From a virus, in the IMG/VR virus record IMGVR_UViG_3300027833_000021, positions 51,065 to 115,064 of that record: DNA of 64,000 nt. One strand, 5' to 3'. Position numbers and translations under genes: made by a program. The notes beneath the pieces were generated by a model that was not told the DNA's origin, ran no database searches, and worked only from the letters and a program-made list of their open reading frames with translations. How positions within the stretch are numbered: position 1 is the first letter of the stretch; each line of letters starts with the position of its first letter. Below, piece by piece: positions 1 through 64,000 of the stretch.

Positions 1-10
1 GGGTACTACG

Positions 11-1366
11 ATGTATTCATCATTAAGTAATCACACGAATAATCAAACAGCAAACTTGCCAAAAACATTAGAAGATGCAAATTCTTTATCTAGTATGAAT
101 GCACAGTTTGGTGAACAAGGCGACCCATGTGGATTCTTCAATCAAATAATGGGAATATTAAGTGGTATATTTAATGGTACTTTAGATTTTATTGAAACAG
201 GAATTGGTGATATAATTTCTTTGGTAAATGCAACAGGTATTCCAGCAATATTATCAAGTATCCTTTCAGCATTAACATCTGCTGGCGGCATTGTTGCGAC
301 TGGAATTGCAGGAGTAGTTGGATTGATTGCTGGTGGAATAGCAACGATTTTACAACAATTATCACCTCTAGTTGGAAAAATTATTAATGCAATTGGCGAT
401 ATCACTACACAAATCGCTTCAGAGATTGCTTCTCTTGCCGATATGGCTGCCTCTCTTATAAGAAAAGCATTAGCATTACTTATTGGAAGTGCGGCAACTG
501 ACCCTTGTAAACAAAATGTATTGAAAAACACAGGTTCACCTGCCATGCAAGGTGCAATTGCTCAACTAAATCAACCATTAGGACATGGCAATCCTCATAA
601 TATACCAACAACTTTAGATGATAGAGCAAATCCAGATGAAGTGACAAAGAAACTTACAGCGGCAAAAGCCGAAGCATTGTTAAAGGCTGGTGTACCTCAA
701 TCACCATTTACAGATGCGGCAAAAGAATATACTACAAATGATTCTGTATTACATTCTTCAGCAGAAACAACATCTGTCCGTCCAAAATCAAGACCATCGT
801 CTAATACTACATACACAACTACAGGAGAAGCAACATCATCTAGTAGTTTTGATGAAGAATTAATGCCAACAAGAAAAGCCGGCGAAACTATGGACGAATT
901 TATGAAGCGTATTGGTGCAACAAGACAGGCAACAGTTGAAGAAAGAGAATCAGAAGCAATGAAGAGCCGAGAAGTAGTTTCACTACAAGTTCGAGCAATG
1001 GTAAGAGAATGGCAACCAAAACAATTAGACTATACAAGAGATTCAAGGGCATTAATGAGTAAGATGCGTTTTGCTTTGGATACTAAGAATTTTACAAACA
1101 AAACTTCACTAAAGAGTAGGTTGAAACAATTACTTGATATTCAATACGATAACCAAGTAAGAGTAGAAAATTTAACAAATCAATATGCGGAAGCATTCAA
1201 ATACTGGACTGATGGTGGTATACCAAATAAAGTAACAGAAGCAAAACTTAGACTTCAATATAATGCTCGTATCAGACCAGCACAAACTCGTACATATAAT
1301 AATGCAGTTTCTTCTAAAAATGCAGTAGAAACCGAATGGAATAGTATTGACAGTCAGTTGTATTAA
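11..1366 (+). CDS. Hydrophobic, possibly structural protein, 451 aa (5' end may lie outside the window)
   Basis: I do not recognise a family. Residues about 45-165 are rich in Gly, Ala, Ile and Leu and look like several membrane-active or tightly packed hydrophobic helices. The middle (about 165-290) is polar and Ser/Thr-rich, and the last 150 residues look helical with many Lys and Gln. The frame stays open to the first base of the window and no ribosome site is visible, so the true start may lie upstream. It is followed by a late-promoter-like box and a P-loop kinase. A virion or membrane-penetrating role is a guess from composition only. Confidence 0.6.
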   Translation: MYSSLSNHTNNQTANLPKTLEDANSLSSMNAQFGEQGDPCGFFNQIMGILSGIFNGTLDFIETGIGDIISLVNATGIPAILSSILSALTSAGGIVATGIAGVVGLIAGGIATILQQLSPLVGKIINAIGDITTQIASEIASLADMAASLIRKALALLIGSAATDPCKQNVLKNTGSPAMQGAIAQLNQPLGHGNPHNIPTTLDDRANPDEVTKKLTAAKAEALLKAGVPQSPFTDAAKEYTTNDSVLHSSAETTSVRPKSRPSSNTTYTTTGEATSSSSFDEELMPTRKAGETMDEFMKRIGATRQATVEERESEAMKSREVVSLQVRAMVREWQPKQLDYTRDSRALMSKMRFALDTKNFTNKTSLKSRLKQLLDIQYDNQVRVENLTNQYAEAFKYWTDGGIPNKVTEAKLRLQYNARIRPAQTRTYNNAVSSKNAVETEWNSIDSQLY

Positions 1367-1402
1367 TGTTATAATATTCAGTAAGATAATCACAAACTTT
1401 AA

Positions 1403-1410
1403 GATAAATA
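1403..1410 (+). promoter_or_regulatory. T4-late-like promoter box GATAAATA
   Basis: The box lies 30 nt before the P-loop kinase start. It matches the NATAAATA pattern seen repeatedly upstream of genes in this window and resembles the T4 late promoter TATAAATA. Confidence 0.5.
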
Positions 1411-1439
1411 CTACAAAGTTGTAATTTTAGGAATATATT

Positions 1440-2153
1440 ATGAGAGTAAATGAAATAATTGGTAGTATTGAAGAAGGTGTCGATGACCCTCATATCTTTA
1501 AAGCAGTGTTTATGGCTGGTGGACCAGGAAGTGGCAAAAGTCGTATCGCAGGTTCGCCTATTCTAAAAGGTGGTGGTCTAAGACCTATCAACTCAGATGA
1601 TGTCTACGAATACAAGATGAAAAAAGCAGGATTAGATTATGGTGACCCAGATGTTATCTATTCTGACCAAGGCCAAGAAATTCGTGGTAAAGCAAAAGAA
1701 GTTACTGCTAAAAGAGAGCAGATGTACTTAGATGGCAGATTAGGTGTTATTATTGACGGAACAGGAAGAGATGTTAATAAGATATCAACATCCGTAGAAA
1801 AACTAACACAAATGGGCTATTCATGTATGATGGTTTTTGTGAATACAAGTTTAGACATTGCACAAGAAAGAAACTTGAATAGAAAAAGAACTCTAAAGCC
1901 AGAAGAAGTCGAAAGAATGTGGAACGAGGTTCAAAACAATATGATGAAGTTTCAACAGTTGTTTGGTAAAGGAAAGTTTCAAATCGTTGACAACAACGGT
2001 GGATTAGAAGACCCAGAAAGAAAGAAAAACTTTGACAAAGTTCAGAAGAATGTTACTGCATTTCTAAATCGACCACCTTCAAATCCTCATGCGAAAAAAT
2101 GGATGCAAAATCAAAGACGATTGAAGAATGCACAAAATCAACAAGAAAAATAG
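1440..2153 (+). CDS. P-loop kinase (zeta-toxin / AAA_33-like)
   Basis: A 237 aa nucleotide-binding protein, probably a small-molecule or nucleic-acid kinase. A Walker A motif GGPGSGKS sits at residues 27-34, and a DGTGRD segment follows a hydrophobic strand in the place of the second phosphate-binding region. Arg/Lys-rich helices after it could form the lid. The C-terminus is basic, which hints at nucleic-acid contact. The substrate cannot be told from sequence. A late box lies 30 nt upstream, and the glycosyltransferase gene follows after 7 nt. Confidence 0.75.
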   Translation: MRVNEIIGSIEEGVDDPHIFKAVFMAGGPGSGKSRIAGSPILKGGGLRPINSDDVYEYKMKKAGLDYGDPDVIYSDQGQEIRGKAKEVTAKREQMYLDGRLGVIIDGTGRDVNKISTSVEKLTQMGYSCMMVFVNTSLDIAQERNLNRKRTLKPEEVERMWNEVQNNMMKFQQLFGKGKFQIVDNNGGLEDPERKKNFDKVQKNVTAFLNRPPSNPHAKKWMQNQRRLKNAQNQQEK

Positions 2154-2160
2154 GTAAGCG

Positions 2161-3006
2161 ATGGTAATAGTAGATAAGTTGGCTGAATATAGAAAAGATA
2201 TTGACTTAAATTTTATCAAAAAGACACACGTTCATTATTGTACACCCTGTTACGCTGGACAAATTTCAGAACCATATTTTAGGTCATGGACTAAAGGTCA
2301 CATGATGTTCACAAAATATGATATTCCATATACATTAACTACCTCAGCAAATGAGAGTTTAATATCACGTGCAAGATGTCATATGGTTGCATACTTCATG
2401 GCTAATCCAGAAGCAACACATATGATGTTTATCGATGCAGATATTAATTTCGATGCTATGGATATATTGCATATGTTACAACATGATAAAGACATTATTG
2501 TTGGTGCATATCCGAAAAAACAATTAGACTGGGAATCTATTAAAGACGCATCAGAAAGAGGATTAGATATAGGAACACTCAAAGATTGTGCGGCAAATTA
2601 TGCCATAAATCCTGACTGGGATTATAACGAAGAAACTGATACACGCAAATTGCATATCGAAGATGGAGTAGTACGGCTTAAAGATGCCGCAACAGGCTTC
2701 ATGCTTATTAAACGAAGTGTTATAGAAAAAATGGTAGAAGCATATCCTGAAATGCACTTCAATAATGATTTACACTTTGAAGAAGAATTTGCTAAATGGA
2801 CATACCTATTCTTTGATTGTATGCATGAAGAAGGTACAAAGAGATACTTAAGTGAAGACTATGCATTTTGTAGAAGATGGCAAGCATTGGGTGGTGAAGT
2901 TTGGTTAGACCCACTTGTAAAACTAGACCATGTTGGTCATTATACATTTAATGGAAACATTGGCAAAATGTTCTATACTTCTTCTCCAAAGATAGAAGAT
3001 TTATAA
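2161..3006 (+). CDS. GT-A fold glycosyltransferase
   Basis: The protein (281 aa) has a hydrophobic strand ending in IDADINF, with the DxD metal/nucleotide-sugar motif at about residues 92-94. It then has an acceptor-side region and a late EDYAFCRRW segment typical of GT2-like enzymes. It probably transfers a sugar from a nucleotide sugar to a phage or host acceptor. Nearby epimerase (5849) and nucleotide-sugar dehydrogenase (46542) genes could supply donors. The acceptor is unknown. Confidence 0.75.
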   Translation: MVIVDKLAEYRKDIDLNFIKKTHVHYCTPCYAGQISEPYFRSWTKGHMMFTKYDIPYTLTTSANESLISRARCHMVAYFMANPEATHMMFIDADINFDAMDILHMLQHDKDIIVGAYPKKQLDWESIKDASERGLDIGTLKDCAANYAINPDWDYNEETDTRKLHIEDGVVRLKDAATGFMLIKRSVIEKMVEAYPEMHFNNDLHFEEEFAKWTYLFFDCMHEEGTKRYLSEDYAFCRRWQALGGEVWLDPLVKLDHVGHYTFNGNIGKMFYTSSPKIEDL

Positions 3007-3014
3007 TATAAATA
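3007..3014 (+). promoter_or_regulatory. T4-late-like box TATAAATA
   Basis: The box overlaps the end of the glycosyltransferase gene and ends only 5 nt before the next ATG. If it is used, the mRNA would be almost leaderless. It could be a chance match in AT-rich DNA. Confidence 0.3.
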
Positions 3015-3019
3015 GTAGC

Positions 3020-3481
3020 ATGAAAGATGCTATACAAAAATGGTTGGATGATTTTGTCACCAAACCTAATCCATTATTAAATGGATTCCCGCCTTGTCCT
3101 TATGCAAGAGCGGCAATTGTTGATTATATTGAGACTAACCATATTCGTTCAGAACTACATGATTTATTAAATAATTGGACAGATGATGTCCAAGTTGTAA
3201 TCGTACACACATCTACAGATAATTACACACCAGAACATCTTTCCCATATAGTTGATGAGTTTAATGAAATAGCAATGAAACAAGATATTGTTGCTTTAGA
3301 AGACCATCCTAATGATGAAGAATTTGTGAATGGTGTACATATGAACTTTGGTGAATGTATCATAGTCTTAGTACAAAGATTGAGTAAAGTAAACGAAGCA
3401 AGTACAATACTTAAGAAAAAAGGATACTATGATACATGGAGTAAAGAAAACTTAGATGATGTCGTCAACTGGAGAGAGTGA
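3020..3481 (+). CDS. Conserved-looking hypothetical protein with PCPYA motif (DUF1415-like?)
   Basis: A 153 aa soluble protein. The start reads W-x-D-x-F then FPPCPYARAA (about residues 23-32), which resembles the Trp...CPFA signature of DUF1415 proteins, whose function is unknown. The similarity is limited to that motif, so the family call is weak. It overlaps the next gene at TGATG, so the two are probably co-translated. Confidence 0.5.
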   Translation: MKDAIQKWLDDFVTKPNPLLNGFPPCPYARAAIVDYIETNHIRSELHDLLNNWTDDVQVVIVHTSTDNYTPEHLSHIVDEFNEIAMKQDIVALEDHPNDEEFVNGVHMNFGECIIVLVQRLSKVNEASTILKKKGYYDTWSKENLDDVVNWRE

Positions 3482-3960
3482 TGAGTTATTCATATGCGAG
3501 GATTAATTTAGAAAAAACAAACTATAGTAAAATAGATAATTATCAAATACTTCTTAATCCAGTTCCTAAAGAACTAGATGAGATTTACTTTACATATTGT
3601 AGGCATCATAATTTTAGTAGTGTTATGCCTATATTTGATTCTGAATACTATGATAATGATGTTATAGGATATTATGACGGAGATGTACTAGTTGCATTTT
3701 CTCTTATAACAAGATATAATGATGAGAATGCAGAGTGTTTGCAATTCGCATGGGATTATAATAAACCAAAGATGTTTTTAGGTCTTGCAAGTTTAAGAAA
3801 TGAATGTGCTATGTACAAAGAATTAGGTTTTAAATATCTTTATGTTGGTGGTGCAGATGCATATAAAAACAACATGGATGGGTTAGAAATTATGACACCC
3901 GTTTCATGGATAGATAATAGGTGGAGAATAGATGGATTCGAAAAAGTACAAGGTAAATGA
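3481..3960 (+). CDS. GNAT-fold protein resembling aminoacyl-tRNA-protein transferase C-domain
   Basis: About 159 aa from ATG 3481, which overlaps the preceding stop codon and has GGAGAG upstream. The segment FLGLASLRNECAMYKELGF followed by KYLYVGG resembles the conserved helix-strand region of arginyl/leucyl-tRNA-protein transferases (ATE/Bpt, GNAT superfamily). The usual N-terminal Cys cluster of ATE is absent, so this is a short, divergent relative. If it does act on protein N-termini, the phage ClpS and ClpX would be logical partners. The match is by eye only. The end overlaps the amidinotransferase gene by 29 nt. Confidence 0.5.
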   Translation: MSYSYARINLEKTNYSKIDNYQILLNPVPKELDEIYFTYCRHHNFSSVMPIFDSEYYDNDVIGYYDGDVLVAFSLITRYNDENAECLQFAWDYNKPKMFLGLASLRNECAMYKELGFKYLYVGGADAYKNNMDGLEIMTPVSWIDNRWRIDGFEKVQGK

Positions 3961-5116
3961 AGTAAACGCATGGAATGGATGGGATCCGTTAAAGCAAGTA
4001 GTTCTTGGTAATTGTTTCCCACCTGAGTTCTTCGAGGATGTGAAAGACACAAAACTCAGAGACTTATTACAACGTCTACTATATGAAACAAGAGAAGATT
4101 TACAAAATATTCAAAATACACTTGAGGGTTTAGGGGTAGAAGTAGTTCGTATGCCAGAATATGGCATGACTAATTTTCCTTTAGTGCGACATGAAAGCCC
4201 AAAGACGATAAACGAAGCCGCTGAACTAGGTATGCAAGGTGCATATAGAGACGGTAAAGTTCACGGTTTTCCTAAACCTTGTCTTACTCCACGTGATGAT
4301 ATTATAACTCTTGGTAATAAATGTTTGTTTACTAGTAATCTATTAGACAATGTTATAGAGGATGGTGAGATATTTAATCCTGACCACTTAGATTTGTTTA
4401 GTCAAAAAGAATGGAATTTATACAGACAAGGTAAAGTATTAAAAGGACCATTAAATCCTACACCTCATTTAATAAAAGATGCTACTGAACAAAGAAGATT
4501 TGATGCATCATTCCAGTTTTGGGCACCACTCATACATAGGGTTGGCGACAGACTTGTTGTAGACCAACAAGATTGGGCAAATCTATCTGATGTAATATTG
4601 AAAAGATATCCACAATTCACAGCGGCAAATATTGCAGTTGGTGGACACACAGATGGTTCAATGAATTTACCAAAACCTGGACTTGTTATATGTGGTGATT
4701 GGATGGGACCAGAAGACTTTAAACATACATTGCCTGGATGGGATGTATTGAGAATAGAACATCCAAATCAGACAAAAAGTGAGTTTGGAAGTTGGGCTGA
4801 TGAGAAACATATCACACAGGGAAGATGGTGGACACCAGAAGCAAAATCTAATCCTGAACTTGTAGATTTTGTAGACAATTGGTTAACTAATTGGGTAGGT
4901 TATGCAGAAGAAAGCATATTTGAAGTAAATATGTTATCTGTAAATCCAGAAACGATATTAAGTTTGAACTATCAACCAGAAGTACATAACGCACTGAAAA
5001 AACACGGAATAGAACCAATCTATTGTAGATTTAGACACAGAAACTTTTGGGATGGTGGATTACACTGTTTAACAGTTGATACAGTAAGAGAGGGCGGAAT
5101 ACAGTCATATTTTTAG
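3932..5116 (+). CDS. Amidinotransferase (arginine:glycine amidinotransferase-like)
   Basis: A 394 aa protein of the amidinotransferase/arginine-deiminase superfamily. The N-terminus has NEVNAWNGWDPLKQVVLG, typical of the family. The catalytic His-x-Asp lies in GGHTDGS, and the nucleophile Cys lies near the end in WDGGLHCLTVD. Such enzymes move the amidino group of arginine to an amine acceptor through a covalent Cys-amidino intermediate. The acceptor here (glycine, inosamine, lysine or other) cannot be predicted. The overlap with the previous gene suggests coupled translation. This is an unusual cargo for a phage. Confidence 0.8.
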   Translation: MDSKKYKVNEVNAWNGWDPLKQVVLGNCFPPEFFEDVKDTKLRDLLQRLLYETREDLQNIQNTLEGLGVEVVRMPEYGMTNFPLVRHESPKTINEAAELGMQGAYRDGKVHGFPKPCLTPRDDIITLGNKCLFTSNLLDNVIEDGEIFNPDHLDLFSQKEWNLYRQGKVLKGPLNPTPHLIKDATEQRRFDASFQFWAPLIHRVGDRLVVDQQDWANLSDVILKRYPQFTAANIAVGGHTDGSMNLPKPGLVICGDWMGPEDFKHTLPGWDVLRIEHPNQTKSEFGSWADEKHITQGRWWTPEAKSNPELVDFVDNWLTNWVGYAEESIFEVNMLSVNPETILSLNYQPEVHNALKKHGIEPIYCRFRHRNFWDGGLHCLTVDTVREGGIQSYF

Positions 5117-5126
5117 TAATTTGCTA

Positions 5127-5155
5127 TTGCATAATGATTAAAAGTGTGTTATACT
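5127..5155 (+). promoter_or_regulatory. sigma70-like promoter, TTGCAT-17-TATACT
   Basis: A -35 TTGCAT and a -10 TATACT preceded by GTGTGT (extended -10) lie 30 nt before the yggX-like gene. Confidence 0.55.
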
Positions 5156-5184
5156 TATTAGATGATTATTATGGAGAATACTGA

Positions 5185-5445
5185 ATGAGTATGGTTTATT
5201 GTACAAAATATGGCAAAGAATTGCCTGCCCTAACAACTGCACCTTTTCCTGGCGAAGCAGGTGAAAAAATCTTAAATGAAATCTCAGCACAAGCATGGTT
5301 TGAATGGCTTGAGATGCAGACTATGTTTATCAACGAAAATCAATTAAACATGATGGACCCACAGGCTAGAGAGTTTCTAGCAGAACGAAGAGATGAATTT
5401 CTTTTCGAAGGTGGTGATATTATTGAACCGCCAGAGCCTATCTAA
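5185..5445 (+). CDS. yggX: YggX-family Fe(II)-trafficking / Fe-S protection protein
   Basis: An 86 aa protein matching YggX over nearly its whole length. It has an N-terminal Cys (residue 6, YCTKYGKEL), the PGEAGEKILNEISAQAW block, QTMFINENQLNMM, and the FLFEGG end. In enterobacteria YggX protects Fe-S clusters against oxidation and helps iron handling. The gene has its own promoter and a GGAG site, and it overlaps the start of the thioesterase gene by one base. Phage copies are not something I know as common. A link to the ferredoxin and radical SAM genes in this window is inferred. Confidence 0.9.
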   Translation: MSMVYCTKYGKELPALTTAPFPGEAGEKILNEISAQAWFEWLEMQTMFINENQLNMMDPQAREFLAERRDEFLFEGGDIIEPPEPI

Positions 5446-5840
5446 TGAAAGAGTTGACTTATCAACTTCATGCGGCAGATGTTCCATTGAATATGCATGG
5501 AAGCGTAACGGGTGCATGGTTGTTTGATGTACTAGATAGAGCGGCACTTGTTTGGATTAATGAAAACATTACCAACAAAATCAAAGGTGTCTCCGTAGCA
5601 ACACATACTGCCGATGTAAAGTATCATCAGAGAGTTTTACAATATGGTTTTGTTTCGGCATATGCTGAATGTATCAGTGTTACTCCTGGTAAGATTACAA
5701 TTGATGTTGATTTATACAATAGAACACAAGATGAAGCGGAAGGCGAATTAGCCGTTTCTGGCACATTAGCATTTAGTATGATAGATAATGCTACTTATAG
5801 ATTAAAAAAAATACCAAGAGAATTCTTAAGTATTAAATAG
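5445..5840 (+). CDS. Hotdog-fold acyl-CoA thioesterase (YciA-like)
   Basis: A 131 aa single hotdog domain. The region DVPLNMHGSVTGAWLFDVLD matches the N-x-x-G-x-x-x-G-x-x-x-x-x-x-D active-site helix of acyl-CoA thioesterases, and VKYHQRV and a C-terminal strand complete the fold. It likely hydrolyses acyl-CoA or acyl-ACP thioesters. It starts on the last base of yggX (TAATG), so both come from one mRNA. AcpS and a lipase elsewhere in the window also touch lipid metabolism. Confidence 0.8.
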   Translation: MKELTYQLHAADVPLNMHGSVTGAWLFDVLDRAALVWINENITNKIKGVSVATHTADVKYHQRVLQYGFVSAYAECISVTPGKITIDVDLYNRTQDEAEGELAVSGTLAFSMIDNATYRLKKIPREFLSIK

Positions 5841-5848
5841 GAGAATAC

Positions 5849-6751
5849 ATGCAAACAAATGGCAAAGTGCTTGTCACTGGCGGAGCGGGATTTATAGGAA
5901 CTGAATTAGTACAACAGTTACACAATAAAGGTTATGAAATAACCATCTTGGATAAACAAGAAAAACCAATCGGTCTAGACCATGTGAAATATATTCAAGG
6001 TGATTTGTCAAGTCCTGCAAGATGTGTTATGGCATGTGCTGGTCAAGATTATGTTATTCATTTGGCAGCCAAAGCCAGAATACCAGAGAGTTTTATTAAT
6101 CCAGATGCATACTTTGATGCAAATGTAACGGGTACAAGAAACATCTTAACAGCCGCAAGTGCGGTAGGTATTAGAAAATTTGTGTATGCGGGTTCTAGTT
6201 CAGTATATGGAAACAATGTTGCACCTAACAAACCAACTCATAAACCAGACCCACTAAATTATTACGCAATGTCAAAGTTATTTGGCGAACATCTATGTAA
6301 GCAATACAAAATTATGTTTGATTTGAACTATAACATTATGCGTTTCTTTACAGTATACTCTAAAAATCAACCTACTTCTCTTATGTTTGGAAAGTTTGCC
6401 CAACTTGTTAAAGAAGGTAAACCAGTCACTATCCATGGTGATGGAGAAATGAGAAGAGATTACATACATATTTCTGACGTAGCATCAGCACTTATTGCCA
6501 GCATAGAAAGTAAAGTTAAGAACGATACATTCAATGTAGGAACTGGTAACAATATATCAGTTAATGCAGTTGTTGATATATTAAGAGAATATGCACCAGA
6601 ATTAGAAGCAATTAACGTAGAAAAACCAAAAGGATATGCACCAGAAACATTAGCAGATATTAGCAAGACTAAAAATCTACTACAATGGTCTCCAGATACT
6701 TTAATAGTTCCTGGACTAAATGAGATGTTTAAGACTATATTTAAGAAATGA
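5849..6751 (+). CDS. NAD-dependent nucleotide-sugar epimerase/dehydratase (extended SDR)
   Basis: A 300 aa extended short-chain dehydrogenase. The NAD site GGAGFIG is at about residues 11-17, the active site is SSSVYG then YYAMSKLFGE (YxxxK), and RRDYIHISDVA is the usual sugar-nucleotide region. It is closest in type to UDP-glucose 4-epimerase/dTDP-glucose dehydratase relatives. It has a GGAG site and an ATGA overlap with the next gene. Together with the glycosyltransferase it suggests glycan or DNA-sugar synthesis. Confidence 0.85.
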   Translation: MQTNGKVLVTGGAGFIGTELVQQLHNKGYEITILDKQEKPIGLDHVKYIQGDLSSPARCVMACAGQDYVIHLAAKARIPESFINPDAYFDANVTGTRNILTAASAVGIRKFVYAGSSSVYGNNVAPNKPTHKPDPLNYYAMSKLFGEHLCKQYKIMFDLNYNIMRFFTVYSKNQPTSLMFGKFAQLVKEGKPVTIHGDGEMRRDYIHISDVASALIASIESKVKNDTFNVGTGNNISVNAVVDILREYAPELEAINVEKPKGYAPETLADISKTKNLLQWSPDTLIVPGLNEMFKTIFKK

Positions 6752-7737
6752 TAAGTATTGTACAATTTTCAAGTAAAGCCGGAGCGGCAAGTAATTACAT
6801 TGCTAAACAATGTATGTGGGCAGGAGTCGTAGATAAGAGAATTGACAGAGAACCAAATAAAAAAGTCAATGAATATACTATTCCAAGAACTAAAATAGGA
6901 AATCATTTTGAAAATAGACATGAACTCTGGAAGATGAAATGTGACGATGAAGAACTATTACAAAAGACAAGTGTAATTAAACCAAAATTAATGGAATTAC
7001 ATTACTGGTGCAAAGATAATAAACCTGAAACATTACTGAATTCTGCTAATGCAAAAGAAATAGCACAGCGAATGGAACACAATAGACGACAAGTAATTGA
7101 AAAACTTGATATTATGTGGAAAGACGAATGGTGTATGGCTTATTCTGCTTTTTGGAACTGGGAAGATTGGGGTAGATTATCAGGAAAGTCAGTTGTACTA
7201 TCTGAATATGTACTAGACCTGATAGAAGATGTTCAGCAGTATTTCGTAGATTGCAAATTGTATTATTGGAAAGTTTGTGAACAAAAAGGTTGGAATATTC
7301 TTAGTATTTCACATCAGCATACATACGTAGAAACACCAGGACTTATATTGCCTGATAATTTTGTACACGGATATCTTAGATGCGATATCGCTTCAAGCAA
7401 ATATATAGATACTTTATTAGAAATAAAGCGTGGCGTAACAGTTACATCTGAGTATTTGAATAAAATACTAAGTTCAGATATAGATAAAGACCATGACCCA
7501 ACATGGGGTGTGTCAAAATGGACAGAAGAATTATCACATGAAATATTTGACTATAGAAAGATATTCATAGATAACGATAGCAATGAGATACAGCGGTTGT
7601 ATGACTTCTTTCTTAATTTAGAATACTTTGAAGAACACAAAGAAAGAATTCTACAAGAGTTCTTTGATTATAATGATAAAAATATGAAACTTATGAAATC
7701 ATTAGCATTGCCAATGTATGAAGAAGTGAATAAATAA
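6748..7737 (+). CDS. Hypothetical protein, possibly sulfotransferase-like
   Basis: A 329 aa soluble protein starting on ATGA overlap with the epimerase. The N-terminal strand-loop-helix IVQFSSKAGAASNYIAKQ is placed like the phosphosulfate loop of sulfotransferases, but the classic Lys-Ser/Thr motif is not clear. The rest is rich in Trp, Asp and Glu. I cannot assign a function; the sulfotransferase idea is weak. Confidence 0.5.
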   Translation: MISIVQFSSKAGAASNYIAKQCMWAGVVDKRIDREPNKKVNEYTIPRTKIGNHFENRHELWKMKCDDEELLQKTSVIKPKLMELHYWCKDNKPETLLNSANAKEIAQRMEHNRRQVIEKLDIMWKDEWCMAYSAFWNWEDWGRLSGKSVVLSEYVLDLIEDVQQYFVDCKLYYWKVCEQKGWNILSISHQHTYVETPGLILPDNFVHGYLRCDIASSKYIDTLLEIKRGVTVTSEYLNKILSSDIDKDHDPTWGVSKWTEELSHEIFDYRKIFIDNDSNEIQRLYDFFLNLEYFEEHKERILQEFFDYNDKNMKLMKSLALPMYEEVNK

Positions 7738-7769
7738 AATATATAGTTAAGGAATAACAAGGAATTATA

Positions 7770-8198
7770 ATGAAATTAGTAGATAAAACAAATAAGATAT
7801 TAAAGACTGTCTGCGATGAACATATCATTTCAGAACATTCTGAAAAAATGGCATATGATATGATTTTAGTAATGCAAGAGCATGATGCAATTGGACTTGC
7901 CGCACCACAAGTCGGTGAGAATACAGCATTGATGATAATTGGTCATAAAGACAATGGTTATGTTGTTTGTTCAAATCCAACGTGGGAAGAAGCAGAAGAT
8001 AGTGAAGATGAAGAATTCTTAGAAGGATGTGTTAGTTTTCCTGGATTAGAATTAAAAATCACTAGACCTAATAAGATATTGGGTACATTTACAAATTTAG
8101 CAGGAGAAAGAAAAACATCAATGTTCGTAGGAGTATGGGCTCAAGCATTTCAACATGAGTGTGACCATCTAAATGGCATTACATTTGATACTCTATAA
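7770..8198 (+). CDS. def: Peptide deformylase
   Basis: A 142 aa protein with all three deformylase motifs: IGLAAPQ (about residues 47-53), EGCVS, and HECDH near the end (the metal-binding HExxH). It removes the formyl group from nascent N-termini. It lacks most of the C-terminal extension of bacterial enzymes, as phage deformylases do. It has an AAGGAAT site and is joined to the next gene by a TAATG overlap. It would suit fast production of phage proteins and fits the IF-3/bS21 genes downstream. Confidence 0.92.
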   Translation: MKLVDKTNKILKTVCDEHIISEHSEKMAYDMILVMQEHDAIGLAAPQVGENTALMIIGHKDNGYVVCSNPTWEEAEDSEDEEFLEGCVSFPGLELKITRPNKILGTFTNLAGERKTSMFVGVWAQAFQHECDHLNGITFDTL

Positions 8199-9121
8199 TG
8201 AATTTTTCTGAATATACATTAATCAGTCTAGGTGATAGTTTTACATTTGGGCAAGATACTATTCCTGACCCAAAACACCTTCCAGGTGAAGATTCTCCAA
8301 CTTTTGGTAGACGATGGAAGAAAGCATGTAATAAACTTTCTTTTACTAACCGTCTTACTGAAAGAATGGAGTTCAAATATAACGTGAACTTTGGAATAAT
8401 GGGTGGGTGTAATGAAAACTCTCTCACAATATTAGAATCATTTTTACGAAGCAATCCAGGTATGAAGATATTTGTGTTGTTTAATTTTACTAGTTCTGGT
8501 AGAATGATGAATTTCTTTCAACTGCCAGGACAGAAAGTGTATCACAAACGAAATGTAGTACCACATCATGCAGTCGAAGTTGACACATTAATAAATTACG
8601 GTATTAATTCAAAAGATGTTGCTGACTATTATACTTTGTGGAATAATTCCATACAAGAGATATACAATCATATAGGATATAGAAGAAGATTACAGCACAT
8701 TTTATCTTTTTATAAAACCCCATACATATCATTTGATATTGCTAATAATACTGACTATCTAATAAATAGAGATAATCCTTTACGATATATAGGACCAAAA
8801 CATCAACACAGTATTGATGGTCATTTCTTTGATGATATGTATGACGATGATAGGTTTAATTTTCCAGAATTTGATTATGTAAAGTCTTACATTGATAATG
8901 TAATAAATGAAGTTCCGCCACTTACTAATCATATAACAATGCGTGATATGAATGGTAGTCGTAACCTTATAGAATACATGGCTCTTAAAGCAATTTCTGA
9001 GGGTAGAAAAAAGGATTACTATTATGCAAAAAGAATTGCTGATGGTGGACATTGGACAGAAGACGGACATCTCGTAGTAACAGATTTACTACAAAAAAAG
9101 ATATATGAGAGATACAATTAG
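8198..9121 (+). CDS. SGNH/GDSL-like hydrolase
   Basis: A 307 aa protein. Block I is LISLGDSFTFGQ, with the nucleophile Ser in GDS at about residue 13. A GGCNENS segment follows, and near the C-terminus GGHWTEDGH supplies the probable Asp/His of block V. This set fits SGNH esterases/acetylhydrolases that act on glycans or lipids. The substrate is unknown. A second, more diverged member is at 26899. Confidence 0.6.
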   Translation: MNFSEYTLISLGDSFTFGQDTIPDPKHLPGEDSPTFGRRWKKACNKLSFTNRLTERMEFKYNVNFGIMGGCNENSLTILESFLRSNPGMKIFVLFNFTSSGRMMNFFQLPGQKVYHKRNVVPHHAVEVDTLINYGINSKDVADYYTLWNNSIQEIYNHIGYRRRLQHILSFYKTPYISFDIANNTDYLINRDNPLRYIGPKHQHSIDGHFFDDMYDDDRFNFPEFDYVKSYIDNVINEVPPLTNHITMRDMNGSRNLIEYMALKAISEGRKKDYYYAKRIADGGHWTEDGHLVVTDLLQKKIYERYN

Positions 9122-9134
9122 AAAGGAGTAAAAT

Positions 9135-9293
9135 ATGAAATTCTTAACAAGTAGATTAAAAGAAAAAGCCTCACACGGCGGACTAGGTTTGGTCGCAGTG
9201 GGTTTAGTGATTCTTTTTCTAGGTAGTTGGGTAAATATAGCCGCTTATGCCGCTATTGCCTTCGGTGCATATCAAGTACTAACTAAAGGCTAA
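9135..9293 (+). CDS. Small membrane protein, 52 aa
   Basis: It starts 14 nt after the SGNH gene with a strong AAAGGAG site. A short basic N-terminus (KEKASHGG) is followed by about 30 hydrophobic residues forming one long or two short membrane helices, then YQVLTKG. Function unknown. The ribosome site and hydrophobic pattern make it a real gene. Confidence 0.65.
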   Translation: MKFLTSRLKEKASHGGLGLVAVGLVILFLGSWVNIAAYAAIAFGAYQVLTKG

Positions 9294-9307
9294 AACTCTA
9301 AAAATAG

Positions 9308-9355
9308 TTGACAATTACGCCAGTTTGGGTTATAATATATCTAACTGGCGTAATT
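9308..9355 (+). promoter_or_regulatory. sigma70-like promoter inside a 13-bp inverted repeat
   Basis: TTGACA at 9308-9313, a 17 nt spacer and TATAAT at 9331-9336. A perfect 13-bp inverted repeat (9313-9325 with 9343-9355) surrounds the -10, with arm core ATTACGCCAGTT. This arrangement fits a repressor or activator operator overlapping the start site. Confidence 0.75.
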
Positions 9356-9369
9356 TATGGAATAGAGTC

Positions 9370-9522
9370 GTGGCAAAGAAGAAGAGTAAGAAGAAAAAAT
9401 TAAAAATTAATAAAAGAAATCCTGTTGCAAAAGCACTTCGAACTCCTAAATTTAGAAGCCGAGTAGAGATAGATAGAAAAAGAGAGATGAAAAGTACAGG
9501 AAAGTATTTAGATGAGGAATAG
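9370..9522 (+). CDS. Small very basic protein, 50 aa
   Basis: I chose the GTG at 9370 (GTG GCA AAG AAG) because the in-frame ATG at 9325 lies within the promoter. The protein begins [16 protein letters not shown] and stays Lys/Arg-rich, so it may bind nucleic acid or ribosomes. No family recognised. The only gene that clearly follows from the palindromic promoter is this one, with fdxA 5 nt downstream. Confidence 0.6.
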
Positions 9523-9527
9523 ATGAG

Positions 9528-9872
9528 ATGGCGTATGTAGTAACACAAGATTGTATTAAATGTAAGTACACGGATTGCGTAGAAGTGTGTCCAGTGGATT
9601 GTTTTTACGAGGGCGAAGACTTTCTAGTAATAAACCCAGATGAATGTATTGACTGTGGAGTTTGTGAGCCAGAATGTCCAGCAGATGCTATTATAGCCGA
9701 CAATAATCCATTGTTTACTCAACGTCTTTTGGATATAAACGACAAGATGTCTCAGATATGGCCGGTAATTGTAGAACAGATAGACCCATTGCCAGATGCA
9801 GACAAATATAATCCTAAAAAGGGTTATACAGAAGATAAAACACCATTATTAGATAAGTTTGATAAAGAGTAG
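9528..9872 (+). CDS. fdxA: 7Fe-type ferredoxin (FdxA family)
   Basis: A 114 aa ferredoxin nearly identical in its core to bacterial Fdx[22 protein letters not shown] carries the 3Fe-4S/4Fe-4S ligands and [12 protein letters not shown] the 4Fe-4S ligands. The C-terminal tail about Trp-Pro-Val-Ile is also typical. It carries single low-potential electrons. A ferredoxin-NADP reductase is at 51859. Together they could reduce the radical SAM clusters encoded here, which is an inference. Confidence 0.95.
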
Positions 9873-9889
9873 AGGAATACAATACATTG

Positions 9890-10393
9890 ATGAAAACATT
9901 TAAGACACGACTTGATGACTTTTTTCATTGGGTTAAGGGAACTGAACTTGTAGAACTAACAGATATTGATGTCAGTGAAGACCCAGTAAGACCAGGTTTA
10001 GATTTAGAGTTTAGAACAAGTTATGGTCGCAAGATATATGGGTTGAAATACGAGAATAATATAGAAGGTATCATTTGTATAGCATATTGTAATGATGTAC
10101 CCGAATCAGAAAGAGAATTAGACTTGATAAGTCAAAATGCACATTACAAAGAAGAATTCAATACAGCAGTAGCATATACGGTCTGGAGTCGCAAGAGAGG
10201 GGCTGGTAAAGAGATTATGACGAAACTAAAGGATTACTTGATTGCTAATACAAATGTCAAAAGAGTAGTCACATTATCACCATTAACCCCTATGGCAACC
10301 CATTTTCACATCAGAAATGGTGCAAAATTGATTAATATTAACGCTACCACACAAAATTTCGAATATAAACTTAAAAAAACGGCAAAAACTTGA
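9890..10393 (+). CDS. GNAT-family acetyltransferase
   Basis: About 167 aa from ATG 9890 (a TTG directly before it is less likely). The acetyl-CoA loop reads RKRGAGKE at about residue 103, within a strand-helix pair, and is followed by VVTLSPLTPMA and a final HFHIRNGAKLI typical of GNAT C-terminal parts. Substrate unknown. The fdxA stop lies 17 nt upstream, so the two are probably co-transcribed. Confidence 0.7.
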   Translation: MKTFKTRLDDFFHWVKGTELVELTDIDVSEDPVRPGLDLEFRTSYGRKIYGLKYENNIEGIICIAYCNDVPESERELDLISQNAHYKEEFNTAVAYTVWSRKRGAGKEIMTKLKDYLIANTNVKRVVTLSPLTPMATHFHIRNGAKLININATTQNFEYKLKKTAKT

Positions 10394-10417
10394 CAAAAGC
10401 GGAGTTTGTGCTATAAT
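10390..10417 (+). promoter_or_regulatory. sigma70-like promoter TTGACA-16-TATAAT
   Basis: It overlaps the stop of the GNAT gene. The -10 is preceded by TTTGTGC (extended -10). It drives the glycine-zipper gene. Confidence 0.7.
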
Positions 10418-10448
10418 AATTAAGAATCAACAACTAAAGGAAGTAAAA

Positions 10449-10967
10449 ATGAAAAATATAGTAACTATAATTGCATTAGCAGTGAGTATGTTTTCAGTTA
10501 GTGCAATGGCTTCGGCTTCAACAGCAACAATTGATGGTACTGTTATATCAAGTACTCCTATCATGCAAGAAGTAATTAGAAATAATCCAACGCAATCTTG
10601 TAACATCATAGAAGTTCCTGTTTACGGCAATACTAAAGGCACTGCCGGTGATGCAATCGCAGGCGCACTTATTGGTGGTATTCTAGGTAATCAAGTTGGT
10701 AAAGGCTCTGGTAAAGATGCCGCTACTATCTTCGGTGCTATTCTTGGTGCGAAAGCAGGTGAGAACAACGGTGGTAAAAAAGTTATCGTTGGCTACAAAC
10801 AAGTAGAACAATGTGAAGTAAGATATGTACAAGTGAGAGAATCAGTGGTATCTGGTTATGAAACATCTGTCGAGTTGTACGGTGAACTTATTCATACTTT
10901 CACTACTAAAAGACAGTACAGCACAGGTTCTATTGTACCAGTCAGAATGACGTTATCATTGAATTAA
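10449..10967 (+). CDS. Glycine-zipper envelope protein (17 kDa antigen / SlyB-like)
   Basis: A 172 aa exported protein. A signal peptide of about 22 residues ends near AMAS. A glycine zipper (GDAIAGALIGGILGNQVG, continuing to FGAILGAKAG) forms a paired hydrophobic helix. A C-terminal beta-rich part carries EQCEVRYVQV. The family sits in the outer membrane or periplasm of proteobacteria. No lipobox Cys is seen at the cleavage site. In a phage it could alter the envelope or block a second infection. It has its own promoter and a downstream terminator. Confidence 0.8.
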   Translation: MKNIVTIIALAVSMFSVSAMASASTATIDGTVISSTPIMQEVIRNNPTQSCNIIEVPVYGNTKGTAGDAIAGALIGGILGNQVGKGSGKDAATIFGAILGAKAGENNGGKKVIVGYKQVEQCEVRYVQVRESVVSGYETSVELYGELIHTFTTKRQYSTGSIVPVRMTLSLN

Positions 10968-11012
10968 GTACACACTTATTATAACTGATGATGTAATTTC
11001 TCTATAATATCT

Positions 11013-11020
11013 CATAAATA
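11013..11020 (+). promoter_or_regulatory. T4-late-like box CATAAATA
   Basis: The box lies 67 nt before the membrane coiled-coil gene. The expected start site falls just ahead of the hairpin at 11035, so that hairpin would form at the very 5' end of the transcript. Confidence 0.45.
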
Positions 11021-11034
11021 CATATGAGAGAAAC

Positions 11035-11060
11035 AAAAGCCTCTTTTTAGAGGCTTTTTT
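11035..11060 (+). terminator. Rho-independent terminator
   Basis: A 10-bp perfect stem (AAAAGCCTCT / AGAGGCTTTT), a 4-nt T loop and a short T run. It probably ends the glycine-zipper transcript. Confidence 0.85.
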
Positions 11061-11086
11061 ATTACATTATAGAGGAGGTATTTATT

Positions 11087-12577
11087 ATGTTATTTCCAAT
11101 AATTACATTTATAACCGCTATCACTATCGCGGCAATTGCCGCATACTTTTCAGTTGCTGGTCTTATGGCTATCTTTACTGCATCGGCAATTTCTGTTGCC
11201 ATTATGGCAGTAGCATTAGAAGTCGGTAAACTAGTTTCAGCATCTTGGGTTTATAGAAACTGGAAAAGGGCACCATTTCTTTTGAAATCATATCTTACTA
11301 TTGCAGTAGTGATATTGATGTTCATCACTTCAATGGGCATTTTCGGTTTCCTATCAAAAGCACATTTAGAACAAGCCGCAGACAGCGAAGAGAACACTGC
11401 TCGTATTGAACGTATCGTACAAGATATGGCTAGATACGAAAATACAAATGATAGACTTGAATTAAAGATTGTAAAATTAGATTCCGAGGGCGAAACAGAT
11501 ACCTCAAAGGTACAAGACCAAATTGATACAGAAGAAAATAGAATGGACAATGTTATGGTCCGTATTCAACCTTCTATTGATGAACAGAATTTAATCATCA
11601 CTACTGAACTATCGAAAGATGATGATAAAATTGCTCCGTATCTAAATCAAATGGATAGCCTAGATAAAGAACTTGATAAACTTGAAGAACAGGCTAAGAA
11701 GTATGAAAATGATATTACTAACGTTGGCAAAGATACAACAAGTTATGATTATGCGATAGCACCATTCCAGGACCAGATTGATAAAATTAAATCTGATACT
11801 GCTACACTTAAAGAAATGTCAAAGTCTGGCACACAAGAAGACCTTAGAAAAGCCCAAAACGCAGTTGGTATTCCTTGGGGTTTCTGGAGAAACTCAGAAG
11901 TTCTTAAAGAATGGAATGAAGCAAACACGTTAAAATTGACTGAACTAGGAATGAAGATTGCAGATGTTCGTAAAGAGTATGAAGAGCAATATAAACAAGA
12001 ACGCATTAGACTAAGTAATCTGGTAGTCAAGTTAAGAGGTGTTGATACTCAATCTGTGAATAAACGTAAGATGGACTTACTAGAAAAGATTGAAGATACA
12101 AGAGGCGTAGAGTCTCCTGTAATATCTTCCGCTAGAGAAGAAATCAAAAGATTGCGTGAGAAAGCAGATAGAGAAGTTGCAGGTTCTTTAATTATCCTTG
12201 ATAGATTACGTAACGAATTATTGAACGTATCACAAGTTGACAATTCAGTAGAAGTTGAGCAGTTGCAGTTGAAAATAAATGCAAATGATGATGCTGTCGA
12301 TGAATTGATTGACCAGAAGTTTGAATTAGAACGTGAGATTAGAGCAATAGAAACTGAAGTAGGACCTATCAAGTATATTGCAGAACTGGTTTATGAAAAT
12401 ACAGATGGCGATACGATTGATGAAGCAGTTAGATGGCTTATCATTATATTCATCTTTGTGTTTGACCCGTTAGCAGTATTACTATTGATTGCGGCAAACT
12501 ATAGTTTTCAAAACAGAAACAGTGGTGGCAGACAGGAAGAAATCTTCGACAAGTTTACTTTCAAAAAAAAAAATTAA
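11087..12577 (+). CDS. Membrane coiled-coil protein; probably extended by frameshift to 12858
   Basis: A 496 aa protein behind a strong GAGGAGG site. Two or three membrane helices lie in the first 90 residues (about 3-45 and 62-85). A long Glu/Lys/Asp-rich coiled coil spans about 95-435, and one more helix lies at about 448-475 (WLIIIFIFVFDPLAVLLLI). The zero frame stops just after a run of 11 A (FKKKN-stop). In the -1 frame an open stretch without a start codon continues for about 95 codons, so the full product is probably near 590 aa. Function unknown; the architecture suggests a membrane tether or phage-host membrane machine. Confidence 0.8.
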   Translation: MLFPIITFITAITIAAIAAYFSVAGLMAIFTASAISVAIMAVALEVGKLVSASWVYRNWKRAPFLLKSYLTIAVVILMFITSMGIFGFLSKAHLEQAADSEENTARIERIVQDMARYENTNDRLELKIVKLDSEGETDTSKVQDQIDTEENRMDNVMVRIQPSIDEQNLIITTELSKDDDKIAPYLNQMDSLDKELDKLEEQAKKYENDITNVGKDTTSYDYAIAPFQDQIDKIKSDTATLKEMSKSGTQEDLRKAQNAVGIPWGFWRNSEVLKEWNEANTLKLTELGMKIADVRKEYEEQYKQERIRLSNLVVKLRGVDTQSVNKRKMDLLEKIEDTRGVESPVISSAREEIKRLREKADREVAGSLIILDRLRNELLNVSQVDNSVEVEQLQLKINANDDAVDELIDQKFELEREIRAIETEVGPIKYIAELVYENTDGDTIDEAVRWLIIIFIFVFDPLAVLLLIAANYSFQNRNSGGRQEEIFDKFTFKKKN

Positions 12578-12858
12578 AGAAACCACTTGACATTTCACCC
12601 AAAATAAGCGATAATATTACTAATGACGAAGTAATAGAAGATACAATCACGTCAGAAGAACCTGAAGAAGAAAGTTTTGGTGTAATCTTAGATGATGCTA
12701 AGATTGATGAGGGAATAGAAAAAGTTGACGAAATCGAAGAAGACTTAACTCCAGAAGAAGTTGAAGAAGTTAAGAAAGAAGTCCAACGTAAGATAAATAC
12801 AGAAGTGTTCAAGCGAGACGGTTGGTTAGATGATGTTGACACTAATACTAAAAAGTAA
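12562..12858 (+). CDS. Start-less acidic C-terminal extension in the -1 frame
   Basis: From the A11 tract this frame reads [12 protein letters not shown] then a highly acidic tail ([24 protein letters not shown]) ending [14 protein letters not shown]. It has no ATG or plausible GTG/TTG near its start, yet its composition looks coding. It is best read as the cytoplasmic tail of the protein at 11087, joined by -1 ribosomal frameshifting, by transcript slippage, or by a missing A in the assembly. Confidence 0.65.
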
Positions 12859-12875
12859 AAAGGCGTAGGTACATA

Positions 12876-14138
12876 TTGGCAGAAAATAAAGAATTTAAAT
12901 GTTCGTTTTGTGGTAAACCAAAGAACGAAATTAAAACATTAATTGCAGGACCTAATCAATACATTTGTAATGAATGTATTGACTTGTGCCATAATATTAT
13001 ACACGAAGTAAAATCAGATGATATAAACAATCCTGATTATAACCCAGTAGCGGTTACTCCTGAAGAAATCAAAGAGTACTTAGATGAACATGTTATCGGT
13101 CAAGATGAAGCAAAAGAAGTCGTTTCAGTTGCAGTGTATAACCACTATAAACGTATCAATTCTACTGACACAGATATAGAATTAGATAAGTCTAACATCC
13201 TAGTCTTTGGTCCAAGTGGTACTGGTAAAACTTTGATAGGTAAAACTATTGCTAAATTCCTTGATGTGCCATTTGCTCAAATTGATGCTACCTCACTTAC
13301 TGAAAGTGGTTACGTTGGTGAAGACGTAGAGAATGTAGTACAGCGTTTGTTAATTGCATCAGATTTTGATATTGAAAAAGCCGAACGTGGCATTGTTTAC
13401 ATTGATGAAATTGATAAGAAAGCCAAGAAAGGTGAAAACTTATCAATCACAAAAGACGTTTCTGGTGAAGGTGTACAACAAGCACTACTTAAAATCGTTG
13501 AAGGAACAGTTGTTCGTGTCCCACCTGGCGGGGGTCGTAAACATCCAAACCAAGAAATGATTGAAGTAGATACTAGAAAAATCTTATTCATTGTCGGTGG
13601 TGCATTTGTAGGTATAGATAAGATTGTAGAAAATAGAGTTAACACAAGTCCTGGGATTGGTTTTGGTGCATCACACAAGGTAGACACATGTAAGTGTGTA
13701 ACTAGCAGAGAAATTAGAACACAAGACCTTCTTAAGTATGGACTAATTCCAGAATTTATGGGTAGATTTCCAATCGTTGTGGGACTTGAAGACCTGACAG
13801 AAGCAGAATTAGTCAGAATTCTAGTTGAGCCAAAGAACAGTATAGTTGCACAGTTTAAGAAACTATTCTCATTAGATAACGTAGAGTTAGAAATGGGTGA
13901 TGATACATTATCAGCCATAGCCAAAATTGCACATGAAGATACTACAGGTGCAAGAGGACTACGAAGTGTTATAGAGAAATCATTACTCAAGGTGCAGTTT
14001 ACTCTTCCAAAATTGGCAAAAGAAGGACTAGAGAAAGTTATTATTACTAAAGAATTTATTAATGCAGATGTAGATACACCAATCTTAGTATATGCAGAAG
14101 ATGAGTCCAAGGAGACTGAACAAGGCATAGATGGGTAA
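12876..14138 (+). CDS. clpX: ATP-dependent unfoldase ClpX
   Basis: A full-length 420 aa ClpX, started here at TTG 12876 because the zinc domain begins directly after it. The N-terminal zinc ligands are C9, C12, C31 and C34. Walker A is GPSGTGKT (about residue 112), the pore loop is [11 protein letters not shown], and Walker B is IVYIDEIDK. The RKH loop is [10 protein letters not shown], the ClpP-docking loop is GIGFGA, and sensor 2 is GARGLRS. An intact docking loop means it could form hybrid ClpXP with host ClpP; no clpP is in the window. It overlaps infC by 8 nt. Confidence 0.96.
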
Positions 14139-14670
14139 TTATTACAAAAAGACTAGTAAAGTTAATATAATTTCTAATAATCAGATAACATTTGATAAAT
14201 TAAGAGTAATAGATAAAGACAGAGAGCCACTAGGAATAATGGACAAGTCAGAAGCAATAGAACTTGCTTTATCTCAAGGATTAGACTTAGTATTGATTGT
14301 AGAAAAAGCAGACCCTCCAGTTGCTAGAATAATCGAATTAAATAAGTATAAATACGAGATACAAAAGAACGAGAAGGAGATGGCTAAAAAAGCCAGAGCC
14401 TCAAGGATAGATACTAAAGAAGTTAAGTTTAAGCCTAATATAGGCGAACATGATTTACTTATAAAACTAAATCATGCACAAGAGTTTTTAGATAATGGAT
14501 GTAAAGTTAAGATTACTATTCAGATGCGAGGTAGAGAAAACTCAAATAGTTCGGAAGTATTTAAACATTTTAAAAATGCAATTGAAACACATCTAGTCAA
14601 TTTTAGATGGGATTCAAACTTAGCATTAAACGGAAATAGAATAATAGGATTACTATATAAAGATGGCTAA
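14131..14670 (+). CDS. infC: Translation initiation factor IF-3
   Basis: A 179 aa two-domain IF-3. The N-domain has [13 protein letters not shown] and [16 protein letters not shown], then a Lys-rich linker helix (about 73-95). The C-domain has [19 protein letters not shown] and QMRGREN. IF-3 binds the 30S subunit, checks the start codon and initiator tRNA, and keeps subunits apart. The gene overlaps clpX and the bS21 gene, so all three are probably translated together. The signature IF-3 residues are kept, so it is probably functional. Confidence 0.93.
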
Positions 14671-14926
14671 ATTTACACCAAGAAAGGTAAAAACAGGTAG
14701 AGAAAGACCAATAGGAACTCACGTAGAAGTACAACATGATAACTTTGAAAGAGCATTAAGACTTTGGAAAAGAAAATGTTCAGATGCAGGCACAGTACAA
14801 GAAGTTAGAGAACGACAAGCATTCATTAAGCCTACTGAAAAGAAGAAGAAAATGAAAGCGGCAGCCAAGCAACGAACTAGACGTGAACAAGCAAAGAATA
14901 AATTACATAAGAAAAGATTGTATTAA
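14663..14926 (+). CDS. rpsU: Ribosomal protein bS21
   Basis: An 87 aa basic protein with the bS21 pattern: NFERALRLWKRKCSDAG, VQEVRERQAFIKPTEKKK, a Lys/Arg helix and a C-terminal KKRLY. bS21 sits by the anti-Shine-Dalgarno region of the 30S subunit and affects start-site choice. It overlaps infC by 8 nt and touches the next gene at TAATG. A phage bS21 could swap into host ribosomes, which is known as an idea for other marine phages. Confidence 0.93.
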   Translation: MAKFTPRKVKTGRERPIGTHVEVQHDNFERALRLWKRKCSDAGTVQEVRERQAFIKPTEKKKKMKAAAKQRTRREQAKNKLHKKRLY

Positions 14927-15168
14927 TGTCAATTGAAATACTTGAAACACTAGATGTAAGAACTCTACAGAAAGAGTCCGCTAGAGCATTATTAACCATG
15001 GACGGAACAAGTCATGGTATATCACGTTTCAACAAACAAGCACAACATAACTCTCAGAATTGGTACAAAGCAGTGCTAAAAGAGTATATAGAAGAACATG
15101 GAGGCTTACCTTGTGATGTAGGTCCCGCAAAGGATTTAGTGTTATTTTCCGAGAAAATTGGTTTATAA
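14926..15168 (+). CDS. Hypothetical protein, 80 aa
   Basis: No family recognised. It starts on the last base of the bS21 gene, so it is the last gene of the clpX-infC-rpsU unit. It is soluble and slightly charged, with SHGISRFNKQAQHNSQNWYK in the middle and GGLPCDVGPAKDLV near the end. Confidence 0.6.
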   Translation: MSIEILETLDVRTLQKESARALLTMDGTSHGISRFNKQAQHNSQNWYKAVLKEYIEEHGGLPCDVGPAKDLVLFSEKIGL

Positions 15169-15244
15169 AGACTAAATAAGAGTGTACTGAGCAATAGTGT
15201 TTAGTATATTACCGAGATGCCGATAGGGTCTCAAACAATAATAA

Positions 15245-15272
15245 CTTGCTTAATATAAGGAGAAAAATTATG
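15245..15272 (+). promoter_or_regulatory. ROSE-like RNA thermometer hairpin before hsp20
   Basis: CTTGCT (15245-15250), a 7-nt loop and AGGAG (15258-15262) pair with one G left out. This is the layout of the 3' hairpin of ROSE elements, where UUGCU masks the ribosome site of small heat-shock genes. The ATG is at 15270. A GAGA...TCTC stem lies further upstream in the leader (15212-15233). Confidence 0.45.
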
Positions 15273-15698
15273 ACAAGACACGTAACCACACTAACCCTGC
15301 CTGACTTTCACAGAACAATGCTAGGATTTGACCGACTGGTCGAAGACTTTCAAACGTTCAATGCTGGAGCAAACAATGGGTATCCCCCTTTCAACGTAGA
15401 GACTTCTGGTGATGACAAATATCAAATCACACTAGCACTCGCTGGTTTTGTACGAGACGATTTAAAAATCGATGTACAAGAAGGCATTCTTACTATTACA
15501 GGTGAGAAAGTAGAAGTGGAGTCAGAAGAAGTTCAATATCTACATAAAGGTATCGCTAATAGAAGTTTCACAAGAACTTGGAAATTAGCAGAATACGTTG
15601 AGGTAGTAGAAGCCAAGATGGAAAATGGTATGCTTTACATTTCTTTAGAACGCATTGTTCCAGAAGAAAAGAAACCAAAGTCTATCAAAATTAACTAA
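15270..15698 (+). CDS. Small heat-shock protein Hsp20 (IbpA-like)
   Basis: 142 aa from ATG 15270, chosen over the in-frame ATG 15246 because AAGGAG sits 8 nt before it. The N-terminus GFDRLVEDF and YPPFNVETSGDDKYQITLALAGF are IbpA-like. The alpha-crystallin strands follow (LTITGEK, HKGIANRSFTRTWKLA, MLYISLERI), and KPKSIKIN is the final IxI-type tail. It holds unfolded proteins. Hsp20 genes are common in T4-like marine phages and may help capsid assembly. Confidence 0.93.
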   Translation: MTRHVTTLTLPDFHRTMLGFDRLVEDFQTFNAGANNGYPPFNVETSGDDKYQITLALAGFVRDDLKIDVQEGILTITGEKVEVESEEVQYLHKGIANRSFTRTWKLAEYVEVVEAKMENGMLYISLERIVPEEKKPKSIKIN

Positions 15699-15706
15699 AA
15701 AGTTAC

Positions 15707-15735
15707 TTGACTTTAACTACTAATTTAGTTATAAT
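15707..15735 (+). promoter_or_regulatory. sigma70-like promoter TTGACT-17-TATAAT
   Basis: A strong match, but the expected start site (about 15742) falls on the first base of a terminator hairpin, so any transcript would be very short unless termination is overcome. Confidence 0.6.
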
Positions 15736-15740
15736 TAAGG

Positions 15741-15770
15741 GAGACAGACAGAAATGTTTGTCTCTTTTTT
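15741..15770 (+). terminator. Rho-independent terminator with GAAA tetraloop
   Basis: A 10-bp stem GAGACAGACA / TGTTTGTCTC with one G-T pair, loop GAAA and six T. It ends the hsp20 transcript and lies directly after a promoter. Confidence 0.85.
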
Positions 15771-15792
15771 AATAGCCGACACGTGAAATTTG

Positions 15793-15800
15793 CATAAATA
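15793..15800 (+). promoter_or_regulatory. T4-late-like box CATAAATA
   Basis: It lies 25 nt before clpS with GAGGGAGAG as ribosome site between them, a good spacing for a late promoter. Confidence 0.6.
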
Positions 15801-15824
15801 CATAGTATATGAGGGAGAGTATAA

Positions 15825-16142
15825 ATGATTGAAAGTAACGAAAAAGAAAAAGTACAGTCATCTAATAATTCGTTATTAGCAATAGGCGAACCGAAGCAAT
15901 ATTATGTTGTAATGCACAATGATGATAAGACTCCATTCGACTTTGTTATTGATATACTTATGGCGTTGTTTAGCCATGATAAAGATACATCGGCAGACTT
16001 AGCACACAAGATACACGTAGACGAAAAGGCAATTGTAGGAATGTATAACTTAGAAATCGCAGAACAAAAAGTTGAAGAGACTGTAAAGGCAAGCAGAGTT
16101 GCTAACTATCCTCTATCGGTATCTTTAGAACCAACGACTTAA
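15825..16142 (+). CDS. clpS: ClpS, N-degron adaptor for Clp protease
   Basis: A 105 aa ClpS. The core YYVVMHNDDKTPFDFVIDIL contains the NDD-x-T-P-x-x-F segment that binds the N-terminal residue of substrates. MALFSHDKDTSADLAHKIH, AIVGMYNLEIAEQKVEE and a final YPLSVSLE match the rest of the fold. ClpS delivers proteins with destabilising N-terminal residues to ClpA(C)P. The flexible N-terminal tail (about 20 residues), needed to act on ClpA, is present. It has a late-type promoter, unlike the clpX unit. Confidence 0.92.
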   Translation: MIESNEKEKVQSSNNSLLAIGEPKQYYVVMHNDDKTPFDFVIDILMALFSHDKDTSADLAHKIHVDEKAIVGMYNLEIAEQKVEETVKASRVANYPLSVSLEPTT

Positions 16143-16148
16143 TTGACT

Positions 16149-16844
16149 ATGCGCCATCGCATACTTCAATATTGTACTAATGACTTTCTACACGGTAGTG
16201 ATTACTTTGATGAAGTAACAACTGATGTGGATTACGCATTATTTCAAAGATTGCCAATTGCGAATGAGTTATCTGGACCAAACATAAAAGAAATTCATTT
16301 AGAACGAAGTATTTCTAATATGAGAGATTCTTTGTATGTGGGTGTAGCAAGATTTCATGGTAAGTCAAAGTTCGACTCATGTGTTTCATTTAATTTGCCA
16401 AGCAAAGACATAGTTAGAGCAACTAATAATAAGTTTCAAGGTTCTAAAGCGTTATGTACTGGCATAGACAAAGTAGTGTTCTGTAGTATATTACCATGTT
16501 ATCCTGACGGTCAAGACGGTGGGACTATTGTAGGTAAAGATACATTAGATGATATTGAGTTTATTCTTAACAAACTTAAATATACTAAATGTATCATAGC
16601 AGGTGATTTTCATCATGCTCCTGGCATGTTCAATAAGTTAGAAACATTAATTGAGTCTTATGGGTTTAAATCATACTTAGATAATTATGATACATTTATC
16701 AAACCAGAAAATGGTGATAAGTTTAACTTAGACAGAATGATATCAAATATACCAAATTTAGAAGTTTCAAATATCAAGGTACATCAACCTTCACATCCAA
16801 AAACACATTTAGCAATATCTTATGATATTGATTTTGACATATAG
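16149..16844 (+). CDS. Endonuclease/exonuclease/phosphatase (EEP) superfamily protein
   Basis: About 231 aa from ATG 16149 (TTG 16143 also possible). EEP-fold marks: CIIAGDFHHAPG (GDFN-like), FNLDRMISNI (LDRI-like) and HPKTHLAISYDIDFD at the end (SDH-like, with His kept). The fold includes DNase I-like nucleases and sugar or lipid phosphatases, so the substrate is open. The substitution of Asn by His in GDFH is unusual. Confidence 0.6.
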   Translation: MRHRILQYCTNDFLHGSDYFDEVTTDVDYALFQRLPIANELSGPNIKEIHLERSISNMRDSLYVGVARFHGKSKFDSCVSFNLPSKDIVRATNNKFQGSKALCTGIDKVVFCSILPCYPDGQDGGTIVGKDTLDDIEFILNKLKYTKCIIAGDFHHAPGMFNKLETLIESYGFKSYLDNYDTFIKPENGDKFNLDRMISNIPNLEVSNIKVHQPSHPKTHLAISYDIDFDI

Positions 16845-16855
16845 TAGATATATAA

Positions 16856-17536
16856 ATGAACTTAAAAATATTAAACGAATTAGATAGAATTCTTAAATAC
16901 AATCCAAGTCTATTACAGGATAAACATGCATTCTGTCAAGTTGTAAATGGCGTATTTGACATTGAATTGACACAAATTGTTTCTACAGAAATTCATACAC
17001 TAGCAGAACAAATCGATAGAGCGGTATTGAAAAATTATTTCGGTAAAGTTTGGCAAGCAGAAACAAAGAAATTCAAATATAGCGGACTTGCAATTATTGA
17101 TGAAGTGAATGATATGTTGCCTACTAACGTTATCGATATCGGTTGTGGTTATAATGAGTTCAAAGGAAAGATTAAAAATCTAGTTGGCATCGACCCATAT
17201 AATGATAGAGCCGATATTAAGTCTCAAGTATTAGACTATCAAACAGATGTTGAATATGATGTTGCTATTTGTCTAGGTAGTATCAACTTTGGTAGTAGTG
17301 ACAAGATAATTTCTGAACTTGAGCATGTAGTTGATATGGTCAAGCCAGGCGGTTTCTTATATTTCAGAGTTAATCCAGGAATTCAACACGATAAAAAAGA
17401 AGCAAAATGGATTAACTTTTATGACTGGGACCCAGTCTTTATATCAAATGTTGCACAACATATTAAGTGTGATGTGTTAGTATTGAGACAAGACGACAAT
17501 AACAGGCTTTATTTTGTTTTACGAAAAAACGGTTGA
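16856..17536 (+). CDS. Class I SAM-dependent methyltransferase
   Basis: A 226 aa protein. Motif I VIDIGCGYNEFKG (about residues 93-105) is the SAM-binding loop, LVGIDPYND supplies the acidic residue after strand 2, and DVAICLGSINF and KPGGFLYFRVNPG are the later motifs. The N-terminal 80 residues are helical and probably give specificity. Methyl target unknown. The product SAH could be removed by the nucleosidase at 22678. Confidence 0.82.
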   Translation: MNLKILNELDRILKYNPSLLQDKHAFCQVVNGVFDIELTQIVSTEIHTLAEQIDRAVLKNYFGKVWQAETKKFKYSGLAIIDEVNDMLPTNVIDIGCGYNEFKGKIKNLVGIDPYNDRADIKSQVLDYQTDVEYDVAICLGSINFGSSDKIISELEHVVDMVKPGGFLYFRVNPGIQHDKKEAKWINFYDWDPVFISNVAQHIKCDVLVLRQDDNNRLYFVLRKNG

Positions 17537-17561
17537 CAAATCCTAGAACCTGATGTATAGT
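17533..17561 (+). promoter_or_regulatory. sigma70-like promoter TTGACA-17-TATAGT
   Basis: It overlaps the methyltransferase stop and lies 29 nt before the next small gene. Confidence 0.6.
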
Positions 17562-17590
17562 GATTCTGTATTAATCAAAGGATAAAATAA

Positions 17591-17791
17591 ATGACTGATT
17601 TTGTAGAAACAAAAGAAACATCTTTCACATACACACCAGAAAAAGCAGACACATTTCTATTTGAAATGCTTCCGCGTTTTGCAAAACAACTCGGCGTCAC
17701 TTATGTAATTAATGATGACAACTCAATCACTTTTTCTTGTGATAATCCTAACTATCTCCAAGAGTGTTACGACCAACTATACCAAAATTAA
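17591..17791 (+). CDS. Small hypothetical protein, 66 aa
   Basis: Soluble, acidic and no known motif. It has its own promoter, and AAAGGA lies upstream. Short promoter-plus-ORF units of this kind recur at 33-35 kb and look like early phage genes. Confidence 0.55.
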   Translation: MTDFVETKETSFTYTPEKADTFLFEMLPRFAKQLGVTYVINDDNSITFSCDNPNYLQECYDQLYQN

Positions 17792-17844
17792 CTAAAAATA
17801 ACTCATGTTTACGCTAACGATTAGTATATTGAGTAAATATACGT

Positions 17845-18033
17845 ATGTCACATAAAGAAGCGTACAGAATGTTTTGGATGGTCAAAGGACACTTTAACAC
17901 GTCGGAATCGACAGTGCTATCTTGTGCCGAAGGATACTTTAAACGTGTATGGAGAGCAGGCTGTGACGGAGCACCATTATCAGAATGGGAAGAAGGTTTC
18001 GAAGAAGCATATTCAAAAATAATTCAAAAATAA
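17845..18033 (+). CDS. Small hypothetical protein, 62 aa
   Basis: No family recognised. It contains two Cys (SCAEGYF, AGCDGAP) and several aromatic residues. No clear ribosome site; the sequence before it has only a weak -10-like AGTATATT, so the mRNA may be leader-poor. Confidence 0.5.
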   Translation: MSHKEAYRMFWMVKGHFNTSESTVLSCAEGYFKRVWRAGCDGAPLSEWEEGFEEAYSKIIQK

Positions 18034-18044
18034 TTAAAAAAATG

Positions 18045-18073
18045 TTGACATTCCTTGTCAATTCTGTTATTAT
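18045..18073 (+). promoter_or_regulatory. sigma70-like promoter TTGACA-17-TATTAT with inverted repeat at -35
   Basis: TTGACA TTCCT TGTCAA forms a 6-bp inverted repeat covering the -35. It would start a leader of about 215 nt in front of tctC. Confidence 0.6.
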
Positions 18074-18087
18074 GTTCGTACTAATAA

Positions 18088-18095
18088 GATAAATA
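18088..18095 (+). promoter_or_regulatory. T4-late-like box GATAAATA
   Basis: It lies 15 nt after the -10 of the sigma70-like promoter, so tctC could be read both early and late from nearly the same start. Confidence 0.4.
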
Positions 18096-18101
18096 AAAAC
18101 T

Positions 18102-18263
18102 AGTGCAGAGTTGCACTTCCGCATGTATTACAGAGTGTAAGCATGTCTTATCTATTTTCAAATTATAGAATAGGACAATGGTGTTTGCTCTCTAATAGTG
18201 TGCAACAAATCTCCAAAACCCTATTCTAAAATCACTTAAGTAATAAGCCACGCCTACTTAAGT
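18102..18263 (+). ncRNA. Structured leader RNA before tctC, four predicted hairpins
   Basis: Hairpin 1: AGTGCA/TGCACT (18102-18117). Hairpin 2: CATG..TTAC / GTAA.CATG (18122-18145). Stem 3: TAGAATAGG (18166-18174) with CCTATTCTA (18220-18228), enclosing 45 nt with a further TTGC/GCAA pair. Stem 4: ACTTAAGTA/TACTTAAGT, followed by T5. This resembles a riboswitch or attenuator, but no known class was recognised. Confidence 0.5.
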
Positions 18264-18267
18264 TTTT
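18234..18267 (+). terminator. Terminator-like hairpin in the tctC leader
   Basis: A 9-bp AT-rich stem (18234-18242 / 18255-18263), a 12-nt loop and TTTTT, 30 nt before the tctC start. It could work as an attenuator. Confidence 0.5.
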
Positions 18268-18295
18268 ATTAATGTGGTTAACAACGGAGTAAATA

Positions 18296-19351
18296 ATGTT
18301 TAAAAAACTATTAATCTCAGCAGTACTATCAGTAGGTATTGCAACATCAGCCATGGCTGATTACACCCTAATCGTACCACAAGCACCTGGTAAAGGTACT
18401 TCAGTATGGGGTGAAATTATTGCTAAGAACTTAGAAAAGTTTCTAGGTGAACCAGTAGTAGTTCGTCATATTCCAGGCGCACGTGATATTCCTGGATTTA
18501 ACAAGTTCCACGACAGCCTACGTTTTGACGACAAAACAATCATGGTTGCACATGGTGGTAACGGTGTATCATACTTACTAGATAAAGTTAGATATGATTA
18601 TTACGATTATGAATTAATTGGTTCAATGAATAATGATATCGTTCTTGGTAAGCAAGAAGGCAAAGACGAAAAATCAGGCACTTGGACAATTGCAGGTGGT
18701 TCAGGTTTTGAACCAGATGCGGCTGCGGCGGCAATGTTAATTTGTGGCCCACAAGAAAACGGTTCAATCGATGCCTACTTGGCATGTTGGAGAGAACGTG
18801 TTGTATGGGTTAACGGTGTATCAGGCGGTGAAAAGCGTCTAGGTTTCCAAAATGGTGAATTTGATATCGCACGTGAATCACCAGCGGCGTGGAAACGTTT
18901 CTATACAGGTATCGAAGGTAACGAACTATGGTTCACACATGGTATCTTAGATTTAGAAAACAATGTACAAATGGATGACCCTAACTTTCCAAATACACAA
19001 TTTGAAGACGTGTATGAAAGATTATGGGGCGAAGCACCAGCAGGAGATTTATATAACGCATATAAACTTACTCGTAACTGGCGTGATGCAATCCAAAAGT
19101 CACTTTGGATGAACAAAGGTAACCCGAATGCGGCAAAAGTAAAAGCGGCTGTAACTGAAATGATTAATGACCCAGTTGCAAGTGCAGAAATTTATGCTAA
19201 GACAGGTGTTTATCCTTGGATCCAAGACGGTGATAGTCTATTAGCGGCTCTTAAATCTTTGATTACAGAGAAAGCACTAAGAGATGCGGTTAAGTGGAAC
19301 CAAGAAGCATATGGCTTCCCATCAATCTACAAACCTGAACTTTTAGACTAA
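18296..19351 (+). CDS. tctC: Tripartite tricarboxylate transporter substrate-binding protein TctC
   Basis: A 351 aa periplasmic binding protein. A signal peptide of about 21 residues ends AMA-DYTL. The first mature residues, TLIVPQAPGKGTSVWGEIIAKNLEKFL, and PVVVRHIPGARDIPGFN are family features, and the rest covers both lobes. It captures a carboxylate (citrate-like or another) for the TctA permease encoded next. GAGT is a weak ribosome site. Both promoter classes and a structured leader precede it. Confidence 0.92.
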   Translation: MFKKLLISAVLSVGIATSAMADYTLIVPQAPGKGTSVWGEIIAKNLEKFLGEPVVVRHIPGARDIPGFNKFHDSLRFDDKTIMVAHGGNGVSYLLDKVRYDYYDYELIGSMNNDIVLGKQEGKDEKSGTWTIAGGSGFEPDAAAAAMLICGPQENGSIDAYLACWRERVVWVNGVSGGEKRLGFQNGEFDIARESPAAWKRFYTGIEGNELWFTHGILDLENNVQMDDPNFPNTQFEDVYERLWGEAPAGDLYNAYKLTRNWRDAIQKSLWMNKGNPNAAKVKAAVTEMINDPVASAEIYAKTGVYPWIQDGDSLLAALKSLITEKALRDAVKWNQEAYGFPSIYKPELLD

Positions 19352-19361
19352 GGAAAATACT

Positions 19362-20870
19362 ATGGAATATGTTATCTGGGCATTAATTGGCACTTGTTAT
19401 GGAATGCTAGTTGGTATTATACCTATCGCAGGTGTAACTACCGCTCTGATAACTGTCTTTAGTATGGGAGCATACTTTATGGCCGACCCCTATTTGGGGT
19501 TGGTCTTTTTAACTGCAATCGTGGCAAGTTGTGCGAGTGCAGATAGTTATACAAGTATTCTTACTGGTATTCCAGGCGCAAGTACCACTGCGGCATGTGT
19601 TATTGACGGTTATCCTATGGCAAAGAAAGGTCAAGCGGCGAGGGCAATGGGAATTGCTATTGCAGACTCGACATTTAATGGTGTTGTATTTGCGGCACTG
19701 ACTTTCTTTTTACTTCCTTATTACGGGAAGATTATTGTATTATTTGGACGTCCAGAATTTCTGGGCTTTATGACAATGGCACTAGCCTGCGTAGGCTTTG
19801 TTGCAAGTAAAAATGTTTTCTTAAGTATCTGTGCAATCATATTTGGATTAGCAGTAGGTATGGTAGGAGAAGATGTTGTAAGTAATCCTAGATTGACATT
19901 CGGTTGGGAATATTTACAAAATGGAATTGGCATGGTAGTTCTATTATCAGGCTTATTCGGAGTTCCTGAATTATTAGACGGATTTAGAAAGAAATTAAAA
20001 TCAGCGGCACCACCGTTAGAAGGAAATTATTGGACAGGACTGAAACAAGGTTTTGGTGATGTTCGTAAAAACTGGAAAGATATGATACGTGGTGGACTGA
20101 TTGGCTTCGTTACTGGTTTATTGCCAGGTGTAGGCGGAGCAGTAGGCGACTTCTTGGCATACGGTGCCACGAAAGCCGCACACAAAGATAAAGACCAAGA
20201 AGTTCCATTTGGTGAAGGTAATCCTGTTGGGTTACTGGGTTGTGAAGGTGCCAACAACGCACAGAAAGTATCTAGTATGATACCTGCTTGTTTGTTCGGT
20301 ATTCCAGCGGCACCATTTGCGGCTATGGTTATGGCAATCTGTATGTACTTCGGTATGGAGATTGGCACACCTAGTCTACTAGATGATTTACAGTTCACAA
20401 ATAGTTTAGCATTTGGTTATATATTTGGAACTATCGGTGTAGCACTCTTAAGTATATTCTTATATAAATGGATTCTTAAAATATTAGAAGTTCCTTTTTG
20501 GATATATGCTACATTTATTTTAGCAGTGATTGTTTACGCTAATATGCAATACACAGGTGGTTGGGAAGACTTAGCCTTACTGGCTATCTTAAGTGCTATC
20601 GGTGTTGTATGTAAAACATATAATATTAGTAGACCAGCAATTCTAGTTGCGTATGTTGTAGCATTCAAAATTGATGAATACTTTTGGGGCACACTACAGT
20701 TATATGGTTACAAACAATGGAAACCAGGATTTAGTTCTATGGCAGATTTTAGATGGTTTGATTTATTCAACATTTACAATCACCCTATATTCCTTGTATG
20801 TATTATCATTGCTGTGGGTATATTCATAAATAGTCTGGTAAGAAAAGATAAAGGATTGGACTACACATGA
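19362..20870 (+). CDS. tctA: Tripartite tricarboxylate transporter large permease TctA
   Basis: A 502 aa inner-membrane protein with about 12 helices. The family signature GMLVGIIPIAGVTTALIT lies at the N-terminus and ILTGIPGASTTAACVIDGYPMAKKGQAARA in two parts after it. A repeated GLLPGVGGAVGDFLAYG motif about residue 255 marks the second half. It normally works with TctC and the small subunit TctB. No TctB is seen here, so the host subunit may be borrowed or it may work without one. It overlaps the next gene by 4 nt. Confidence 0.93.
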   Translation: MEYVIWALIGTCYGMLVGIIPIAGVTTALITVFSMGAYFMADPYLGLVFLTAIVASCASADSYTSILTGIPGASTTAACVIDGYPMAKKGQAARAMGIAIADSTFNGVVFAALTFFLLPYYGKIIVLFGRPEFLGFMTMALACVGFVASKNVFLSICAIIFGLAVGMVGEDVVSNPRLTFGWEYLQNGIGMVVLLSGLFGVPELLDGFRKKLKSAAPPLEGNYWTGLKQGFGDVRKNWKDMIRGGLIGFVTGLLPGVGGAVGDFLAYGATKAAHKDKDQEVPFGEGNPVGLLGCEGANNAQKVSSMIPACLFGIPAAPFAAMVMAICMYFGMEIGTPSLLDDLQFTNSLAFGYIFGTIGVALLSIFLYKWILKILEVPFWIYATFILAVIVYANMQYTGGWEDLALLAILSAIGVVCKTYNISRPAILVAYVVAFKIDEYFWGTLQLYGYKQWKPGFSSMADFRWFDLFNIYNHPIFLVCIIIAVGIFINSLVRKDKGLDYT

Positions 20871-21604
20871 TACACAACACAGATTGGCATAAGACTTTAG
20901 AAGACCCATCTAAATTCAAATCGAATTGGGATTGGACAGTAGCACACAGTGAATATCATTTTGATGATACTATACAAGACCAAGAAGGTGAATGGTTTAA
21001 AGTATTAGGTCGATTTGAAGGTGATTGGCAAGAAGAAAACGAGAGACTAATTAAAGAATCGAAAAAAGCGATTAATTGGGAAACTCGTAAATTTTCTTAT
21101 AAGAACGAAGTATCACCTATGTTAGAACAAGAAGAGTATGACATCGCTCAAGGCGGTGGAGACCCTAAGAACCTTATGTTGACTAACATGACTGACGATT
21201 TAGCAGACTATCCAGTAATTACTAAAATGAAAGATTCATTTGGTGTACTAGGAGAAGTAGGAGTTAATTTTAAATTTCGCAGTCATGTTCAGTTACCAGG
21301 TCAAATGTTTAATAAACATATTGATAAACTATGGGATATATGTCCAGAAGACCCAGAACAAGTATGTCGTATTACATTCTTTTTAGAAGATTGGAGACCA
21401 GGACAGTTTTATATGTATGGCAATCATATCTATGAAAGATGGAAAGCAGGAGAAGCCCATATATTTGATTGGGCTAACGTACCACACGCAACTGCAAATG
21501 CGAGTAATTATCCAAGACCTGCATTACAAATTACAGGGTTAAAATCTGATTTGACAAGAGAGATTATTGCAAACGGTTCCAGAGATGTTGTCTGGAAGAT
21601 ATAA
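20867..21604 (+). CDS. 2OG-Fe(II) oxygenase, aspartyl/asparaginyl hydroxylase-like
   Basis: A 245 aa protein. Metal ligands His and Asp are seen in FNKHIDKLWD. The distal His is in WANVPHATANAS, followed by RPALQITG, whose Arg would bind 2-oxoglutarate. These enzymes hydroxylate proteins or small molecules using O2 and 2-oxoglutarate. The ATGA overlap with tctA suggests one operon, and tricarboxylate uptake could feed 2-oxoglutarate; that link is speculative. Confidence 0.7.
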   Translation: MIHNTDWHKTLEDPSKFKSNWDWTVAHSEYHFDDTIQDQEGEWFKVLGRFEGDWQEENERLIKESKKAINWETRKFSYKNEVSPMLEQEEYDIAQGGGDPKNLMLTNMTDDLADYPVITKMKDSFGVLGEVGVNFKFRSHVQLPGQMFNKHIDKLWDICPEDPEQVCRITFFLEDWRPGQFYMYGNHIYERWKAGEAHIFDWANVPHATANASNYPRPALQITGLKSDLTREIIANGSRDVVWKI

Positions 21605-22246
21605 ATGAACCCCACTTTAACGATTATGACCGGCCCGCAAGGTTCAGGTAATCACTTGTTCAGCAAAGCGTTAGGACAAAATAAGAATATATTTGTCTGG
21701 CCCAGTCTACAAGAAAAGTATTGGGAAGGTCACGATTTAGAACCCTTTGCAGAATACTGGAAAGACCCATCAAAACTAAATGACTTTGATTGGAAACAGA
21801 GTAACTATTTCATTACAAGCATCAGTTGTCCATATTTCGATGATGGTGTAGAAACTATTCCACAATATAATGAGTTCATAGATGAAGCAAAGAAATTTGC
21901 TAACATTCAGTTTCTAATAATTGGTAGAGACAGAAATATTATGAAATTACAACAAGAACGTGTAAGAGGTAAACACACTACACCTGAATTCTTGTCACAA
22001 ATAGATAGTGTAATTTTCAATTATAAAACTATTTTTGCTAGCCAAGAAATGTTATACTTATACGAGTTGACTTACTTACAGTGGTTAGAAAAAGAATTAG
22101 GTTTATACCCAATAGAAATAACACCAGATAATATCAAATTATTAGATATACTATCTAATGATGCAAATGAGAAATATATATCACAAACAAAGTCTGACCT
22201 AGACAAAACAATAAAACTAGCAAGTAGTTATAAAGGCGCTCTATGA
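21605..22246 (+). CDS. Sulfotransferase-like P-loop protein
   Basis: A 213 aa protein with the N-terminal strand and loop TIMTGPQGSGNHLFSKALG at residues 6-24. This fits the 5'-phosphosulfate loop of sulfotransferases better than a kinase Walker A, because His replaces Lys. FLIIGRDRNIMKL may be the 3'-phosphate region. Such genes recur in marine T4-like phages. It starts 1 nt after the oxygenase stop. Confidence 0.6.
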   Translation: MNPTLTIMTGPQGSGNHLFSKALGQNKNIFVWPSLQEKYWEGHDLEPFAEYWKDPSKLNDFDWKQSNYFITSISCPYFDDGVETIPQYNEFIDEAKKFANIQFLIIGRDRNIMKLQQERVRGKHTTPEFLSQIDSVIFNYKTIFASQEMLYLYELTYLQWLEKELGLYPIEITPDNIKLLDILSNDANEKYISQTKSDLDKTIKLASSYKGAL

Positions 22247-22593
22247 GTTTATTATTCATAAACATTACATATGTAGCATACCGATTACTTGTATCAGCAC
22301 ATATTGTAAAGTTCTTTAACAAGTATATGCCCTATGGGTTTGCAGTATTAATAATGTCGCAGGTTAGTTTTGCATACGACTTTGGATTATTTGCATATTT
22401 ATTTTCAGCACAGTCGTTTCCAAGCATTATGGAAATAGTACAATCAGATATCATGTATACACTACGAGTTGGAATAGCCTGGTGGATAATTAAAATTCTA
22501 TGGGATAGATTAAATAATTATTATCTAGCAGTATTCATTGGAGCAGAAATGACATTCGCAGTAGACTACTTTATATTTGATGGAATGTTTTAA
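22243..22593 (+). CDS. Four-helix membrane protein, 116 aa
   Basis: Hydrophobic segments at about 3-20, 30-55, 60-80 and 85-112 suggest four short helices. It overlaps the sulfotransferase-like gene by 4 nt. I considered TctB, but size, helix pattern and position after other genes do not support it. Function unknown. Confidence 0.6.
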   Translation: MSLLFINITYVAYRLLVSAHIVKFFNKYMPYGFAVLIMSQVSFAYDFGLFAYLFSAQSFPSIMEIVQSDIMYTLRVGIAWWIIKILWDRLNNYYLAVFIGAEMTFAVDYFIFDGMF

Positions 22594-22643
22594 AATTATA
22601 CTAAATATACCTAGAAACTCTTTACTATTCGTATTCGATGTGT

Positions 22644-22649
22644 TATAAT
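22644..22649 (+). promoter_or_regulatory. Extended -10 promoter TGTGTTATAAT
   Basis: A -10 TATAAT with upstream TGTGT, a poor -35 (TTTACT at 22621), 29 nt before the nucleosidase gene. AGAAGGA serves as its ribosome site. Confidence 0.5.
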
Positions 22650-22677
22650 AAGTGTTTATATTGAAAGAAGGAATCAC

Positions 22678-23391
22678 ATGGCAGTAGGAATAATTTCAGC
22701 AATACCAGAAGAATATTCAAGGTTAGAGTGGGATGCTGAACCAAAGACAGAAATAATTGTAAATAAGATTTTTAAATTTGGTAAGATTAATGGTATAGAT
22801 GTAATTGCCGCAGAGTGTGGAATAGGTAAAGTAAACGCCGCACTAACAACAGGTTTGTTACTAGGTCACTTTGGTTGTGATAGTATAGCATTTAGTGGTG
22901 TTGCTGGTGGTATAAATCCAGAGTTGAAACAAGGTGATATTCTTATTGCTGACGAACTTATTCAACATGACTACGGTGCAATTGTAAATGGTCAGTTAAT
23001 TAGTTCTATTCCTGGTAGTTTTCCAGCATTAGACGATACAGATGATGACATAGCATATCGTATGCCAGAGAGATTAAAAAATGCACTAATTAATGTCATA
23101 GGACTAGAACCAAAGTTTGGTCGTATTCTTACAGGCGATACTTACTTGTCTTGTGAAAGTACAAGAAAAATGTTTCGTGGACAGTTTGGTGCAGATGCAA
23201 TTGAAATGGAAGGCGGTGCAATTGCACAGGTATGTTGTTCATGGCATGTACCATTTGTGGTTGTAAGAGTATTAAGTGATTTGGCTGGTGCTGAATCACA
23301 ATATGAATTTGAGGAGTTTGTAGATGATGCGAGTAAGAAAGCCGCAAGTATCGTAAGTAGAGTTCTCCCAGTATTGGATGTTTGGAAATGA
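22678..23391 (+). CDS. mtnN: 5'-methylthioadenosine/S-adenosylhomocysteine nucleosidase
   Basis: A 237 aa MTAN/Pfs enzyme. It has GIISAIPEE at the start, AAECGIGKVNAALTTGLLL, AFSGVAGGI, EMEGGAIAQVC (catalytic Glu region) and VVRVLSDLAG (SD motif with catalytic Asp). It cleaves adenine from MTA, SAH and 5'-deoxyadenosine. The last is the by-product of radical SAM enzymes, four of which are encoded nearby. It overlaps the HIT-like gene by 10 nt. Confidence 0.93.
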   Translation: MAVGIISAIPEEYSRLEWDAEPKTEIIVNKIFKFGKINGIDVIAAECGIGKVNAALTTGLLLGHFGCDSIAFSGVAGGINPELKQGDILIADELIQHDYGAIVNGQLISSIPGSFPALDDTDDDIAYRMPERLKNALINVIGLEPKFGRILTGDTYLSCESTRKMFRGQFGADAIEMEGGAIAQVCCSWHVPFVVVRVLSDLAGAESQYEFEEFVDDASKKAASIVSRVLPVLDVWK

Positions 23392-23837
23392 TTGAGAACT
23401 TTAGTGATACACCATTTGAAGTAAACGAACAAGAAGTTCTTATCGATGGAGAATTTTACAAGGTATATCCTGACATGTGGCCAGCATGTGAAGGACATCT
23501 ATTATTCGTTCCTAAAATAAATACAATTGAATATATAACGAAGACAATAGGCGAAGTAGTTGCTTACGGAGAAAATTTGGTAAAAACTGGACAAATTGAC
23601 GGATATCATTTTGGTATGAATATGAGAGAACCAGCAGGACAATCAGTTTTGTGGCCTCACGTTCATTTCTTACCAAGACATAAAGATGATGTAGAAGGTT
23701 TTCCTGGTAGTGTCAGATTAGCACACAGAGGACATAGAGGTTCAGAGTATTATGGATTTCATCCAGAATATAAAGATGAGTATCGAAATGTGCATAAACA
23801 TATAAAATGGAATGATGAGGAGACAAGGAATGAATAA
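23382..23837 (+). CDS. HIT-like protein
   Basis: A 151 aa protein. YPDMWPACEGHLLFVPK and FGMNMREPAGQSVLWPHVHFLPRH match the HIT fold. The signature normally reads H-x-H-x-H; here it is W-P-H-V-H, so the first His is Trp. The two remaining His include the catalytic one in usual family numbering, so nucleotide hydrolase or transferase activity is possible. The true start may be the ATG at 23388. Confidence 0.7.
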   Translation: MEMIENFSDTPFEVNEQEVLIDGEFYKVYPDMWPACEGHLLFVPKINTIEYITKTIGEVVAYGENLVKTGQIDGYHFGMNMREPAGQSVLWPHVHFLPRHKDDVEGFPGSVRLAHRGHRGSEYYGFHPEYKDEYRNVHKHIKWNDEETRNE

Positions 23838-25242
23838 ATCATACGAATCAAAATCAGCAATAATTCTTCTTTACGGCTCATCAGAGTATAAGACGTTAGA
23901 TAAGAAACTAAACGGTCAATTAGATACAATGTGCTTGGCAAATAGTGTTGATACTAAAGATAATTTAGAAACTGAAATGACATATCCATCTAAAGTCAAT
24001 ACACGAGCGATATGTGTAGTTAAGACAGACAAACAATCAGATGATGATTGGAGAAACATTGGTGGAAAATATTACAGTAGATATAAAGAACAAGTAGACC
24101 ATGTTTACTTTGATGATGAAATGCCTAAAGAAGTCTATGACGGCGCAATGATGGCAAAATATTCATTTTCAAAATACAAAACTAAAGATAAACCTTCATC
24201 CGCAGAAATTCATGTTGACGATATTGATACGATTGATACATTACATGAAAGTATTTACTTCTCACGTGACTTGGTCTCAGAACCAGGAAATGTTTTATAT
24301 CCAGCAGAGTATGCCAAAAGAATTAATGATACATTATCACCACTAGGTGTCAATGTAAAAATATATCATCAAGCACAACTAGAAGAAATGGGCTTAAGTC
24401 TATTATTGAGTGTTGGTCAAGGTTCAGCAAGAGACAGTTATGTTGTTGTTATGGAACACATGAATGGTAAGGTTGGTAAATCACCAATTGCACTAGTAGG
24501 TAAAGGTGTTACATTTGACACTGGCGGTATCAGTCTTAAACCAGGACGTAACATGGGCGATATGAAATACGACATGGGCGGTAGTGCCGCAGTTGTAGGT
24601 GCTATGCATGCCATCGCAAAAAATAAGTTGAAGCAGAATGTTGTTGGTATTGTAGGGCTTGTTGAGAATATGCCTGATGGTACAGCAATTAAACCTGGTG
24701 ATGTTGTTACATCATTAAGTGGATTAACAGTCGAAAACCTCAACACAGACGCCGAAGGCCGCTTGGTATTAGCAGATATTCTAACTTACATACAAAACGA
24801 ATATAGTCCTTCTTGTATGGTTGACTTAGCAACATTAACTGGTGCTATAGTTGCCACATTAGGAAACGAAATGGCAGGATTATTTACAAACTCTACAGAT
24901 TGGTCTAATCATATCATGGATGCTGGTAAACAATCAGGTGAAGGTTTCTTCCGTATGCCAATGGGCGAAAACTGGAATAAAATGACAGATAGTAAGATTG
25001 CTGATATGCAGAATATAGGTGGACCATATGGTGGTTCAACAACAGCCGCTGAATTTTTATACAGATTTGTTGACCCAACAATACCTTGGGCGCACTTAGA
25101 CATTGCTGGTATGGCTTGGAATCGTTCAGACAAAGATACTTGTCCCGTTGGTGCAGTTGGCTTTGGTGTAAAGACACTTTTTAATCTAGTTAAAGAAAAT
25201 AAACCATGTGAAATGGCTATAGATGAAGACATGAAGTACTAA
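23830..25242 (+). CDS. pepA: Leucyl aminopeptidase (peptidase M17)
   Basis: 470 aa from ATG 23830, chosen for the AAGGA just ahead and an 8-nt overlap with the previous gene. M17 marks: KGVTFDTGGISLKPG (metal Lys and Asp), YDMGGSAAVVGAM, and the signature NTDAEGRLVLAD, then VDLATLTGA. It is a two-metal aminopeptidase that trims N-terminal residues; PepA can also bind DNA at recombination sites in E. coli. With deformylase and ClpS it could shape protein N-termini. Confidence 0.93.
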   Translation: MNKSYESKSAIILLYGSSEYKTLDKKLNGQLDTMCLANSVDTKDNLETEMTYPSKVNTRAICVVKTDKQSDDDWRNIGGKYYSRYKEQVDHVYFDDEMPKEVYDGAMMAKYSFSKYKTKDKPSSAEIHVDDIDTIDTLHESIYFSRDLVSEPGNVLYPAEYAKRINDTLSPLGVNVKIYHQAQLEEMGLSLLLSVGQGSARDSYVVVMEHMNGKVGKSPIALVGKGVTFDTGGISLKPGRNMGDMKYDMGGSAAVVGAMHAIAKNKLKQNVVGIVGLVENMPDGTAIKPGDVVTSLSGLTVENLNTDAEGRLVLADILTYIQNEYSPSCMVDLATLTGAIVATLGNEMAGLFTNSTDWSNHIMDAGKQSGEGFFRMPMGENWNKMTDSKIADMQNIGGPYGGSTTAAEFLYRFVDPTIPWAHLDIAGMAWNRSDKDTCPVGAVGFGVKTLFNLVKENKPCEMAIDEDMKY

Positions 25243-25246
25243 ATTG

Positions 25247-25254
25247 TATAAATA
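25247..25254 (+). promoter_or_regulatory. T4-late-like box TATAAATA
   Basis: A perfect match to the T4 late consensus, 32 nt before the lipase gene. An ACGAATA/TATTCGT hairpin follows at the expected 5' end. Confidence 0.6.
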
Positions 25255-25286
25255 CGAATATAATATTATTCGTAAGGAAATACAAT

Positions 25287-26276
25287 ATGTCATTCATTAT
25301 AGCGTTCACACTTAGGTGGTTAATCAAAGGGTGGCTATTAGCCAAACTCGCAGTAGTTGTCAGACGGTCAATAGTAAGAAAGTACAACTTAGAAAAGAAC
25401 TTCAAACAAACTCAATCAAACGAGAAAATCAGATGGGCAGACTTGAGATGGTATGCCGATTTGGCGGCAAATGTATATAGTTCTAAAGATAAAATACATG
25501 CTATCTATGATAAAGACTTTTCAGTTTATATTAATGAAATAAACGAAATACAGTATATTGTACTAACTGATAAAACCACAAAGAACAACTATGTGTCAAT
25601 AAGAGGTACATCTAATTCACACAACGCAATGCAAGATATCAATTTCTTTAAAGATAAAAGTAAGCGATTAGGCATTCAAATTCACACAGGATTTCATAGA
25701 ACAGCAGAAATGATTGCTGATGATTTATTATCCAGACTTAACGAGAAATATGCAGTTACAGTTACTGGACATAGTCTTGGTGGTGCCGCGGCTCTTGTTA
25801 CTTCTTGGTATCTCGACCATGCAAATTTCAATGTGAAAGAATGTATCACTTTCGGTCAGCCTAAAGTTACAGACTCACACGGCAATAGAGTAATGCGTGA
25901 CAGAGTTAAACTAACCCGTGTTGTGAATGAAACAGATGTTGTGCCTTTAGTGCCACCTACAGGTACACACAGACACAGATATGCTCATATTGGGACACTA
26001 GTGAAGTTACTAGACAATGGCAAATATTGCCACTTACAAGAACCAGATAGTTTGAACTTCGGTGTAAATAGTTTTTGGTTATTTGCAGCCAGAGAAAGTT
26101 TCTCTTTCTATGAAATTGGTAAAGAATTACCAGACCACTTTATGACTAGTTACATTGATAACATGAAAATGTGTTCAAGTACTGAAGAAGGTCAAGAAGT
26201 ATTGTGGAAAGATAGACTACAATACATCGCTGATGAAGGTATGCTTGGTGAATTTGGCAAGAAAAAAGACAAATGA
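25287..26276 (+). CDS. Class 3 lipase with N-terminal membrane anchor
   Basis: A 329 aa alpha/beta hydrolase. Residues 1-30 are hydrophobic then basic and probably anchor it in the membrane. The lipase box VTGHSLGGAAAL (about residues 157-168) holds the Ser nucleophile. FGQPKVTD and VNETDVVPLVPP give the Asp, and a His in the GTHRHRYAHIG region or later completes the triad. A late box lies in front. Membrane-lipid cleavage late in infection, for lysis or lipid turnover, is a reasonable guess. Confidence 0.82.
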   Translation: MSFIIAFTLRWLIKGWLLAKLAVVVRRSIVRKYNLEKNFKQTQSNEKIRWADLRWYADLAANVYSSKDKIHAIYDKDFSVYINEINEIQYIVLTDKTTKNNYVSIRGTSNSHNAMQDINFFKDKSKRLGIQIHTGFHRTAEMIADDLLSRLNEKYAVTVTGHSLGGAAALVTSWYLDHANFNVKECITFGQPKVTDSHGNRVMRDRVKLTRVVNETDVVPLVPPTGTHRHRYAHIGTLVKLLDNGKYCHLQEPDSLNFGVNSFWLFAARESFSFYEIGKELPDHFMTSYIDNMKMCSSTEEGQEVLWKDRLQYIADEGMLGEFGKKKDK

Positions 26277-26470
26277 AAATAAAAGACATATTACAACTAC
26301 CTAACATAGAAATCGGTGACGAGATACTAGTAGGTAAGTTTAAGAATCGTAAAGCAACAGTAACGGGCTTTGACATAGACGACAACAATCAGCCAGTCCT
26401 AAAAACAACCAAGGGTGACCAGAAGTTATTCAAACCTAGACTAGTTAAATTAATGAATAAGGAGAAGTAA
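26273..26470 (+). CDS. Small hypothetical protein, 65 aa
   Basis: It starts on ATGA overlap with the lipase. The sequence MKIKDILQLPNIEIGDEILVGKFKNRKATVTGF suggests a small beta-barrel (KOW/SH3-like) that may bind nucleic acid. The family was not recognised. Confidence 0.6.
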   Translation: MKIKDILQLPNIEIGDEILVGKFKNRKATVTGFDIDDNNQPVLKTTKGDQKLFKPRLVKLMNKEK

Positions 26471-26471
26471 A

Positions 26472-26927
26472 ATGGCAGAGCAACAACATATTCAAGACCC
26501 ATTTTTATACAGATGCGTAATACAGAGAATAGTAGATGGAGATACAGTAGATATCGATATCGATTTAGGATTTGGTATTTGGTTACGCAAAGAAAGAGTT
26601 CGTGTAGCAGGCATTGATACACCTGAAAAGAGAACTAGAGACAAAATTGAAAAAATGTTTGGATTGGCAGCCACTGCTAAAGCACATACATTGATTCCAG
26701 AAGGTTCAGAATGTATAGTTAGAACTCGCAGAGATAAAGCCGGTAAGTATGGTAGAACTATGGGTGACTTTGTAATGACTGATGGCAGATTGTATACAGA
26801 AGTTATGGTTGAAACTCATCACGCAGTTCCTTATGAAGGACAAGCAAAAGCAGATGTTGAAGCCGCTCACTTAGTAAATAGAGAAATCTTGTGGGAGAGT
26901 GGAGAAGTTGAACGCCTTGGGCTCTAA
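26472..26927 (+). CDS. Thermonuclease (staphylococcal nuclease-like)
   Basis: A 151 aa SNase domain: IVDGDTVDIDID with metal Asp residues, VRVAGIDTPEKRT with the catalytic Arg/Glu region, GKYGRTMGDF with the second Arg, and LVNREILWE. It cuts DNA or RNA with Ca2+. No signal peptide is seen, so it is probably intracellular and may help degrade host nucleic acid. An AAGGAGAAG site precedes it. Confidence 0.87.
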   Translation: MAEQQHIQDPFLYRCVIQRIVDGDTVDIDIDLGFGIWLRKERVRVAGIDTPEKRTRDKIEKMFGLAATAKAHTLIPEGSECIVRTRRDKAGKYGRTMGDFVMTDGRLYTEVMVETHHAVPYEGQAKADVEAAHLVNREILWESGEVERLGL

Positions 26928-27627
26928 GATTGCCTTTGTAGGCGATAGTTTTTGTTCAGAATTTCCAGAGTTAGAATTCTGGACTTCTAGGACATCAGAT
27001 ATGATTTCTGACTATCCCGCATGGACTACAATGCTCTTAGAAGAATACAATGCCACTGCTATTCAAAAAGGTATTAGAGGAGATTGTTTATTTCATGCAT
27101 TTCAGAAATTACTTGAAGTCATAGATGATGCAGACTATATAATAATCTGTGTAACTGAACCGCGAAGATTAGCAAACTCTAGTAAAATTCCCATGACTAT
27201 TACTATCGCTGAAGACCCAGAATCTCGTTATTTCATCAGCAAAGAAGTCACATCCTCATCTCTAATGTATTATAAGAATCTTATGAACTACGATTTTCAT
27301 AGAGTAGCACAACGAGGAATTATAACACAGATGGACCAATTGTTATTAAAAAAGAAGAAAAAATGTATATGGTTTCCTTGTTTCTACAATTCAACATCAA
27401 GTGACGTACTAGAAAAGCCAGGTGACATATTACAAGAAGACTATCAAATTACAAGCGGACCATATGGTACAAAACCTCTGTATGAGTTTGCAGAACTTCA
27501 CACTCCTATGATACCACATAGTAATCATTTTTCGAAAGAACAGAACGAAAATATGTTTAAACTTATAAAAGATATAATAGATACGGATGCATTCTTGCCA
27601 AGAGAACTAAATATGAGTGTAATATAA
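26899..27627 (+). CDS. SGNH-like hydrolase, divergent
   Basis: 242 aa from GTG 26899; TTG 26908 is an alternative with closer GGAG. The GDS motif is in IAFVGDSFCSEF and a C-terminal HSNHFSKEQ may hold the catalytic His, with Asn or Ser in the usual Asp place. It shares this plan with the protein at 8198. It overlaps the thermonuclease gene by 29 nt and touches the radical SAM gene at TAATGA. Confidence 0.5.
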   Translation: MEKLNALGSKIAFVGDSFCSEFPELEFWTSRTSDMISDYPAWTTMLLEEYNATAIQKGIRGDCLFHAFQKLLEVIDDADYIIICVTEPRRLANSSKIPMTITIAEDPESRYFISKEVTSSSLMYYKNLMNYDFHRVAQRGIITQMDQLLLKKKKKCIWFPCFYNSTSSDVLEKPGDILQEDYQITSGPYGTKPLYEFAELHTPMIPHSNHFSKEQNENMFKLIKDIIDTDAFLPRELNMSVI

Positions 27628-28916
27628 TGAGTGAAACTGAACCAATGAAACAAAAAGAAATCATATCTAAGACATATTGTCCACTTCCGTTTAATCACTT
27701 ATACGTACATCCCACTAATATGGCAAGTGTATGTTGTATATATCGTAAAACTACAGAGAAAATGAGTCTACCTAATATCAAAGATTATAAAAATCTAGGT
27801 GACCACTTACATCATCCATTCATAAAAGACATACAACAAAAGATGTTGAAAGGCGAGAAAGTCGATGGGTGTGCTACTTGTTATCATGCAGAAGAACATG
27901 GCTTTCAAAGTTTCCGAGAGAGAGAAATACAAACTTGGCATGTTGAAACTGGCCGTGACTTCACTCCGCCAGACTTAAACAATCCAAAACTAGAATACAT
28001 GGAAATGACATTTGGCAACTATTGCAATCTAGCGTGTAGAACGTGTGACAGTAACCTAAGTCACAGTTGGATAGATGACGAAGAAGAACTTGTAAAACGT
28101 GGACTACTTAATGCACTACACAACGCATCCCCTACATCAATGCCATTATTGCAGTCAAAAAGAATTAACATTGAAAAAGAATGGCATTCAGATGATTTCA
28201 AAGATTTACAATACATAAAGATAACTGGTGGTGAACCAATGTTACATCCTGACTTTCCTAAATTTATGGCACAGTTAGAACAAGAAAACGTTCATTGTTT
28301 CATATTTACTAATGCAAGTTGGGTACCTAAACAAAGAATATTTGACATGATAAAGAACTTTAAATTTCTTCAGGTGTTTATGAGCGTAGACGGCACGGGC
28401 GATGTACAAGAATACATGAGGCATAATGCTAAGTGGAAAACTACAGACAAATCAGTAAGAGCATGGATGCAATTTGCATCCTCTTCAAGTAATGTTCAGA
28501 TAGCGTGGGCACCAACATGGTCACTAATGAATGCACCTTATTTTGTAGAAACATGTAATTGGTGGTTAGGACTAACAGAAGAAATTAAACAGCCAACTAG
28601 TTGGGGATGTCTTAAGACAAATTTCGTATATGGTCCATCAATTTATCAAATGAGTTTATTGCCAAATGAGGCAAAAGAAAAACTAAAAATACAAGCATTA
28701 GAGTATATTGAAGAATTAAAAAATAAAGATATCGATGGTAAAGAACATATAATTGAGATGTCAGAAGCATATATAAGCAACTTTGATAATGATAATAAAA
28801 AAAGTGACTTAGAAGACTATCACAAAATGACAGATGCATTAGATGAAATGCGTGGACAATCCACAGAGAAGATGTTACCACTAACTTATGAAGCAATGCA
28901 CAATCGCAACAAATAG
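27627..28916 (+). CDS. Radical SAM protein (twitch type), copy A
   Basis: 429 aa. The cluster motif CNLACRTC (CxxxCxxC) is at about residues 134-141. Extra Cys lie before it (TYCPLPF, SVCC, GCATC), as in twitch/SPASM-like proteins, and KITGGEPMLHP is the SAM-binding GGE motif. The paralogue at 30219 begins at the Met equivalent to residue 8, so translation may start at 27648. Substrate unknown. It is the first of three adjacent radical SAM genes. Confidence 0.88.
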   Translation: MSETEPMKQKEIISKTYCPLPFNHLYVHPTNMASVCCIYRKTTEKMSLPNIKDYKNLGDHLHHPFIKDIQQKMLKGEKVDGCATCYHAEEHGFQSFREREIQTWHVETGRDFTPPDLNNPKLEYMEMTFGNYCNLACRTCDSNLSHSWIDDEEELVKRGLLNALHNASPTSMPLLQSKRINIEKEWHSDDFKDLQYIKITGGEPMLHPDFPKFMAQLEQENVHCFIFTNASWVPKQRIFDMIKNFKFLQVFMSVDGTGDVQEYMRHNAKWKTTDKSVRAWMQFASSSSNVQIAWAPTWSLMNAPYFVETCNWWLGLTEEIKQPTSWGCLKTNFVYGPSIYQMSLLPNEAKEKLKIQALEYIEELKNKDIDGKEHIIEMSEAYISNFDNDNKKSDLEDYHKMTDALDEMRGQSTEKMLPLTYEAMHNRNK

Positions 28917-28929
28917 ATGGGAGTAATAT

Positions 28930-30222
28930 ATGGATAATAAATGGCAATTACATACAGGTCTAGGTGACCCGACATGTGCATTAAAATTTGGTTGGTCTAC
29001 TGTTAAATTATCAGAAGGAACATCTGCATCTTGTCATAGAACTGCATACGATAAAGTACCTGAGGGAGACTTTGGTAAATTTCATCACACTCCTACTCAG
29101 ATGGAAACTCGTAAACTTATGTTGGAAGGTAAATGGCCGGGTCAAGGCTGTGAGTACTGCAAGAAAATAGAAGATGCTGGTGGTATATCAGATAGAATGG
29201 AGGCTAACTCCATGGACCCTAAACACTTTAGTACAACTGAATGTAAAATATTAGAAGTATATTTTAGTAATGTATGTAATCAAGCATGTATATATTGCTC
29301 TCCTGAATATAGTTCTATGTGGGAAGTTGAGAATAAGAAGTTCGAACTAGAAATGGTTGTTAATCCTCATGGAAAAGAATTCCTTAAAGACAAAGATAAT
29401 TTCAAAAGAATAAAGAGTGAGTTTTGGGAATGGATGGAAAACAACCATAAGCCATTAGTTAAATATAATATACTAGGAGGTGAACCATTCTTTCAACCAG
29501 AACTCGCAGAGAATTTAGACTTCTTTGAAACTCATCCTTGTCCTAATTTGGAATTAACAATAATTAGCAACCTCAAGTGCCCAGAGAAAAGATTTCGTGC
29601 AACAATGGATAAGATAGATAATCTTCGTGCCATTGGTCATCTAGGACAGGTAAGAATTACTGGTTCTATTGATTGTTGGGGGGATGCATTTGAATACACA
29701 CGTTGGGGTGCAAAGTTAGAAGAGTTCGACAGAAATCTTGGTATACTTATGTTAGATTATAAAGAGATAGAAGTTGAAATACATATGACTATGGGTGCTA
29801 CAACAATAAAAGATATGCCAGAACTAATAACAAGATTAAACTATTGGAATAATCTAAGAAATCCATTAAGAGAAAAGTCATCTCAAGTAGAGTCGGGTGT
29901 GAAAGAGAATAGTCATATTAAACCTATACATCTCAATGCTAACTTTGTTGTATGGCCGCATCATATGGCACCTGACATATTCCCTACAGGATTCTTTAAA
30001 GAAGATTTTAAAAGGGTAAATGCAGAGTTAGACAAAGGCATCTGGCGCCGTACTTTGTATGAATTGATGAAAGGATATGAAAAGTCAATAGATAATTCAC
30101 CGGGTGATTATGAACTAATAAATAAACTAAAAGAAGATTTAACAAATATAGACAGAAGAAGAGGATGTGATTCGAAGAAAACATTCCCTTGGTTATATAA
30201 ATTTAATGAAAAAAATACATGA
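28930..30222 (+). CDS. Radical SAM protein (twitch type), copy B
   Basis: 430 aa, distinct from its neighbours. The cluster motif is CNQACIYC at about residues 116-123, the SAM motif is NILGGEPFFQP, and N-terminal Cys are in SASCHRT and GCEYCKK. It lies between two closely related radical SAM genes and overlaps the next by 4 nt, so all three are one translation unit. The different core suggests another substrate or step. Confidence 0.87.
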   Translation: MDNKWQLHTGLGDPTCALKFGWSTVKLSEGTSASCHRTAYDKVPEGDFGKFHHTPTQMETRKLMLEGKWPGQGCEYCKKIEDAGGISDRMEANSMDPKHFSTTECKILEVYFSNVCNQACIYCSPEYSSMWEVENKKFELEMVVNPHGKEFLKDKDNFKRIKSEFWEWMENNHKPLVKYNILGGEPFFQPELAENLDFFETHPCPNLELTIISNLKCPEKRFRATMDKIDNLRAIGHLGQVRITGSIDCWGDAFEYTRWGAKLEEFDRNLGILMLDYKEIEVEIHMTMGATTIKDMPELITRLNYWNNLRNPLREKSSQVESGVKENSHIKPIHLNANFVVWPHHMAPDIFPTGFFKEDFKRVNAELDKGIWRRTLYELMKGYEKSIDNSPGDYELINKLKEDLTNIDRRRGCDSKKTFPWLYKFNEKNT

Positions 30223-31478
30223 AACAAAAAGAAATCATATCTAAGACATATTGTCCACTTCCCTTTAATCACTTATATGTACATCCCACAAATATGGCAA
30301 GTGTATGCTGTGCATTTCGTAAAGAGGGCGAGAGAGAAAGTTTACCTAATATCAAAGAGTATAAGAATTTAGGTGACCACTTAAAGCATCCATTCATAAA
30401 AGACATACAACAAAAGATGTTGAAAGGCGAGAAAGTAGATGGATGTGCTACGTGCTATTATGCTGAAGAGCATGGATATGAGAGTATGCGTGAGAAAGAA
30501 ATAGCAACTTGGCATATTGAAACATTTCGAAACTTTACCCCACCTGATTTAGAAAATCCAAAACTAGAATTTTTAGAAATGACATTTGGCAACTATTGTA
30601 ATCTAGCATGTAGAACATGTCATAGTGACCTAAGTCATAGTTGGATTGAAGACGAAGAAGAACTCGTAAAGCGTGGTCTTATGGGTAAAGTAGGTAATAA
30701 GAGAATTAATATTGAAAAAGAATGGCACCCAGACGATTTTAAAGATTTACAGTATATAAAGATAACTGGCGGTGAGCCTATGTTACATCCTGATTTTCCT
30801 AAGTTTATGGCACAGTTAGAACAAAAAAATGTTTACTGTTTCATATTTACTAATGCAAGTTGGGTGCCAAAGAAAAGAATCTTTGATATGTTAAAAGACT
30901 TTAAATTCCTTCAAGTATTTCTTAGTGTAGATGGCACTGGTGATGTACAAGAGTATATGAGACATAACGCTAAGTGGGACACAACACACAAATCAGTAAG
31001 AACATGGATGGAATGGTCAGTCACTATGCCTAATGTTCAGGTAGCATGGGCGCCAACGTGGTCATTAATGAATGCAAGTTACTTCGTAGAAACATGTAAT
31101 TGGTGGTTAGGACTAACAGAAGAAATACTGAGAGATAAAAAACCTGGTGCAGACTGGAACTTAGTAAAAACAAATTTCGTATACGGTCCATCAATCTATC
31201 AAATGAGTTTATTACCAAAGAAGACAAAAGAAAAACTAAAAATAGATGTACAAGAGTATATCGAAGAATTAAAGAATGGTGATATTGGCACATCTGAACT
31301 TATAATTGAGATGGCAGAAGCATATGTTCAATTCTTTGATAAAAACGAAAGCAATATGAATAAAAATTTTACAGACTATCACAAAATGACAGATGCATTA
31401 GATGAAATGCGTGGGCAATCTCTTAAGAAAATGATACCATTGACCTATAAAGCAATGTACGAAATAGAGAAAAAGTAA
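30219..31478 (+). CDS. Radical SAM protein (twitch type), copy C (duplicate of A)
   Basis: 419 aa, very similar to copy A. The first 31 residues are the same as A from its residue 8 onward, and CNLACRTC, KITGGEPMLHP and FLSVDGTGDVQEYMRH are shared. The copies differ mainly in a shorter insert after the cluster region (about residue 155) and at the C-terminus. This is a tandem duplication with copy B inserted between. Confidence 0.88.
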   Translation: MKQKEIISKTYCPLPFNHLYVHPTNMASVCCAFRKEGERESLPNIKEYKNLGDHLKHPFIKDIQQKMLKGEKVDGCATCYYAEEHGYESMREKEIATWHIETFRNFTPPDLENPKLEFLEMTFGNYCNLACRTCHSDLSHSWIEDEEELVKRGLMGKVGNKRINIEKEWHPDDFKDLQYIKITGGEPMLHPDFPKFMAQLEQKNVYCFIFTNASWVPKKRIFDMLKDFKFLQVFLSVDGTGDVQEYMRHNAKWDTTHKSVRTWMEWSVTMPNVQVAWAPTWSLMNASYFVETCNWWLGLTEEILRDKKPGADWNLVKTNFVYGPSIYQMSLLPKKTKEKLKIDVQEYIEELKNGDIGTSELIIEMAEAYVQFFDKNESNMNKNFTDYHKMTDALDEMRGQSLKKMIPLTYKAMYEIEKK

Positions 31479-31486
31479 AATATAGG

Positions 31487-31516
31487 TTGACATTTAGTAA
31501 TAGTTTGTGGTATAAT
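31487..31516 (+). promoter_or_regulatory. sigma70-like promoter TTGACA-18-TATAAT
   Basis: Extended -10 (TTTGTGG before TATAAT). It separates the radical SAM block from the next two genes. Confidence 0.65.
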
Positions 31517-31547
31517 AGACTTAATTAACAATACAAATAGGTAGAAT

Positions 31548-31976
31548 ATGAATGATACTCCCGAAACACCAAAACCATTAGTAAGCGAATCTGGTGAATA
31601 TGAAAACCTTATGGACCTCGCTGACCAGAATAAGGCAGAAGCAGAAGAAAATCCTGATGCTTTTCAAAGTCTATTCGAAGTAGAAGAAACTGTAATCGAC
31701 CCAGACCATTGGACGCAACACTGGAAGGGAATGCCAGAGTATAAACAAGAAGACAACGGTCCATGGAAGACAGTGAGAATTCACTTCAGAAATGAAGAAG
31801 ACTATAATGAGTTTGCAAAGTTAACTGGTAATACACACCTCACAAAGAAAACAAAAAGTGCTTGGTATCCGAAATTAGAGATTACTAAAAATGCGTTACT
31901 ACGTTGGATAGAAGATGACGACGGAGACGAAGACGACATACCATCAACGTATGACGAAGACAATGAAGAGGTGTAA
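31548..31976 (+). CDS. Acidic hypothetical protein, 142 aa
   Basis: Asp/Glu-rich ends flank a middle region WKTVRIHFRNEEDYNEFAKL (about 76-95) that looks like a compact alpha/beta domain. It ends directly before the glycosyltransferase ATG, so the two are coupled, and it may be a partner subunit or specificity factor. No family recognised. Confidence 0.6.
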   Translation: MNDTPETPKPLVSESGEYENLMDLADQNKAEAEENPDAFQSLFEVEETVIDPDHWTQHWKGMPEYKQEDNGPWKTVRIHFRNEEDYNEFAKLTGNTHLTKKTKSAWYPKLEITKNALLRWIEDDDGDEDDIPSTYDEDNEEV

Positions 31977-32918
31977 ATGAGAACAGCACCAAAATATCCA
32001 GTCTATATTATCTCTAAAACAAGACACGAATCTATGTTTACTTCTAGGTCATTGTCTCGTATGAAGATACATCATTATATTGCCATTGAGCCACAAGACT
32101 ATGACAATTACGATAAATGTTTAGATACTTTTAATATTAGAGACTATGTTACACTATTAGTATTGCCATTCAGTAATCACGGTGATGGTCCTGGTAGAGC
32201 AAGAAATTGGTGTTGGGACCACTCTATGGAAGTCCTAGGCGCTAAAAGACATTGGGTAATGGATGATAACATACAGGACTTCTACAGATTACATAACAAT
32301 CAACGTATTCGTGTTGAGTCAGGTGTAATGTTTAAGATTATGGAAGACTTCTGTGATAGATATGATAATGTAAAGATTGCAGGTCCACAGTATCGTTTCT
32401 TCTGTGCGGCAGACCAATCATATCCACCTTATGTAAAGAACACAAGAATTTATTCTACACTTCTAATCGAAAACGATTGTAAGTATAGATGGCGAGGCAG
32501 ATATAATGAAGACACTGATATCTGTTTGAGAGTTCTTAAAGATGGTGATTGCACTGTACAGTTTAATGCGTTCTTACAAGGTAAGTGTGCAACTCAAACA
32601 GTCAAAGGTGGTAATACCGAAGAATTCTATCATGCTGAATTTACGGAAAATGAAGACTTTAAAAAGACAGGTTATAATACTGACGGTACAATCAACAAGT
32701 CACAGATGTTAGCAGACATGCATCCAGACGTTGCAAAAGTAGTTTGGAAATATGGAAGATGGCATCATTATGTAGATTACCTGCCATTTAAAAAGAATAT
32801 GTTATCTATCAAAGAAGGCACTCATTTGCCAGAAGGTATAAATAACTACGGACTAGAACTAAGAAAATATTCTAGTGTCCAAGATTTTGAAATAGAACAG
32901 AGAGTAACAAGCAAATAA
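31977..32918 (+). CDS. Glycosyltransferase resembling TET-associated (DNA-base) glycosyltransferases
   Basis: 313 aa GT-A-like protein. KRHWVMDDNIQDFYRL gives the DD(N) metal motif, and GRYNEDTDICLRVLKDG the conserved acidic ED-x-D site. GDGPGRARNW may bind the nucleotide sugar. This layout resembles the TAGT family that decorates hydroxymethylated bases in some phages. The match is from memory of motifs, so an ordinary glycan role remains possible. Confidence 0.55.
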   Translation: MRTAPKYPVYIISKTRHESMFTSRSLSRMKIHHYIAIEPQDYDNYDKCLDTFNIRDYVTLLVLPFSNHGDGPGRARNWCWDHSMEVLGAKRHWVMDDNIQDFYRLHNNQRIRVESGVMFKIMEDFCDRYDNVKIAGPQYRFFCAADQSYPPYVKNTRIYSTLLIENDCKYRWRGRYNEDTDICLRVLKDGDCTVQFNAFLQGKCATQTVKGGNTEEFYHAEFTENEDFKKTGYNTDGTINKSQMLADMHPDVAKVVWKYGRWHHYVDYLPFKKNMLSIKEGTHLPEGINNYGLELRKYSSVQDFEIEQRVTSK

Positions 32919-32932
32919 AATAATAATAATTA

Positions 32933-33008
32933 GCCGATGTAGCACAGTTGGTAGTGCAACTGATTTGTAATCAGTAGGTCGGGAGTTCGAGTCTCTCCAT
33001 CGGCACCA
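32933..33008 (+). tRNA. tRNA-Thr (UGU)
   Basis: A 76-nt cloverleaf; acceptor GCCGATG/CATCGGC, anticodon TGT in the loop TTTGTAA, GTTCGAG T-loop, CCA encoded. First of four closely spaced tRNA genes. Confidence 0.95.
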
Positions 33009-33018
33009 TATTTAAAAT

Positions 33019-33092
33019 GCGGCTATGATGTAAGGGTAGCCTCCCTCGTTGCCAACGAGAGTGTCCGAGTTCGAATCTCGGTAGCCGCTCCA
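33019..33092 (+). tRNA. tRNA-Gly (GCC)
   Basis: 74 nt; acceptor GCGGCTA/TAGCCGC, anticodon loop TTGCCAA, GTTCGAA T-loop, CCA encoded. Confidence 0.94.
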
Positions 33093-33098
33093 GTTCGT

Positions 33099-33174
33099 TC
33101 CTCAGTAGTTCAGTTGGTAGAACACCGGACTGTTAATCCGTATGTCGCTAGTTCGAGCCTAGCCTGAGGAGCCA
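33099..33174 (+). tRNA. tRNA-Asn (GUU)
   Basis: 76 nt; acceptor TCCTCAG/CTGAGGA, anticodon GTT in CTGTTAA, GTTCGAG T-loop, CCA encoded. Confidence 0.95.
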
Positions 33175-33180
33175 AAATTC

Positions 33181-33270
33181 GGAGAAGTGGGAGAGTGGTT
33201 TAATCCACCGGTCTTGAAAACCGGCGTACCTTTATCGGTACCGTGAGTTCGAATCTCACCTTCTCCGCCA
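33181..33270 (+). tRNA. tRNA-Ser (UGA)
   Basis: 90 nt with the long variable arm typical of tRNA-Ser (GTACC...GGTAC); acceptor GGAGAAG/CTTCTCC, anticodon TGA in CTTGAAA, CCA encoded. Confidence 0.95.
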
Positions 33271-33289
33271 CTCTAAAGAAAGAAACAAC

Positions 33290-33514
33290 ATGTTTACAGT
33301 CGAAGAAGAATTCGATGAAAGTATCGTAACTATATTGGACATAAATGGACAATATGAAGATATTATGATGTATTATTCCGAGAATGGTGTATACATTACA
33401 CAGTATAATGAACAAACTGATGAAGATACAATCATAGAATTGACTACAGAAATGTGGGAAACAATGATTGAAGCCTATAATAGAACTAACGGAACATATA
33501 TAGTCACAAAATAG
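33290..33514 (+). CDS. Small acidic hypothetical protein, 74 aa
   Basis: Strongly acidic, rich in Glu, Tyr and Thr; no known motif. AAAGAAAG precedes the ATG. It may be co-transcribed with the tRNA cluster, whose last base is 19 nt upstream. Confidence 0.55.
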   Translation: MFTVEEEFDESIVTILDINGQYEDIMMYYSENGVYITQYNEQTDEDTIIELTTEMWETMIEAYNRTNGTYIVTK

Positions 33515-33517
33515 TTA

Positions 33518-33545
33518 TTGACATCTCCTGGAATTATGTTATATT
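33518..33545 (+). promoter_or_regulatory. sigma70-like promoter TTGACA-16-TATATT
   Basis: Drives the 63-aa gene. The sequence after the -10 (TAATTACATAATCA) is shared with the promoters at 33774 and 59695. Confidence 0.6.
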
Positions 33546-33577
33546 AATTACATAATCAATAGAGAGAACGAATCACA

Positions 33578-33769
33578 ATGAACATTTTTACTTTTACTGC
33601 ATATGGTGAAGAATTTACAGCACCAGCGGAAGCAGGACGTGACCTATTCCGAGAAGCAACAAATGAACTTTTATGGCAAAATCCTGAGTACAAACCAGGC
33701 ATGTGGGTAGAATCATATAATAACACTTATATCTGGACAGAAGGTGCAATGCCTAAGATTTTTGAGTAA
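33578..33769 (+). CDS. Small hypothetical protein, 63 aa
   Basis: Aromatic-rich (MNIFTFTAYGEEF, ELLWQNPEYKPGMW). No family recognised. One of several single-gene units with private promoters. Confidence 0.55.
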   Translation: MNIFTFTAYGEEFTAPAEAGRDLFREATNELLWQNPEYKPGMWVESYNNTYIWTEGAMPKIFE

Positions 33770-33773
33770 AAAC

Positions 33774-33801
33774 TTGACAAACCAGCGAATCGTGTTATAT
33801 T
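33774..33801 (+). promoter_or_regulatory. sigma70-like promoter TTGACA-16-TATATT
   Basis: CGTG before the -10 (extended -10-like). The downstream leader is similar to that of 33518. Confidence 0.6.
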
Positions 33802-33832
33802 AATTACATAATCAGAGAAAAGAGAGAATCAC

Positions 33833-34078
33833 ATGTCAATCATATATTCAACATTAACAGACTCAATTACTAAAGCAACTTTCGACCCAGACAACTGGAA
33901 TGCTGATGGTAGCATTAACTGGAGTTTTGTTGACTCAGATGCGTACCACGAATGTTTTAAATTGTATGCAAGTGTTGAGGGTTTCTACCGTGATTTTAAC
34001 GAGATTGTTAACTGTATAATCGCAGAAATGCGTGAAGAAGCAGATGCAGAAGCACGTTTTGAGATTGTAAATTCTTAG
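33833..34078 (+). CDS. Small hypothetical protein, 81 aa
   Basis: Acidic and soluble; the C-terminal half (FNEIVNCIIAEMREEADAEA) is helical. No family recognised. AGAGAG lies upstream of the ATG. Confidence 0.55.
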   Translation: MSIIYSTLTDSITKATFDPDNWNADGSINWSFVDSDAYHECFKLYASVEGFYRDFNEIVNCIIAEMREEADAEARFEIVNS

Positions 34079-34086
34079 TCAAAAAC

Positions 34087-34115
34087 TTGACAGATTCGTG
34101 AATCTGTGGTATAAT
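34087..34115 (+). promoter_or_regulatory. sigma70-like promoter with a spacer palindrome
   Basis: TTGACA-17-TATAAT with TGTGG before the -10. The spacer holds CAGATTCGTGAATCTG (34091-34106), 7-bp arms around a 2-nt centre, an operator-like site. Confidence 0.7.
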
Positions 34116-34147
34116 ATAAGTATATTCAACAATAGAGAGGTAATAAT

Positions 34148-34498
34148 ATGACAAACGCAACAGTAGATTTAGAGTTGATTCCAGCAATTATAGAAGAGGC
34201 AAAAGAAGCCGCTTATATTGCCGCTGATAAGTTTTTTAACGAAAAACTTGGTGGTGAAGACCAGATGGCATGTGGTTTCGCATGGGTTAACATTTACGGT
34301 GTTAAGATGAATACTAAGTTAGGTAAAGCGTTTAAAGCCGCTGGCCTTGACAAGGATTACTCAGGTGCTATTAGTATTTGGAATCCATCAGGTATTAACG
34401 TACAAAACGTTGATGTTAAAGAAGCGGGTGCCGAAGCGGCCGCTGATGTGTTCACAAATTATGGTTTCAAAGCATACGCAGGTTCTAGGTTAGATTAA
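34148..34498 (+). CDS. Hypothetical protein, 116 aa
   Basis: An Ala-rich protein that looks like a compact alpha/beta domain. AAYIAADKFFNEKLGGEDQ and a short CGFAWVNIYG are its most distinctive parts. Seen in my memory as a type common in marine T4-like phages, but without a known function. AGAGAGG precedes the ATG. Confidence 0.6.
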   Translation: MTNATVDLELIPAIIEEAKEAAYIAADKFFNEKLGGEDQMACGFAWVNIYGVKMNTKLGKAFKAAGLDKDYSGAISIWNPSGINVQNVDVKEAGAEAAADVFTNYGFKAYAGSRLD

Positions 34499-34505
34499 TA
34501 AAATT

Positions 34506-34601
34506 ATGAAATTAATTACAGAAAACTTTTACTCTTGGTGTTTTATGCATGTATTAGGCAGTCTGCCGTATGAATACATGCGTAACGAGGGTCAGATGTA
34601 A
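34506..34601 (+). CDS. Possible 31-aa peptide
   Basis: An open frame from ATG 34506 (MKLITENFYSWCFMHVLG) right after the 116-aa gene. No clear ribosome site, so it is doubtful, but the sequence is not low-complexity and it ends before a terminator. Confidence 0.3.
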   Translation: MKLITENFYSWCFMHVLGSLPYEYMRNEGQM

Positions 34602-34636
34602 TTATAATAATAAGAAACTATTAATAATAACTTCAG

Positions 34637-34660
34637 GCCCTCTTTATGAGGGCTTTTTTT
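34637..34660 (+). terminator. Rho-independent terminator
   Basis: Stem GCCCTC/GAGGGC, loop TTTAT, then seven T. It ends the 34148 transcript. Confidence 0.85.
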
Positions 34661-34663
34661 ATG

Positions 34664-34737
34664 ACTACACTTCGCCTTACTGCAATAAGGTGTCTTTGCA
34701 GAGACAGAGGCCTCGAAAGGGTCAAAGATAGTGTAGT
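34664..34737 (+). ncRNA. Candidate three-way-junction structured RNA
   Basis: A perfect 7-bp closing stem ACTACAC/GTGTAGT (34664-34670 with 34731-34737). Inside are a 7-bp hairpin CGCCTTA/TAAGGTG with 6-nt loop (34673-34692) and a 6-bp stem TCTTTG/CAAAGA (34693-34698 with 34723-34728) holding a further small hairpin. It is tRNA-sized but lacks a T-loop and anticodon arm, and it lies 14 nt before tRNA-Cys. It recalls the stable RNAs found in the T4 tRNA cluster. Confidence 0.5.
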
Positions 34738-34751
34738 TTTAAAAGAATAAC

Positions 34752-34825
34752 GTTGGCGTGGCAGAATGATTATGCGACGGATTGCAAATCCGTTTATATA
34801 GGTTTGATTCCTATCGCCAACTCCA
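34752..34825 (+). tRNA. tRNA-Cys (GCA)
   Basis: 74 nt; acceptor GTTGGCG/CGCCAAC, anticodon GCA in TTGCAAA, CCA encoded. Confidence 0.93.
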
Positions 34826-34827
34826 AT

Positions 34828-34901
34828 ATCGGTGAAGTGTTTCGGTAGCACGACAGTCTCCAAAACTGTAAGGCGGGGTTCGACTCCCTGCACCGATGCC
34901 A
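34828..34901 (+). tRNA. tRNA-Trp (CCA)
   Basis: 74 nt; acceptor ATCGGTG/CACCGAT, anticodon CCA in CTCCAAA, GTTCGAC T-loop, 3' CCA encoded and abutting the next promoter. Confidence 0.94.
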
Positions 34902-34902
34902 C

Positions 34903-34931
34903 TTGACATTAGGTATTCAATGTGTTATTAT
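34903..34931 (+). promoter_or_regulatory. sigma70-like promoter TTGACA-17-TATTAT
   Basis: Starts 2 nt after tRNA-Trp; TGTGT precedes the -10. Confidence 0.65.
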
Positions 34932-34985
34932 AATAGAGTAGTAATAATGCTACAACACACAGAAACATACACACAGGAGAAGTAA

Positions 34986-35216
34986 ATGGTTTCAAATAAT
35001 AAAAATGCGTATGAGATACGCACAGAGATACTAAGCATGGCTCAAGGTTTTGTTATGGATAAATTTCATAACAAACATCAAAAATGGTTAGATTCGACAG
35101 ATAGACATCCAGAAACGGGTGTTATATTGTATGTTGGCGAAGCGCCAAAGTATCCTACCTCTGACGAGATACTAGCAGAAGCAGAGAAGTTATATTCTTT
35201 CGTTGATACTAAGTAG
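34986..35216 (+). CDS. Small hypothetical protein, 76 aa, T4-like phage type
   Basis: NAYEIRTEILSMAQGFVMDK at the start and EILAEAEKLYSFV at the end resemble a small helical family found widely in marine T4-like phages, of unknown role. AGGAGAAG precedes the ATG and a terminator follows 7 nt after the stop. Confidence 0.65.
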   Translation: MVSNNKNAYEIRTEILSMAQGFVMDKFHNKHQKWLDSTDRHPETGVILYVGEAPKYPTSDEILAEAEKLYSFVDTK

Positions 35217-35223
35217 TTAGATT

Positions 35224-35247
35224 AAGCCACCTTCGGGTGGCTTTTTT
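35224..35247 (+). terminator. Rho-independent terminator with UUCG loop
   Basis: Stem AAGCCACC/GGTGGCTT closed by the very stable cUUCGg loop, then T6. It also marks the border to minus-strand genes. Confidence 0.9.
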
Positions 35248-35389
35248 ATTTGGCGTAGTTAATACTTCTTTTCGACCCTTTTTGAGGTCGCATTCCTGCT
35301 GAAAAATGTCTATCAGGATATCCTGTAGCATATAGTATGGACTTTGTTGGTATAACTCTACGAAATGGTTTCTTTACTAAATGTGTCAT
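35246..35389 (-). CDS. Small basic protein, 47 aa
   Basis: Open frame from the ATG at 35389, inside the end of the zinc-finger gene, to TAA at 35248-35246. The protein MTHLVKKPFRRVIPTK...YATGYPDRHFSAGMRPQKG is basic and not low-complexity. It would be the last gene of the minus-strand unit. No family recognised. Confidence 0.45.
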   Translation of the reverse strand: MTHLVKKPFRRVIPTKSILYATGYPDRHFSAGMRPQKGSKRSINYAK

Positions 35390-35540
35390 TTGTTTCTCTT
35401 GTAAATTTAATCCCACAATATCCACATACTACATATCCTTCTTCAGGTACAGAGTAATAAACTTTAGGATGACTATTATCCTCACCCATACAAGATACAC
35501 CTTCATCTTTAACATAGATTATTGTTTCTGGATTTGTCAT
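35358..35540 (-). CDS. CHCC-type zinc-finger protein
   Basis: 60 aa. Ligands Cys17, His24, Cys39 and Cys42 (SCMGEDNSHPKVYY and VVCGYCGIKF) match the zf-CHCC family related to the 13 kDa subunit of NADH dehydrogenase. In bacteria these are free-standing small proteins of unclear role. It starts on TAATGA overlap with the metalloprotease gene, in a late-type minus unit. Confidence 0.75.
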   Translation of the reverse strand: MTNPETIIYVKDEGVSCMGEDNSHPKVYYSVPEEGYVVCGYCGIKFTRETNDTFSKETIS

Positions 35541-36214
35541 TATTGCTTTTGGATATATAGATAGATTTTTTTGAGTAATCGTTTGATTACAGGATTATTT
35601 GTGTCCCAGTTGAATAGGGCAAAATAACCAAGCAAGTCAGGACTTAAGAATTGTCCTACTTTAGTTTTGAATTGTGCTGTTTTCTTAGCCATTCTTAGTA
35701 AGTCTACTGCACCTTCTTTACCAACCTTACGAATGAATTCATCACCAATGTTCATAGCATAGGCTTCGATTTCATCAGGACGGCTCATGTATTCTTTATG
35801 ACTGTCACTTTTGTCATAACCTTCAGAACCAGGATGATAATCTCTGTTTCTGTATTGTGTCATATGAAGAAGTTCATGTTTCAGAGTATCTTTTAGATGA
35901 TTTAAGAAATACTTTTTACTGTTCTTTGACCAAGTGAAACTCTCAGGTCCTTTAGAACTTAACACTATTCTAATGAATATTGATGTTTCTTGACCTTCGG
36001 ATTCTTCGTCTTTGTCTGGGTCATAGTGGGCACCTAGAGTTAGTTCGCCTTCTTCTAAATCGGGAACTCTTTCTATTTTTACTGATGCAATAGGAAAATG
36101 TTTTTCTACGATATCTATTATTTCGCTATGGGATTGGGTTCCCTTAATATCTTTTGCAATTCCAGACAAGTCTAATTCTTGTCCATCAGGTGCAATTATT
36201 TCCGATATTAACAT
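35540..36214 (-). CDS. Putative zinc metalloprotease (HELLH)
   Basis: 224 aa from ATG 36214, chosen because the upstream gene stops at 36216; the longer frame to 36298 would overlap it. LKHELLHMTQYRN holds HExxH, with RPDEIEAYAMNIG downstream giving a possible third ligand Glu. Late expression with neighbours bearing head-like sequences suggests virion maturation or an injected protease, but this is inference. Confidence 0.65.
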   Translation of the reverse strand: MLISEIIAPDGQELDLSGIAKDIKGTQSHSEIIDIVEKHFPIASVKIERVPDLEEGELTLGAHYDPDKDEESEGQETSIFIRIVLSSKGPESFTWSKNSKKYFLNHLKDTLKHELLHMTQYRNRDYHPGSEGYDKSDSHKEYMSRPDEIEAYAMNIGDEFIRKVGKEGAVDLLRMAKKTAQFKTKVGQFLSPDLLGYFALFNWDTNNPVIKRLLKKIYLYIQKQ

Positions 36215-36215
36215 T

Positions 36216-36608
36216 TTACCAAGCCTTACAAGACCAGTAACGTGCTTTAGTTTTAGGGCCAGGATTTTTGCAGTTATGTCTTGCACGGAAACTAGCACGT
36301 GCTTTAGGATTAGACTTACGAATTTTCATAGTCTTTTCACCTTTTGATTTAGCACTTGTTCCGCCATGTCCAAAGTTTACTTTGATAACGTTACCTTTAT
36401 CATTGTTGACATATACTTTAAACTTCTTAACATCACCACGCATTGGTTTGTTTAGTTTAACTTTGCGACCTTGATATTCTGCTTCAAATAAATCGTTTTC
36501 GTCTTCACTATACGCAAGATATCCAAACTCTTCATGGAAGTCTTGGTTATCCTCTAAAGTAATTTCTTCAACGATTATTGATTCTTGTAATAATTCTGTT
36601 AGTTTCAT
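36216..36608 (-). CDS. Phage protein with basic Cys-containing tail
   Basis: 130 aa. It begins MKLTELLQES, a start common to T4-like head-associated proteins, and has an acidic middle. The basic end is ARASFRARHNCKNPG then KTKARYWSCKAW. This end module recurs in many marine T4-like phage proteins. Function unknown. A late box lies 31 nt upstream. Confidence 0.65.
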   Translation of the reverse strand: MKLTELLQESIIVEEITLEDNQDFHEEFGYLAYSEDENDLFEAEYQGRKVKLNKPMRGDVKKFKVYVNNDKGNVIKVNFGHGGTSAKSKGEKTMKIRKSNPKARASFRARHNCKNPGPKTKARYWSCKAW

Positions 36609-36612
36609 ATCT

Positions 36613-36867
36613 TTACTTCTCTGTTATTGAACTAACTGTATTTATGCTTTTGGCTTCTCTTCGTTTTCTTTTAATTCGTCTAAAAACTTTGCCCCATGCT
36701 CTTTCATGTAAGAAGTATACAACAAACTTTATCATAGCATCAATAGATGCGATAGTACCGGCAACAGTAGCACTTCCAATTAGACCAAACGATATCATAA
36801 AGGTAATACATATAGATAGAAGTCGGTATGATAACGACTTATATAAGTGAATGTGTAGTGCTTTCAT
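36613..36867 (-). CDS. DUF2061 membrane protein
   Basis: 84 aa from ATG 36867 (GGGGAG just before it). KSLSYRLLSICITFMISF, the second helix after TVAGTIASIDAMIKF, and VVYFLHERAWGKV match DUF2061, a two-helix inner-membrane family. The in-frame ATG at 36885 is less likely. First gene of a minus unit, with a late box 22 nt upstream. Confidence 0.82.
   Translation of the reverse strand: MKALHIHLYKSLSYRLLSICITFMISFGLIGSATVAGTIASIDAMIKFVVYFLHERAWGKVFRRIKRKRREAKSINTVSSITEK
36639..36646 (-). promoter_or_regulatory. T4-late-like box CATAAATA (minus)
   Basis: 31 nt before the 36608 gene, inside the end of the DUF2061 gene. Confidence 0.5.
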
Positions 36868-36888
36868 TATTTTCTCCCCTCTCATATG

Positions 36889-36896
36889 TATTTATG
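36889..36896 (-). promoter_or_regulatory. T4-late-like box CATAAATA (minus)
   Basis: 22 nt before the DUF2061 start, in the gap to the divergent plus-strand promoter at 36938. Confidence 0.55.
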
Positions 36897-36937
36897 GGTT
36901 ACTTTTGATGAAATATATGCTTATTTTTCTCAAAAAC

Positions 36938-36965
36938 TTGACAAAAGTGGCTAATATGCTATAAT
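36938..36965 (+). promoter_or_regulatory. sigma70-like promoter TTGACA-16-TATAAT
   Basis: ATGC before the -10. It reads toward 37003, diverging from the late box on the other strand. Confidence 0.65.
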
Positions 36966-37002
36966 TAGTGTATAAGTTAATTTTTATAGGGATGGTGGGT
37001 AA

Positions 37003-37581
37003 ATGAATACAGAATCATATGCAAAAGAATTGCGTGATATCTTTGACAGAAATGCATACTCAACACTAATTGCACAAGTAGGTGACCAGTTAAATGACCG
37101 AAAGGACCGCTTTGATAAGAGTGATATTATCGAACAAGCAGTTGCAGTCTATTCTGGTGACAGGCTTATATGGGTAGACTTAATTGGTCGTGACCACGTA
37201 GACCCAACAAGAAAGTTTGATTTAGAGTTCAAGTATGTATCGAACGGATTGTTTACAAAAGTTCAAAAGTTACCAAAAAAAATTGTGAATGTAAAGTTAA
37301 AGAATAACTTAGGTTCACATAAAGGTATTACAGTTGACCATCCAGCAGATTTCTATATGATTGGGCAACAAGACGCAATTGCAATAATCAGTTGGGAAGA
37401 TATTCAGAAATATCTAGTTGCAGTACCTGATGGTATCGAGGCACGTATTCCATTTGATGCTCTTAGTTTTATATTTGATTTCAATGATATTGAATACAGT
37501 CAAAAACAGATTAATGCAGATTATAAGAAGATTAAAATGGATGCTCAACGCCAATTGATTGAGACATTTAAAGATAGTTAA
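37003..37581 (+). CDS. Hypothetical protein, possible PD-(D/E)xK nuclease
   Basis: 192 aa. DRKDRFDKSDIIEQAVAVY is followed by KFDLEFKYVSNGLF, where D-x-E-x-K could be a nuclease core, then KLKNNLGSHKGI and IAIISWEDIQKYL. The similarity is only in motif order, so this is tentative. It has an early-type promoter, which would suit attack on host DNA. Confidence 0.4.
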   Translation: MNTESYAKELRDIFDRNAYSTLIAQVGDQLNDRKDRFDKSDIIEQAVAVYSGDRLIWVDLIGRDHVDPTRKFDLEFKYVSNGLFTKVQKLPKKIVNVKLKNNLGSHKGITVDHPADFYMIGQQDAIAIISWEDIQKYLVAVPDGIEARIPFDALSFIFDFNDIEYSQKQINADYKKIKMDAQRQLIETFKDS

Positions 37582-37631
37582 CACGTTGTTAATTAGTAGG
37601 CAATAGGAATAAATAGATAAGTTCGTAAAAT

Positions 37632-37673
37632 AACATTGAAAAACTTGACTTTCAATGTTCGATATGTTAATAT
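37632..37673 (+). promoter_or_regulatory. sigma70-like promoter with a 10-bp inverted repeat at -35
   Basis: TTGACT (37645) -17- TAATAT (37668). AACATTGAAA (37632-37641) and TTTCAATGTT (37650-37659) flank the -35, an operator-like palindrome. Confidence 0.6.
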
Positions 37674-37740
37674 AGATATATAATTAGTTGAATTCACTAG
37701 ATTAGATTATATTTGAAAAAATAATTTAACTAGGAATTAG

Positions 37741-37810
37741 TCGAGGGTTTCCTATCGTTTCAAAGCGATAGCGTTGCCGTCGATATCGTGTGTTCTCTAA
37801 AAAGAACATA
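37741..37810 (+). ncRNA. Possible structured leader before the 73-aa membrane gene
   Basis: Two hairpins in a transcript of about 180 nt: CTATCG/CGATAG (37752-37771) and TGTTCT/AGAACA (37791-37808). The gap 37582-37859 otherwise holds only the promoter and an AATAAATA sequence at 37608. Confidence 0.4.
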
Positions 37811-37859
37811 TGCATCCGCACTGATGTAAAACTACTTTTTAATATAACAGGAGTAACAT

Positions 37860-38081
37860 ATGTTAGATAAAATCTTACGCTGGGTTTCTGGCGCAACAGA
37901 GGCTGGTATTTCACTAATCGGACTTGCTATCGTACTACAAATAGTATTTGGCGGTTCTGTTCCTTTCTTAGGTGGTGACGTTATCGGTACTGTAATTGGA
38001 ATAGTTGGGCAACTTGGCTCTGCTGGTCTAGTTGGATTAATTTCTGCGGCTATTTTGTGGAAACTATTTTCAAAAGATTAA
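37860..38081 (+). CDS. Two-helix membrane protein, 73 aa
   Basis: Helices at about 12-33 (ATEAGISLIGLAIVLQIVFGG) and 42-68 (GTVIGIVGQLGSAGLVGLISAAILW), then LFSKD. AACAGGAG gives a strong ribosome site. Phage holins can look like this, but nothing specific supports that. Function unknown. Confidence 0.6.
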   Translation: MLDKILRWVSGATEAGISLIGLAIVLQIVFGGSVPFLGGDVIGTVIGIVGQLGSAGLVGLISAAILWKLFSKD

Positions 38082-38109
38082 TCCTAATATACGCAACAAT
38101 TGGTATATT

Positions 38110-38175
38110 GAATTGAGATGCTCGAAATGAGCATTCTCAATTCTCAACGGTTTCGGTACTTCCGCAAAAAGTACC
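38110..38175 (+). other. Two strong hairpins between genes
   Basis: Hairpin 1: GAATTGAGA.TGCTC with GAGCA and TCTCAATTC (38110-38143), 14 pairs. Hairpin 2: GGTACTT/AAGTACC (38155-38175). Neither has a proper T run, so they may be RNA processing or stabilising elements rather than terminators. Confidence 0.5.
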
Positions 38176-38189
38176 ACCTTATTTTCAAA

Positions 38190-38197
38190 TATAAATA
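38190..38197 (+). promoter_or_regulatory. T4-late-like box TATAAATA
   Basis: Perfect consensus, 26 nt before the phosphoesterase gene. Confidence 0.6.
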
Positions 38198-38222
38198 CAT
38201 CAGTTATAAAGGATTTATATAA

Positions 38223-38969
38223 ATGAAAGTACATTGCATAAGTGACACACATACTCTACATAATGAATTAGAATTGCCTGGTGGTGATATACTGATTCAT
38301 TCTGGAGACATAATGTCTAAACCTGACCCAAGTCAGTTATCCGATTTTTTAGTATGGTTCAGTCAACAGAAATATACTACAAAAATCTTTATCGCAGGAA
38401 ACCACGACCATTTATTTGAACAAAACCCAAATCTTATTAATAAAATTCTTAAACTATTTCCAGAAGTAATATACTTACAAGACACTGAGGTAACCGTAGA
38501 CGGAATAAAGATTTATGGGGCTCCTTGGATACCATCAAACCGTGAAGGAAAAGCATTCTCGTATAAAAGAACAAACGAGGCAGTTGCAAATTATCACTGG
38601 TCAAAGATACCAAACGATACAGATGTTCTGATTACTCATGGTCCAGCATATAACAAACTAGACAGAGTTATGAAACCTGTCAGAAAGGACCAAACAAAAC
38701 TTAATTTGGGTTGCCCGTATCTCGCTAATGCAATAAAAGAAGTAAATCCACAATTACATATTTGTGGGCATATACATTCAAGTCAAGGAATACTTGATAT
38801 AAGTGAACCGACGACTACGCATATCAACGCCGCTAGTCTGGGCGAGGATTACCAATATTCTAACAAAAGGAGATTTATAGAATGGGAAATTTTAAAAACC
38901 ACATCAGAGATTGGACTTCAAGGAAATGGCATAAAACTCACAATTGGAAAACAGGAACAGGCAAACTAA
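38223..38969 (+). CDS. Calcineurin-like metallophosphoesterase
   Basis: 248 aa. All metal motifs are present: ISDTHTLH (DxH), HSGDIM (GD), IAGNHDH (GNHD), LITHGP, and CGHIHSS (GHxH). It hydrolyses phosphomonoesters or diesters; the substrate is open. The last 25 residues after WEILKT overlap a second, well-started ORF and look unlike family members, so the 3' end may have changed recently. Confidence 0.88.
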   Translation: MKVHCISDTHTLHNELELPGGDILIHSGDIMSKPDPSQLSDFLVWFSQQKYTTKIFIAGNHDHLFEQNPNLINKILKLFPEVIYLQDTEVTVDGIKIYGAPWIPSNREGKAFSYKRTNEAVANYHWSKIPNDTDVLITHGPAYNKLDRVMKPVRKDQTKLNLGCPYLANAIKEVNPQLHICGHIHSSQGILDISEPTTTHINAASLGEDYQYSNKRRFIEWEILKTTSEIGLQGNGIKLTIGKQEQAN

Positions 38970-39043
38970 TTAAGCGTACTCTCGCTAAAGCAGAACGTAA
39001 AAAAGTTAAGAAAGAATTACATGAACAAATGGATAAAGTATAA
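38882..39043 (+). CDS. Small basic protein, 53 aa, overlapping the phosphoesterase
   Basis: ATG 38882 has AAAGGAG 11 nt upstream, inside the phosphoesterase gene. The protein is MGNFKNHIRDWTSRKWHKTHNWKTG... then RTLAKAERKKVKKEL, very basic and helical. It overlaps both neighbours (88 nt and 23 nt). Possibly a nucleic-acid binder; family unknown. Confidence 0.55.
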   Translation: MGNFKNHIRDWTSRKWHKTHNWKTGTGKLIKRTLAKAERKKVKKELHEQMDKV

Positions 39044-39569
39044 AACATCACATGAAGGTGTAGGAACTTTTGTATCAGTTTGGCTAGATGAAAAAGAAGG
39101 TCTAGTCAAGCGGATATTTGATGGTGACCACTGTGGTGATGGTGTGTCAAGGCGAAAGAGTAAAGCAGATATATTGTTCAGAAATGAAATATATTGGTTA
39201 ACTCATCCAGAATTGTCTACGAGTAAATTCTTACCAGAACTTATTAGTATAGATGAAGAAACAAAAACTATAATTCAACGATATTATGGACCAAATCTGC
39301 TTGACTATTATCCTGATAACTTTCCTATAACAAACATCTCTGAACAGATACTAGAGATGTATGAATTCTTTCATAAAGTAGGTGTCAATAAAATTAATGG
39401 TGCGTTATCTAACATGTCACTCAATGGTGACCAAGTTATTGCATTTGATTTTAAATGGGCTAGACCTGCCCCTAAGGCGAATGCTAATGAACTAAAAGCA
39501 TTTAAGCAATGGCTTACAAAGATTGACCCAGAGTTAGTAGAGAAGTTAATTAAGATGAAGACTTCTTAG
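39021..39569 (+). CDS. Hypothetical protein, possibly kinase-fold
   Basis: 182 aa. LFRNEIYWLTHPELS then KTIIQRYYGPNLLDYY resemble the lobe boundary of aminoglycoside/LPS kinase-like proteins, and VIAFDFKWARP resembles the DFG metal motif. The catalytic HxD loop is not clear (GALSNMSLNG in its place), so activity is doubtful. Convergent with a minus-strand gene, overlapping 4 nt. Confidence 0.4.
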   Translation: MNKWIKYKTSHEGVGTFVSVWLDEKEGLVKRIFDGDHCGDGVSRRKSKADILFRNEIYWLTHPELSTSKFLPELISIDEETKTIIQRYYGPNLLDYYPDNFPITNISEQILEMYEFFHKVGVNKINGALSNMSLNGDQVIAFDFKWARPAPKANANELKAFKQWLTKIDPELVEKLIKMKTS

Positions 39570-40927
39570 TTAATAGTATTACTTCCGTTTCTGTATTTCG
39601 TTACTAAACCACGTGGTTTTCTATCACTCCACTTTGGATGTTTCTTAAAGATTTCTTTGTACTCAGGCAACACATCAAACAGTTTAGTTCCGCCACGATG
39701 ATTATCTAGTACTTCATTATACTTAAGAAAGTTATCTCTTTCTTCATCTGTATATTCAATATCACTACTCATTGCAGTAATGTATTCTTCAAAAATTTTA
39801 GCAAAACTCATTTCACCCATGTCGGTTTTTGTATCTAATTCTATAAAAGATTGCATCGTACTATTGATACGTGCTTTATTTTTTTCTAAGTATTCTTTTC
39901 TAACTTTAGATGGTAACACATATAATGACATGTGTTTTGGTTCATAACATATATGAAATATCATAATGAGTAAACCAATATTCTTATTATAGTTTATAAG
40001 CCAGTCACATACATCTAAGTATCTTAGTGCATTGAGTGACATAAGAGTTAGGTCAATTGCAAGAGTGACCGATGTCATTTCGTTATTCAATCTCTCTATA
40101 TTGTTTTCAATAGTTTTCCATTCACTAGGATAACGAATGTAATCATTTAGTTTTCCATATCCATCTATTGATACTGCTATTTCAACTTCTCTAAACTGAT
40201 TAGTTAGAGTAATAAACCTATCTTGTATATTTGTAAGATTTGTGTTGTACTGTAACTTAACTTCATTTGCTCGTCCATCATCGATTATCTTTTGAAGTAT
40301 TTCGTAGTGTCTTTCATGTAATGTTGGTTCACCACCAACAAAATATATTAAGTTTACACTAGGTAAAATATCTTGTAACTCTTCCCAGAATCTATCATCA
40401 TTAATCCAATCGAATATTGTATCATTTGAATTAGTACCAAACATATGCAACACTGGTTTATTTGTATACTTCTTTTCTAATTTTAGATTTTCTTTTTGAA
40501 TTTGACTGCTTTGGTCAGAAGAACAAGAACGACATTTCAAGTTACATAGATTGCCTAGTCTAAGGTCTAAAAAGCCAGGATTAATTTCTAACTGACCACC
40601 ATCTTCTAAGCATTTGTCTAAGTCTATATCAGCATCAACTAGTTCAAATTCTCTGTTTGAAGTTATACGAACAGAATCTAAACCTTCGTCTTCTTCTTTC
40701 CAACATTTAGTACATACGTCTGGCTTTTCACCATTTAGTAATTGAAGTCGTAATGTCTTATAGAAATCAGAATTCCATATATCTTTTATACTGGTATCAT
40801 TTACATTACCCAGTATCTTTTCATTTTTTGATGTTAGATTACAACAGACGCCGCTTGTTCCGTTTGTTTTGACCATGAATTGGTAAAATGGATTAATACA
40901 AAATGTATTACTTTTTGACATGTACAC
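39566..40927 (-). CDS. Radical SAM protein (twitch type), fourth copy
   Basis: 453 aa. Cluster motif CNLKCRSC at about residues 126-133, SAM motif YFVGGEPTLHE, and N-terminal Cys TFCINPF, SGVCCN and VCTKCWKEE. It is related in plan but distant in sequence from the three plus-strand copies. It sits last in a minus-strand, late-type unit with possible head proteins, so its target may be a phage protein. Confidence 0.87.
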   Translation of the reverse strand: MYMSKSNTFCINPFYQFMVKTNGTSGVCCNLTSKNEKILGNVNDTSIKDIWNSDFYKTLRLQLLNGEKPDVCTKCWKEEDEGLDSVRITSNREFELVDADIDLDKCLEDGGQLEINPGFLDLRLGNLCNLKCRSCSSDQSSQIQKENLKLEKKYTNKPVLHMFGTNSNDTIFDWINDDRFWEELQDILPSVNLIYFVGGEPTLHERHYEILQKIIDDGRANEVKLQYNTNLTNIQDRFITLTNQFREVEIAVSIDGYGKLNDYIRYPSEWKTIENNIERLNNEMTSVTLAIDLTLMSLNALRYLDVCDWLINYNKNIGLLIMIFHICYEPKHMSLYVLPSKVRKEYLEKNKARINSTMQSFIELDTKTDMGEMSFAKIFEEYITAMSSDIEYTDEERDNFLKYNEVLDNHRGGTKLFDVLPEYKEIFKKHPKWSDRKPRGLVTKYRNGSNTIN

Positions 40928-40932
40928 AACGC

Positions 40933-41241
40933 CTATTTCTTAGGATTATTATTTACGTGTTTCGCTTTACCTTTACGATTAGCATTAGGGTCATTTGCTT
41001 TTTTTCTTTTAACTGCATTTGCAATTGCTTTTTTACCACCCTTGGCTCTTAATGATGCCGCACGTGACTTAGATAGACACTTTGGTTTACCCTCACTGTC
41101 TTTAGCATCTCCGCATTTACCTATTCTTTCACCTTTAGTATTGTAACGGTCCCAACCGCCACCACCAGCACCACCTTTTTTACCTTTGCCAAACCATGCT
41201 TTTAAATCTTCGTCTAATGTTAAGACTTCATATATTTTCAT
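40933..41241 (-). CDS. Basic Cys-containing phage protein, 102 aa
   Basis: Start at ATG 41241, 1 nt after the upstream stop. MKIYEVLTLDEDLKAWFGKG is followed by a Gly-rich patch, GGGGWDRYNTKGERIGKCG, GKPKCLSKSRAASLRAKGG and a Lys-rich end. The Gly-Trp...Cys...Cys-Leu plan resembles the DUF5872-like group of phage proteins. Function unknown. Confidence 0.6.
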   Translation of the reverse strand: MKIYEVLTLDEDLKAWFGKGKKGGAGGGGWDRYNTKGERIGKCGDAKDSEGKPKCLSKSRAASLRAKGGKKAIANAVKRKKANDPNANRKGKAKHVNNNPKK

Positions 41242-41242
41242 C

Positions 41243-41692
41243 TTACATTTCCAATGCTGTTTTAACTGTAGGCGATGCAATATCGATTGCGTATAATCCT
41301 GCCAATATCACTGATAGAATCTTTTCTAAACTTAAACCGATTATTGCAATTTGTGGCAAGATAGGTGATAATAGCATTAGAATCATAACTCCTAATCCTA
41401 TCATTCTTGGATGGGCACGAAAGAAACCAAAGAATTTTTGTAGTGTAGATTTTTCTACTGTTGGCTCTTCTCTATTCAGCATCACTTCTAGTTGAGCCAT
41501 GTAATCTTCCATCTCCTGATTCTTTTCTTCTGATGGTTCTGGCTGTTTTTTGAATTTTGCCATTGCTTTTTGAAGAATTGTTTTACTCAACTTTTCAGCA
41601 GACATAGTACCTTCAAGTAATGGCACCTGTGTCTTAGCCCATTTCTCTAATTCGTATATTACTTCTGGTTTTGCAACTTCGTTAAATCTCAT
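41243..41692 (-). CDS. Membrane protein, about 149 aa
   Basis: ATG 41692 was chosen (MRFNEVAKPEV), just after the upstream stop. The N-terminal 90 residues are helical and charged, then FFGFFRAHPRMIGLGVMILMLL and a second helix (LPQIAIIGLSLEKILSVIL) cross the membrane, ending KTALEM. Function unknown; co-expressed with its minus-strand neighbours. Confidence 0.6.
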   Translation of the reverse strand: MRFNEVAKPEVIYELEKWAKTQVPLLEGTMSAEKLSKTILQKAMAKFKKQPEPSEEKNQEMEDYMAQLEVMLNREEPTVEKSTLQKFFGFFRAHPRMIGLGVMILMLLSPILPQIAIIGLSLEKILSVILAGLYAIDIASPTVKTALEM

Positions 41693-41696
41693 AGTA

Positions 41697-42644
41697 TTAC
41701 TTCTTTGAATTGCCCCAATTCTTAGCACCCTTTTTTCTACATTGAGTTAAGGCACCACTTGCATATGCACTTGGCCAGATTTTATATCTTGCTTTGACTT
41801 TATGATAACAAGCATCTTTTTCACCAGCCGCTTCATCGAACTTTGATTCTGAAATCATAAGTGATTCATTAACTGTCACCTCTTCATCATTCATAGCAAA
41901 TACATTTCTAGCCGCCGCTTGTAGACCCTTTGGATTGCCTAAAAATCTTACTAGATATTGATGTACTTCGTCCCAAGACTTTGCTCTTTGGTGCATTTCT
42001 GGAGTGAGTACTGCTTTTGCCGCACTATCCCAATCATAAATTTTTATGTCCGAGCCATTGTACATAATACCATCTTTTTCAATGTCAATCTTTGTTATTG
42101 TATCATACTCGTCAACATAATTGATTGTGTCTTCTTCGATACTTTCATTCTTCTTTTTGATAAGACCTAGGTCGTCTAGTCTACGAACAATCATACCTCT
42201 AACATCTGCTTTAGGGTCTTTTTCTTCCATTTCAGCAATATCATCAAATAGTTCATCATCACCAAGAATACCATAAATCTTATCTTGTGCCTCATCAGCA
42301 GGTAATTCTTGTTTCATTAAGTCTTTTAGTTCTCTAACTTTTTCTGGAGTATCAGGAATTGACCATGTGCCTTCTGTTACTTTTTCTTTGTTTTCTGAAA
42401 CAGCATCCATATATTCACCAACTGCACCAGACTTTTTAAGTAAATGTTCTATTTCACTTATTGGTGAATCACTTTCGTGATAAATCCACATAGCAACTTT
42501 GTTGACTAATTCTTCATCATCGGATTCTTCTGTTACTTTTTCTTGTGCTTCGTTATATGCGTTAACACCTACATCAGTTTTATTCTGTAGATTGTCAATA
42601 AGTCTTTTCCAAGTTAAAATGTCTGTGTTATTTTTATATGCCAT
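41697..42644 (-). CDS. Phage protein with C-terminal WPSAYASGA module
   Basis: 315 aa. Mostly acidic and helical, with KVTEESDDEE and KVTEGTWSIPDTPEKV. The basic end is DACYHKVKARYKIWPSAYAS then GALTQCRKKGAKNWG. That end is shared by many marine T4-like phage proteins and bacterial homologues of unknown role. GGATATC lies before the ATG and a late box 32 nt upstream. First gene of the minus unit. Confidence 0.65.
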   Translation of the reverse strand: MAYKNNTDILTWKRLIDNLQNKTDVGVNAYNEAQEKVTEESDDEELVNKVAMWIYHESDSPISEIEHLLKKSGAVGEYMDAVSENKEKVTEGTWSIPDTPEKVRELKDLMKQELPADEAQDKIYGILGDDELFDDIAEMEEKDPKADVRGMIVRRLDDLGLIKKKNESIEEDTINYVDEYDTITKIDIEKDGIMYNGSDIKIYDWDSAAKAVLTPEMHQRAKSWDEVHQYLVRFLGNPKGLQAAARNVFAMNDEEVTVNESLMISESKFDEAAGEKDACYHKVKARYKIWPSAYASGALTQCRKKGAKNWGNSKK

Positions 42645-42675
42645 GATGATATCCTGTTGTATAATTCATTAAATG

Positions 42676-42683
42676 TATTTATC
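42676..42683 (-). promoter_or_regulatory. T4-late-like box GATAAATA (minus)
   Basis: 32 nt before the 42644 gene. It lies only 8 nt from the -35 of the divergent early-type promoter. Confidence 0.6.
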
Positions 42684-42691
42684 ATTTTCAC

Positions 42692-42721
42692 TTGACTTTA
42701 TATACAATAATGTGGTATAAT
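42692..42721 (+). promoter_or_regulatory. sigma70-like promoter TTGACT-18-TATAAT
   Basis: Extended -10 (AATGTGG before TATAAT). The next start codon is just 9 nt after the -10, so the mRNA would have almost no leader. Confidence 0.65.
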
Positions 42722-42730
42722 GGTTTTACT

Positions 42731-43165
42731 ATGAATATAAAACACAAACCACAGTTCGATGTAGAAAAAATAACTGCACATTACACTAAGAAAGATGAAT
42801 ATCCAGTTCATTATGTGTGTACAACTACGTTGGATGAGAGTGATAAAGTACTAGATATTTATTACCGTGATACTCCGCATCCAGACTGGAATACTTATTA
42901 TTTCGGATTATATGAAAATGAAGACAACAGAATGATGATAGTCAAAGCGGATTCTATTGAGAAGTATAATTTTGGAATGATATCTAATGATACTACAGAA
43001 GAATGGGTATATAGTCAAAGCATACAAGATGAATCTAAGACTGACACTGGATTCATCTCTGGTGGAAGACAATATATTAGTCGTGGTGGTAATTTAGAAG
43101 CACAAGACCATATAATATGTAAAGTATTAGATGGCGAATTTATAACGGGAGATGAAATTGAGTAA
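42731..43165 (+). CDS. Hypothetical protein, 144 aa
   Basis: ATG 42731 was chosen because the in-frame ATG at 42692 lies inside the promoter. No Shine-Dalgarno. The protein looks beta-rich (VHYVCTTTLDESDKVLDIYY, NTYYFGLYENEDN). No family recognised. It overlaps the next gene by 14 nt. Confidence 0.55.
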   Translation: MNIKHKPQFDVEKITAHYTKKDEYPVHYVCTTTLDESDKVLDIYYRDTPHPDWNTYYFGLYENEDNRMMIVKADSIEKYNFGMISNDTTEEWVYSQSIQDESKTDTGFISGGRQYISRGGNLEAQDHIICKVLDGEFITGDEIE

Positions 43166-44024
43166 TGTGATTGATAATTATTATGATAGACGCATTCACT
43201 TTGAAGAAATCATAGAGGCAGATGGAAGTACTCTGGATCCAAATCCTACAAGAAATATTGAAGTGGATATATTAGCACTTGTATTATTTTGGAATGCAAC
43301 AGGCATTGTTCCTACGTCAGAAGAAGGTGGCTCAAAGTACAACTATTGGTGTAATATTATTAGGGAACACACAAGACGTTCATTTGAATACCAATCTCCA
43401 GTTTCATCATCTCCTCAAGTTAGAGCATTTGCAAATTATAATTCTAATTCTGATATGGATTGGAATAAAGAAATAATGACTCCTAGAAAACAGGACATTG
43501 ATTACGCATCTGAGATTTTAGACTATTATAAACTTAAGTTATCTCATAGAGCATTAACAAGTGATATACCTTTTTCTGAATATGAGAACAAGTTAAGTAG
43601 TTTTGTTAATTCAGGCAGAAAGCAATTCAAGTTTGATGAATTAGGAGTGATTGCAAAATTAGAAGAAACTTATAATGTTGATTTGGTATTTGATGGCTTT
43701 ATTGAAAATTATGATTCGTTGCCACCTTCACCAGATAGTTTTGATTTTGGTATTACGAAGAAAAGCCTCGCTCTTAATTTTATAAAAAAATTAGATGTTC
43801 TTGGTAATAAAGAACAAAACATTCGATATTATTTCGAGTGTAATAAAGAATTATATTGCATGAAGTTTTCTGAAAGGAACTCTTTGTTGAATGTGTTAGA
43901 CAAAACAATTGAAGATAATAATAATGTATTGAATATATTGGGAGCAGTAAAACCAGGTTCTCTTTATGCAAATAGTAATTTCTGGTACAATACAATATAT
44001 GACGGGTGGACTCTAAAAGACTAA
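43152..44024 (+). CDS. Hypothetical protein, 290 aa
   Basis: No family recognised. Mainly helical and charged. A distinctive segment is YNYWCNIIREHTRRSFEY (about 64-81). The end reads GSLYANSNFWYNTIYDGWTLKD. GGGAG lies directly at the ATG, so the start could be a little further in. Confidence 0.55.
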   Translation: MKLSNVIDNYYDRRIHFEEIIEADGSTLDPNPTRNIEVDILALVLFWNATGIVPTSEEGGSKYNYWCNIIREHTRRSFEYQSPVSSSPQVRAFANYNSNSDMDWNKEIMTPRKQDIDYASEILDYYKLKLSHRALTSDIPFSEYENKLSSFVNSGRKQFKFDELGVIAKLEETYNVDLVFDGFIENYDSLPPSPDSFDFGITKKSLALNFIKKLDVLGNKEQNIRYYFECNKELYCMKFSERNSLLNVLDKTIEDNNNVLNILGAVKPGSLYANSNFWYNTIYDGWTLKD

Positions 44025-44025
44025 T

Positions 44026-44349
44026 ATGATTAAAGACACTGATGATGAATTAATGGTTATAACCATGGAAGAATGTGGCGAACTAATCCAAGTTTGCTCT
44101 AAAGCCATGAGAACAAAAGATTACGCTAGTGATAAACTAACTGAAGAGGTTGGTGATGTTATGTGTATGGTAGGACTACTTTTGGAACATGGACTAATTG
44201 ATGAAGACGAAGTTGAAAAACGGGTAAAAGTTAAACTTGCTAAGTTGGCAAAGTGGAGTTACTTAGTAGATGATAATGAAGAATATATGGAGATAAGAAA
44301 TGACGATAGAAGACGTAATACCAAGCGAGGTAATCGCAGTAGAAGATAA
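44026..44349 (+). CDS. MazG-like nucleotide pyrophosphohydrolase
   Basis: 107 aa. ITMEECGELIQVCSKAMR carries the EExxE metal motif and LTEEVGDVMCMVGLLLE the ExxD motif, the four-helix MazG plan. It cleaves NTPs or modified nucleotides to monophosphates and may affect ppGpp-type signals. A second member is at 63003. The last 17 codons overlap the next gene. Confidence 0.8.
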   Translation: MIKDTDDELMVITMEECGELIQVCSKAMRTKDYASDKLTEEVGDVMCMVGLLLEHGLIDEDEVEKRVKVKLAKLAKWSYLVDDNEEYMEIRNDDRRRNTKRGNRSRR

Positions 44350-44620
44350 GTTTGTTCGTTCAGAGTTACAAACTCAATTACAATCAGAAGTGCTTGAAGT
44401 TACCTTTACGAAAGTAAATGGTGATAAGAGAGTGATGAATTGTACTTTGATGGAAGCCATTCTGCCGACAAATATATCTGAAAATAAATCTGATAAGAAA
44501 GTCAACGAAACTATATTAAGCGTATGGGATGTTGATGCAAAAGGTTGGCGTAGTTTTCGTATGGACACAGTAACACAGGTAAGACAAATAGTTTTACAGG
44601 GTGGTGGGAATGCTACTTAA
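44300..44620 (+). CDS. DUF2693-like phage protein
   Basis: 106 aa. VLEVTFTKVNGDKRVMNCTLMEAILP and VWDVDAKGWRSFRMDTVTQVR, seen as two blocks, match a small beta-barrel family common in T4-like phages (DUF2693), function unknown. The first 30 residues overlap the MazG-like gene. Confidence 0.65.
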   Translation: MTIEDVIPSEVIAVEDKFVRSELQTQLQSEVLEVTFTKVNGDKRVMNCTLMEAILPTNISENKSDKKVNETILSVWDVDAKGWRSFRMDTVTQVRQIVLQGGGNAT

Positions 44621-44936
44621 TATTTTTGATATAGGCGGAGATGTTATAAAGGACAACGAAGTCTATAAACTCAAGGATAACACTACACTAAATAACCTAG
44701 TTGTAAGTTCAACTGATATGAAACCGCACCAGAGTACAAATGGACATACACATGCTGGTCAAGAAGAAGTTTACATATTTGTACAAGGTTCAGGAACAAT
44801 GTATCTGGATAATGTGCCAGGAGATGTAAAGCGAGGCGATGTAGTTTTAATAGAAGATGGTGTACATCATAGAGTTGAATCTAATGAAGAAGGACTATAT
44901 TTTGTTTGTGTGTTTGATGGAAATAGAAATCATTAA
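44610..44936 (+). CDS. Cupin-domain protein
   Basis: 108 aa from ATG 44610. NGHTHAGQEEVYIFVQGSG gives H-x-H and Glu, and GVHHRVES the later His, the normal cupin metal set. VPGDVKRGDVVLI is the linking turn. It may be a sugar or small-molecule isomerase or dioxygenase, or a binding protein. It overlaps the upstream gene and abuts the downstream one. Confidence 0.82.
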   Translation: MLLNIFDIGGDVIKDNEVYKLKDNTTLNNLVVSSTDMKPHQSTNGHTHAGQEEVYIFVQGSGTMYLDNVPGDVKRGDVVLIEDGVHHRVESNEEGLYFVCVFDGNRNH

Positions 44937-45422
44937 ATGAGTAAGTTTTTAGCAATAGTAGACCCGTGGGAGAAACCACTGGAACATGATAATAGAAATT
45001 TTCCTATGTTGGCATCCGATATAGATGTACAATGTAAACTTATTCATAATCAACTATCTAGGCTGAAACCTTTATTTGACGATATCATTGTTATTACGAG
45101 TGGCATAAAGGCCCATCCTATATTTGATGAACTTCCTAATTATCCAAGCGTAATGCATGAATATATTTCATTAGATAAAAGACATGATTGGGATATGTGG
45201 TTATGCGGATTTCATTATGGCAGATGCATACATGCCAAAATAGATGAAGTAAAGAATGAATTCAATTGGAGTCCTAATCGATTTAATGTTATACAGAATC
45301 TTTCATTTTTGTTTCCAAGAGATACTAGAGAAGTGATAGTAGAGCATTATGGATGTAGCCAGACCGTACTAGATACTAAAGAATACTACTGGGATTTTGA
45401 AGAAAGGCTACATGAAGTATGA
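44937..45422 (+). CDS. Hypothetical protein, 161 aa
   Basis: MSKFLAIVDPWEKPLEHDN at the start and DIIVITSGIKAHPIFDEL suggest an alpha/beta fold with an Asp-Pro-Trp motif after strand 1. Many Trp, His and Tyr. Not assigned to a family. It starts right after the cupin stop (TAAATGAG) and overlaps the next gene by 4 nt. Confidence 0.55.
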   Translation: MSKFLAIVDPWEKPLEHDNRNFPMLASDIDVQCKLIHNQLSRLKPLFDDIIVITSGIKAHPIFDELPNYPSVMHEYISLDKRHDWDMWLCGFHYGRCIHAKIDEVKNEFNWSPNRFNVIQNLSFLFPRDTREVIVEHYGCSQTVLDTKEYYWDFEERLHEV

Positions 45423-46309
45423 GAAATCTCAGAATCGTTTTTAAAAATGAGCAATATGCTGATTTTGAATTTTTGGATAATTGCATTGGAGAACTGATGC
45501 ATTTTAGATTTAACAAAACACCAAAAGAAATATCACAAAAGCCAATAATACATTCTCATAGTTTTGGTAACGTACAAGAAGTTGATACAGAATTAAGAGC
45601 ATTGGTAGAAAAATGCACAAATGTATATAACATAGATATGCCTGAGATTCCTGAACAATTAGACGAGGAAACATTCAACAGAATACATGAGCAATTTCAT
45701 ACTATAGACGAACAATTTGATGACGATGATGAAGACCCAGAATTTGTAAAAACTTTAGGAGATTTGAATAATATAATACATGTATATGAGCATGTTTTCG
45801 CAAAGAATTCAAAAAGTAGTGATTATATGGTGGTAGATTTTAAATCACAACCTTCAGATAATCTTCATGTGCCTTCGTTTACGCCAGTAGATAGTAGACA
45901 TAGAGAATTATTTTTATACTCAAATCGCCACGAACATGAAACTGTAAGTCTAAGAGTTGGATATAATACTGTTGGAAAGAATATGTACCATGCGGTAGCA
46001 AATAATGATGTTGAATTAATTAAGAAAGGGTTAATACGACCACAAGTAGGTATATCTAACCAAACAGTAATAGATATAAATTTAAGAAAACCTGTCTCTG
46101 CGAAAAGTCAAAACGAGTTTTGGTTTAATTTCTTAAAAGACTTTGTAGTGAATAACAATCTACAAGAGTATATTGGATATAAAGATATTATGCACACCCA
46201 CACTATACAACCAACTTACGCAACTCTTATAGATAATGAAAATAACAGTTCACTAAACTGGACTAAATTACTTGGGATTATTGGCATCGATAGGTTTGAA
46301 TTATTATGA
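45419..46309 (+). CDS. Hypothetical protein, 296 aa
   Basis: No family recognised. Notable parts are ELMHFRFNKTPKEIS, an acidic linker (DEQFDDDDEDPEF) at about 100-112, and a His-rich HELFLYSNRHEHETVSL-like region about 165-180. It overlaps both neighbours by 4 nt, so it is inside an operon running from 42.7 to 47.6 kb. Confidence 0.55.
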   Translation: MRNLRIVFKNEQYADFEFLDNCIGELMHFRFNKTPKEISQKPIIHSHSFGNVQEVDTELRALVEKCTNVYNIDMPEIPEQLDEETFNRIHEQFHTIDEQFDDDDEDPEFVKTLGDLNNIIHVYEHVFAKNSKSSDYMVVDFKSQPSDNLHVPSFTPVDSRHRELFLYSNRHEHETVSLRVGYNTVGKNMYHAVANNDVELIKKGLIRPQVGISNQTVIDINLRKPVSAKSQNEFWFNFLKDFVVNNNLQEYIGYKDIMHTHTIQPTYATLIDNENNSSLNWTKLLGIIGIDRFELL

Positions 46310-46545
46310 TAGTTGATTGGTCAGTATCATCAATCAAAGAAGAGATTGATAGAATAAAATTTGCTGAAAACGACCCGAGAATGGACGGGTTTGTAACATG
46401 GACATGTAAGAAAGATTTATATGAAATTCTTTGGCATGTAGAAAAGACACTAAAAGAATGCAGTACATATGCAGATGAGGATAAGTTCATAGAAGAACAT
46501 GAAACCAACGAAATGTGGTCGATACTAAAAGGAGAAAAAGAATGA
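46306..46545 (+). CDS. Small hypothetical protein, 79 aa
   Basis: Helical and acidic; VTWTCKKDLYEILWHVEKTL is its core. Small proteins of this look recur in T4-like marine phages. Function unknown. It overlaps the dehydrogenase gene by 4 nt. Confidence 0.55.
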   Translation: MIVDWSVSSIKEEIDRIKFAENDPRMDGFVTWTCKKDLYEILWHVEKTLKECSTYADEDKFIEEHETNEMWSILKGEKE

Positions 46546-47270
46546 TACTAGTTGTAGGATGTGGTTTCGTAGGAGAAACAGTAGCAAAGTCATTAGAACA
46601 AAACGGACAACCAGTTATTCGTATTGACCCTAAGTATAATGATAATACAATTGATATGTATACTGGCACTCCTGGACTAGGAGCAATAGTTTGTGTTCCA
46701 ACTCCTACTGTAGATGGCATTTGTGATGATAGTATGATACGAGAAGTACTTGAAGAATTAGGCGATGTTCCCGTTCTTCTCAAGTGTACTGTACCACCAA
46801 ATATGTTAGAAACGTATCCTAGTAATGTCACATACAATCCAGAATTCTTACGAGCAAAAACAGCCGAAGAAGATTTCAAAAATCAAAAGCATTTTATACT
46901 TGGTGGTTCAAGTAGAGATTGTTTTTTCTGGGAACAAAAGTTTGGATACCTTGAGAATGTAGAGTTTATCAATACTGATAGAACAACTGCAAGTATGGTC
47001 AAGTATCTACACAATACTTGGTTAGCAACTAAAGTTGCTTTCTTCCACGAGATAATGAGAAATGTAGGAGACAAATACAATCATAAAGAAATGATTGATA
47101 TCCTAGGAAAGTTCGAAAACATTGGACCTTCTCATATGATGGCACCGAATGACGATGGCGGTCTAGGTTTTGGCGGACATTGTTTTCCTAAAGACACCGA
47201 AGCATTCTTAGATTTTACTGCTAGTGAAATATTAAGAAAAGTTATTGAAGTGAATAATAACTTAAAATGA
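46542..47270 (+). CDS. Short UDP-glucose/GDP-mannose dehydrogenase-like protein
   Basis: 242 aa from ATG 46542 (GGAGAAAAAG before it). NAD loop VVGCGFVGETVA, then CVPTP, KCTVPP, YNPEFLRA and the active-site Cys in GFGGHCFPKD. The C-terminal UDP-binding domain of normal enzymes (about 390-430 aa) is missing, so it is a minimal form of the family. It may oxidise nucleotide sugars to uronates. Confidence 0.82.
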   Translation: MILVVGCGFVGETVAKSLEQNGQPVIRIDPKYNDNTIDMYTGTPGLGAIVCVPTPTVDGICDDSMIREVLEELGDVPVLLKCTVPPNMLETYPSNVTYNPEFLRAKTAEEDFKNQKHFILGGSSRDCFFWEQKFGYLENVEFINTDRTTASMVKYLHNTWLATKVAFFHEIMRNVGDKYNHKEMIDILGKFENIGPSHMMAPNDDGGLGFGGHCFPKDTEAFLDFTASEILRKVIEVNNNLK

Positions 47271-47638
47271 AACTAGGTTTGAGATTTGCCCCCTGTTTAG
47301 CAGATATAGTAAACGGGAAGATAAAAGTAGAAGAAGTTTCTTTTATCATGGCTAATTACTATTTCTCATGGAATAGTCAACCAAGTGATTTTAATGTCCT
47401 ACTCAAAAACCCAACACTTTCTAATTTAGATAAAGATATATTGTATGAAGTGATAGACAACCTTGAGTTCGATGGCAAAATAGTCAAAAAAACAAATACA
47501 GAAATAAACTATACTTGGCTTGAATTTGTCGAAAGAAACGGCGATTGGGCTGAACTCATTGTATCTCCAAATCTCTCAACACCAGCAGTAAAACACGCAT
47601 GGGACCAGTATCAAATGGTCGCAGGTCTTTGTAAGTAA
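47267..47638 (+). CDS. Hypothetical protein, 123 aa
   Basis: No family recognised. It reads FAPCLADIVNGKIKVEEVSF then many Trp, Asn and Asp residues. ATGA overlap with the dehydrogenase; last gene of that operon. Confidence 0.5.
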   Translation: MKLGLRFAPCLADIVNGKIKVEEVSFIMANYYFSWNSQPSDFNVLLKNPTLSNLDKDILYEVIDNLEFDGKIVKKTNTEINYTWLEFVERNGDWAELIVSPNLSTPAVKHAWDQYQMVAGLCK

Positions 47639-47646
47639 AGAATAAC

Positions 47647-47675
47647 TTGACATTACATGCTAATCCATGTATAAT
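47647..47675 (+). promoter_or_regulatory. sigma70-like promoter TTGACA-17-TATAAT
   Basis: CATG...CATG repeats lie in the spacer. 38 nt before acpS. Confidence 0.7.
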
Positions 47676-47713
47676 ACTACCTGACTTAACATTAACTGGA
47701 GAGGTAGATATAA

Positions 47714-48091
47714 ATGATACATGGAATAGGTGTTGATATTGTAGATGTAAACCGATTTCGTGGTATCATTGAAAGACACGGTAACAAATTTGCAAAACGG
47801 GTACTAGCAGAGAGCGAATACAGTACCTACTCAGAATCAAAAGACAAAGCGGCATATCTGTCTAAATGTTGGGCAGTCAAAGAAGCATTTGTCAAAGCAA
47901 TGGGAACTGGTTTTACTAGTGTATATAACAAAAATGATATCGCTTATCAATCATTTTCATATATGCGTCCTAATATAAACCTATCAAACGATGCTAAGAT
48001 TGAGGCAAATAAACTTAACATAATGGTGAACCTGAGTGTAAGTGATGAACTTAATAACGCAGTTGCCTTTGTTATACTTGAGAGAGATTAA
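47714..48091 (+). CDS. acpS: Holo-(acyl-carrier-protein) synthase
   Basis: 125 aa AcpS. GIGVDIVDVNRF holds the metal Asp, FAKRVLAESEY and SKCWAVKEAFVKAMGTGF the Glu/Lys active site, and NIMVNLSVSDE the third block. It moves 4'-phosphopantetheine from CoA to ACP. No ACP gene is seen in the window, so host ACP or an unseen phage carrier is the target. Own promoter and GGAGAGG site. Confidence 0.92.
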   Translation: MIHGIGVDIVDVNRFRGIIERHGNKFAKRVLAESEYSTYSESKDKAAYLSKCWAVKEAFVKAMGTGFTSVYNKNDIAYQSFSYMRPNINLSNDAKIEANKLNIMVNLSVSDELNNAVAFVILERD

Positions 48092-48118
48092 TAATTTATT
48101 AACTAGAGGAAATAATAG

Positions 48119-48664
48119 ATGAAAATGATGATAACACACTTTAATATAGATAATTCCGATAAATACGATGCGAACAAGAGAGGAATTAATATGTCAGACG
48201 GTAATTTTATGACGAGTTCGACTCGTGATAGAATCATAGCACAAATCCGAGAACTCGAAGAAAGAAAGCCCGAAATTTCAGATAGAATTGGCGAAGCCAG
48301 ACTACAGGGTGGACTAGAAGAGAACGAAGAACTATTGATGGCGTTGGAGGATATGCAACGACACGAGCAAGAGGTTAACCGTCACCAAGAAAGACTAATC
48401 GACATTCAACTCATCCCACAATTGCCACTTGGCAAAAAGAAAAATGTATTAGTTGGTACAACAGTTACAATTCTTAATACAGAAACTGACCAAGAATTTA
48501 CATATACTATTCTAGGTGTACATGACTCCGACCCAGCAAATGGGATAATTAGTATGAAATCTCCTATGGGTTTAGAACTATTATCAAGGGAAGTCAGTGA
48601 CGAAGTAGAAGTTAATGGGACTTACTACGAAATACTAAAAATAGTTGCAAAAAAGATAAAATAA
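48119..48664 (+). CDS. Transcript cleavage factor GreA-like
   Basis: 181 aa. The N-terminal coiled coil (about 35-100) includes RKPEISDRIGEARLQGGLEE-type sequence matching GreA helices. The C-terminal FKBP-like domain reads GTTVTILNTETDQEFTYTIL and ISMKSPMGLELLSREVSDEV. At the coiled-coil tip GreA has GDLKEN; here it is GGLEEN, so the first catalytic Asp is Gly while the second acidic residue stays. It may act on RNA polymerase differently from host GreA. Confidence 0.87.
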   Translation: MKMMITHFNIDNSDKYDANKRGINMSDGNFMTSSTRDRIIAQIRELEERKPEISDRIGEARLQGGLEENEELLMALEDMQRHEQEVNRHQERLIDIQLIPQLPLGKKKNVLVGTTVTILNTETDQEFTYTILGVHDSDPANGIISMKSPMGLELLSREVSDEVEVNGTYYEILKIVAKKIK

Positions 48665-48678
48665 TTACTTAATTTTAC

Positions 48679-48706
48679 TTGACAAGGTCTCATATTGTGT
48701 TATAAT
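48679..48706 (+). promoter_or_regulatory. sigma70-like promoter TTGACA-16-TATAAT
   Basis: Extended -10 (TTGTGT before TATAAT); 36 nt before the SleB-type lysin. Confidence 0.7.
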
Positions 48707-48741
48707 ATGTGTATATCTTAGCGTAAAAAGAGAGAAGAATT

Positions 48742-49305
48742 ATGAAATTATCTATCATTACTATATTGGCTATTGTTGGTTTTTCTGTATTTGCAGAATC
48801 ACAAGACCGATTAAAAGCAATGCCCGAAGAAGATATGACGTTAGCATCTAACGAATTATCAGATGAACAGATATACTGTTTAGCACAAAATGTTTACTTT
48901 GAAGCGGGAAATCAAAGCCTCGAAGGCATGGCCGCAGTTGCAGATGTTACTTTAAATCGTGTACAAGAAGAACGATATCCTGATACCATTTGTGGTGTTG
49001 TAAAAGCAGGTGTAAAGCATTCGAATGGCGAAATGAAGAAACATATGTGTCAGTTTAGTTGGTATTGTGACGGCAAAAGTGATAAAATTCCTAATATGCC
49101 TAACAATCAAACTTGGCAGAATGCAGAATTTGTAGCAAAGGCTATGTTACTACAATACAATATGACAGACGATGGTGATTATTTTGGTATTACTTGTGGT
49201 GCTACACACTATCATGCAAACTATGTTGTTCCAAACTGGATTGAAGACCGCGGTATGGACCGAGTAAAACAGATTGGTTCTCATATATTTTATAAATTTG
49301 ATTAA
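48742..49305 (+). CDS. SleB-type cell-wall hydrolase (candidate endolysin)
   Basis: 187 aa. A signal peptide of about 18 residues (MKLSIITILAIVGFSVFA) leads to a Hydrolase_2 domain: CLAQNVYFEAGNQSLEGM with the catalytic Glu, VADVTLNRV, CQFSWYCDG and ATHYHANYV. It cleaves peptidoglycan after export, so it would not need a classical holin. An early-type promoter for a lysin is unexpected. Confidence 0.85.
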   Translation: MKLSIITILAIVGFSVFAESQDRLKAMPEEDMTLASNELSDEQIYCLAQNVYFEAGNQSLEGMAAVADVTLNRVQEERYPDTICGVVKAGVKHSNGEMKKHMCQFSWYCDGKSDKIPNMPNNQTWQNAEFVAKAMLLQYNMTDDGDYFGITCGATHYHANYVVPNWIEDRGMDRVKQIGSHIFYKFD

Positions 49306-49306
49306 T

Positions 49307-49564
49307 ATGGCAAAACAAACACAAAAATATCTTAAACCTACATTATTTAAACCTAAAGACTCAGTGTTCGAAGGCTTGGTATGGAAACAACCCAACTCAA
49401 AAGGCACAGATACATATGATGTAACGTGTACCGAGAAAGGATTTACATGCGACTGTTTAGGATTTACTTTTAGAGGTAAATGCAAACATACAACAGACGT
49501 ATTAACAAGAGTTGAAGCGGCACTAGACGACCGCTCACCTCAATATCGTTGGGAATATACTTAA
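49307..49564 (+). CDS. SWIM zinc-finger protein
   Basis: 85 aa from ATG 49307. YDVTCTEKGFTCDCLGF then GKCKHTTDV gives the CxCx(n)CxH SWIM metal set. SWIM domains bind DNA or proteins. It overlaps the exonuclease gene by one base, so the two may work together. Confidence 0.72.
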   Translation: MAKQTQKYLKPTLFKPKDSVFEGLVWKQPNSKGTDTYDVTCTEKGFTCDCLGFTFRGKCKHTTDVLTRVEAALDDRSPQYRWEYT

Positions 49565-50100
49565 TGACAACACACGCAACAATTGATATAGAAACACTAG
49601 GGACTAGTCCAGACACAGTAGTATTAACTATTGGTGGAATTAAATTCGACCCGTTAGCAGATGATGGCTTACATAGTGAATTCTACTATCGATTAGATGC
49701 AGATGAACAAATTGGCATGGGTAGAACTGTTGACGAAAAAACACTTGAATGGTGGGAAACTCAACCAGAAGAAATCAAAGCAGAAGCATTAGATACAGAA
49801 GGTAGAGTACCAGTTAACGAAACTCTGAAATCACTAAATAAATGGCTAGTTGGCGTAGATAAAATCTGGTGTCAAGGTCCAGTATTTGATATTGGAATAT
49901 TAGAAAATTTATACAGACAGATGGACTCACATCATAATTGGTCATTTTGGAATATCAGAGATAGTAGAACGTTGTTTGGATTAATGCCAAAAGACCCACG
50001 TAAAGAAATAGACTTTGCGGCACATAATGCCTTAGCAGATGCAGTTGTGCAGAGTTTATGTATTCAAAAAGTTTATAAATCACTAGGGGTATGCAAATGA
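49564..50100 (+). CDS. DEDDh 3'-5' exonuclease
   Basis: 178 aa from ATG 49564. [20 protein letters not shown] supplies D-x-[14 protein letters not shown] the second Asp, and [13 protein letters not shown] the His/Asp pair of the DEDDh class. It most resembles the Rv2179c/RNase T-like exonucleases used by phages on RNA or single-stranded DNA. Confidence 0.83.
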
Positions 50101-51188
50101 GAATTGAAGAAGATATCAAGTTAGATTATAATAATGTTTTAATCAGACCAAAGCGTAGTACGTTAGGTAGTCGCAAGGAAGTTGACCTAGAACGTGGATT
50201 TACTTTTCGCAACTACAGACCATATGTAGCAACTGACGTATTACCAGATGGATATCCAGTAGTACAAGAACAATACAGACACTATCGCGGCACACCTATT
50301 ATGGCGGCTAACATGGACGGTGTTGGAACATTTGAAATGGCAGATGAATTAGCAAGTCAAAAGATTATGACTTGTTTAGTTAAAACTTACAGTGTAGAAC
50401 ATTTATCAGCATACTTTGGAACAGATAGTGTTGACCGTAAAGAATATGTAGCAATGAGTATTGGTATTATGCCAAAAGATTCTGAAAAGTTTGCCCAAGT
50501 ATATGAACAAGCAGGCAAAGGCATGAAGTATGTTTGTATTGATGTAGCAAATGGTTATAGTGAACGATTTAGTAATTTTGTTAGATTGTTTAGAAAAGAA
50601 TATCCTAATGTAATAATTATAGCAGGTAATGTAGTAACAGGCGAAATGACAGAGGAGTTAATTCTAAATGGAGCAGACATTGTTAAAGTGGGGATTGGTC
50701 CTGGTAGTGTCTGTACTACTCGTATTCAAACCGGAGTGGGTTATCCCCAATTATCAGCAGTCATTGAATGTGCCGATGCGGCTCACGGACTAGGTGGACA
50801 TATTATTGCCGATGGTGGTTGTTCTACACCAGGTGATGTAGCAAAAGCATTTGCTGGTGGTGCCGATTATGTGATGCTAGGCGGAATGTTAGCAGGACAT
50901 GATGAAGGTGGTGGTGAAGTAGTAGATGGAAACATTCAGTTTTATGGTATGAGTTCAGATGCGGCAAACACTAAACACTTTGGTGGATTAAAAGATTATC
51001 GTAGTAGTGAAGGACGTGAAATAGTTGTGCCTTATCGTGGTGCAGTTGCTGATACAATACAAAACATATTAGGTGGTATCAGAAGCACATGCACTTACGC
51101 AGGTGCAAGTAGATTAAAGCACTTAATGAGATGTGCAACATTCATTCGATGTTACGACACACATAACAGAGTATATGAGAACAACTAA
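50097..51188 (+). CDS. guaC: GMP reductase
   Basis: 363 aa from ATG 50097 (ATG 50091 also possible). [20 protein letters not shown] is the GuaC start. [26 protein letters not shown] with the catalytic Cys, [16 protein letters not shown] and [12 protein letters not shown] follow. There is no CBS domain, which also favours GMP reductase over IMP dehydrogenase. It turns GMP to IMP with NADPH and so moves guanine toward adenine nucleotides. Confidence 0.93.
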
Positions 51189-51436
51189 TGAATAGATTAA
51201 CAGAACCATCAATTCATATTATAGGTTCAACGACCACAGAGGGAGTTGCATTACCATATAATGTTTCAATGCTTCTTAATGATGTAGATAATCATAAAGC
51301 ATTCAGAAAAATGATGGCAGAAAAGTTCAATTCTAAAGACATTAGTATTCGTATAAGTAAGTATATCAATGAAGCATCTATTCATTTTCGAAATGAAAGT
51401 GACGTTGCAGAATTTTTATTATTAGTAGGAGAGTAA
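51188..51436 (+). CDS. Small hypothetical protein, 82 aa
   Basis: No family recognised. IGSTTTEGVALPYNVSMLL and EASIHFRNESDVAEFLL are its clearest parts. It overlaps guaC by one base and abuts the cytidylyltransferase. Confidence 0.5.
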   Translation: MNRLTEPSIHIIGSTTTEGVALPYNVSMLLNDVDNHKAFRKMMAEKFNSKDISIRISKYINEASIHFRNESDVAEFLLLVGE

Positions 51437-51859
51437 ATGAAGATTGGATTTACAGCCTCAGCATTTGACTTGTTACATGCAGGTCACACACTAATGCTTG
51501 AAGAAGCAAAAGAACAATGTGACTGGTTAATTGTAGGATTACAAACAGACCCATCAAAGGATAGAGCATCAAAAAACAAACCAGCACAAACTATTGTAGA
51601 ACGATATCTACAACTACGTGCATGTAAGTATGTAGACGAAATTATTCCTTATAGCACTGAACAAGATTTAGAAGACTTGTTAGCAGGAATGCATATTGAT
51701 GTTCGCATTCTAGGAATTGAGTACCGTGATAAGGACTTTACAGGACATGATATCTGTAAAAAACGTGATATAGAAATCTTTTTCAATGAACGAGACCATC
51801 GTTTCAGTTCATCAGGACTAAGAAAGCATATCGCTGAATCATTTAAAAAGAAAAAATAA
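51437..51859 (+). CDS. Cytidylyltransferase-like nucleotidyltransferase (TagD/RfaE type)
   Basis: 140 aa. GFTASAFDLLHAGHTLMLEEA holds the HxGH motif and the end FSSSGLRKHIAE the second signature (SSS-x-x-R). It joins CTP or ATP to a phosphorylated small molecule such as glycerol-3-phosphate or heptose. It abuts its neighbours and probably supplies an activated glycan or lipid part. Confidence 0.85.
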   Translation: MKIGFTASAFDLLHAGHTLMLEEAKEQCDWLIVGLQTDPSKDRASKNKPAQTIVERYLQLRACKYVDEIIPYSTEQDLEDLLAGMHIDVRILGIEYRDKDFTGHDICKKRDIEIFFNERDHRFSSSGLRKHIAESFKKKK

Positions 51860-52641
51860 TGGCAATAAACAAAGAAACAGTTTTAGAAGTAGAACACTAC
51901 ACAGACAGATTATTTAAAATCACAACAACAAGAGACAAAGCATTACGATTCCGTGATGGTGAATTCTTAATGATTGGATTGGACCATTTCTCAGAGAAAC
52001 TACAGAGAAACAAACCAATAATGAGGGCATACTCTGTTGCATCGCCTAGTCACCAAGATACATTAGAATTCTATTCAATCAAAGTACAAGACGGACCACT
52101 GACAAGTAAACTTCAACACATTAAAGTGGGTGAAGAGATACTAGTCAACACAAAGCCAGTCGGAACTCTTATTACAACTAATGTAAAGAGTGGCAGAACT
52201 TTGTATATGTTAGCCACCGGCACTGGTATAGCCCCATTTTTAGCACTTATTAGAGGCTTTGAAGTCTATGAGAACTATGATAATGTAATTCTAGTTCATG
52301 GAGTGCGAGAAGTAAAAGAACTTGCCTTCCTCGATTACCTTACTAACTTAAATGAAGATGAAATTTATAAGGAAATCACAGAAGGTAAATTTCAGTATTA
52401 TGCAACTGTAACACGAGAAGATTTTACAAATACTGGTCGTGTAACTGATGCGATGTATTCTGGTAAAGTACAAGAAGTACTAGGACTAGAAGAATTTGAT
52501 AAAGACAAAGACAGAGTTATGATATGTGGCTCTATGGAAATGAACTTAGAACTAAAAGAATATTTTGAAGGAGCAGGTCTCGTAGAAGGTACGATGAAAG
52601 AACCAGGTGAATATGTTTTAGAGAAAGCATTTGTTGACTAA
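51859..52641 (+). CDS. fpr: Ferredoxin-NADP+ reductase
   Basis: 260 aa bacterial-type FNR. FAD motif RAYSVASP, KVQDGPLTSKLQ, the NADP pyrophosphate loop LATGTGIAPFLALIRG, ICGSMEMN, and the C-terminus GEYVLEKAFVD typical of Fpr. It moves electrons between NADPH and ferredoxin or flavodoxin. The phage fdxA product is the obvious partner. It starts on the last base of the preceding gene. Confidence 0.93.
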   Translation: MAINKETVLEVEHYTDRLFKITTTRDKALRFRDGEFLMIGLDHFSEKLQRNKPIMRAYSVASPSHQDTLEFYSIKVQDGPLTSKLQHIKVGEEILVNTKPVGTLITTNVKSGRTLYMLATGTGIAPFLALIRGFEVYENYDNVILVHGVREVKELAFLDYLTNLNEDEIYKEITEGKFQYYATVTREDFTNTGRVTDAMYSGKVQEVLGLEEFDKDKDRVMICGSMEMNLELKEYFEGAGLVEGTMKEPGEYVLEKAFVD

Positions 52642-52644
52642 AAA

Positions 52645-52652
52645 GATAAATA
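52645..52652 (+). promoter_or_regulatory. T4-late-like box GATAAATA
   Basis: 46 nt before the glutaredoxin gene. Confidence 0.5.
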
Positions 52653-52697
52653 TCTCATACAGCAAAAATCACATAATCACTTATAAGGGAGACTTCA

Positions 52698-52940
52698 ATG
52701 AAAGCAAAAATCTATACTAAAGATAGTTGTACATTTTGTGTACAGGCTAAAACGTTAATGAACATCCGAGGAATTGACTTCGAAGAATTACACATGCAGA
52801 AGAATCCAAAAAATAGAGACGAACTAATGGAAAAATGTGAAGCAATTAACGTTATACCAAGAACTGTCCCACAGATTTGGATTGATGATGAATATATTGG
52901 TGGCTTTCAGGAGTTGAAAAACAAACTTGATGCTATCTAG
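52698..52940 (+). CDS. Glutaredoxin
   Basis: 80 aa. Active site CTFC at residues 11-14, then TVPQIW (cis-Pro) and YIGGFQEL. It reduces disulfides with glutathione and could serve ribonucleotide reductase, as T4 NrdC does. AAGGGAG site and late box upstream. Confidence 0.92.
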   Translation: MKAKIYTKDSCTFCVQAKTLMNIRGIDFEELHMQKNPKNRDELMEKCEAINVIPRTVPQIWIDDEYIGGFQELKNKLDAI

Positions 52941-53559
52941 GTATACTTTCTTAACTGGTGCTCCTGGTTCTCGTTGGAGCGGTGTAGCACAGTTAATAAC
53001 AGACAACTATAATTACGATAAATCTGACGAAAGTTCAGCAAGACAATATGTTCATGGAAAGTTTACAGGACATAAAGGGTCATACTTTGGTCCTGGAATG
53101 GAACTTGGTGAAGACTTTCATAGACTAGAACAATCATATGTAGACCGCCTCAGATTTGAAGCGATGTGCAATTCTGCATTTCATAATTCCTCTTCAATTC
53201 AAACTAAGATGATAAAATGTCACCAGTTTGCCTATGGACTAGACTGGCTCAAAAAGAATGTTCCTATTAGTAACATCTTACTAGTAAAAAGAGACACAGA
53301 TGCTTCATTTGATTGGTGGAAAGAAGCAGGTGGATGGAATATTACATATCCAAACTACGAATGGTATATTGATGATGGACATATGCGACACTACATTGAT
53401 ACCGAAATCAAATTAGCAGATATGTTTGTAGAGAAGACAAAAAATAGTTGGTCCTACATTACAGAAAAATGGCTTACTGAAAACTTTGGCACTCATTCTA
53501 TTAAACTGCCACCTAACCTAGATGATGTACAAGTTTGTTTAATAACTACTGACTTTTAA
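52930..53559 (+). CDS. Sulfotransferase-like phage protein
   Basis: About 209 aa from ATG 52930, overlapping glutaredoxin by 11 nt. FLTGAPGSRWSGVAQLI is a P-loop-like start, and SYFGPGMELGEDFHRLE resembles a conserved block of cyanophage sulfotransferase-like proteins. LLVKRDTDASFDWW may be the 3'-phosphate site. Substrate unknown. Confidence 0.6.
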   Translation: MLSRYTFLTGAPGSRWSGVAQLITDNYNYDKSDESSARQYVHGKFTGHKGSYFGPGMELGEDFHRLEQSYVDRLRFEAMCNSAFHNSSSIQTKMIKCHQFAYGLDWLKKNVPISNILLVKRDTDASFDWWKEAGGWNITYPNYEWYIDDGHMRHYIDTEIKLADMFVEKTKNSWSYITEKWLTENFGTHSIKLPPNLDDVQVCLITTDF

Positions 53560-53568
53560 TAATATTCT

Positions 53569-53576
53569 GATAAATA
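53569..53576 (+). promoter_or_regulatory. T4-late-like box GATAAATA
   Basis: 25 nt before the MscS-like gene, with GAAAGGAAA as ribosome site between. Confidence 0.6.
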
Positions 53577-53601
53577 GTAGTACTACGAAAGGAAACTATT
53601 T

Positions 53602-54018
53602 ATGGAACAATTAGGTATAGAAGTAACAGATTTATTAATGCCGTGGATTAGTGTACTAATTTCACTTCTTGTTGCTATCTGGATGAAAGACTATGCTACA
53701 AGTCTAGCAAAAGGTCTCAAATTTAAGATGAATCCAGCATTCAACGAAGGCGATGAAGTGCTACTAGACGGTGAATTGTCAATGATTGTTAAAATTGGTA
53801 CAAGAGAAACAGTATTTGGTGTATATTCTGAAAGAGGATATACTTGGAGATACGTTCCAAATGAAAGAATTCCTTATCTAAAACTTGAGAAAGTCATCAA
53901 AAAAGACTTACATATCGATACTGACGAAGAAAAAGCAGAAAAAATGAAAACTGCTATCGATAAGTTACAGGATGACCAAATCGCTAAGAACAAAGAAGCA
54001 ATATCTAAACTCAAGTGA
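53602..54018 (+). CDS. MscS-like small membrane protein
   Basis: 138 aa. One helix at about 10-28 (LLMPWISVLISLLVAIWM), then NPAFNEGDEVLLDGELSMIV and KIGTRETVFG, which look like the beta domain of MscS channels, and a charged helical tail. It has one membrane helix where MscS has three, so it may form a small pore or modify host channels. Late-type promoter. Confidence 0.6.
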   Translation: MEQLGIEVTDLLMPWISVLISLLVAIWMKDYATSLAKGLKFKMNPAFNEGDEVLLDGELSMIVKIGTRETVFGVYSERGYTWRYVPNERIPYLKLEKVIKKDLHIDTDEEKAEKMKTAIDKLQDDQIAKNKEAISKLK

Positions 54019-54110
54019 AACATACTCCTGTCAAAGACCTCTTCAAGGCTTTACTTGTTCTAAGTCCTATATGGATATGGATTCTAGTAGAAATCTTTTT
54101 TCTAAATTAA
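54015..54110 (+). CDS. Possible 31-aa membrane peptide
   Basis: GTG 54015 overlaps the stop of the MscS-like gene. The frame reads MKHTPVKDLFKALLVL then SPIWIWILVEIFFLN, a single membrane helix. No separate ribosome site; it would depend on coupled translation. Confidence 0.4.
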   Translation: MKHTPVKDLFKALLVLSPIWIWILVEIFFLN

Positions 54111-54123
54111 TCAATCTTTTCTA

Positions 54124-54152
54124 TTGACTTTTACCTCATAATTTGTTATCAT
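54124..54152 (+). promoter_or_regulatory. sigma70-like promoter TTGACT-17-TATCAT
   Basis: Moderate match, 37 nt before the clamp loader gene. Confidence 0.5.
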
Positions 54153-54189
54153 TAGTGTTATTGATGAAAGAATTGGGAGTAAAAACTTA

Positions 54190-55116
54190 ATGAGAGAACT
54201 TTGGGTAGAAAAGTATCGACCAACAAACATCACAGATTATGTATTCCGTGATGATAAACAACGACATCAAGTATCGAATTGGGTAAAGAGTGGTGCAATT
54301 CCACATCTACTATTCAGTGGTGGTGCTGGTACTGGCAAAACAACATTAGCAAAAGTTCTATTGAACGAACTAGATGTAGATGCTGGTGATATTATGATTA
54401 TCAACGCATCGAATGAGAATAATGTTGATACGATGCGAACAAAGATACAAGGCTTTGCAAGTAGTTTTCCATTCTCTGGTGAATTTAAGTATGTATTACT
54501 AGATGAAGCAGACTACCTGTCACCAAACGCACAAGCAATCTTGCGTAATATGATGGAAACTTATTCACAGACATGTCGTTTCATTTTAACATGTAACTAT
54601 CCAAACAAAGTTCTTCCAGCAATTCACTCTCGTTGTCAAGGTTATCACATTGAGAAACTAGACCAAACTGAATTTACAGTTCGAGTTGCTACAATTCTTC
54701 TAACAGAAGAAACTGAATTTGTTCCAGAAGATTTAGATGTATATGTTAAATCAACTTATCCAGATTTACGTAAATGTATCAATATGGTTCAGCAGAACAT
54801 TGTTGATAATAAACTTCAACAACCCGGTGCTGGTGAAAGTGGTGAAAGTGATTGGATATTAGAATACGTTGCATTATTTCAATTAGGCAAAGTATCAGAA
54901 GCAAGAAAACTTATTGTATCGAAAGCAAGGGCAGAAGAATACGAAGGCGTATACCGTAAACTATATGAGAACCTAGATTGGTTTGGTGAAGATGATATTT
55001 CGCAAGGCAAAGCATTGCTTTGTATCAGAGACGGTCTTGTAAATCATGGTGTTGTTGTAGACCCAGAGATTAACTTGAGTGCGACTTTACTCGAACTTCA
55101 ATACATTGTAAAATAA
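54190..55116 (+). CDS. Sliding-clamp loader ATPase (T4 gp44-like)
   Basis: 308 aa AAA+ protein. LWVEKYRPTNITDYV start, Walker A SGGAGTGKTT, Walker B VLLDEADYLSP, sensor 1 ILTCNYPNK and the SRC motif HSRCQ. It loads the ring-shaped clamp on DNA for replication. It is the clearest T4-type replication gene in the window. A gp62-like partner is not recognised directly downstream. Confidence 0.93.
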   Translation: MRELWVEKYRPTNITDYVFRDDKQRHQVSNWVKSGAIPHLLFSGGAGTGKTTLAKVLLNELDVDAGDIMIINASNENNVDTMRTKIQGFASSFPFSGEFKYVLLDEADYLSPNAQAILRNMMETYSQTCRFILTCNYPNKVLPAIHSRCQGYHIEKLDQTEFTVRVATILLTEETEFVPEDLDVYVKSTYPDLRKCINMVQQNIVDNKLQQPGAGESGESDWILEYVALFQLGKVSEARKLIVSKARAEEYEGVYRKLYENLDWFGEDDISQGKALLCIRDGLVNHGVVVDPEINLSATLLELQYIVK

Positions 55117-55117
55117 T

Positions 55118-55537
55118 ATGGAACACGGAGAAGAACCATATTCACCTAGAAGAATAATAAACGATGAACAGGAAGCGATTATTGGTGGTGAATTTCTTGC
55201 TTATCTAATTAGTAAAGCAGATAACCAAGACCCAATTACGCCATTTTCATCTATAAAGACTATTGATGATAATCTGAGAATTCATATAAATCGCACAAAT
55301 GATTTGAAATGGGCTATAGATGATGCTATTGGCTGGATTAACAATGATGATTGTGATTACGTTATCATCGGCGATGATGCCGATGCATATTCTACTGAAT
55401 TATGTGAGAGTTTACAATCATTATTTCAAACTTATGCACCAGTAGAAATAACAAAGCAAGATGAATGGATTATTGTAAAGATAAATATTAAAAACAAGAA
55501 TATAATTATAAACAATCAAACTATAAAAATCGAGTAA
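55118..55537 (+). CDS. Hypothetical protein, 139 aa
   Basis: Acidic alpha/beta protein with DCDYVIIGDDADAYSTELCE in the middle. It sits where T4 has gene 62 (clamp-loader small subunit), but size fits only loosely and the sequence does not match what I know of gp62. Function unknown. Confidence 0.5.
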   Translation: MEHGEEPYSPRRIINDEQEAIIGGEFLAYLISKADNQDPITPFSSIKTIDDNLRIHINRTNDLKWAIDDAIGWINNDDCDYVIIGDDADAYSTELCESLQSLFQTYAPVEITKQDEWIIVKINIKNKNIIINNQTIKIE

Positions 55538-55538
55538 C

Positions 55539-55862
55539 ATGGCAAAAAAAGCATATCTAGTGTTAGCACACTCATTCGCACCTGCACCAGGTGCCAATAC
55601 ATCAATGAAAAACTTCGCAACCGAAGGTGAATGGCAGATGCACGAATCTATATTCTTTGTAACAAGAATTAGGAAACGTTGGTATCAGTCTGCCACTACT
55701 ATTGTGAATATCTCTGATGGCATTATAGAAAAGAATAATGCTGAAACTTCAGATTATAATCAAATTGTTCAACACGTAATGATTAAGTATCCTGCTCAAT
55801 ATAATGCATTCATAAAAGAATGTAAAGAAGAGGGTCTAATCACTAAAGGGTCGAGCGAGTAA
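55539..55862 (+). CDS. Hypothetical protein, 107 aa
   Basis: A segment FFVTRIRKRWYQSATTIVNI and a C-terminal helix HVMIKYPAQYNAFIKE resemble a small T4-like phage family without known function. It follows the 139-aa gene by 1 nt. Confidence 0.55.
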   Translation: MAKKAYLVLAHSFAPAPGANTSMKNFATEGEWQMHESIFFVTRIRKRWYQSATTIVNISDGIIEKNNAETSDYNQIVQHVMIKYPAQYNAFIKECKEEGLITKGSSE

Positions 55863-55871
55863 AAGGACAAA

Positions 55872-56180
55872 ATGGACTTACACGGACTTGATTTAAACAC
55901 TGGATGGCAAGAATACAGAAGAGCCACAGAAGAGTGTTACAAAAAGAAAATAAAAAATCTAAAAGTAATTACGGGCCAAGGTGATATGGCAAAAGAATTT
56001 CTAGGATGGGTTCATGCAGACCCATTTGCTATATCGGCTAGAAATCCCGAGAACAATAAAGGTTCTTGGACAGTATCAATCAAAAAGCATAAGACTGAAA
56101 ACAAGCCACCAAAAAGTACAAAAAAAGATAAATTAGATTTAGAAATACTTTTTACTAAATTTAAAAAGATAGGAGAATAA
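55872..56180 (+). CDS. Smr-domain protein
   Basis: 102 aa. MDLHGLDLNTGWQEYRRA and LKVITGQGDMAKEF match the DLHG and TGxG marks of the Smr domain, a small nuclease or nucleic-acid-binding fold. The C-terminus is a Lys-rich tail. GGACAAAATG precedes it. Proposed targets of Smr domains include branched DNA and stalled mRNAs. Confidence 0.78.
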   Translation: MDLHGLDLNTGWQEYRRATEECYKKKIKNLKVITGQGDMAKEFLGWVHADPFAISARNPENNKGSWTVSIKKHKTENKPPKSTKKDKLDLEILFTKFKKIGE

Positions 56181-56181
56181 A

Positions 56182-56817
56182 ATGTTAAATGAAATACTTA
56201 AAAAGAGATTTACTACTAGGTTCTGGGATGATTCAAAAGAAGTTCCTTACGAATTAATACAAAGTGTACTACAAGACGTATATGACGCACCAAGAAAGAA
56301 TGGTGATACCAGAGTTGTTGTTAAAGTGTTGACACCGAGTGAAGAAGGTGAAAAAATGAAAGACGAACTATTAAAATTAAGTTGGTGTAGGGATGGCGAC
56401 AAAGCCGCAATAGACAACGAAGGACCTATTAGAGTACAAGGACAATTTACAGCGCCTTATGTTCTGTTATTTGGTACTACAGAAGAAACTGAATATGACC
56501 AACACAATGTAGCAAACGCAACACTACAAACAACATTAGCAATGGTATCAGCAGAAGAAAAAGGATTGAATACAGCATATTGCCAATGTATAGAACCTGA
56601 AGATGCGTTGGCATCTGATGTAAACTTTTTTGTAATGAGTGGACTAGGTATAGGCTATGCTCAAACACCTACAGAAGAACCAGAACGTTACCCAATAGAC
56701 AGAGTTACTATTTTAGAAAATGAAGTTCATTATGATACGTCAAATGTGATACCTGGTCATAAGTACTTTGGTGAAAGAGAAAAACCTCAGTTATCAGATA
56801 TGAGTATTATTATCTAA
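56182..56817 (+). CDS. Nitroreductase-family flavoprotein
   Basis: 211 aa. KKRFTTRFWDDSKEVPYELI is the FMN-binding start, TLQTTLAMVSAEEKGLNTAY the central helix, and MSGLGIGYA the second FMN region. It uses NAD(P)H to reduce an unknown substrate. AGGAG site and one-base gaps on both sides. Confidence 0.8.
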   Translation: MLNEILKKRFTTRFWDDSKEVPYELIQSVLQDVYDAPRKNGDTRVVVKVLTPSEEGEKMKDELLKLSWCRDGDKAAIDNEGPIRVQGQFTAPYVLLFGTTEETEYDQHNVANATLQTTLAMVSAEEKGLNTAYCQCIEPEDALASDVNFFVMSGLGIGYAQTPTEEPERYPIDRVTILENEVHYDTSNVIPGHKYFGEREKPQLSDMSIII

Positions 56818-57141
56818 ATGAATTGCTTAGTATTAGGCATAGCATTATCAATGCATGTAGGTCTACAAAATGACTACAATCAGGCACATCCATATTTGAT
56901 GTGTGAGAAGAATGAAATAATAACTGGTGTGTATTATAATAGTTTGAGTAAACCAAGTTTAGTATTGGCAAAAGAGTATAGTTTGTCTGATGATTTGAAA
57001 GTAGACCTTGGACTTGTCACAGGATATGTATATGATGTTGTACCGATGTTCAGAGTTAGATACAAAAATCTCTTTATGATGCCTGCACTTGAAGACGATA
57101 GAAGTGGATTAGTTTTTGGAATACAGTTTGATTTAAATTAA
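56818..57141 (+). CDS. Small beta-rich, possibly outer-membrane protein
   Basis: 107 aa. The start MNCLVLGIALSMHVGL may be a weak signal sequence. Alternating strands follow: GVYYNSLSKPSLVLA, DLGLVTGYVYDVVPMFRVRY, and SGLVFGIQFDLN at the end, a pattern seen in small beta-barrels and in cyanophage proteins of this type. Function unknown. Confidence 0.5.
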   Translation: MNCLVLGIALSMHVGLQNDYNQAHPYLMCEKNEIITGVYYNSLSKPSLVLAKEYSLSDDLKVDLGLVTGYVYDVVPMFRVRYKNLFMMPALEDDRSGLVFGIQFDLN

Positions 57142-57157
57142 CAATGGAGTGTAATAC

Positions 57158-57388
57158 GTGACATTTGAAGAAGCATATAGAAGATACGAACAATTGACTG
57201 TAGAATTAAGTCAAACAAATGATACAATGGAACTTGCAGGTGCCATGATGGGTCAAGCAATGAAGTTGTACAAAATGGTTTTAACGCCTGATGAATTTGA
57301 TGCACTAATGATAATAATTTCGAAAGCAAATGAATTAGATGATACTTCATGGCCAGATGATGAAACACCGTCGGGGACAATACACTGA
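57158..57388 (+). CDS. Small hypothetical protein, 76 aa
   Basis: GTG start with TGGAG upstream. FEEAYRRYEQLTVELSQTND and a Met-rich helix follow; the layout is like a small coiled-coil subunit but no family is clear. Abuts the next gene by one base. Confidence 0.5.
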   Translation: MTFEEAYRRYEQLTVELSQTNDTMELAGAMMGQAMKLYKMVLTPDEFDALMIIISKANELDDTSWPDDETPSGTIH

Positions 57389-57621
57389 TGAAAACAAGTA
57401 CAGTTAAACCACACCTTAAGTGGAACGGATTCAGAGAACAATATATGGGTATTATTCAAAACTTAGTAAACAATATTGATATTTGTAATCGAAGATACGC
57501 TGAAGAAGGTGACGAGGGGTATCTAGCCGCCAGAAAAAAGTATATTGAAGAAGTAGAAGAACTTAAGACATTTATTGTAAAAAAAGAAAAAGAATTAGGT
57601 TATTATGGAGATGAACAATGA
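57388..57621 (+). CDS. Small hypothetical protein, 77 aa
   Basis: Helical and charged; KYIEEVEELKTFIVKKEKEL is coiled-coil-like. Function unknown. It overlaps the next gene by 4 nt. Confidence 0.5.
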   Translation: MKTSTVKPHLKWNGFREQYMGIIQNLVNNIDICNRRYAEEGDEGYLAARKKYIEEVEELKTFIVKKEKELGYYGDEQ

Positions 57622-57809
57622 TTAAAAACGGCGAAACAGTAGAATTTAAAAAAGAAAACAGACGTGCAGTTATTATTGAAGAAACTCACTATGTAGTTAA
57701 ACTATATGTTGGTGATGAACTAGCAGAAGAAAGACCTTTGTATGGTAAAAGCAAACGCTATGCAGAAGATTGTGCTGAAAACTGGGAAAATGGAGTTATT
57801 AAGCAGTGA
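57618..57809 (+). CDS. Small hypothetical protein, 63 aa
   Basis: MIKNGETVEFKKENRRAVII suggests a small beta-barrel; YGKSKRYAEDCAENWENG ends it. No family recognised. It overlaps the next gene by 4 nt. Confidence 0.5.
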   Translation: MIKNGETVEFKKENRRAVIIEETHYVVKLYVGDELAEERPLYGKSKRYAEDCAENWENGVIKQ

Positions 57810-58084
57810 AACGTAATTGGTTCAACAAACATCTGTTAGACTATGGAACAGACCAAGACGAAGTTTCTGTTTTAAAGTTTATTAAGATTTATTTGCTACA
57901 TTTCAAATTAGCAGGTAAAGAATTTATATTTTTGGCACATGCCGCCTTTGCGGCACTAGTACACACTTTATTCCCATTTTGGTATGGGTTTGAAATGATT
58001 GACTGGCAAATTGATATGCTAAAAAGATTGCATAAGAAGTTACCAGATTTAGAAGTTTGGAAACGTATAGAATTTAAAGATTAA
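57806..58084 (+). CDS. DUF6356-like membrane protein
   Basis: 92 aa from GTG 57806. The segment HFKLAGKEFIFLAHAAFAAL then VHTLFPFWYGF holds one or two helices, and WQIDMLKRLHKKLPD the tail. The pattern resembles DUF6356 proteins of alphaproteobacteria. Function unknown; tRNA-Glu follows after 8 nt. Confidence 0.55.
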   Translation: MKRNWFNKHLLDYGTDQDEVSVLKFIKIYLLHFKLAGKEFIFLAHAAFAALVHTLFPFWYGFEMIDWQIDMLKRLHKKLPDLEVWKRIEFKD

Positions 58085-58092
58085 AGAATAAT

Positions 58093-58167
58093 GTTCGGTT
58101 CGTCTATCGGTTAGGACTCCAGGTTTTCATCCTGGCAAGAGGGGTTCGATTCCCCTACCGAATACCA
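58093..58167 (+). tRNA. tRNA-Glu (UUC)
   Basis: 75 nt; acceptor GTTCGGT/ACCGAAT with one G-T pair, anticodon TTC in the loop TTTTCAT, GTTCGAT T-loop, CCA encoded. It lies apart from the other six tRNAs. Confidence 0.93.
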
Positions 58168-58177
58168 CTAATAATAG

Positions 58178-58260
58178 GAGAGACTTCTCTCGGGCGAGGG
58201 AGACATACATATGCCAAGGAGCCCAATCAAATAACCTCCAGTGCTATCATGTCTCCCGCC
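58178..58260 (+). ncRNA. Candidate structured RNA after tRNA-Glu
   Basis: Hairpin GAGAG-ACTT-CTCTC (58178-58191), then a long stem: GGC plus GGGAGACAT (58193-58206, with a 2-nt bulge) pairs with ATGTCTCCC plus GCC (58249-58260). The 42-nt interior allows GGAG/CTCC pairing. No ORF and no T run. Probably cut out of the tRNA transcript. Confidence 0.5.
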
Positions 58261-58293
58261 AAACTTAAAAAACCCTAGAAAACCGCTAAAAAC

Positions 58294-58322
58294 TTGACAA
58301 GATTTGAGTTTAGTGTTATACT
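58294..58322 (+). promoter_or_regulatory. sigma70-like promoter TTGACA-17-TATACT
   Basis: AGTGT before the -10; 38 nt before the DUF262-HNH gene. Confidence 0.65.
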
Positions 58323-58359
58323 TATTCTATAAGTTAATTAATTTAGGAGTTATTCCAGT

Positions 58360-59691
58360 ATGAAATCGTTAGTATACAAGACAGAAACGCAATCAGTTTG
58401 TGACTTTCTTGGTAGAGATAACATAGATGCGGATCCACCACACCAACGCCCTCAAATACAAGATAATAATAAACGTAAGGGCATTATTGAAGCAATGGTA
58501 TCTGGAATAGATATTGGCGAGGTTAAGTTAAACCAAACTTCAGAGGACCCAGAAGAATTAGAAGTAATTGACGGGTCAAATAGATTACGTTCTATTAGAC
58601 AGTTTAGTGATAATAAGTTTTCTGTCTATGAAAAGACCTTTTCAGAGTTATCAAGTGAAGAACAAGATATATTTCTAAATTATCCTCTTCGATATATAAT
58701 TTATGACAATTTATCACCACGAGACAAAGCATATCAGTTCCAAGCAACAAACAAAACAACTCAAGTAAACCACCAAGAAAAATTGAATTCATATGGTGTT
58801 GATTTACTAGCATCTTTGGTACGAGAATGTGTGCGTACAATTCCAGGAACAGATACAGTTCCAGAAGCATTGTTTCAATCTAGTATTAACAGAAAAGGTG
58901 ACAAGTTAAATTACAGATTTTTGAATTTTGACAATAATCAATTGAAAATTGAAGATGATGTGGCTCGTATTGCCTATCTTTGTAATTCAGATGAAGGACT
59001 AATTGGACATGAAGATAAAAAGATGGAAAAATTCTATGATACTCATGGTCTTAATGAAAAAGAAATTAAATCACTTCAAAAGAAAATGAAAAAGGTATTT
59101 CTGTTTGTTATGAAAAATGCAAATGCACGTATAGAAGGACCATTGGGATTAGGTATAAGTCATGGAGAATTTAGAGCCTTATATCGTTTATATTTTTATC
59201 TGAAAGATACCTATGGTGATTTTCACATTGAAGACTATGCAGAGTTCTTTAGAGCCTTTAAGAAAGGACATGATGCTTTTAACAGCAAAACTGGCACTCG
59301 GAATGAAACAGTGATTGATAAAAATGGTGTAGAAAAACTTGAATATCAAATATATGGCAAAGCCCTACAAAGCCATGAAAAATCTTGTGATATTGCAATC
59401 ACATACTTACTAGAAGAGTTTGATGTTGAGAAGTTTATGACTATCTTAGACAACAAAAGAGTATTCTCACGTGATGAACAAGAAACTCAACTTCAACGTC
59501 AGGACTTCAAATGTTGGATTGATGGATTACCATTAGCAATGAATGAAGCAGAAGGTGGACACATCGTTTCACATATCAAGGGCGGTAAAACTGATGCTGG
59601 GAACTTTCGTATGATGCGAAAAATTCACAATCGAAAGATGGGTAAGCAGAATGCTAGGGAATACAAAGAAAAGTTTCTATCAGAAGCATAA
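58360..59691 (+). CDS. DUF262-HNH protein (GmrSD-like nuclease)
   Basis: 443 aa. The N-terminal DUF262/ParB-like domain has PPHQRPQIQDNNKRKGIIEA, EVIDGSNRLRSI and FQATNKTTQVNHQEKL. The C-terminal HNH domain has GGHIVSHIKGG and FRMMRKIHNRKMGKQN. This pairing is known in GmrSD, a type IV enzyme that cuts DNA with sugar-modified bases. In a phage it could attack competitors or have lost that role. Early-type promoter. Confidence 0.75.
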   Translation: MKSLVYKTETQSVCDFLGRDNIDADPPHQRPQIQDNNKRKGIIEAMVSGIDIGEVKLNQTSEDPEELEVIDGSNRLRSIRQFSDNKFSVYEKTFSELSSEEQDIFLNYPLRYIIYDNLSPRDKAYQFQATNKTTQVNHQEKLNSYGVDLLASLVRECVRTIPGTDTVPEALFQSSINRKGDKLNYRFLNFDNNQLKIEDDVARIAYLCNSDEGLIGHEDKKMEKFYDTHGLNEKEIKSLQKKMKKVFLFVMKNANARIEGPLGLGISHGEFRALYRLYFYLKDTYGDFHIEDYAEFFRAFKKGHDAFNSKTGTRNETVIDKNGVEKLEYQIYGKALQSHEKSCDIAITYLLEEFDVEKFMTILDNKRVFSRDEQETQLQRQDFKCWIDGLPLAMNEAEGGHIVSHIKGGKTDAGNFRMMRKIHNRKMGKQNAREYKEKFLSEA

Positions 59692-59694
59692 AAC

Positions 59695-59722
59695 TTGACA
59701 ATCCTGTCAGGTGTGTTATAAT
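59695..59722 (+). promoter_or_regulatory. sigma70-like promoter TTGACA-16-TATAAT with small inverted repeat
   Basis: GTGTGT precedes the -10. TGACA-ATCC-TGTCA forms an inverted repeat over the -35, similar to that at 18045. Confidence 0.7.
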
Positions 59723-59753
59723 AATTACATAATCAACAAAAAGGAATAGAACC

Positions 59754-59963
59754 ATGGGTATGTCAAGTTACATTTTCGATAACGTAGATAAGTTCTGGGA
59801 CATTGCAGAGGAAGTAGCATCTAGTAATGAGACCGGTGAAATCAAACTAGATTTTGACCAATTCAGAACGAAAATGTTAGAACACGCTGACCTTTTATCA
59901 GGTTCAGATTTAGCCGATGATGTTGAAGAAGCAATTTATCAAGCATGGTCAGACAACCTTTAA
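59754..59963 (+). CDS. Small acidic hypothetical protein, 69 aa
   Basis: Helical, acidic (FWDIAEEVASSNETGE, DDVEEAIYQAWSDNL). Similar small proteins are frequent in T4-like marine phages; role unknown. AAAGGAATAG precedes the ATG. Confidence 0.6.
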   Translation: MGMSSYIFDNVDKFWDIAEEVASSNETGEIKLDFDQFRTKMLEHADLLSGSDLADDVEEAIYQAWSDNL

Positions 59964-59969
59964 AATACT

Positions 59970-60134
59970 ATGAAAAGAAAAAAGAAGATACATTTCTTGT
60001 ATCATATAAAGGACGTAGGCTTTAAGATGCTAACTGAATCACAAGCAAGAAAGTATAAAGATAAACATGGCGATGTTATATGGAATGTTCATACAACATT
60101 AGATATTTTACCCGAATTACTACCGGAGACTTAA
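59970..60134 (+). CDS. Small basic protein, 54 aa
   Basis: ATG 59970 to TAA directly before the ligase ATG. The protein MKRKKKIHFLYHIKDVGFKM then LTESQARKYKDKHGDVIWN is basic and not low-complexity. Its position between two real genes with tight spacing supports it. Confidence 0.5.
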   Translation: MKRKKKIHFLYHIKDVGFKMLTESQARKYKDKHGDVIWNVHTTLDILPELLPET

Positions 60135-61253
60135 ATGGATAATATTACAACATTAGATGCATTATACAAGCGTGACTCGAAAGGCAAACTTAGAGTTTGG
60201 GAAGTACAATGGGGCTATACTGGTGATGTTGCTGGTACACGAACTATTAGTGGACTTGTAGATGGTAAGAAAGTAGAATCAGGTTGGAATATCAGTGAAG
60301 CAAAGAATGTAGGTCGTGCTAATGCAACTACTACGATTACTCAAGCAGAGTCCGAGGCTAAATCTCAGTGGGATATTAAAGCAGAAAAAGAATACTTTAA
60401 AGACCCTAAAGATGTAGACACTTATGACAAGTTTAAGCCGATGTTAGCACATGACTACACAAAGACTAAAGTTCCTGTAACACAAGGCTGGGTTCAACCT
60501 AAACTTGACGGTATTCGTTGTATCGTAAACAAGAATGGTATGTGGACTAGAAGTGGTAAAGCAATTACAAGTTGCCCACATATTTGGGAATCGTTGCAAG
60601 GTTTCATGGAGCAAAATCCACATTACATCTTAGATGGTGAATTATACAACCATGAACTAAAAGCAGATTTCAATAAAATTATTTCACTTGTGCGTAAAGT
60701 TAAGAGTACGCCTAGTGATATTGAAGAAGCCGCAAGTCTTGTGCAATATCATGTATATGATATGTGTGATACATCTGCACCAGAAATGACTTTTGTTAAT
60801 CGTATCAAACAAGCCTATTGGGCTAAGAACGATTATGTTCACATAGTAACAACTGATTTTTGTGAAACACAGGATGAACTTGATGAACTATACAGTGATT
60901 ATATGACAAACGGTTATGAAGGACAAATGGTTCGTCAGAATACTTCGTATGAAAATAAACGTAGTAAATCTTTACTAAAGCGTAAAGAGTTTATTACAGA
61001 AGAATATGATGTTGTAAGTGTAGAAGAAGGCCAAGGTAATTGGGCTGGTTATGCCAAACGATTTGTATTGAAACTGCCAAATGGTGCAGAGTTCGGTGCT
61101 GGTGTTCGAGGCAATCAAGCACAGTTAGAAGAACTTTGGAACTCAGATACAAAACCTACTTGGGCAACATTACGTTATTTTGAAATGACACCAGACGGTG
61201 TTCCAAGATTTCCAGTAGTCATTGATTACGGCACTGGTGTAAGAGAAGATTAA
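60135..61253 (+). CDS. ATP-dependent DNA ligase with N-terminal WGR-like domain
   Basis: 372 aa. Residues 1-90 resemble a WGR domain (LRVWEVQWGYTGDVAGTRT, NVGRANATT). The ligase core has the adenylated Lys in QPKLDGIRC, then YILDGELY, NGYEGQMVR and SKSLLKRKEF, and an OB-type end (FGAGVRG). It seals nicks in DNA. The N-terminal addition is found in other marine phage ligases and may recognise DNA ends. Confidence 0.9.
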   Translation: MDNITTLDALYKRDSKGKLRVWEVQWGYTGDVAGTRTISGLVDGKKVESGWNISEAKNVGRANATTTITQAESEAKSQWDIKAEKEYFKDPKDVDTYDKFKPMLAHDYTKTKVPVTQGWVQPKLDGIRCIVNKNGMWTRSGKAITSCPHIWESLQGFMEQNPHYILDGELYNHELKADFNKIISLVRKVKSTPSDIEEAASLVQYHVYDMCDTSAPEMTFVNRIKQAYWAKNDYVHIVTTDFCETQDELDELYSDYMTNGYEGQMVRQNTSYENKRSKSLLKRKEFITEEYDVVSVEEGQGNWAGYAKRFVLKLPNGAEFGAGVRGNQAQLEELWNSDTKPTWATLRYFEMTPDGVPRFPVVIDYGTGVRED

Positions 61254-61273
61254 TTTAACAGAAAGAAGATTTA

Positions 61274-61564
61274 ATGACAAGTTTTATTATTGATTGGTAT
61301 AATGTAATAATGGATAGTGAAAAGAACCCATTATCTAATATCAAAGATTTAAGAGTACGCCATATGGTGATGCAAATATTAGCATGGATGTGGTGCATTG
61401 TATTTACAGCAATGACTGGTACTTGGATGTACTTAGGTGCTAACATACTAATACACACATTACTATTAGGTGCAGTATGTTTAACAGTAGCAACATTTGA
61501 AGCCGCTAAACGCAAACCACAAATATTTTATACATTGCGTGGTGATGGTGGTGAACATGAATAG
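61274..61564 (+). CDS. Two-helix membrane protein, 96 aa
   Basis: NPLSNIKDLRVRHMVMQILA leads into two helices at about 33-52 and 54-77, and a basic end. It resembles a small inner-membrane family seen in marine phages. Function unknown. GAAAGAAG upstream. Confidence 0.6.
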   Translation: MTSFIIDWYNVIMDSEKNPLSNIKDLRVRHMVMQILAWMWCIVFTAMTGTWMYLGANILIHTLLLGAVCLTVATFEAAKRKPQIFYTLRGDGGEHE

Positions 61565-61667
61565 AGTATTTTTTGCACTTATTCTTGGACTTTTACTAGC
61601 AATAGGCTTTCATCAACCGAATGAAGACATTCCAATCACAGATGAAAGTGTTGAAACAAGTGAGTAA
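61557..61667 (+). CDS. Small single-helix membrane protein, 36 aa
   Basis: ATG 61557 overlaps the previous gene by 8 nt. MNRVFFALILGLLLAIGFH is a membrane helix or signal, followed by a short acidic tail (EDIPITDESVETSE). GGTGG is a weak ribosome site. Confidence 0.5.
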   Translation: MNRVFFALILGLLLAIGFHQPNEDIPITDESVETSE

Positions 61668-61688
61668 GAAATTATAAGGAGTATTCGA

Positions 61689-62126
61689 GTGAGTATGCAT
61701 TTATTAGGTCCTGGCATGACTACAACTAACTACAAAAAGAGAAAAAAGAAACCTCTTTCTGTAGCAAAAGAAAATCAACTCAAGGCTGATTGGAAAAAGT
61801 ACAATAAAGACTGTCGTAGGAAGAATATGCATTCCGCTCAGTTCGATACTTTTGATGATTATAGTAAATATGTTCGTGGTGAATATAAAGCACCAAAGCA
61901 ACGTCCAAACCCCCTAAATAACTATCAAGCACCTGAAGTGCGTGAAACACAGGATTATCCAAGTTTGAGTAATACTATTTCTGCTCCTGCTGGTAAAAGA
62001 GAACCAATGAAATATACAGGTGAAAGAAAACTACTTGGTATTGCTACGATGCATAAAAGTAATATGGTTCCTGTGTTTGAAGACCAGAAAGAACAAGCAA
62101 TAGAAATAGCACAAATGAGGCGATAG
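61689..62126 (+). CDS. Conserved phage hypothetical protein, 145 aa
   Basis: GTG start with AAGGAG upstream. MSMHLLGPGMTTTNYKKRKK begins it and LGIATMHKSNMVPVFEDQ lies near the end; both blocks are typical of a family in T4-like cyanophages with unknown function. The middle is low-complexity and basic. Confidence 0.65.
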   Translation: MSMHLLGPGMTTTNYKKRKKKPLSVAKENQLKADWKKYNKDCRRKNMHSAQFDTFDDYSKYVRGEYKAPKQRPNPLNNYQAPEVRETQDYPSLSNTISAPAGKREPMKYTGERKLLGIATMHKSNMVPVFEDQKEQAIEIAQMRR

Positions 62127-62744
62127 ATGGACTTTAAAGATATACTATGGATGCCAATCGACCTTCCTGTCTTTGACATGAAAGATGAATTAGTGAATGA
62201 CTTTAGCGTAGACTTTGTTGCAGACGCTAAAGATTATGATGTTCGTGGTCAACTATTTTTAGAACACTCTAACAATTATTCAATATCTAAAGTGAAAGAG
62301 GGTTTAACAAACTCTCAAAATCACTTGATAGATTATTGCAAAACACATTTACCATTCACTGACTTAGTTAATATCAAAATTCATCATATCACAACTACAG
62401 GAATGAAGTTACATGTAGATTTTGGTGACCCAGAAAAGAACTTAGAATTATTCAAACACACAAATGAGCATGAGCCTTGTGGGTTTAGAATGATTATAAA
62501 GGGAACTAAATCTGGTGATATGGTAGTTAGCACTAATGATAAAATCATTGTTCCTACAATGCCAGATGAAACAGATTGGTATGCTCTTAATTACACCGAA
62601 GGTTTACACGGTTCAAATCCATTATCAACTGATATAGATGATAGATATGTTCTATTCTGTATGGGATGGATAGATAAAGATAAACACAAAGAACTTATAA
62701 ATCGCAGTATTGACAAGTATAGCGATTTTATTGTAAAAAATTAA
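62127..62744 (+). CDS. Possible 2OG-Fe(II) oxygenase-like phage protein
   Basis: 205 aa. GMKLHVDFGDPEKN could provide His-x-Asp, and EGLHGSNPLSTDIDDRYVLF the distal His. CGFRMIIKGTKSGDMVV is the strand pair between them. The usual Arg for 2-oxoglutarate is unclear, so the call is tentative. It starts right after the previous stop. Confidence 0.4.
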   Translation: MDFKDILWMPIDLPVFDMKDELVNDFSVDFVADAKDYDVRGQLFLEHSNNYSISKVKEGLTNSQNHLIDYCKTHLPFTDLVNIKIHHITTTGMKLHVDFGDPEKNLELFKHTNEHEPCGFRMIIKGTKSGDMVVSTNDKIIVPTMPDETDWYALNYTEGLHGSNPLSTDIDDRYVLFCMGWIDKDKHKELINRSIDKYSDFIVKN

Positions 62745-62782
62745 AGATTTTACCTAATATCAGCATCATATTTTAACATTCT

Positions 62783-62790
62783 CATAAATA
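62783..62790 (+). promoter_or_regulatory. T4-late-like box CATAAATA
   Basis: It lies within a TTCTCA/TGAGAA inverted repeat and would start a transcript of the structured RNA that follows. Confidence 0.5.
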
Positions 62791-62824
62791 TTTTTTGAGA
62801 ACTTACGAGTTTAAAAAAATTAAT

Positions 62825-62919
62825 GTAGCAACCTTCTCATTACGAGGTGCCAATGTACAGGGCAATAGGAAAGAGAGGACTACTAATCAGTTATACGAGG
62901 GTCGCTACCTCGAACTGTA
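62825..62919 (+). ncRNA. Candidate structured RNA in a 258-nt gap
   Basis: Hairpin GC.ACCT/AGGTGC (62828-62850) and a strong 10-pair hairpin CAGTT-ATA-CGAGG / CCTCG-AACTG with a 7-nt loop (62888-62917). TACAG (62856) may pair with CTGTA (62915) as an alternative closing stem. No ORF is present in 62745-63002. Confidence 0.5.
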
Positions 62920-62938
62920 AAATTAATTAATAAAAGAC

Positions 62939-62967
62939 TTGTATCTGTCCGTTAGATGGTGTATAAT
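62939..62967 (+). promoter_or_regulatory. sigma70-like promoter TTGTAT-17-TATAAT
   Basis: Weak -35, good -10; 35 nt before the second MazG-like gene. Confidence 0.5.
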
Positions 62968-63002
62968 AAAAGATATTAATACAACATTAGAAGGATATAT
63001 CC

Positions 63003-63416
63003 ATGTCGAACAAAGTAAATCTCCAGTCATATCAAAATTTCGTACAAGCAGTGACTAGTGACGAAGCAAATGAACTCACCCCTTTTATTAACCGGTTAAA
63101 CGAACTATCTGAAACTACTGGATGTAATATTCCATTGTTCTTAAATAGTGCGATTGGCATGGCAGCCGAAGGTGGGGAATTTGCAGAAATCCCAAAGAAA
63201 GTATGTTTCCAAGGTAAACCACTAGATGAAGACACCATTTTTCATGCGAAAAGGGAACTCGGTGATATCATTTGGTATTGGATGAATGCATGTCGTTCTT
63301 TGAACTTAGACCCTAACGAAGTAATCGCAGAAAACGTAAACAAATTAGAATCACGTTATCCTGGCGGTTCATTTGATGTTCATTATAGTGAAAATCGACA
63401 AGACGGCGATTTATAA
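63003..63416 (+). CDS. MazG-like nucleotide pyrophosphohydrolase
   Basis: 137 aa. MAAEGGEFAEIPKKVCFQGK supplies the first metal motif and ELGDIIWYWMNACRSLNLDP the second, with the end NVNKLESRYPGGSFD typical of phage MazG-like proteins. It hydrolyses (d)NTPs. Own early-type promoter, AGAAGGA site. Confidence 0.85.
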   Translation: MSNKVNLQSYQNFVQAVTSDEANELTPFINRLNELSETTGCNIPLFLNSAIGMAAEGGEFAEIPKKVCFQGKPLDEDTIFHAKRELGDIIWYWMNACRSLNLDPNEVIAENVNKLESRYPGGSFDVHYSENRQDGDL

Positions 63417-63419
63417 ATA
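63412..63419 (+). promoter_or_regulatory. T4-late-like box TATAAATA
   Basis: It overlaps the MazG stop and ends 5 nt before the next ATG, the same tight spacing as at 3007. Confidence 0.35.
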
Positions 63420-63424
63420 CTATT

Positions 63425-63685
63425 ATGTTTGAATTAGACGATTACGATAAATTATCAGAAGAAGAACTGGACGAGAGAATACAAGATGTTCTAAAGAAAG
63501 TGGACATGGCGTATTCAATGGGTAATAACGAAGTTATGAACCAACTACTTTTTCATTTAGATAATTTAAAAATGGCATTAGGTGACAAACTTGAAAAACA
63601 AAGATATGACGCAATTTCAGGAAAGTTACCAGAACAATTCAGTATAACTGATGATGAATTAGACGAGGACCCAGAAAAGAAATAA
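63425..63685 (+). CDS. Small acidic hypothetical protein, 86 aa
   Basis: Helical: YDKLSEEELDERIQDVLKKV and EVMNQLLFHLDNLKMALGD. Small helical proteins like this follow MazG or other genes in T4-like phages; role unknown. It has no Shine-Dalgarno. TAATG overlap with the next gene. Confidence 0.6.
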   Translation: MFELDDYDKLSEEELDERIQDVLKKVDMAYSMGNNEVMNQLLFHLDNLKMALGDKLEKQRYDAISGKLPEQFSITDDELDEDPEKK

Positions 63686-64000
63686 TGGAAATATCATATA
63701 GTACAGAAAGTTACTCTACCTACAAAGCAGAATTTAGTGCAACCTTAGTTCAAACAACTGCAATGTTAATGAGTGACATATTCGAAGTAGAAATTACATT
63801 TGGATGGTTATCGCCCGATTATGCAAAAAGTAATGCGGCATTCTTAAAGATAAAATTCTTTATTGAACAGTTAATGCACCAATCTATATTAACTCATCCA
63901 ACAGCAAAAGTTGATATGGCAAATATAGAGAACAAAATCATTATGTTGCCTCATCCACCATCAAATGATGTGATTGCTATGGTACTACATTCAAAACTTA
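63685..64000 (+). CDS. Hypothetical protein, 3' end outside the window
   Basis: Open from ATG 63685 to the window end (105 codons). MEISYSTESYSTYKAEFSAT and FFIEQLMHQSILTHPTAKVD look coding and partly helical. No family recognised. Co-translated with the preceding gene. Confidence 0.6.
   Translation, partial: MEISYSTESYSTYKAEFSATLVQTTAMLMSDIFEVEITFGWLSPDYAKSNAAFLKIKFFIEQLMHQSILTHPTAKVDMANIENKIIMLPHPPSNDVIAMVLHSKL

What the first reader, a model, noticed from the sequence alone, without database searches (positions are those of the whole stretch)
18080..18295. Structured leader before tctC looks like a riboswitch or attenuator
About 215 nt from the promoter at 18045 hold four hairpins in order: 18102-18117, 18122-18145, a long 9-bp stem 18166-18174/18220-18228, and a terminator-like 9-bp stem with T5 at 18234-18267 just ahead of tctC. 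The last stem could switch transcription off. No known riboswitch class was recognised. A carboxylate or infection signal is a natural guess for the ligand.
Basis: partly seen in the sequence, partly recalled or inferred. Interest (0 to 1): 0.75.

Follow-up and report, generated by a model that had tools for sequence, protein, structure and literature searches.

The report
Structured leader of phage transporter operon
A marine phage carries, in front of a nutrient-uptake operon and directly after a T4-type late promoter, a folded RNA leader whose first two hairpins are kept by evolution and whose remaining part can adopt two competing shapes that could hide or expose the ribosome site; it is a real, undescribed RNA element, but nothing shows that it senses a metabolite or ends transcription.

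Summary
The leader is real and structured. The full late leader folds better than all 200 shuffles (z -3.8), and its closest relatives do likewise. Hairpin 1 starts 7 nt after it, about where a T4 late transcript would begin. Hairpins 1 and 2 recur in nine distinct phage leaders, each upstream of tctC- or tctA-type genes; all 11 tested pairs are kept, 5 through changes on both sides. No Rfam family matches.

The 'terminator' is not supported: it is weak (-6.9 kcal/mol against -13 to -19 for five terminator-like hairpins of this phage), no better than chance, and absent from the other homologous leader types. Stem 3 is plausible but competes with a longer hairpin that uses hairpin 2's own sequence; the predicted minimum is that longer hairpin with the Shine-Dalgarno site paired. 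This competition recurs in three diverged leader types, so a translational switch is possible but unproven.

Best reading: a late-mRNA leader with a start-site-anchored tandem hairpin (stability or protein binding), followed in tctC-first phages by a bistable segment that may gate tctC translation. A metabolite riboswitch is not excluded but has no positive evidence.

The parts
18045..18073 (+). sigma70-like promoter TTGACA-17-TATTAT, probably early/middle transcription
   Evidence: hexamers kept in L001 although the spacer diverged; a similar promoter lies at the same place in L266, L307, L275 and L303; many similar promoters on the coding strand genome-wide; not visible in L010/L013/L296
18088..18095 (+). 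T4-type late promoter GATAAATA
   Evidence: ATAAATA is the permutation of its letters most concentrated upstream of ORF starts in this 115-kb phage (23 of 53 copies; next best 11 of 69), G before it in 16 of 24; kept in all nine leaders of alignment A3
18102..18117 (+). hairpin 1, stem 18102-18107/18112-18117, tetraloop GAGU; starts 7 nt after the late promoter, about the expected late transcript start
   Evidence: 3 of 6 pairs with changes on both sides in nine leaders, 100% paired; P 0.81-0.99
18121..18146 (+). hairpin 2 (arms 1 and 2), outer stem 18121-18126/18141-18146, inner 18128-18132/18136-18140
   Evidence: inner stem: 2 of 5 pairs with changes on both sides in nine leaders, 100% paired; MFE of the nascent RNA up to about 18184
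18121..18203 (+). competing long hairpin (arms 1-2 with arm 3), 18121-18155 with 18165-18203
   Evidence: MFE of the late transcript; arm 1-2:arm 3 energy reached by 1, 1, 18 and 3 of 1000 shuffles in window, L001, L010, L013
18166..18228 (+). stem 3 (arm 3 with arm 4), 18166-18174/18220-18228
   Evidence: z -2.75, -3.3, -2.9, -2.8 in window, L001, L010, L013; P 0 in the window's full-length ensemble; limited covariation
18211..18214 (+). CUCC, possible anti-Shine-Dalgarno
   Evidence: pairs with 18286-18289, P about 0.88 per pair; present in L001
18234..18263 (+). terminator-like AU-rich stem, 9 bp, 12-nt loop, followed by TTTTA
   Evidence: -6.9 kcal/mol; z -0.25 for the segment; absent from L010, L013 and the tctA-first leaders
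18286..18289 (+). Shine-Dalgarno GGAG of the tctC-like gene
   Evidence: sequence; predicted paired in the MFE
18296..19351 (+). tctC-like solute-binding protein gene (351 aa); name rests on the adjacent tctA only
   Evidence: no Pfam or NCBIfam family at the thresholds used
19362..20870 (+). tctA, transporter membrane protein
   Evidence: Pfam TctA PF01970, E 3e-87

Best explanation
This is the 5' untranslated leader of a phage late transcript. Transcription probably starts early from the sigma70-like promoter (18045) and late from GATAAATA (18088), which would put the late 5' end at about 18101-18102, at or next to hairpin 1. Hairpins 1 and 2 form a conserved tandem-hairpin module of phage tct operons; their likely job is to shield the 5' end of an abundant late mRNA from decay, or to bind a phage or host protein. 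In tctC-first phages the module is followed by a segment that can fold in two ways: (hairpin 2 + stem 3) or (long hairpin + SD paired). The best guess is that this controls access of ribosomes to tctC, not termination of transcription. Shown by computation: the promoter motif, hairpins 1-2 with compensatory changes, competing folds beyond chance. Inferred: the exact start site, stabilisation, translational control. Unknown: what, if anything, tips the switch.
For: Late promoter. Hairpins 1-2: 9 distinct leaders, 98 of 98 cells paired, 5 pairs and 15 cells with changes on both sides; percentage paired, changed cells and covariation score reached by 0 of 500 shuffles (the plain count of pairs with double changes by 140 of 500); slid controls 23-47% paired. 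Module found once per record in 13 records, each time before tct genes (strong matches). Hairpins often begin 3-8 nt after ATAAATA (9 of 17 strong ones); tct late leaders are more structured than other late leaders (mean z -1.95, n=14, against -0.14, n=52; one-sided Mann-Whitney p 1.3e-5, post hoc and not phylogenetically corrected). Competing folds; arm 3 is only about 50-58% identical between leader types yet keeps its complementarity. 5'-terminal stem-loops are known to stabilise bacterial mRNA (Emory 1992 and Bouvet 1992, titles as listed in PMC3997798; details from own knowledge).
Against: No transcript end, decay rate or translation was measured. Only three tctC-first leader types carry the bistable part, so it has no formal covariation test. 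In L010 the MFE is the other state. SD pairing uses different sequences in each type. For L013 the arm 3:arm 4 duplex test as cut was not significant (302 of 1000), although the segment fold was. Hairpin 1 begins 11-15 nt after the promoter in some other tctC leaders (L014, L023, L008). A conserved GARY tetraloop is not needed for simple stabilisation.
Confidence: 0.5

Rival explanations
1. The leader is only a 5' stabiliser and spacer: hairpins 1-2 protect the late mRNA, and the rest is passive structure without switching.
For: Hairpins 1-2 suffice in tctA-first phages, whose leaders lack stem 3 and the long hairpin; other late genes of this phage (L245, 14663 and 15130) and an Hsp20-like gene in L010 (named from its translation) also have hairpins near the late start.
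Against: Long hairpin and stem 3 are each more stable than shuffles in the three leader types, with diverged sequences.
Confidence: 0.33
2. Hairpins 1-2 are a binding site for a phage or host RNA-binding protein (translational operator or decay regulator). This overlaps with the best explanation.
For: Same loop (GAGU, GAAC or GAGC) on changing stems; T4-type phages use such operators, e.g. the gene 43 hairpin with loop UAAC (PMC3014915).
Against: No candidate protein; the site is far from the SD in tctC-first phages; a related hairpin precedes a non-tct ORF.
Confidence: 0.3
3. Metabolite riboswitch for a carboxylate or other substrate of the transporter.
For: Association with tct genes; competing folds.
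Against: No Rfam match; hairpins 1-2 show no junction with many conserved bases beyond the loops, and in tctA-first phages there is no expression platform.
Confidence: 0.1
4. Transcription attenuator with an intrinsic terminator at 18234-18267.
For: Stem followed by T5; the stem survives in L001 through G-U pairs.
Against: Weak (-6.9 kcal/mol), no better than shuffles, absent in other leader types, stem of only two G-C pairs.
Confidence: 0.05
5. T4 gene e-type control: early transcripts carry an extra 5' strand that hides the SD, late transcripts lack it.
For: Tandem sigma70-like and late promoters; the mechanism exists in T4 (PMC3014915).
Against: The predicted SD partner (18211-18214) is downstream of the late start, so it is in both transcripts.
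Confidence: 0.05

Closest known systems
5'-terminal stabilising stem-loops of bacterial mRNAs (ompA, papA; Emory, Bouvet and Belasco)
   Same: A hairpin at or next to the predicted 5' end of an mRNA expected to be abundant
   Different: Here directly after a phage late promoter, in tandem, with a conserved tetraloop; stability not measured
T4 gene e / I-TevI leader control (PMC3014915)
   Same: Late promoter next to RNA structure that can hide the SD
   Different: SD partner lies inside the late transcript, so early and late RNAs do not differ in it
T4/RB69 gene 43 operator hairpin (PMC3014915)
   Same: Small phage hairpin with conserved four-base loop, upstream of a start codon
   Different: Loop GARY instead of UAAC, in front of tct genes, not near the SD; no protein known
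Attenuators with 1:2 / 2:3 / 3:4 alternative pairing (trp type; own knowledge)
   Same: Arms 1:2, 2:3 and 3:4 compete
   Different: No convincing terminator and no conserved leader peptide; the output would be SD access

Membership tests
Known Rfam RNA family | Score above a family's gathering threshold | tested here: not met
   no hit in any leader; only chance-level matches
Intrinsic transcription attenuator | Strong G+C-rich hairpin plus U-run upstream of the gene | tested here: not met
   -6.9 kcal/mol, 2 G-C pairs of 9, 12-nt loop; not listed by the terminator scan, which allows loops only up to 8; z -0.25
Intrinsic transcription attenuator | Terminator conserved among homologues | tested here: not met
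   only in window and L001/L036; absent in L010, L013, L266, L296
Riboswitch | Conserved structured aptamer | tested here: inconclusive
   two small covarying hairpins with conserved loops; no larger conserved core
Riboswitch | Alternative fold that changes SD or terminator state | tested here: inconclusive
   competing folds predicted in three leader types; absent in tctA-first leaders
Riboswitch | Specific small-molecule binding | not testable with these tools
   needs in-line probing or calorimetry
T4-type late transcription unit | TATAAATA-like promoter upstream of genes | tested here: met
T4-type late transcription unit | gp55/gp33-type late transcription factors in the genome | tested here: inconclusive
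   none recognised among the proteins scanned against PHROGs; the Gp23 search returned nothing but its controls did not ring either; the record may be incomplete
5'-terminal stabilising stem-loop | Hairpin begins within a few nt of the transcript start | tested here: inconclusive
   starts 7 nt after GATAAATA; the start site itself is inferred
5'-terminal stabilising stem-loop | Longer mRNA half-life | not testable with these tools
   needs a decay assay
T4 gene e-type early/late hairpin | SD-hiding strand present only in the early transcript | tested here: not met
   SD partner 18211-18214 is downstream of both starts
trp-type attenuator | Conserved, translated leader peptide | tested here: not met
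   small frames start in hairpin 2, but peptides differ in length and sequence among leaders; a shared M-Y/F-x-R-V start is explained by the hairpin sequence

The most novel reading that the evidence does not exclude
Phage tct operons carry dedicated leader RNAs of at least two families (tandem GARY hairpins; the AACGCUCC-N4-GAAGUUC hairpin) that sense a small molecule or infection state and gate synthesis of the phage's transporter: a new regulatory RNA class specific to phage-borne nutrient uptake.
Probability: 0.13. Interest if true: 0.85.

Novelty: new member of a known kind. Interest (0 to 1): 0.55.

Why it matters
Phages that carry nutrient transporters are thought to reshape host metabolism, yet how such genes are timed and dosed during infection is largely unknown. 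A conserved leader RNA tied to tct operons, with a predicted late start site and a testable two-state fold, gives a concrete handle. The regularity 'late promoter, then hairpin at the start site' could also be a general way for these phages to stabilise selected late mRNAs.

Tried and rejected
Rfam at gathering and relaxed thresholds: nothing credible. Genome-wide tetraloop-hairpin scan (output partly cut): no sign of a genome-wide GARY motif in this phage. Leader and tctC in INPHARED phages: no match. tctC in GTDB genomes: one 45% match in a MAG contig, not followed. Terminator reading rejected. Gene-e-type early/late control rejected. Leader-peptide attenuation rejected. The MAFFT alignment of whole leaders (A2) is unreliable across stem 3, so no covariation is claimed from it. 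The outer CAUG/CAUG pairs of hairpin 2 hardly vary and were left out of the pair count. R1 was built from the nine leaders it then finds, so those scores are by construction. The hp1-hp2 model finds nothing in 44 loci, nearly all of them phages that carry the AACGCUCC hairpin.

Full report
WHAT IS THERE. The window is part of a 115-kb virus record. The tctC-like gene (18296-19351) lies next to a clear tctA (Pfam TctA, E 3e-87); the first gene is named from this neighbourhood only, since no Pfam or NCBIfam family matched it. The leader folds better than chance: z -2.9 from an early start, z -3.8 from the predicted late start, with z -4.2, -4.0 and -3.4 for homologues L001, L010 and L013.

TWO PROMOTERS. 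Besides the sigma70-like promoter at 18045 there is GATAAATA at 18088-18095. In this genome ATAAATA is concentrated 15-70 nt upstream of ORF starts (23 of 53 copies; the next best permutation of the same letters 11 of 69), mostly as GATAAATA. This is the T4 late-promoter type (TATAAATA, PMC3014915). A T4 late transcript starts roughly 6-7 nt downstream (own knowledge), so the late RNA should begin at about 18101-18102, at the foot of hairpin 1. No late transcription factor was recognised among the proteins scanned, so late control is inferred from the motif.

HAIRPINS 1 AND 2 ARE CONSERVED RNA. Homologous leaders were found before tctC (L001, L010, L013, L025 and near copies) and before tctA in phages with the other gene order (L266, L275, L296, L303, L307). 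In nine distinct sequences all 11 tested pairs are always kept; 5 pairs change on both sides (15 cells, 0 of 500 shuffles), and slid controls fall to 23-47% paired. Loops are GAGU, GAAC or GAGC (in the window's hairpin 2, GAG). A covariance model finds the double module once per record in 13 records, always before tct genes; weaker single-hairpin relatives precede a 233-aa ORF in L264/L300, tctC in L014 and tctA in L273.

LATE LEADERS OF TCT GENES ARE UNUSUALLY STRUCTURED. Among distinct ATAAATA-preceded leaders, the 44 nt after the promoter fold with mean z -1.95 for 14 tct leaders and -0.14 for 52 others (p 1.3e-5; post hoc, relatedness of phages not corrected). Hairpins tend to start 3-8 nt after the motif (9 of 17 strong ones; 17 of 71 promoter sites against 4 of 32 control sites have one). 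A few other late genes share this, so it is not strictly tct-specific.

THE DOWNSTREAM PART IS BISTABLE. As the RNA grows, hairpin 2 forms first; from about 18192 on, a longer hairpin (18121-18155 with 18165-18203) replaces it, with a narrow return to hairpin 2 + stem 3 when the RNA ends at 18248-18256. In the full RNA the long hairpin is the minimum and GGAG pairs with CUCC 18211-18214; stem 3 has probability 0. The alternative, hairpin 2 plus stem 3, costs 6.5 kcal/mol more in the window, 8 in L001, 4.7 in L013, and is itself the minimum in L010. Both competing segments are more stable than shuffles in nearly all leader types, and arm 3 keeps complementarity to its partners while only about half its letters are shared between types (exception: arm 3:arm 4 in L013 as cut). 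This is an attenuator-like anatomy, but with SD access rather than termination as the likely output. Energy models alone cannot say which state dominates in the cell.

THE TERMINATOR IS NOT ONE. It has 9 mostly A-U pairs, a 12-nt loop and -6.9 kcal/mol; five terminator-like hairpins of the phage have -13.4 to -18.8. Its segment is no better than shuffles, and it is missing from L010, L013 and the tctA-first leaders.

VERDICT. A real, undescribed phage leader RNA. Its conserved core is a tandem hairpin at the presumed start of the late mRNA; a translational switch in tctC-first phages is plausible; a metabolite riboswitch or transcription attenuator is not supported by present evidence.

Noticed in passing
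L009, L018, L002 and about 60 of the 120 hits in L124-L243: A second hairpin, UGUUGU-AACGCUCC-N4-GAAGUUC-ACAACA, with 36 distinct versions, always a 4-nt loop, and double-sided changes in the outer stem. Of 62 hits picked by stem sequence, every one with a readable downstream ORF preceded a tctA- or tctC-type gene.
   Followed up: partly
L002-L005, L031 upstream of tctC; also L176, L191: A short open frame that begins like tctA and ends in a stretch resembling a later part of tctA lies between the hairpin and tctC: a probable tctA remnant with an internal deletion.
   Followed up: no
L007/L035 and L008 leaders: Same loop GUGCAAUAC on different stems (UUAAGU/ACUUAA against CCAAGU/ACUUGG): perhaps a third tct leader hairpin type.
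   Followed up: no
L264:9300-9473 and L300: Late promoter followed by a GAGU-loop hairpin, a second hairpin and a third with loop GAGC/GAGU, before a 233-aa ORF without a PHROG match.
   Followed up: partly
window 18045-18061: The -35 box lies in an inverted repeat TTGACA-N5-TGTCAA, kept in L266, L307 and L275 but broken in L001: possible operator.
   Followed up: no
window 12876-16142: Phage genes resembling ClpX (12876), translation factor IF3 (14131), Hsp20 (15246, Pfam E 2e-19) and ClpS (15825) sit just upstream; apart from Hsp20 these names are from reading the translations.
   Followed up: no
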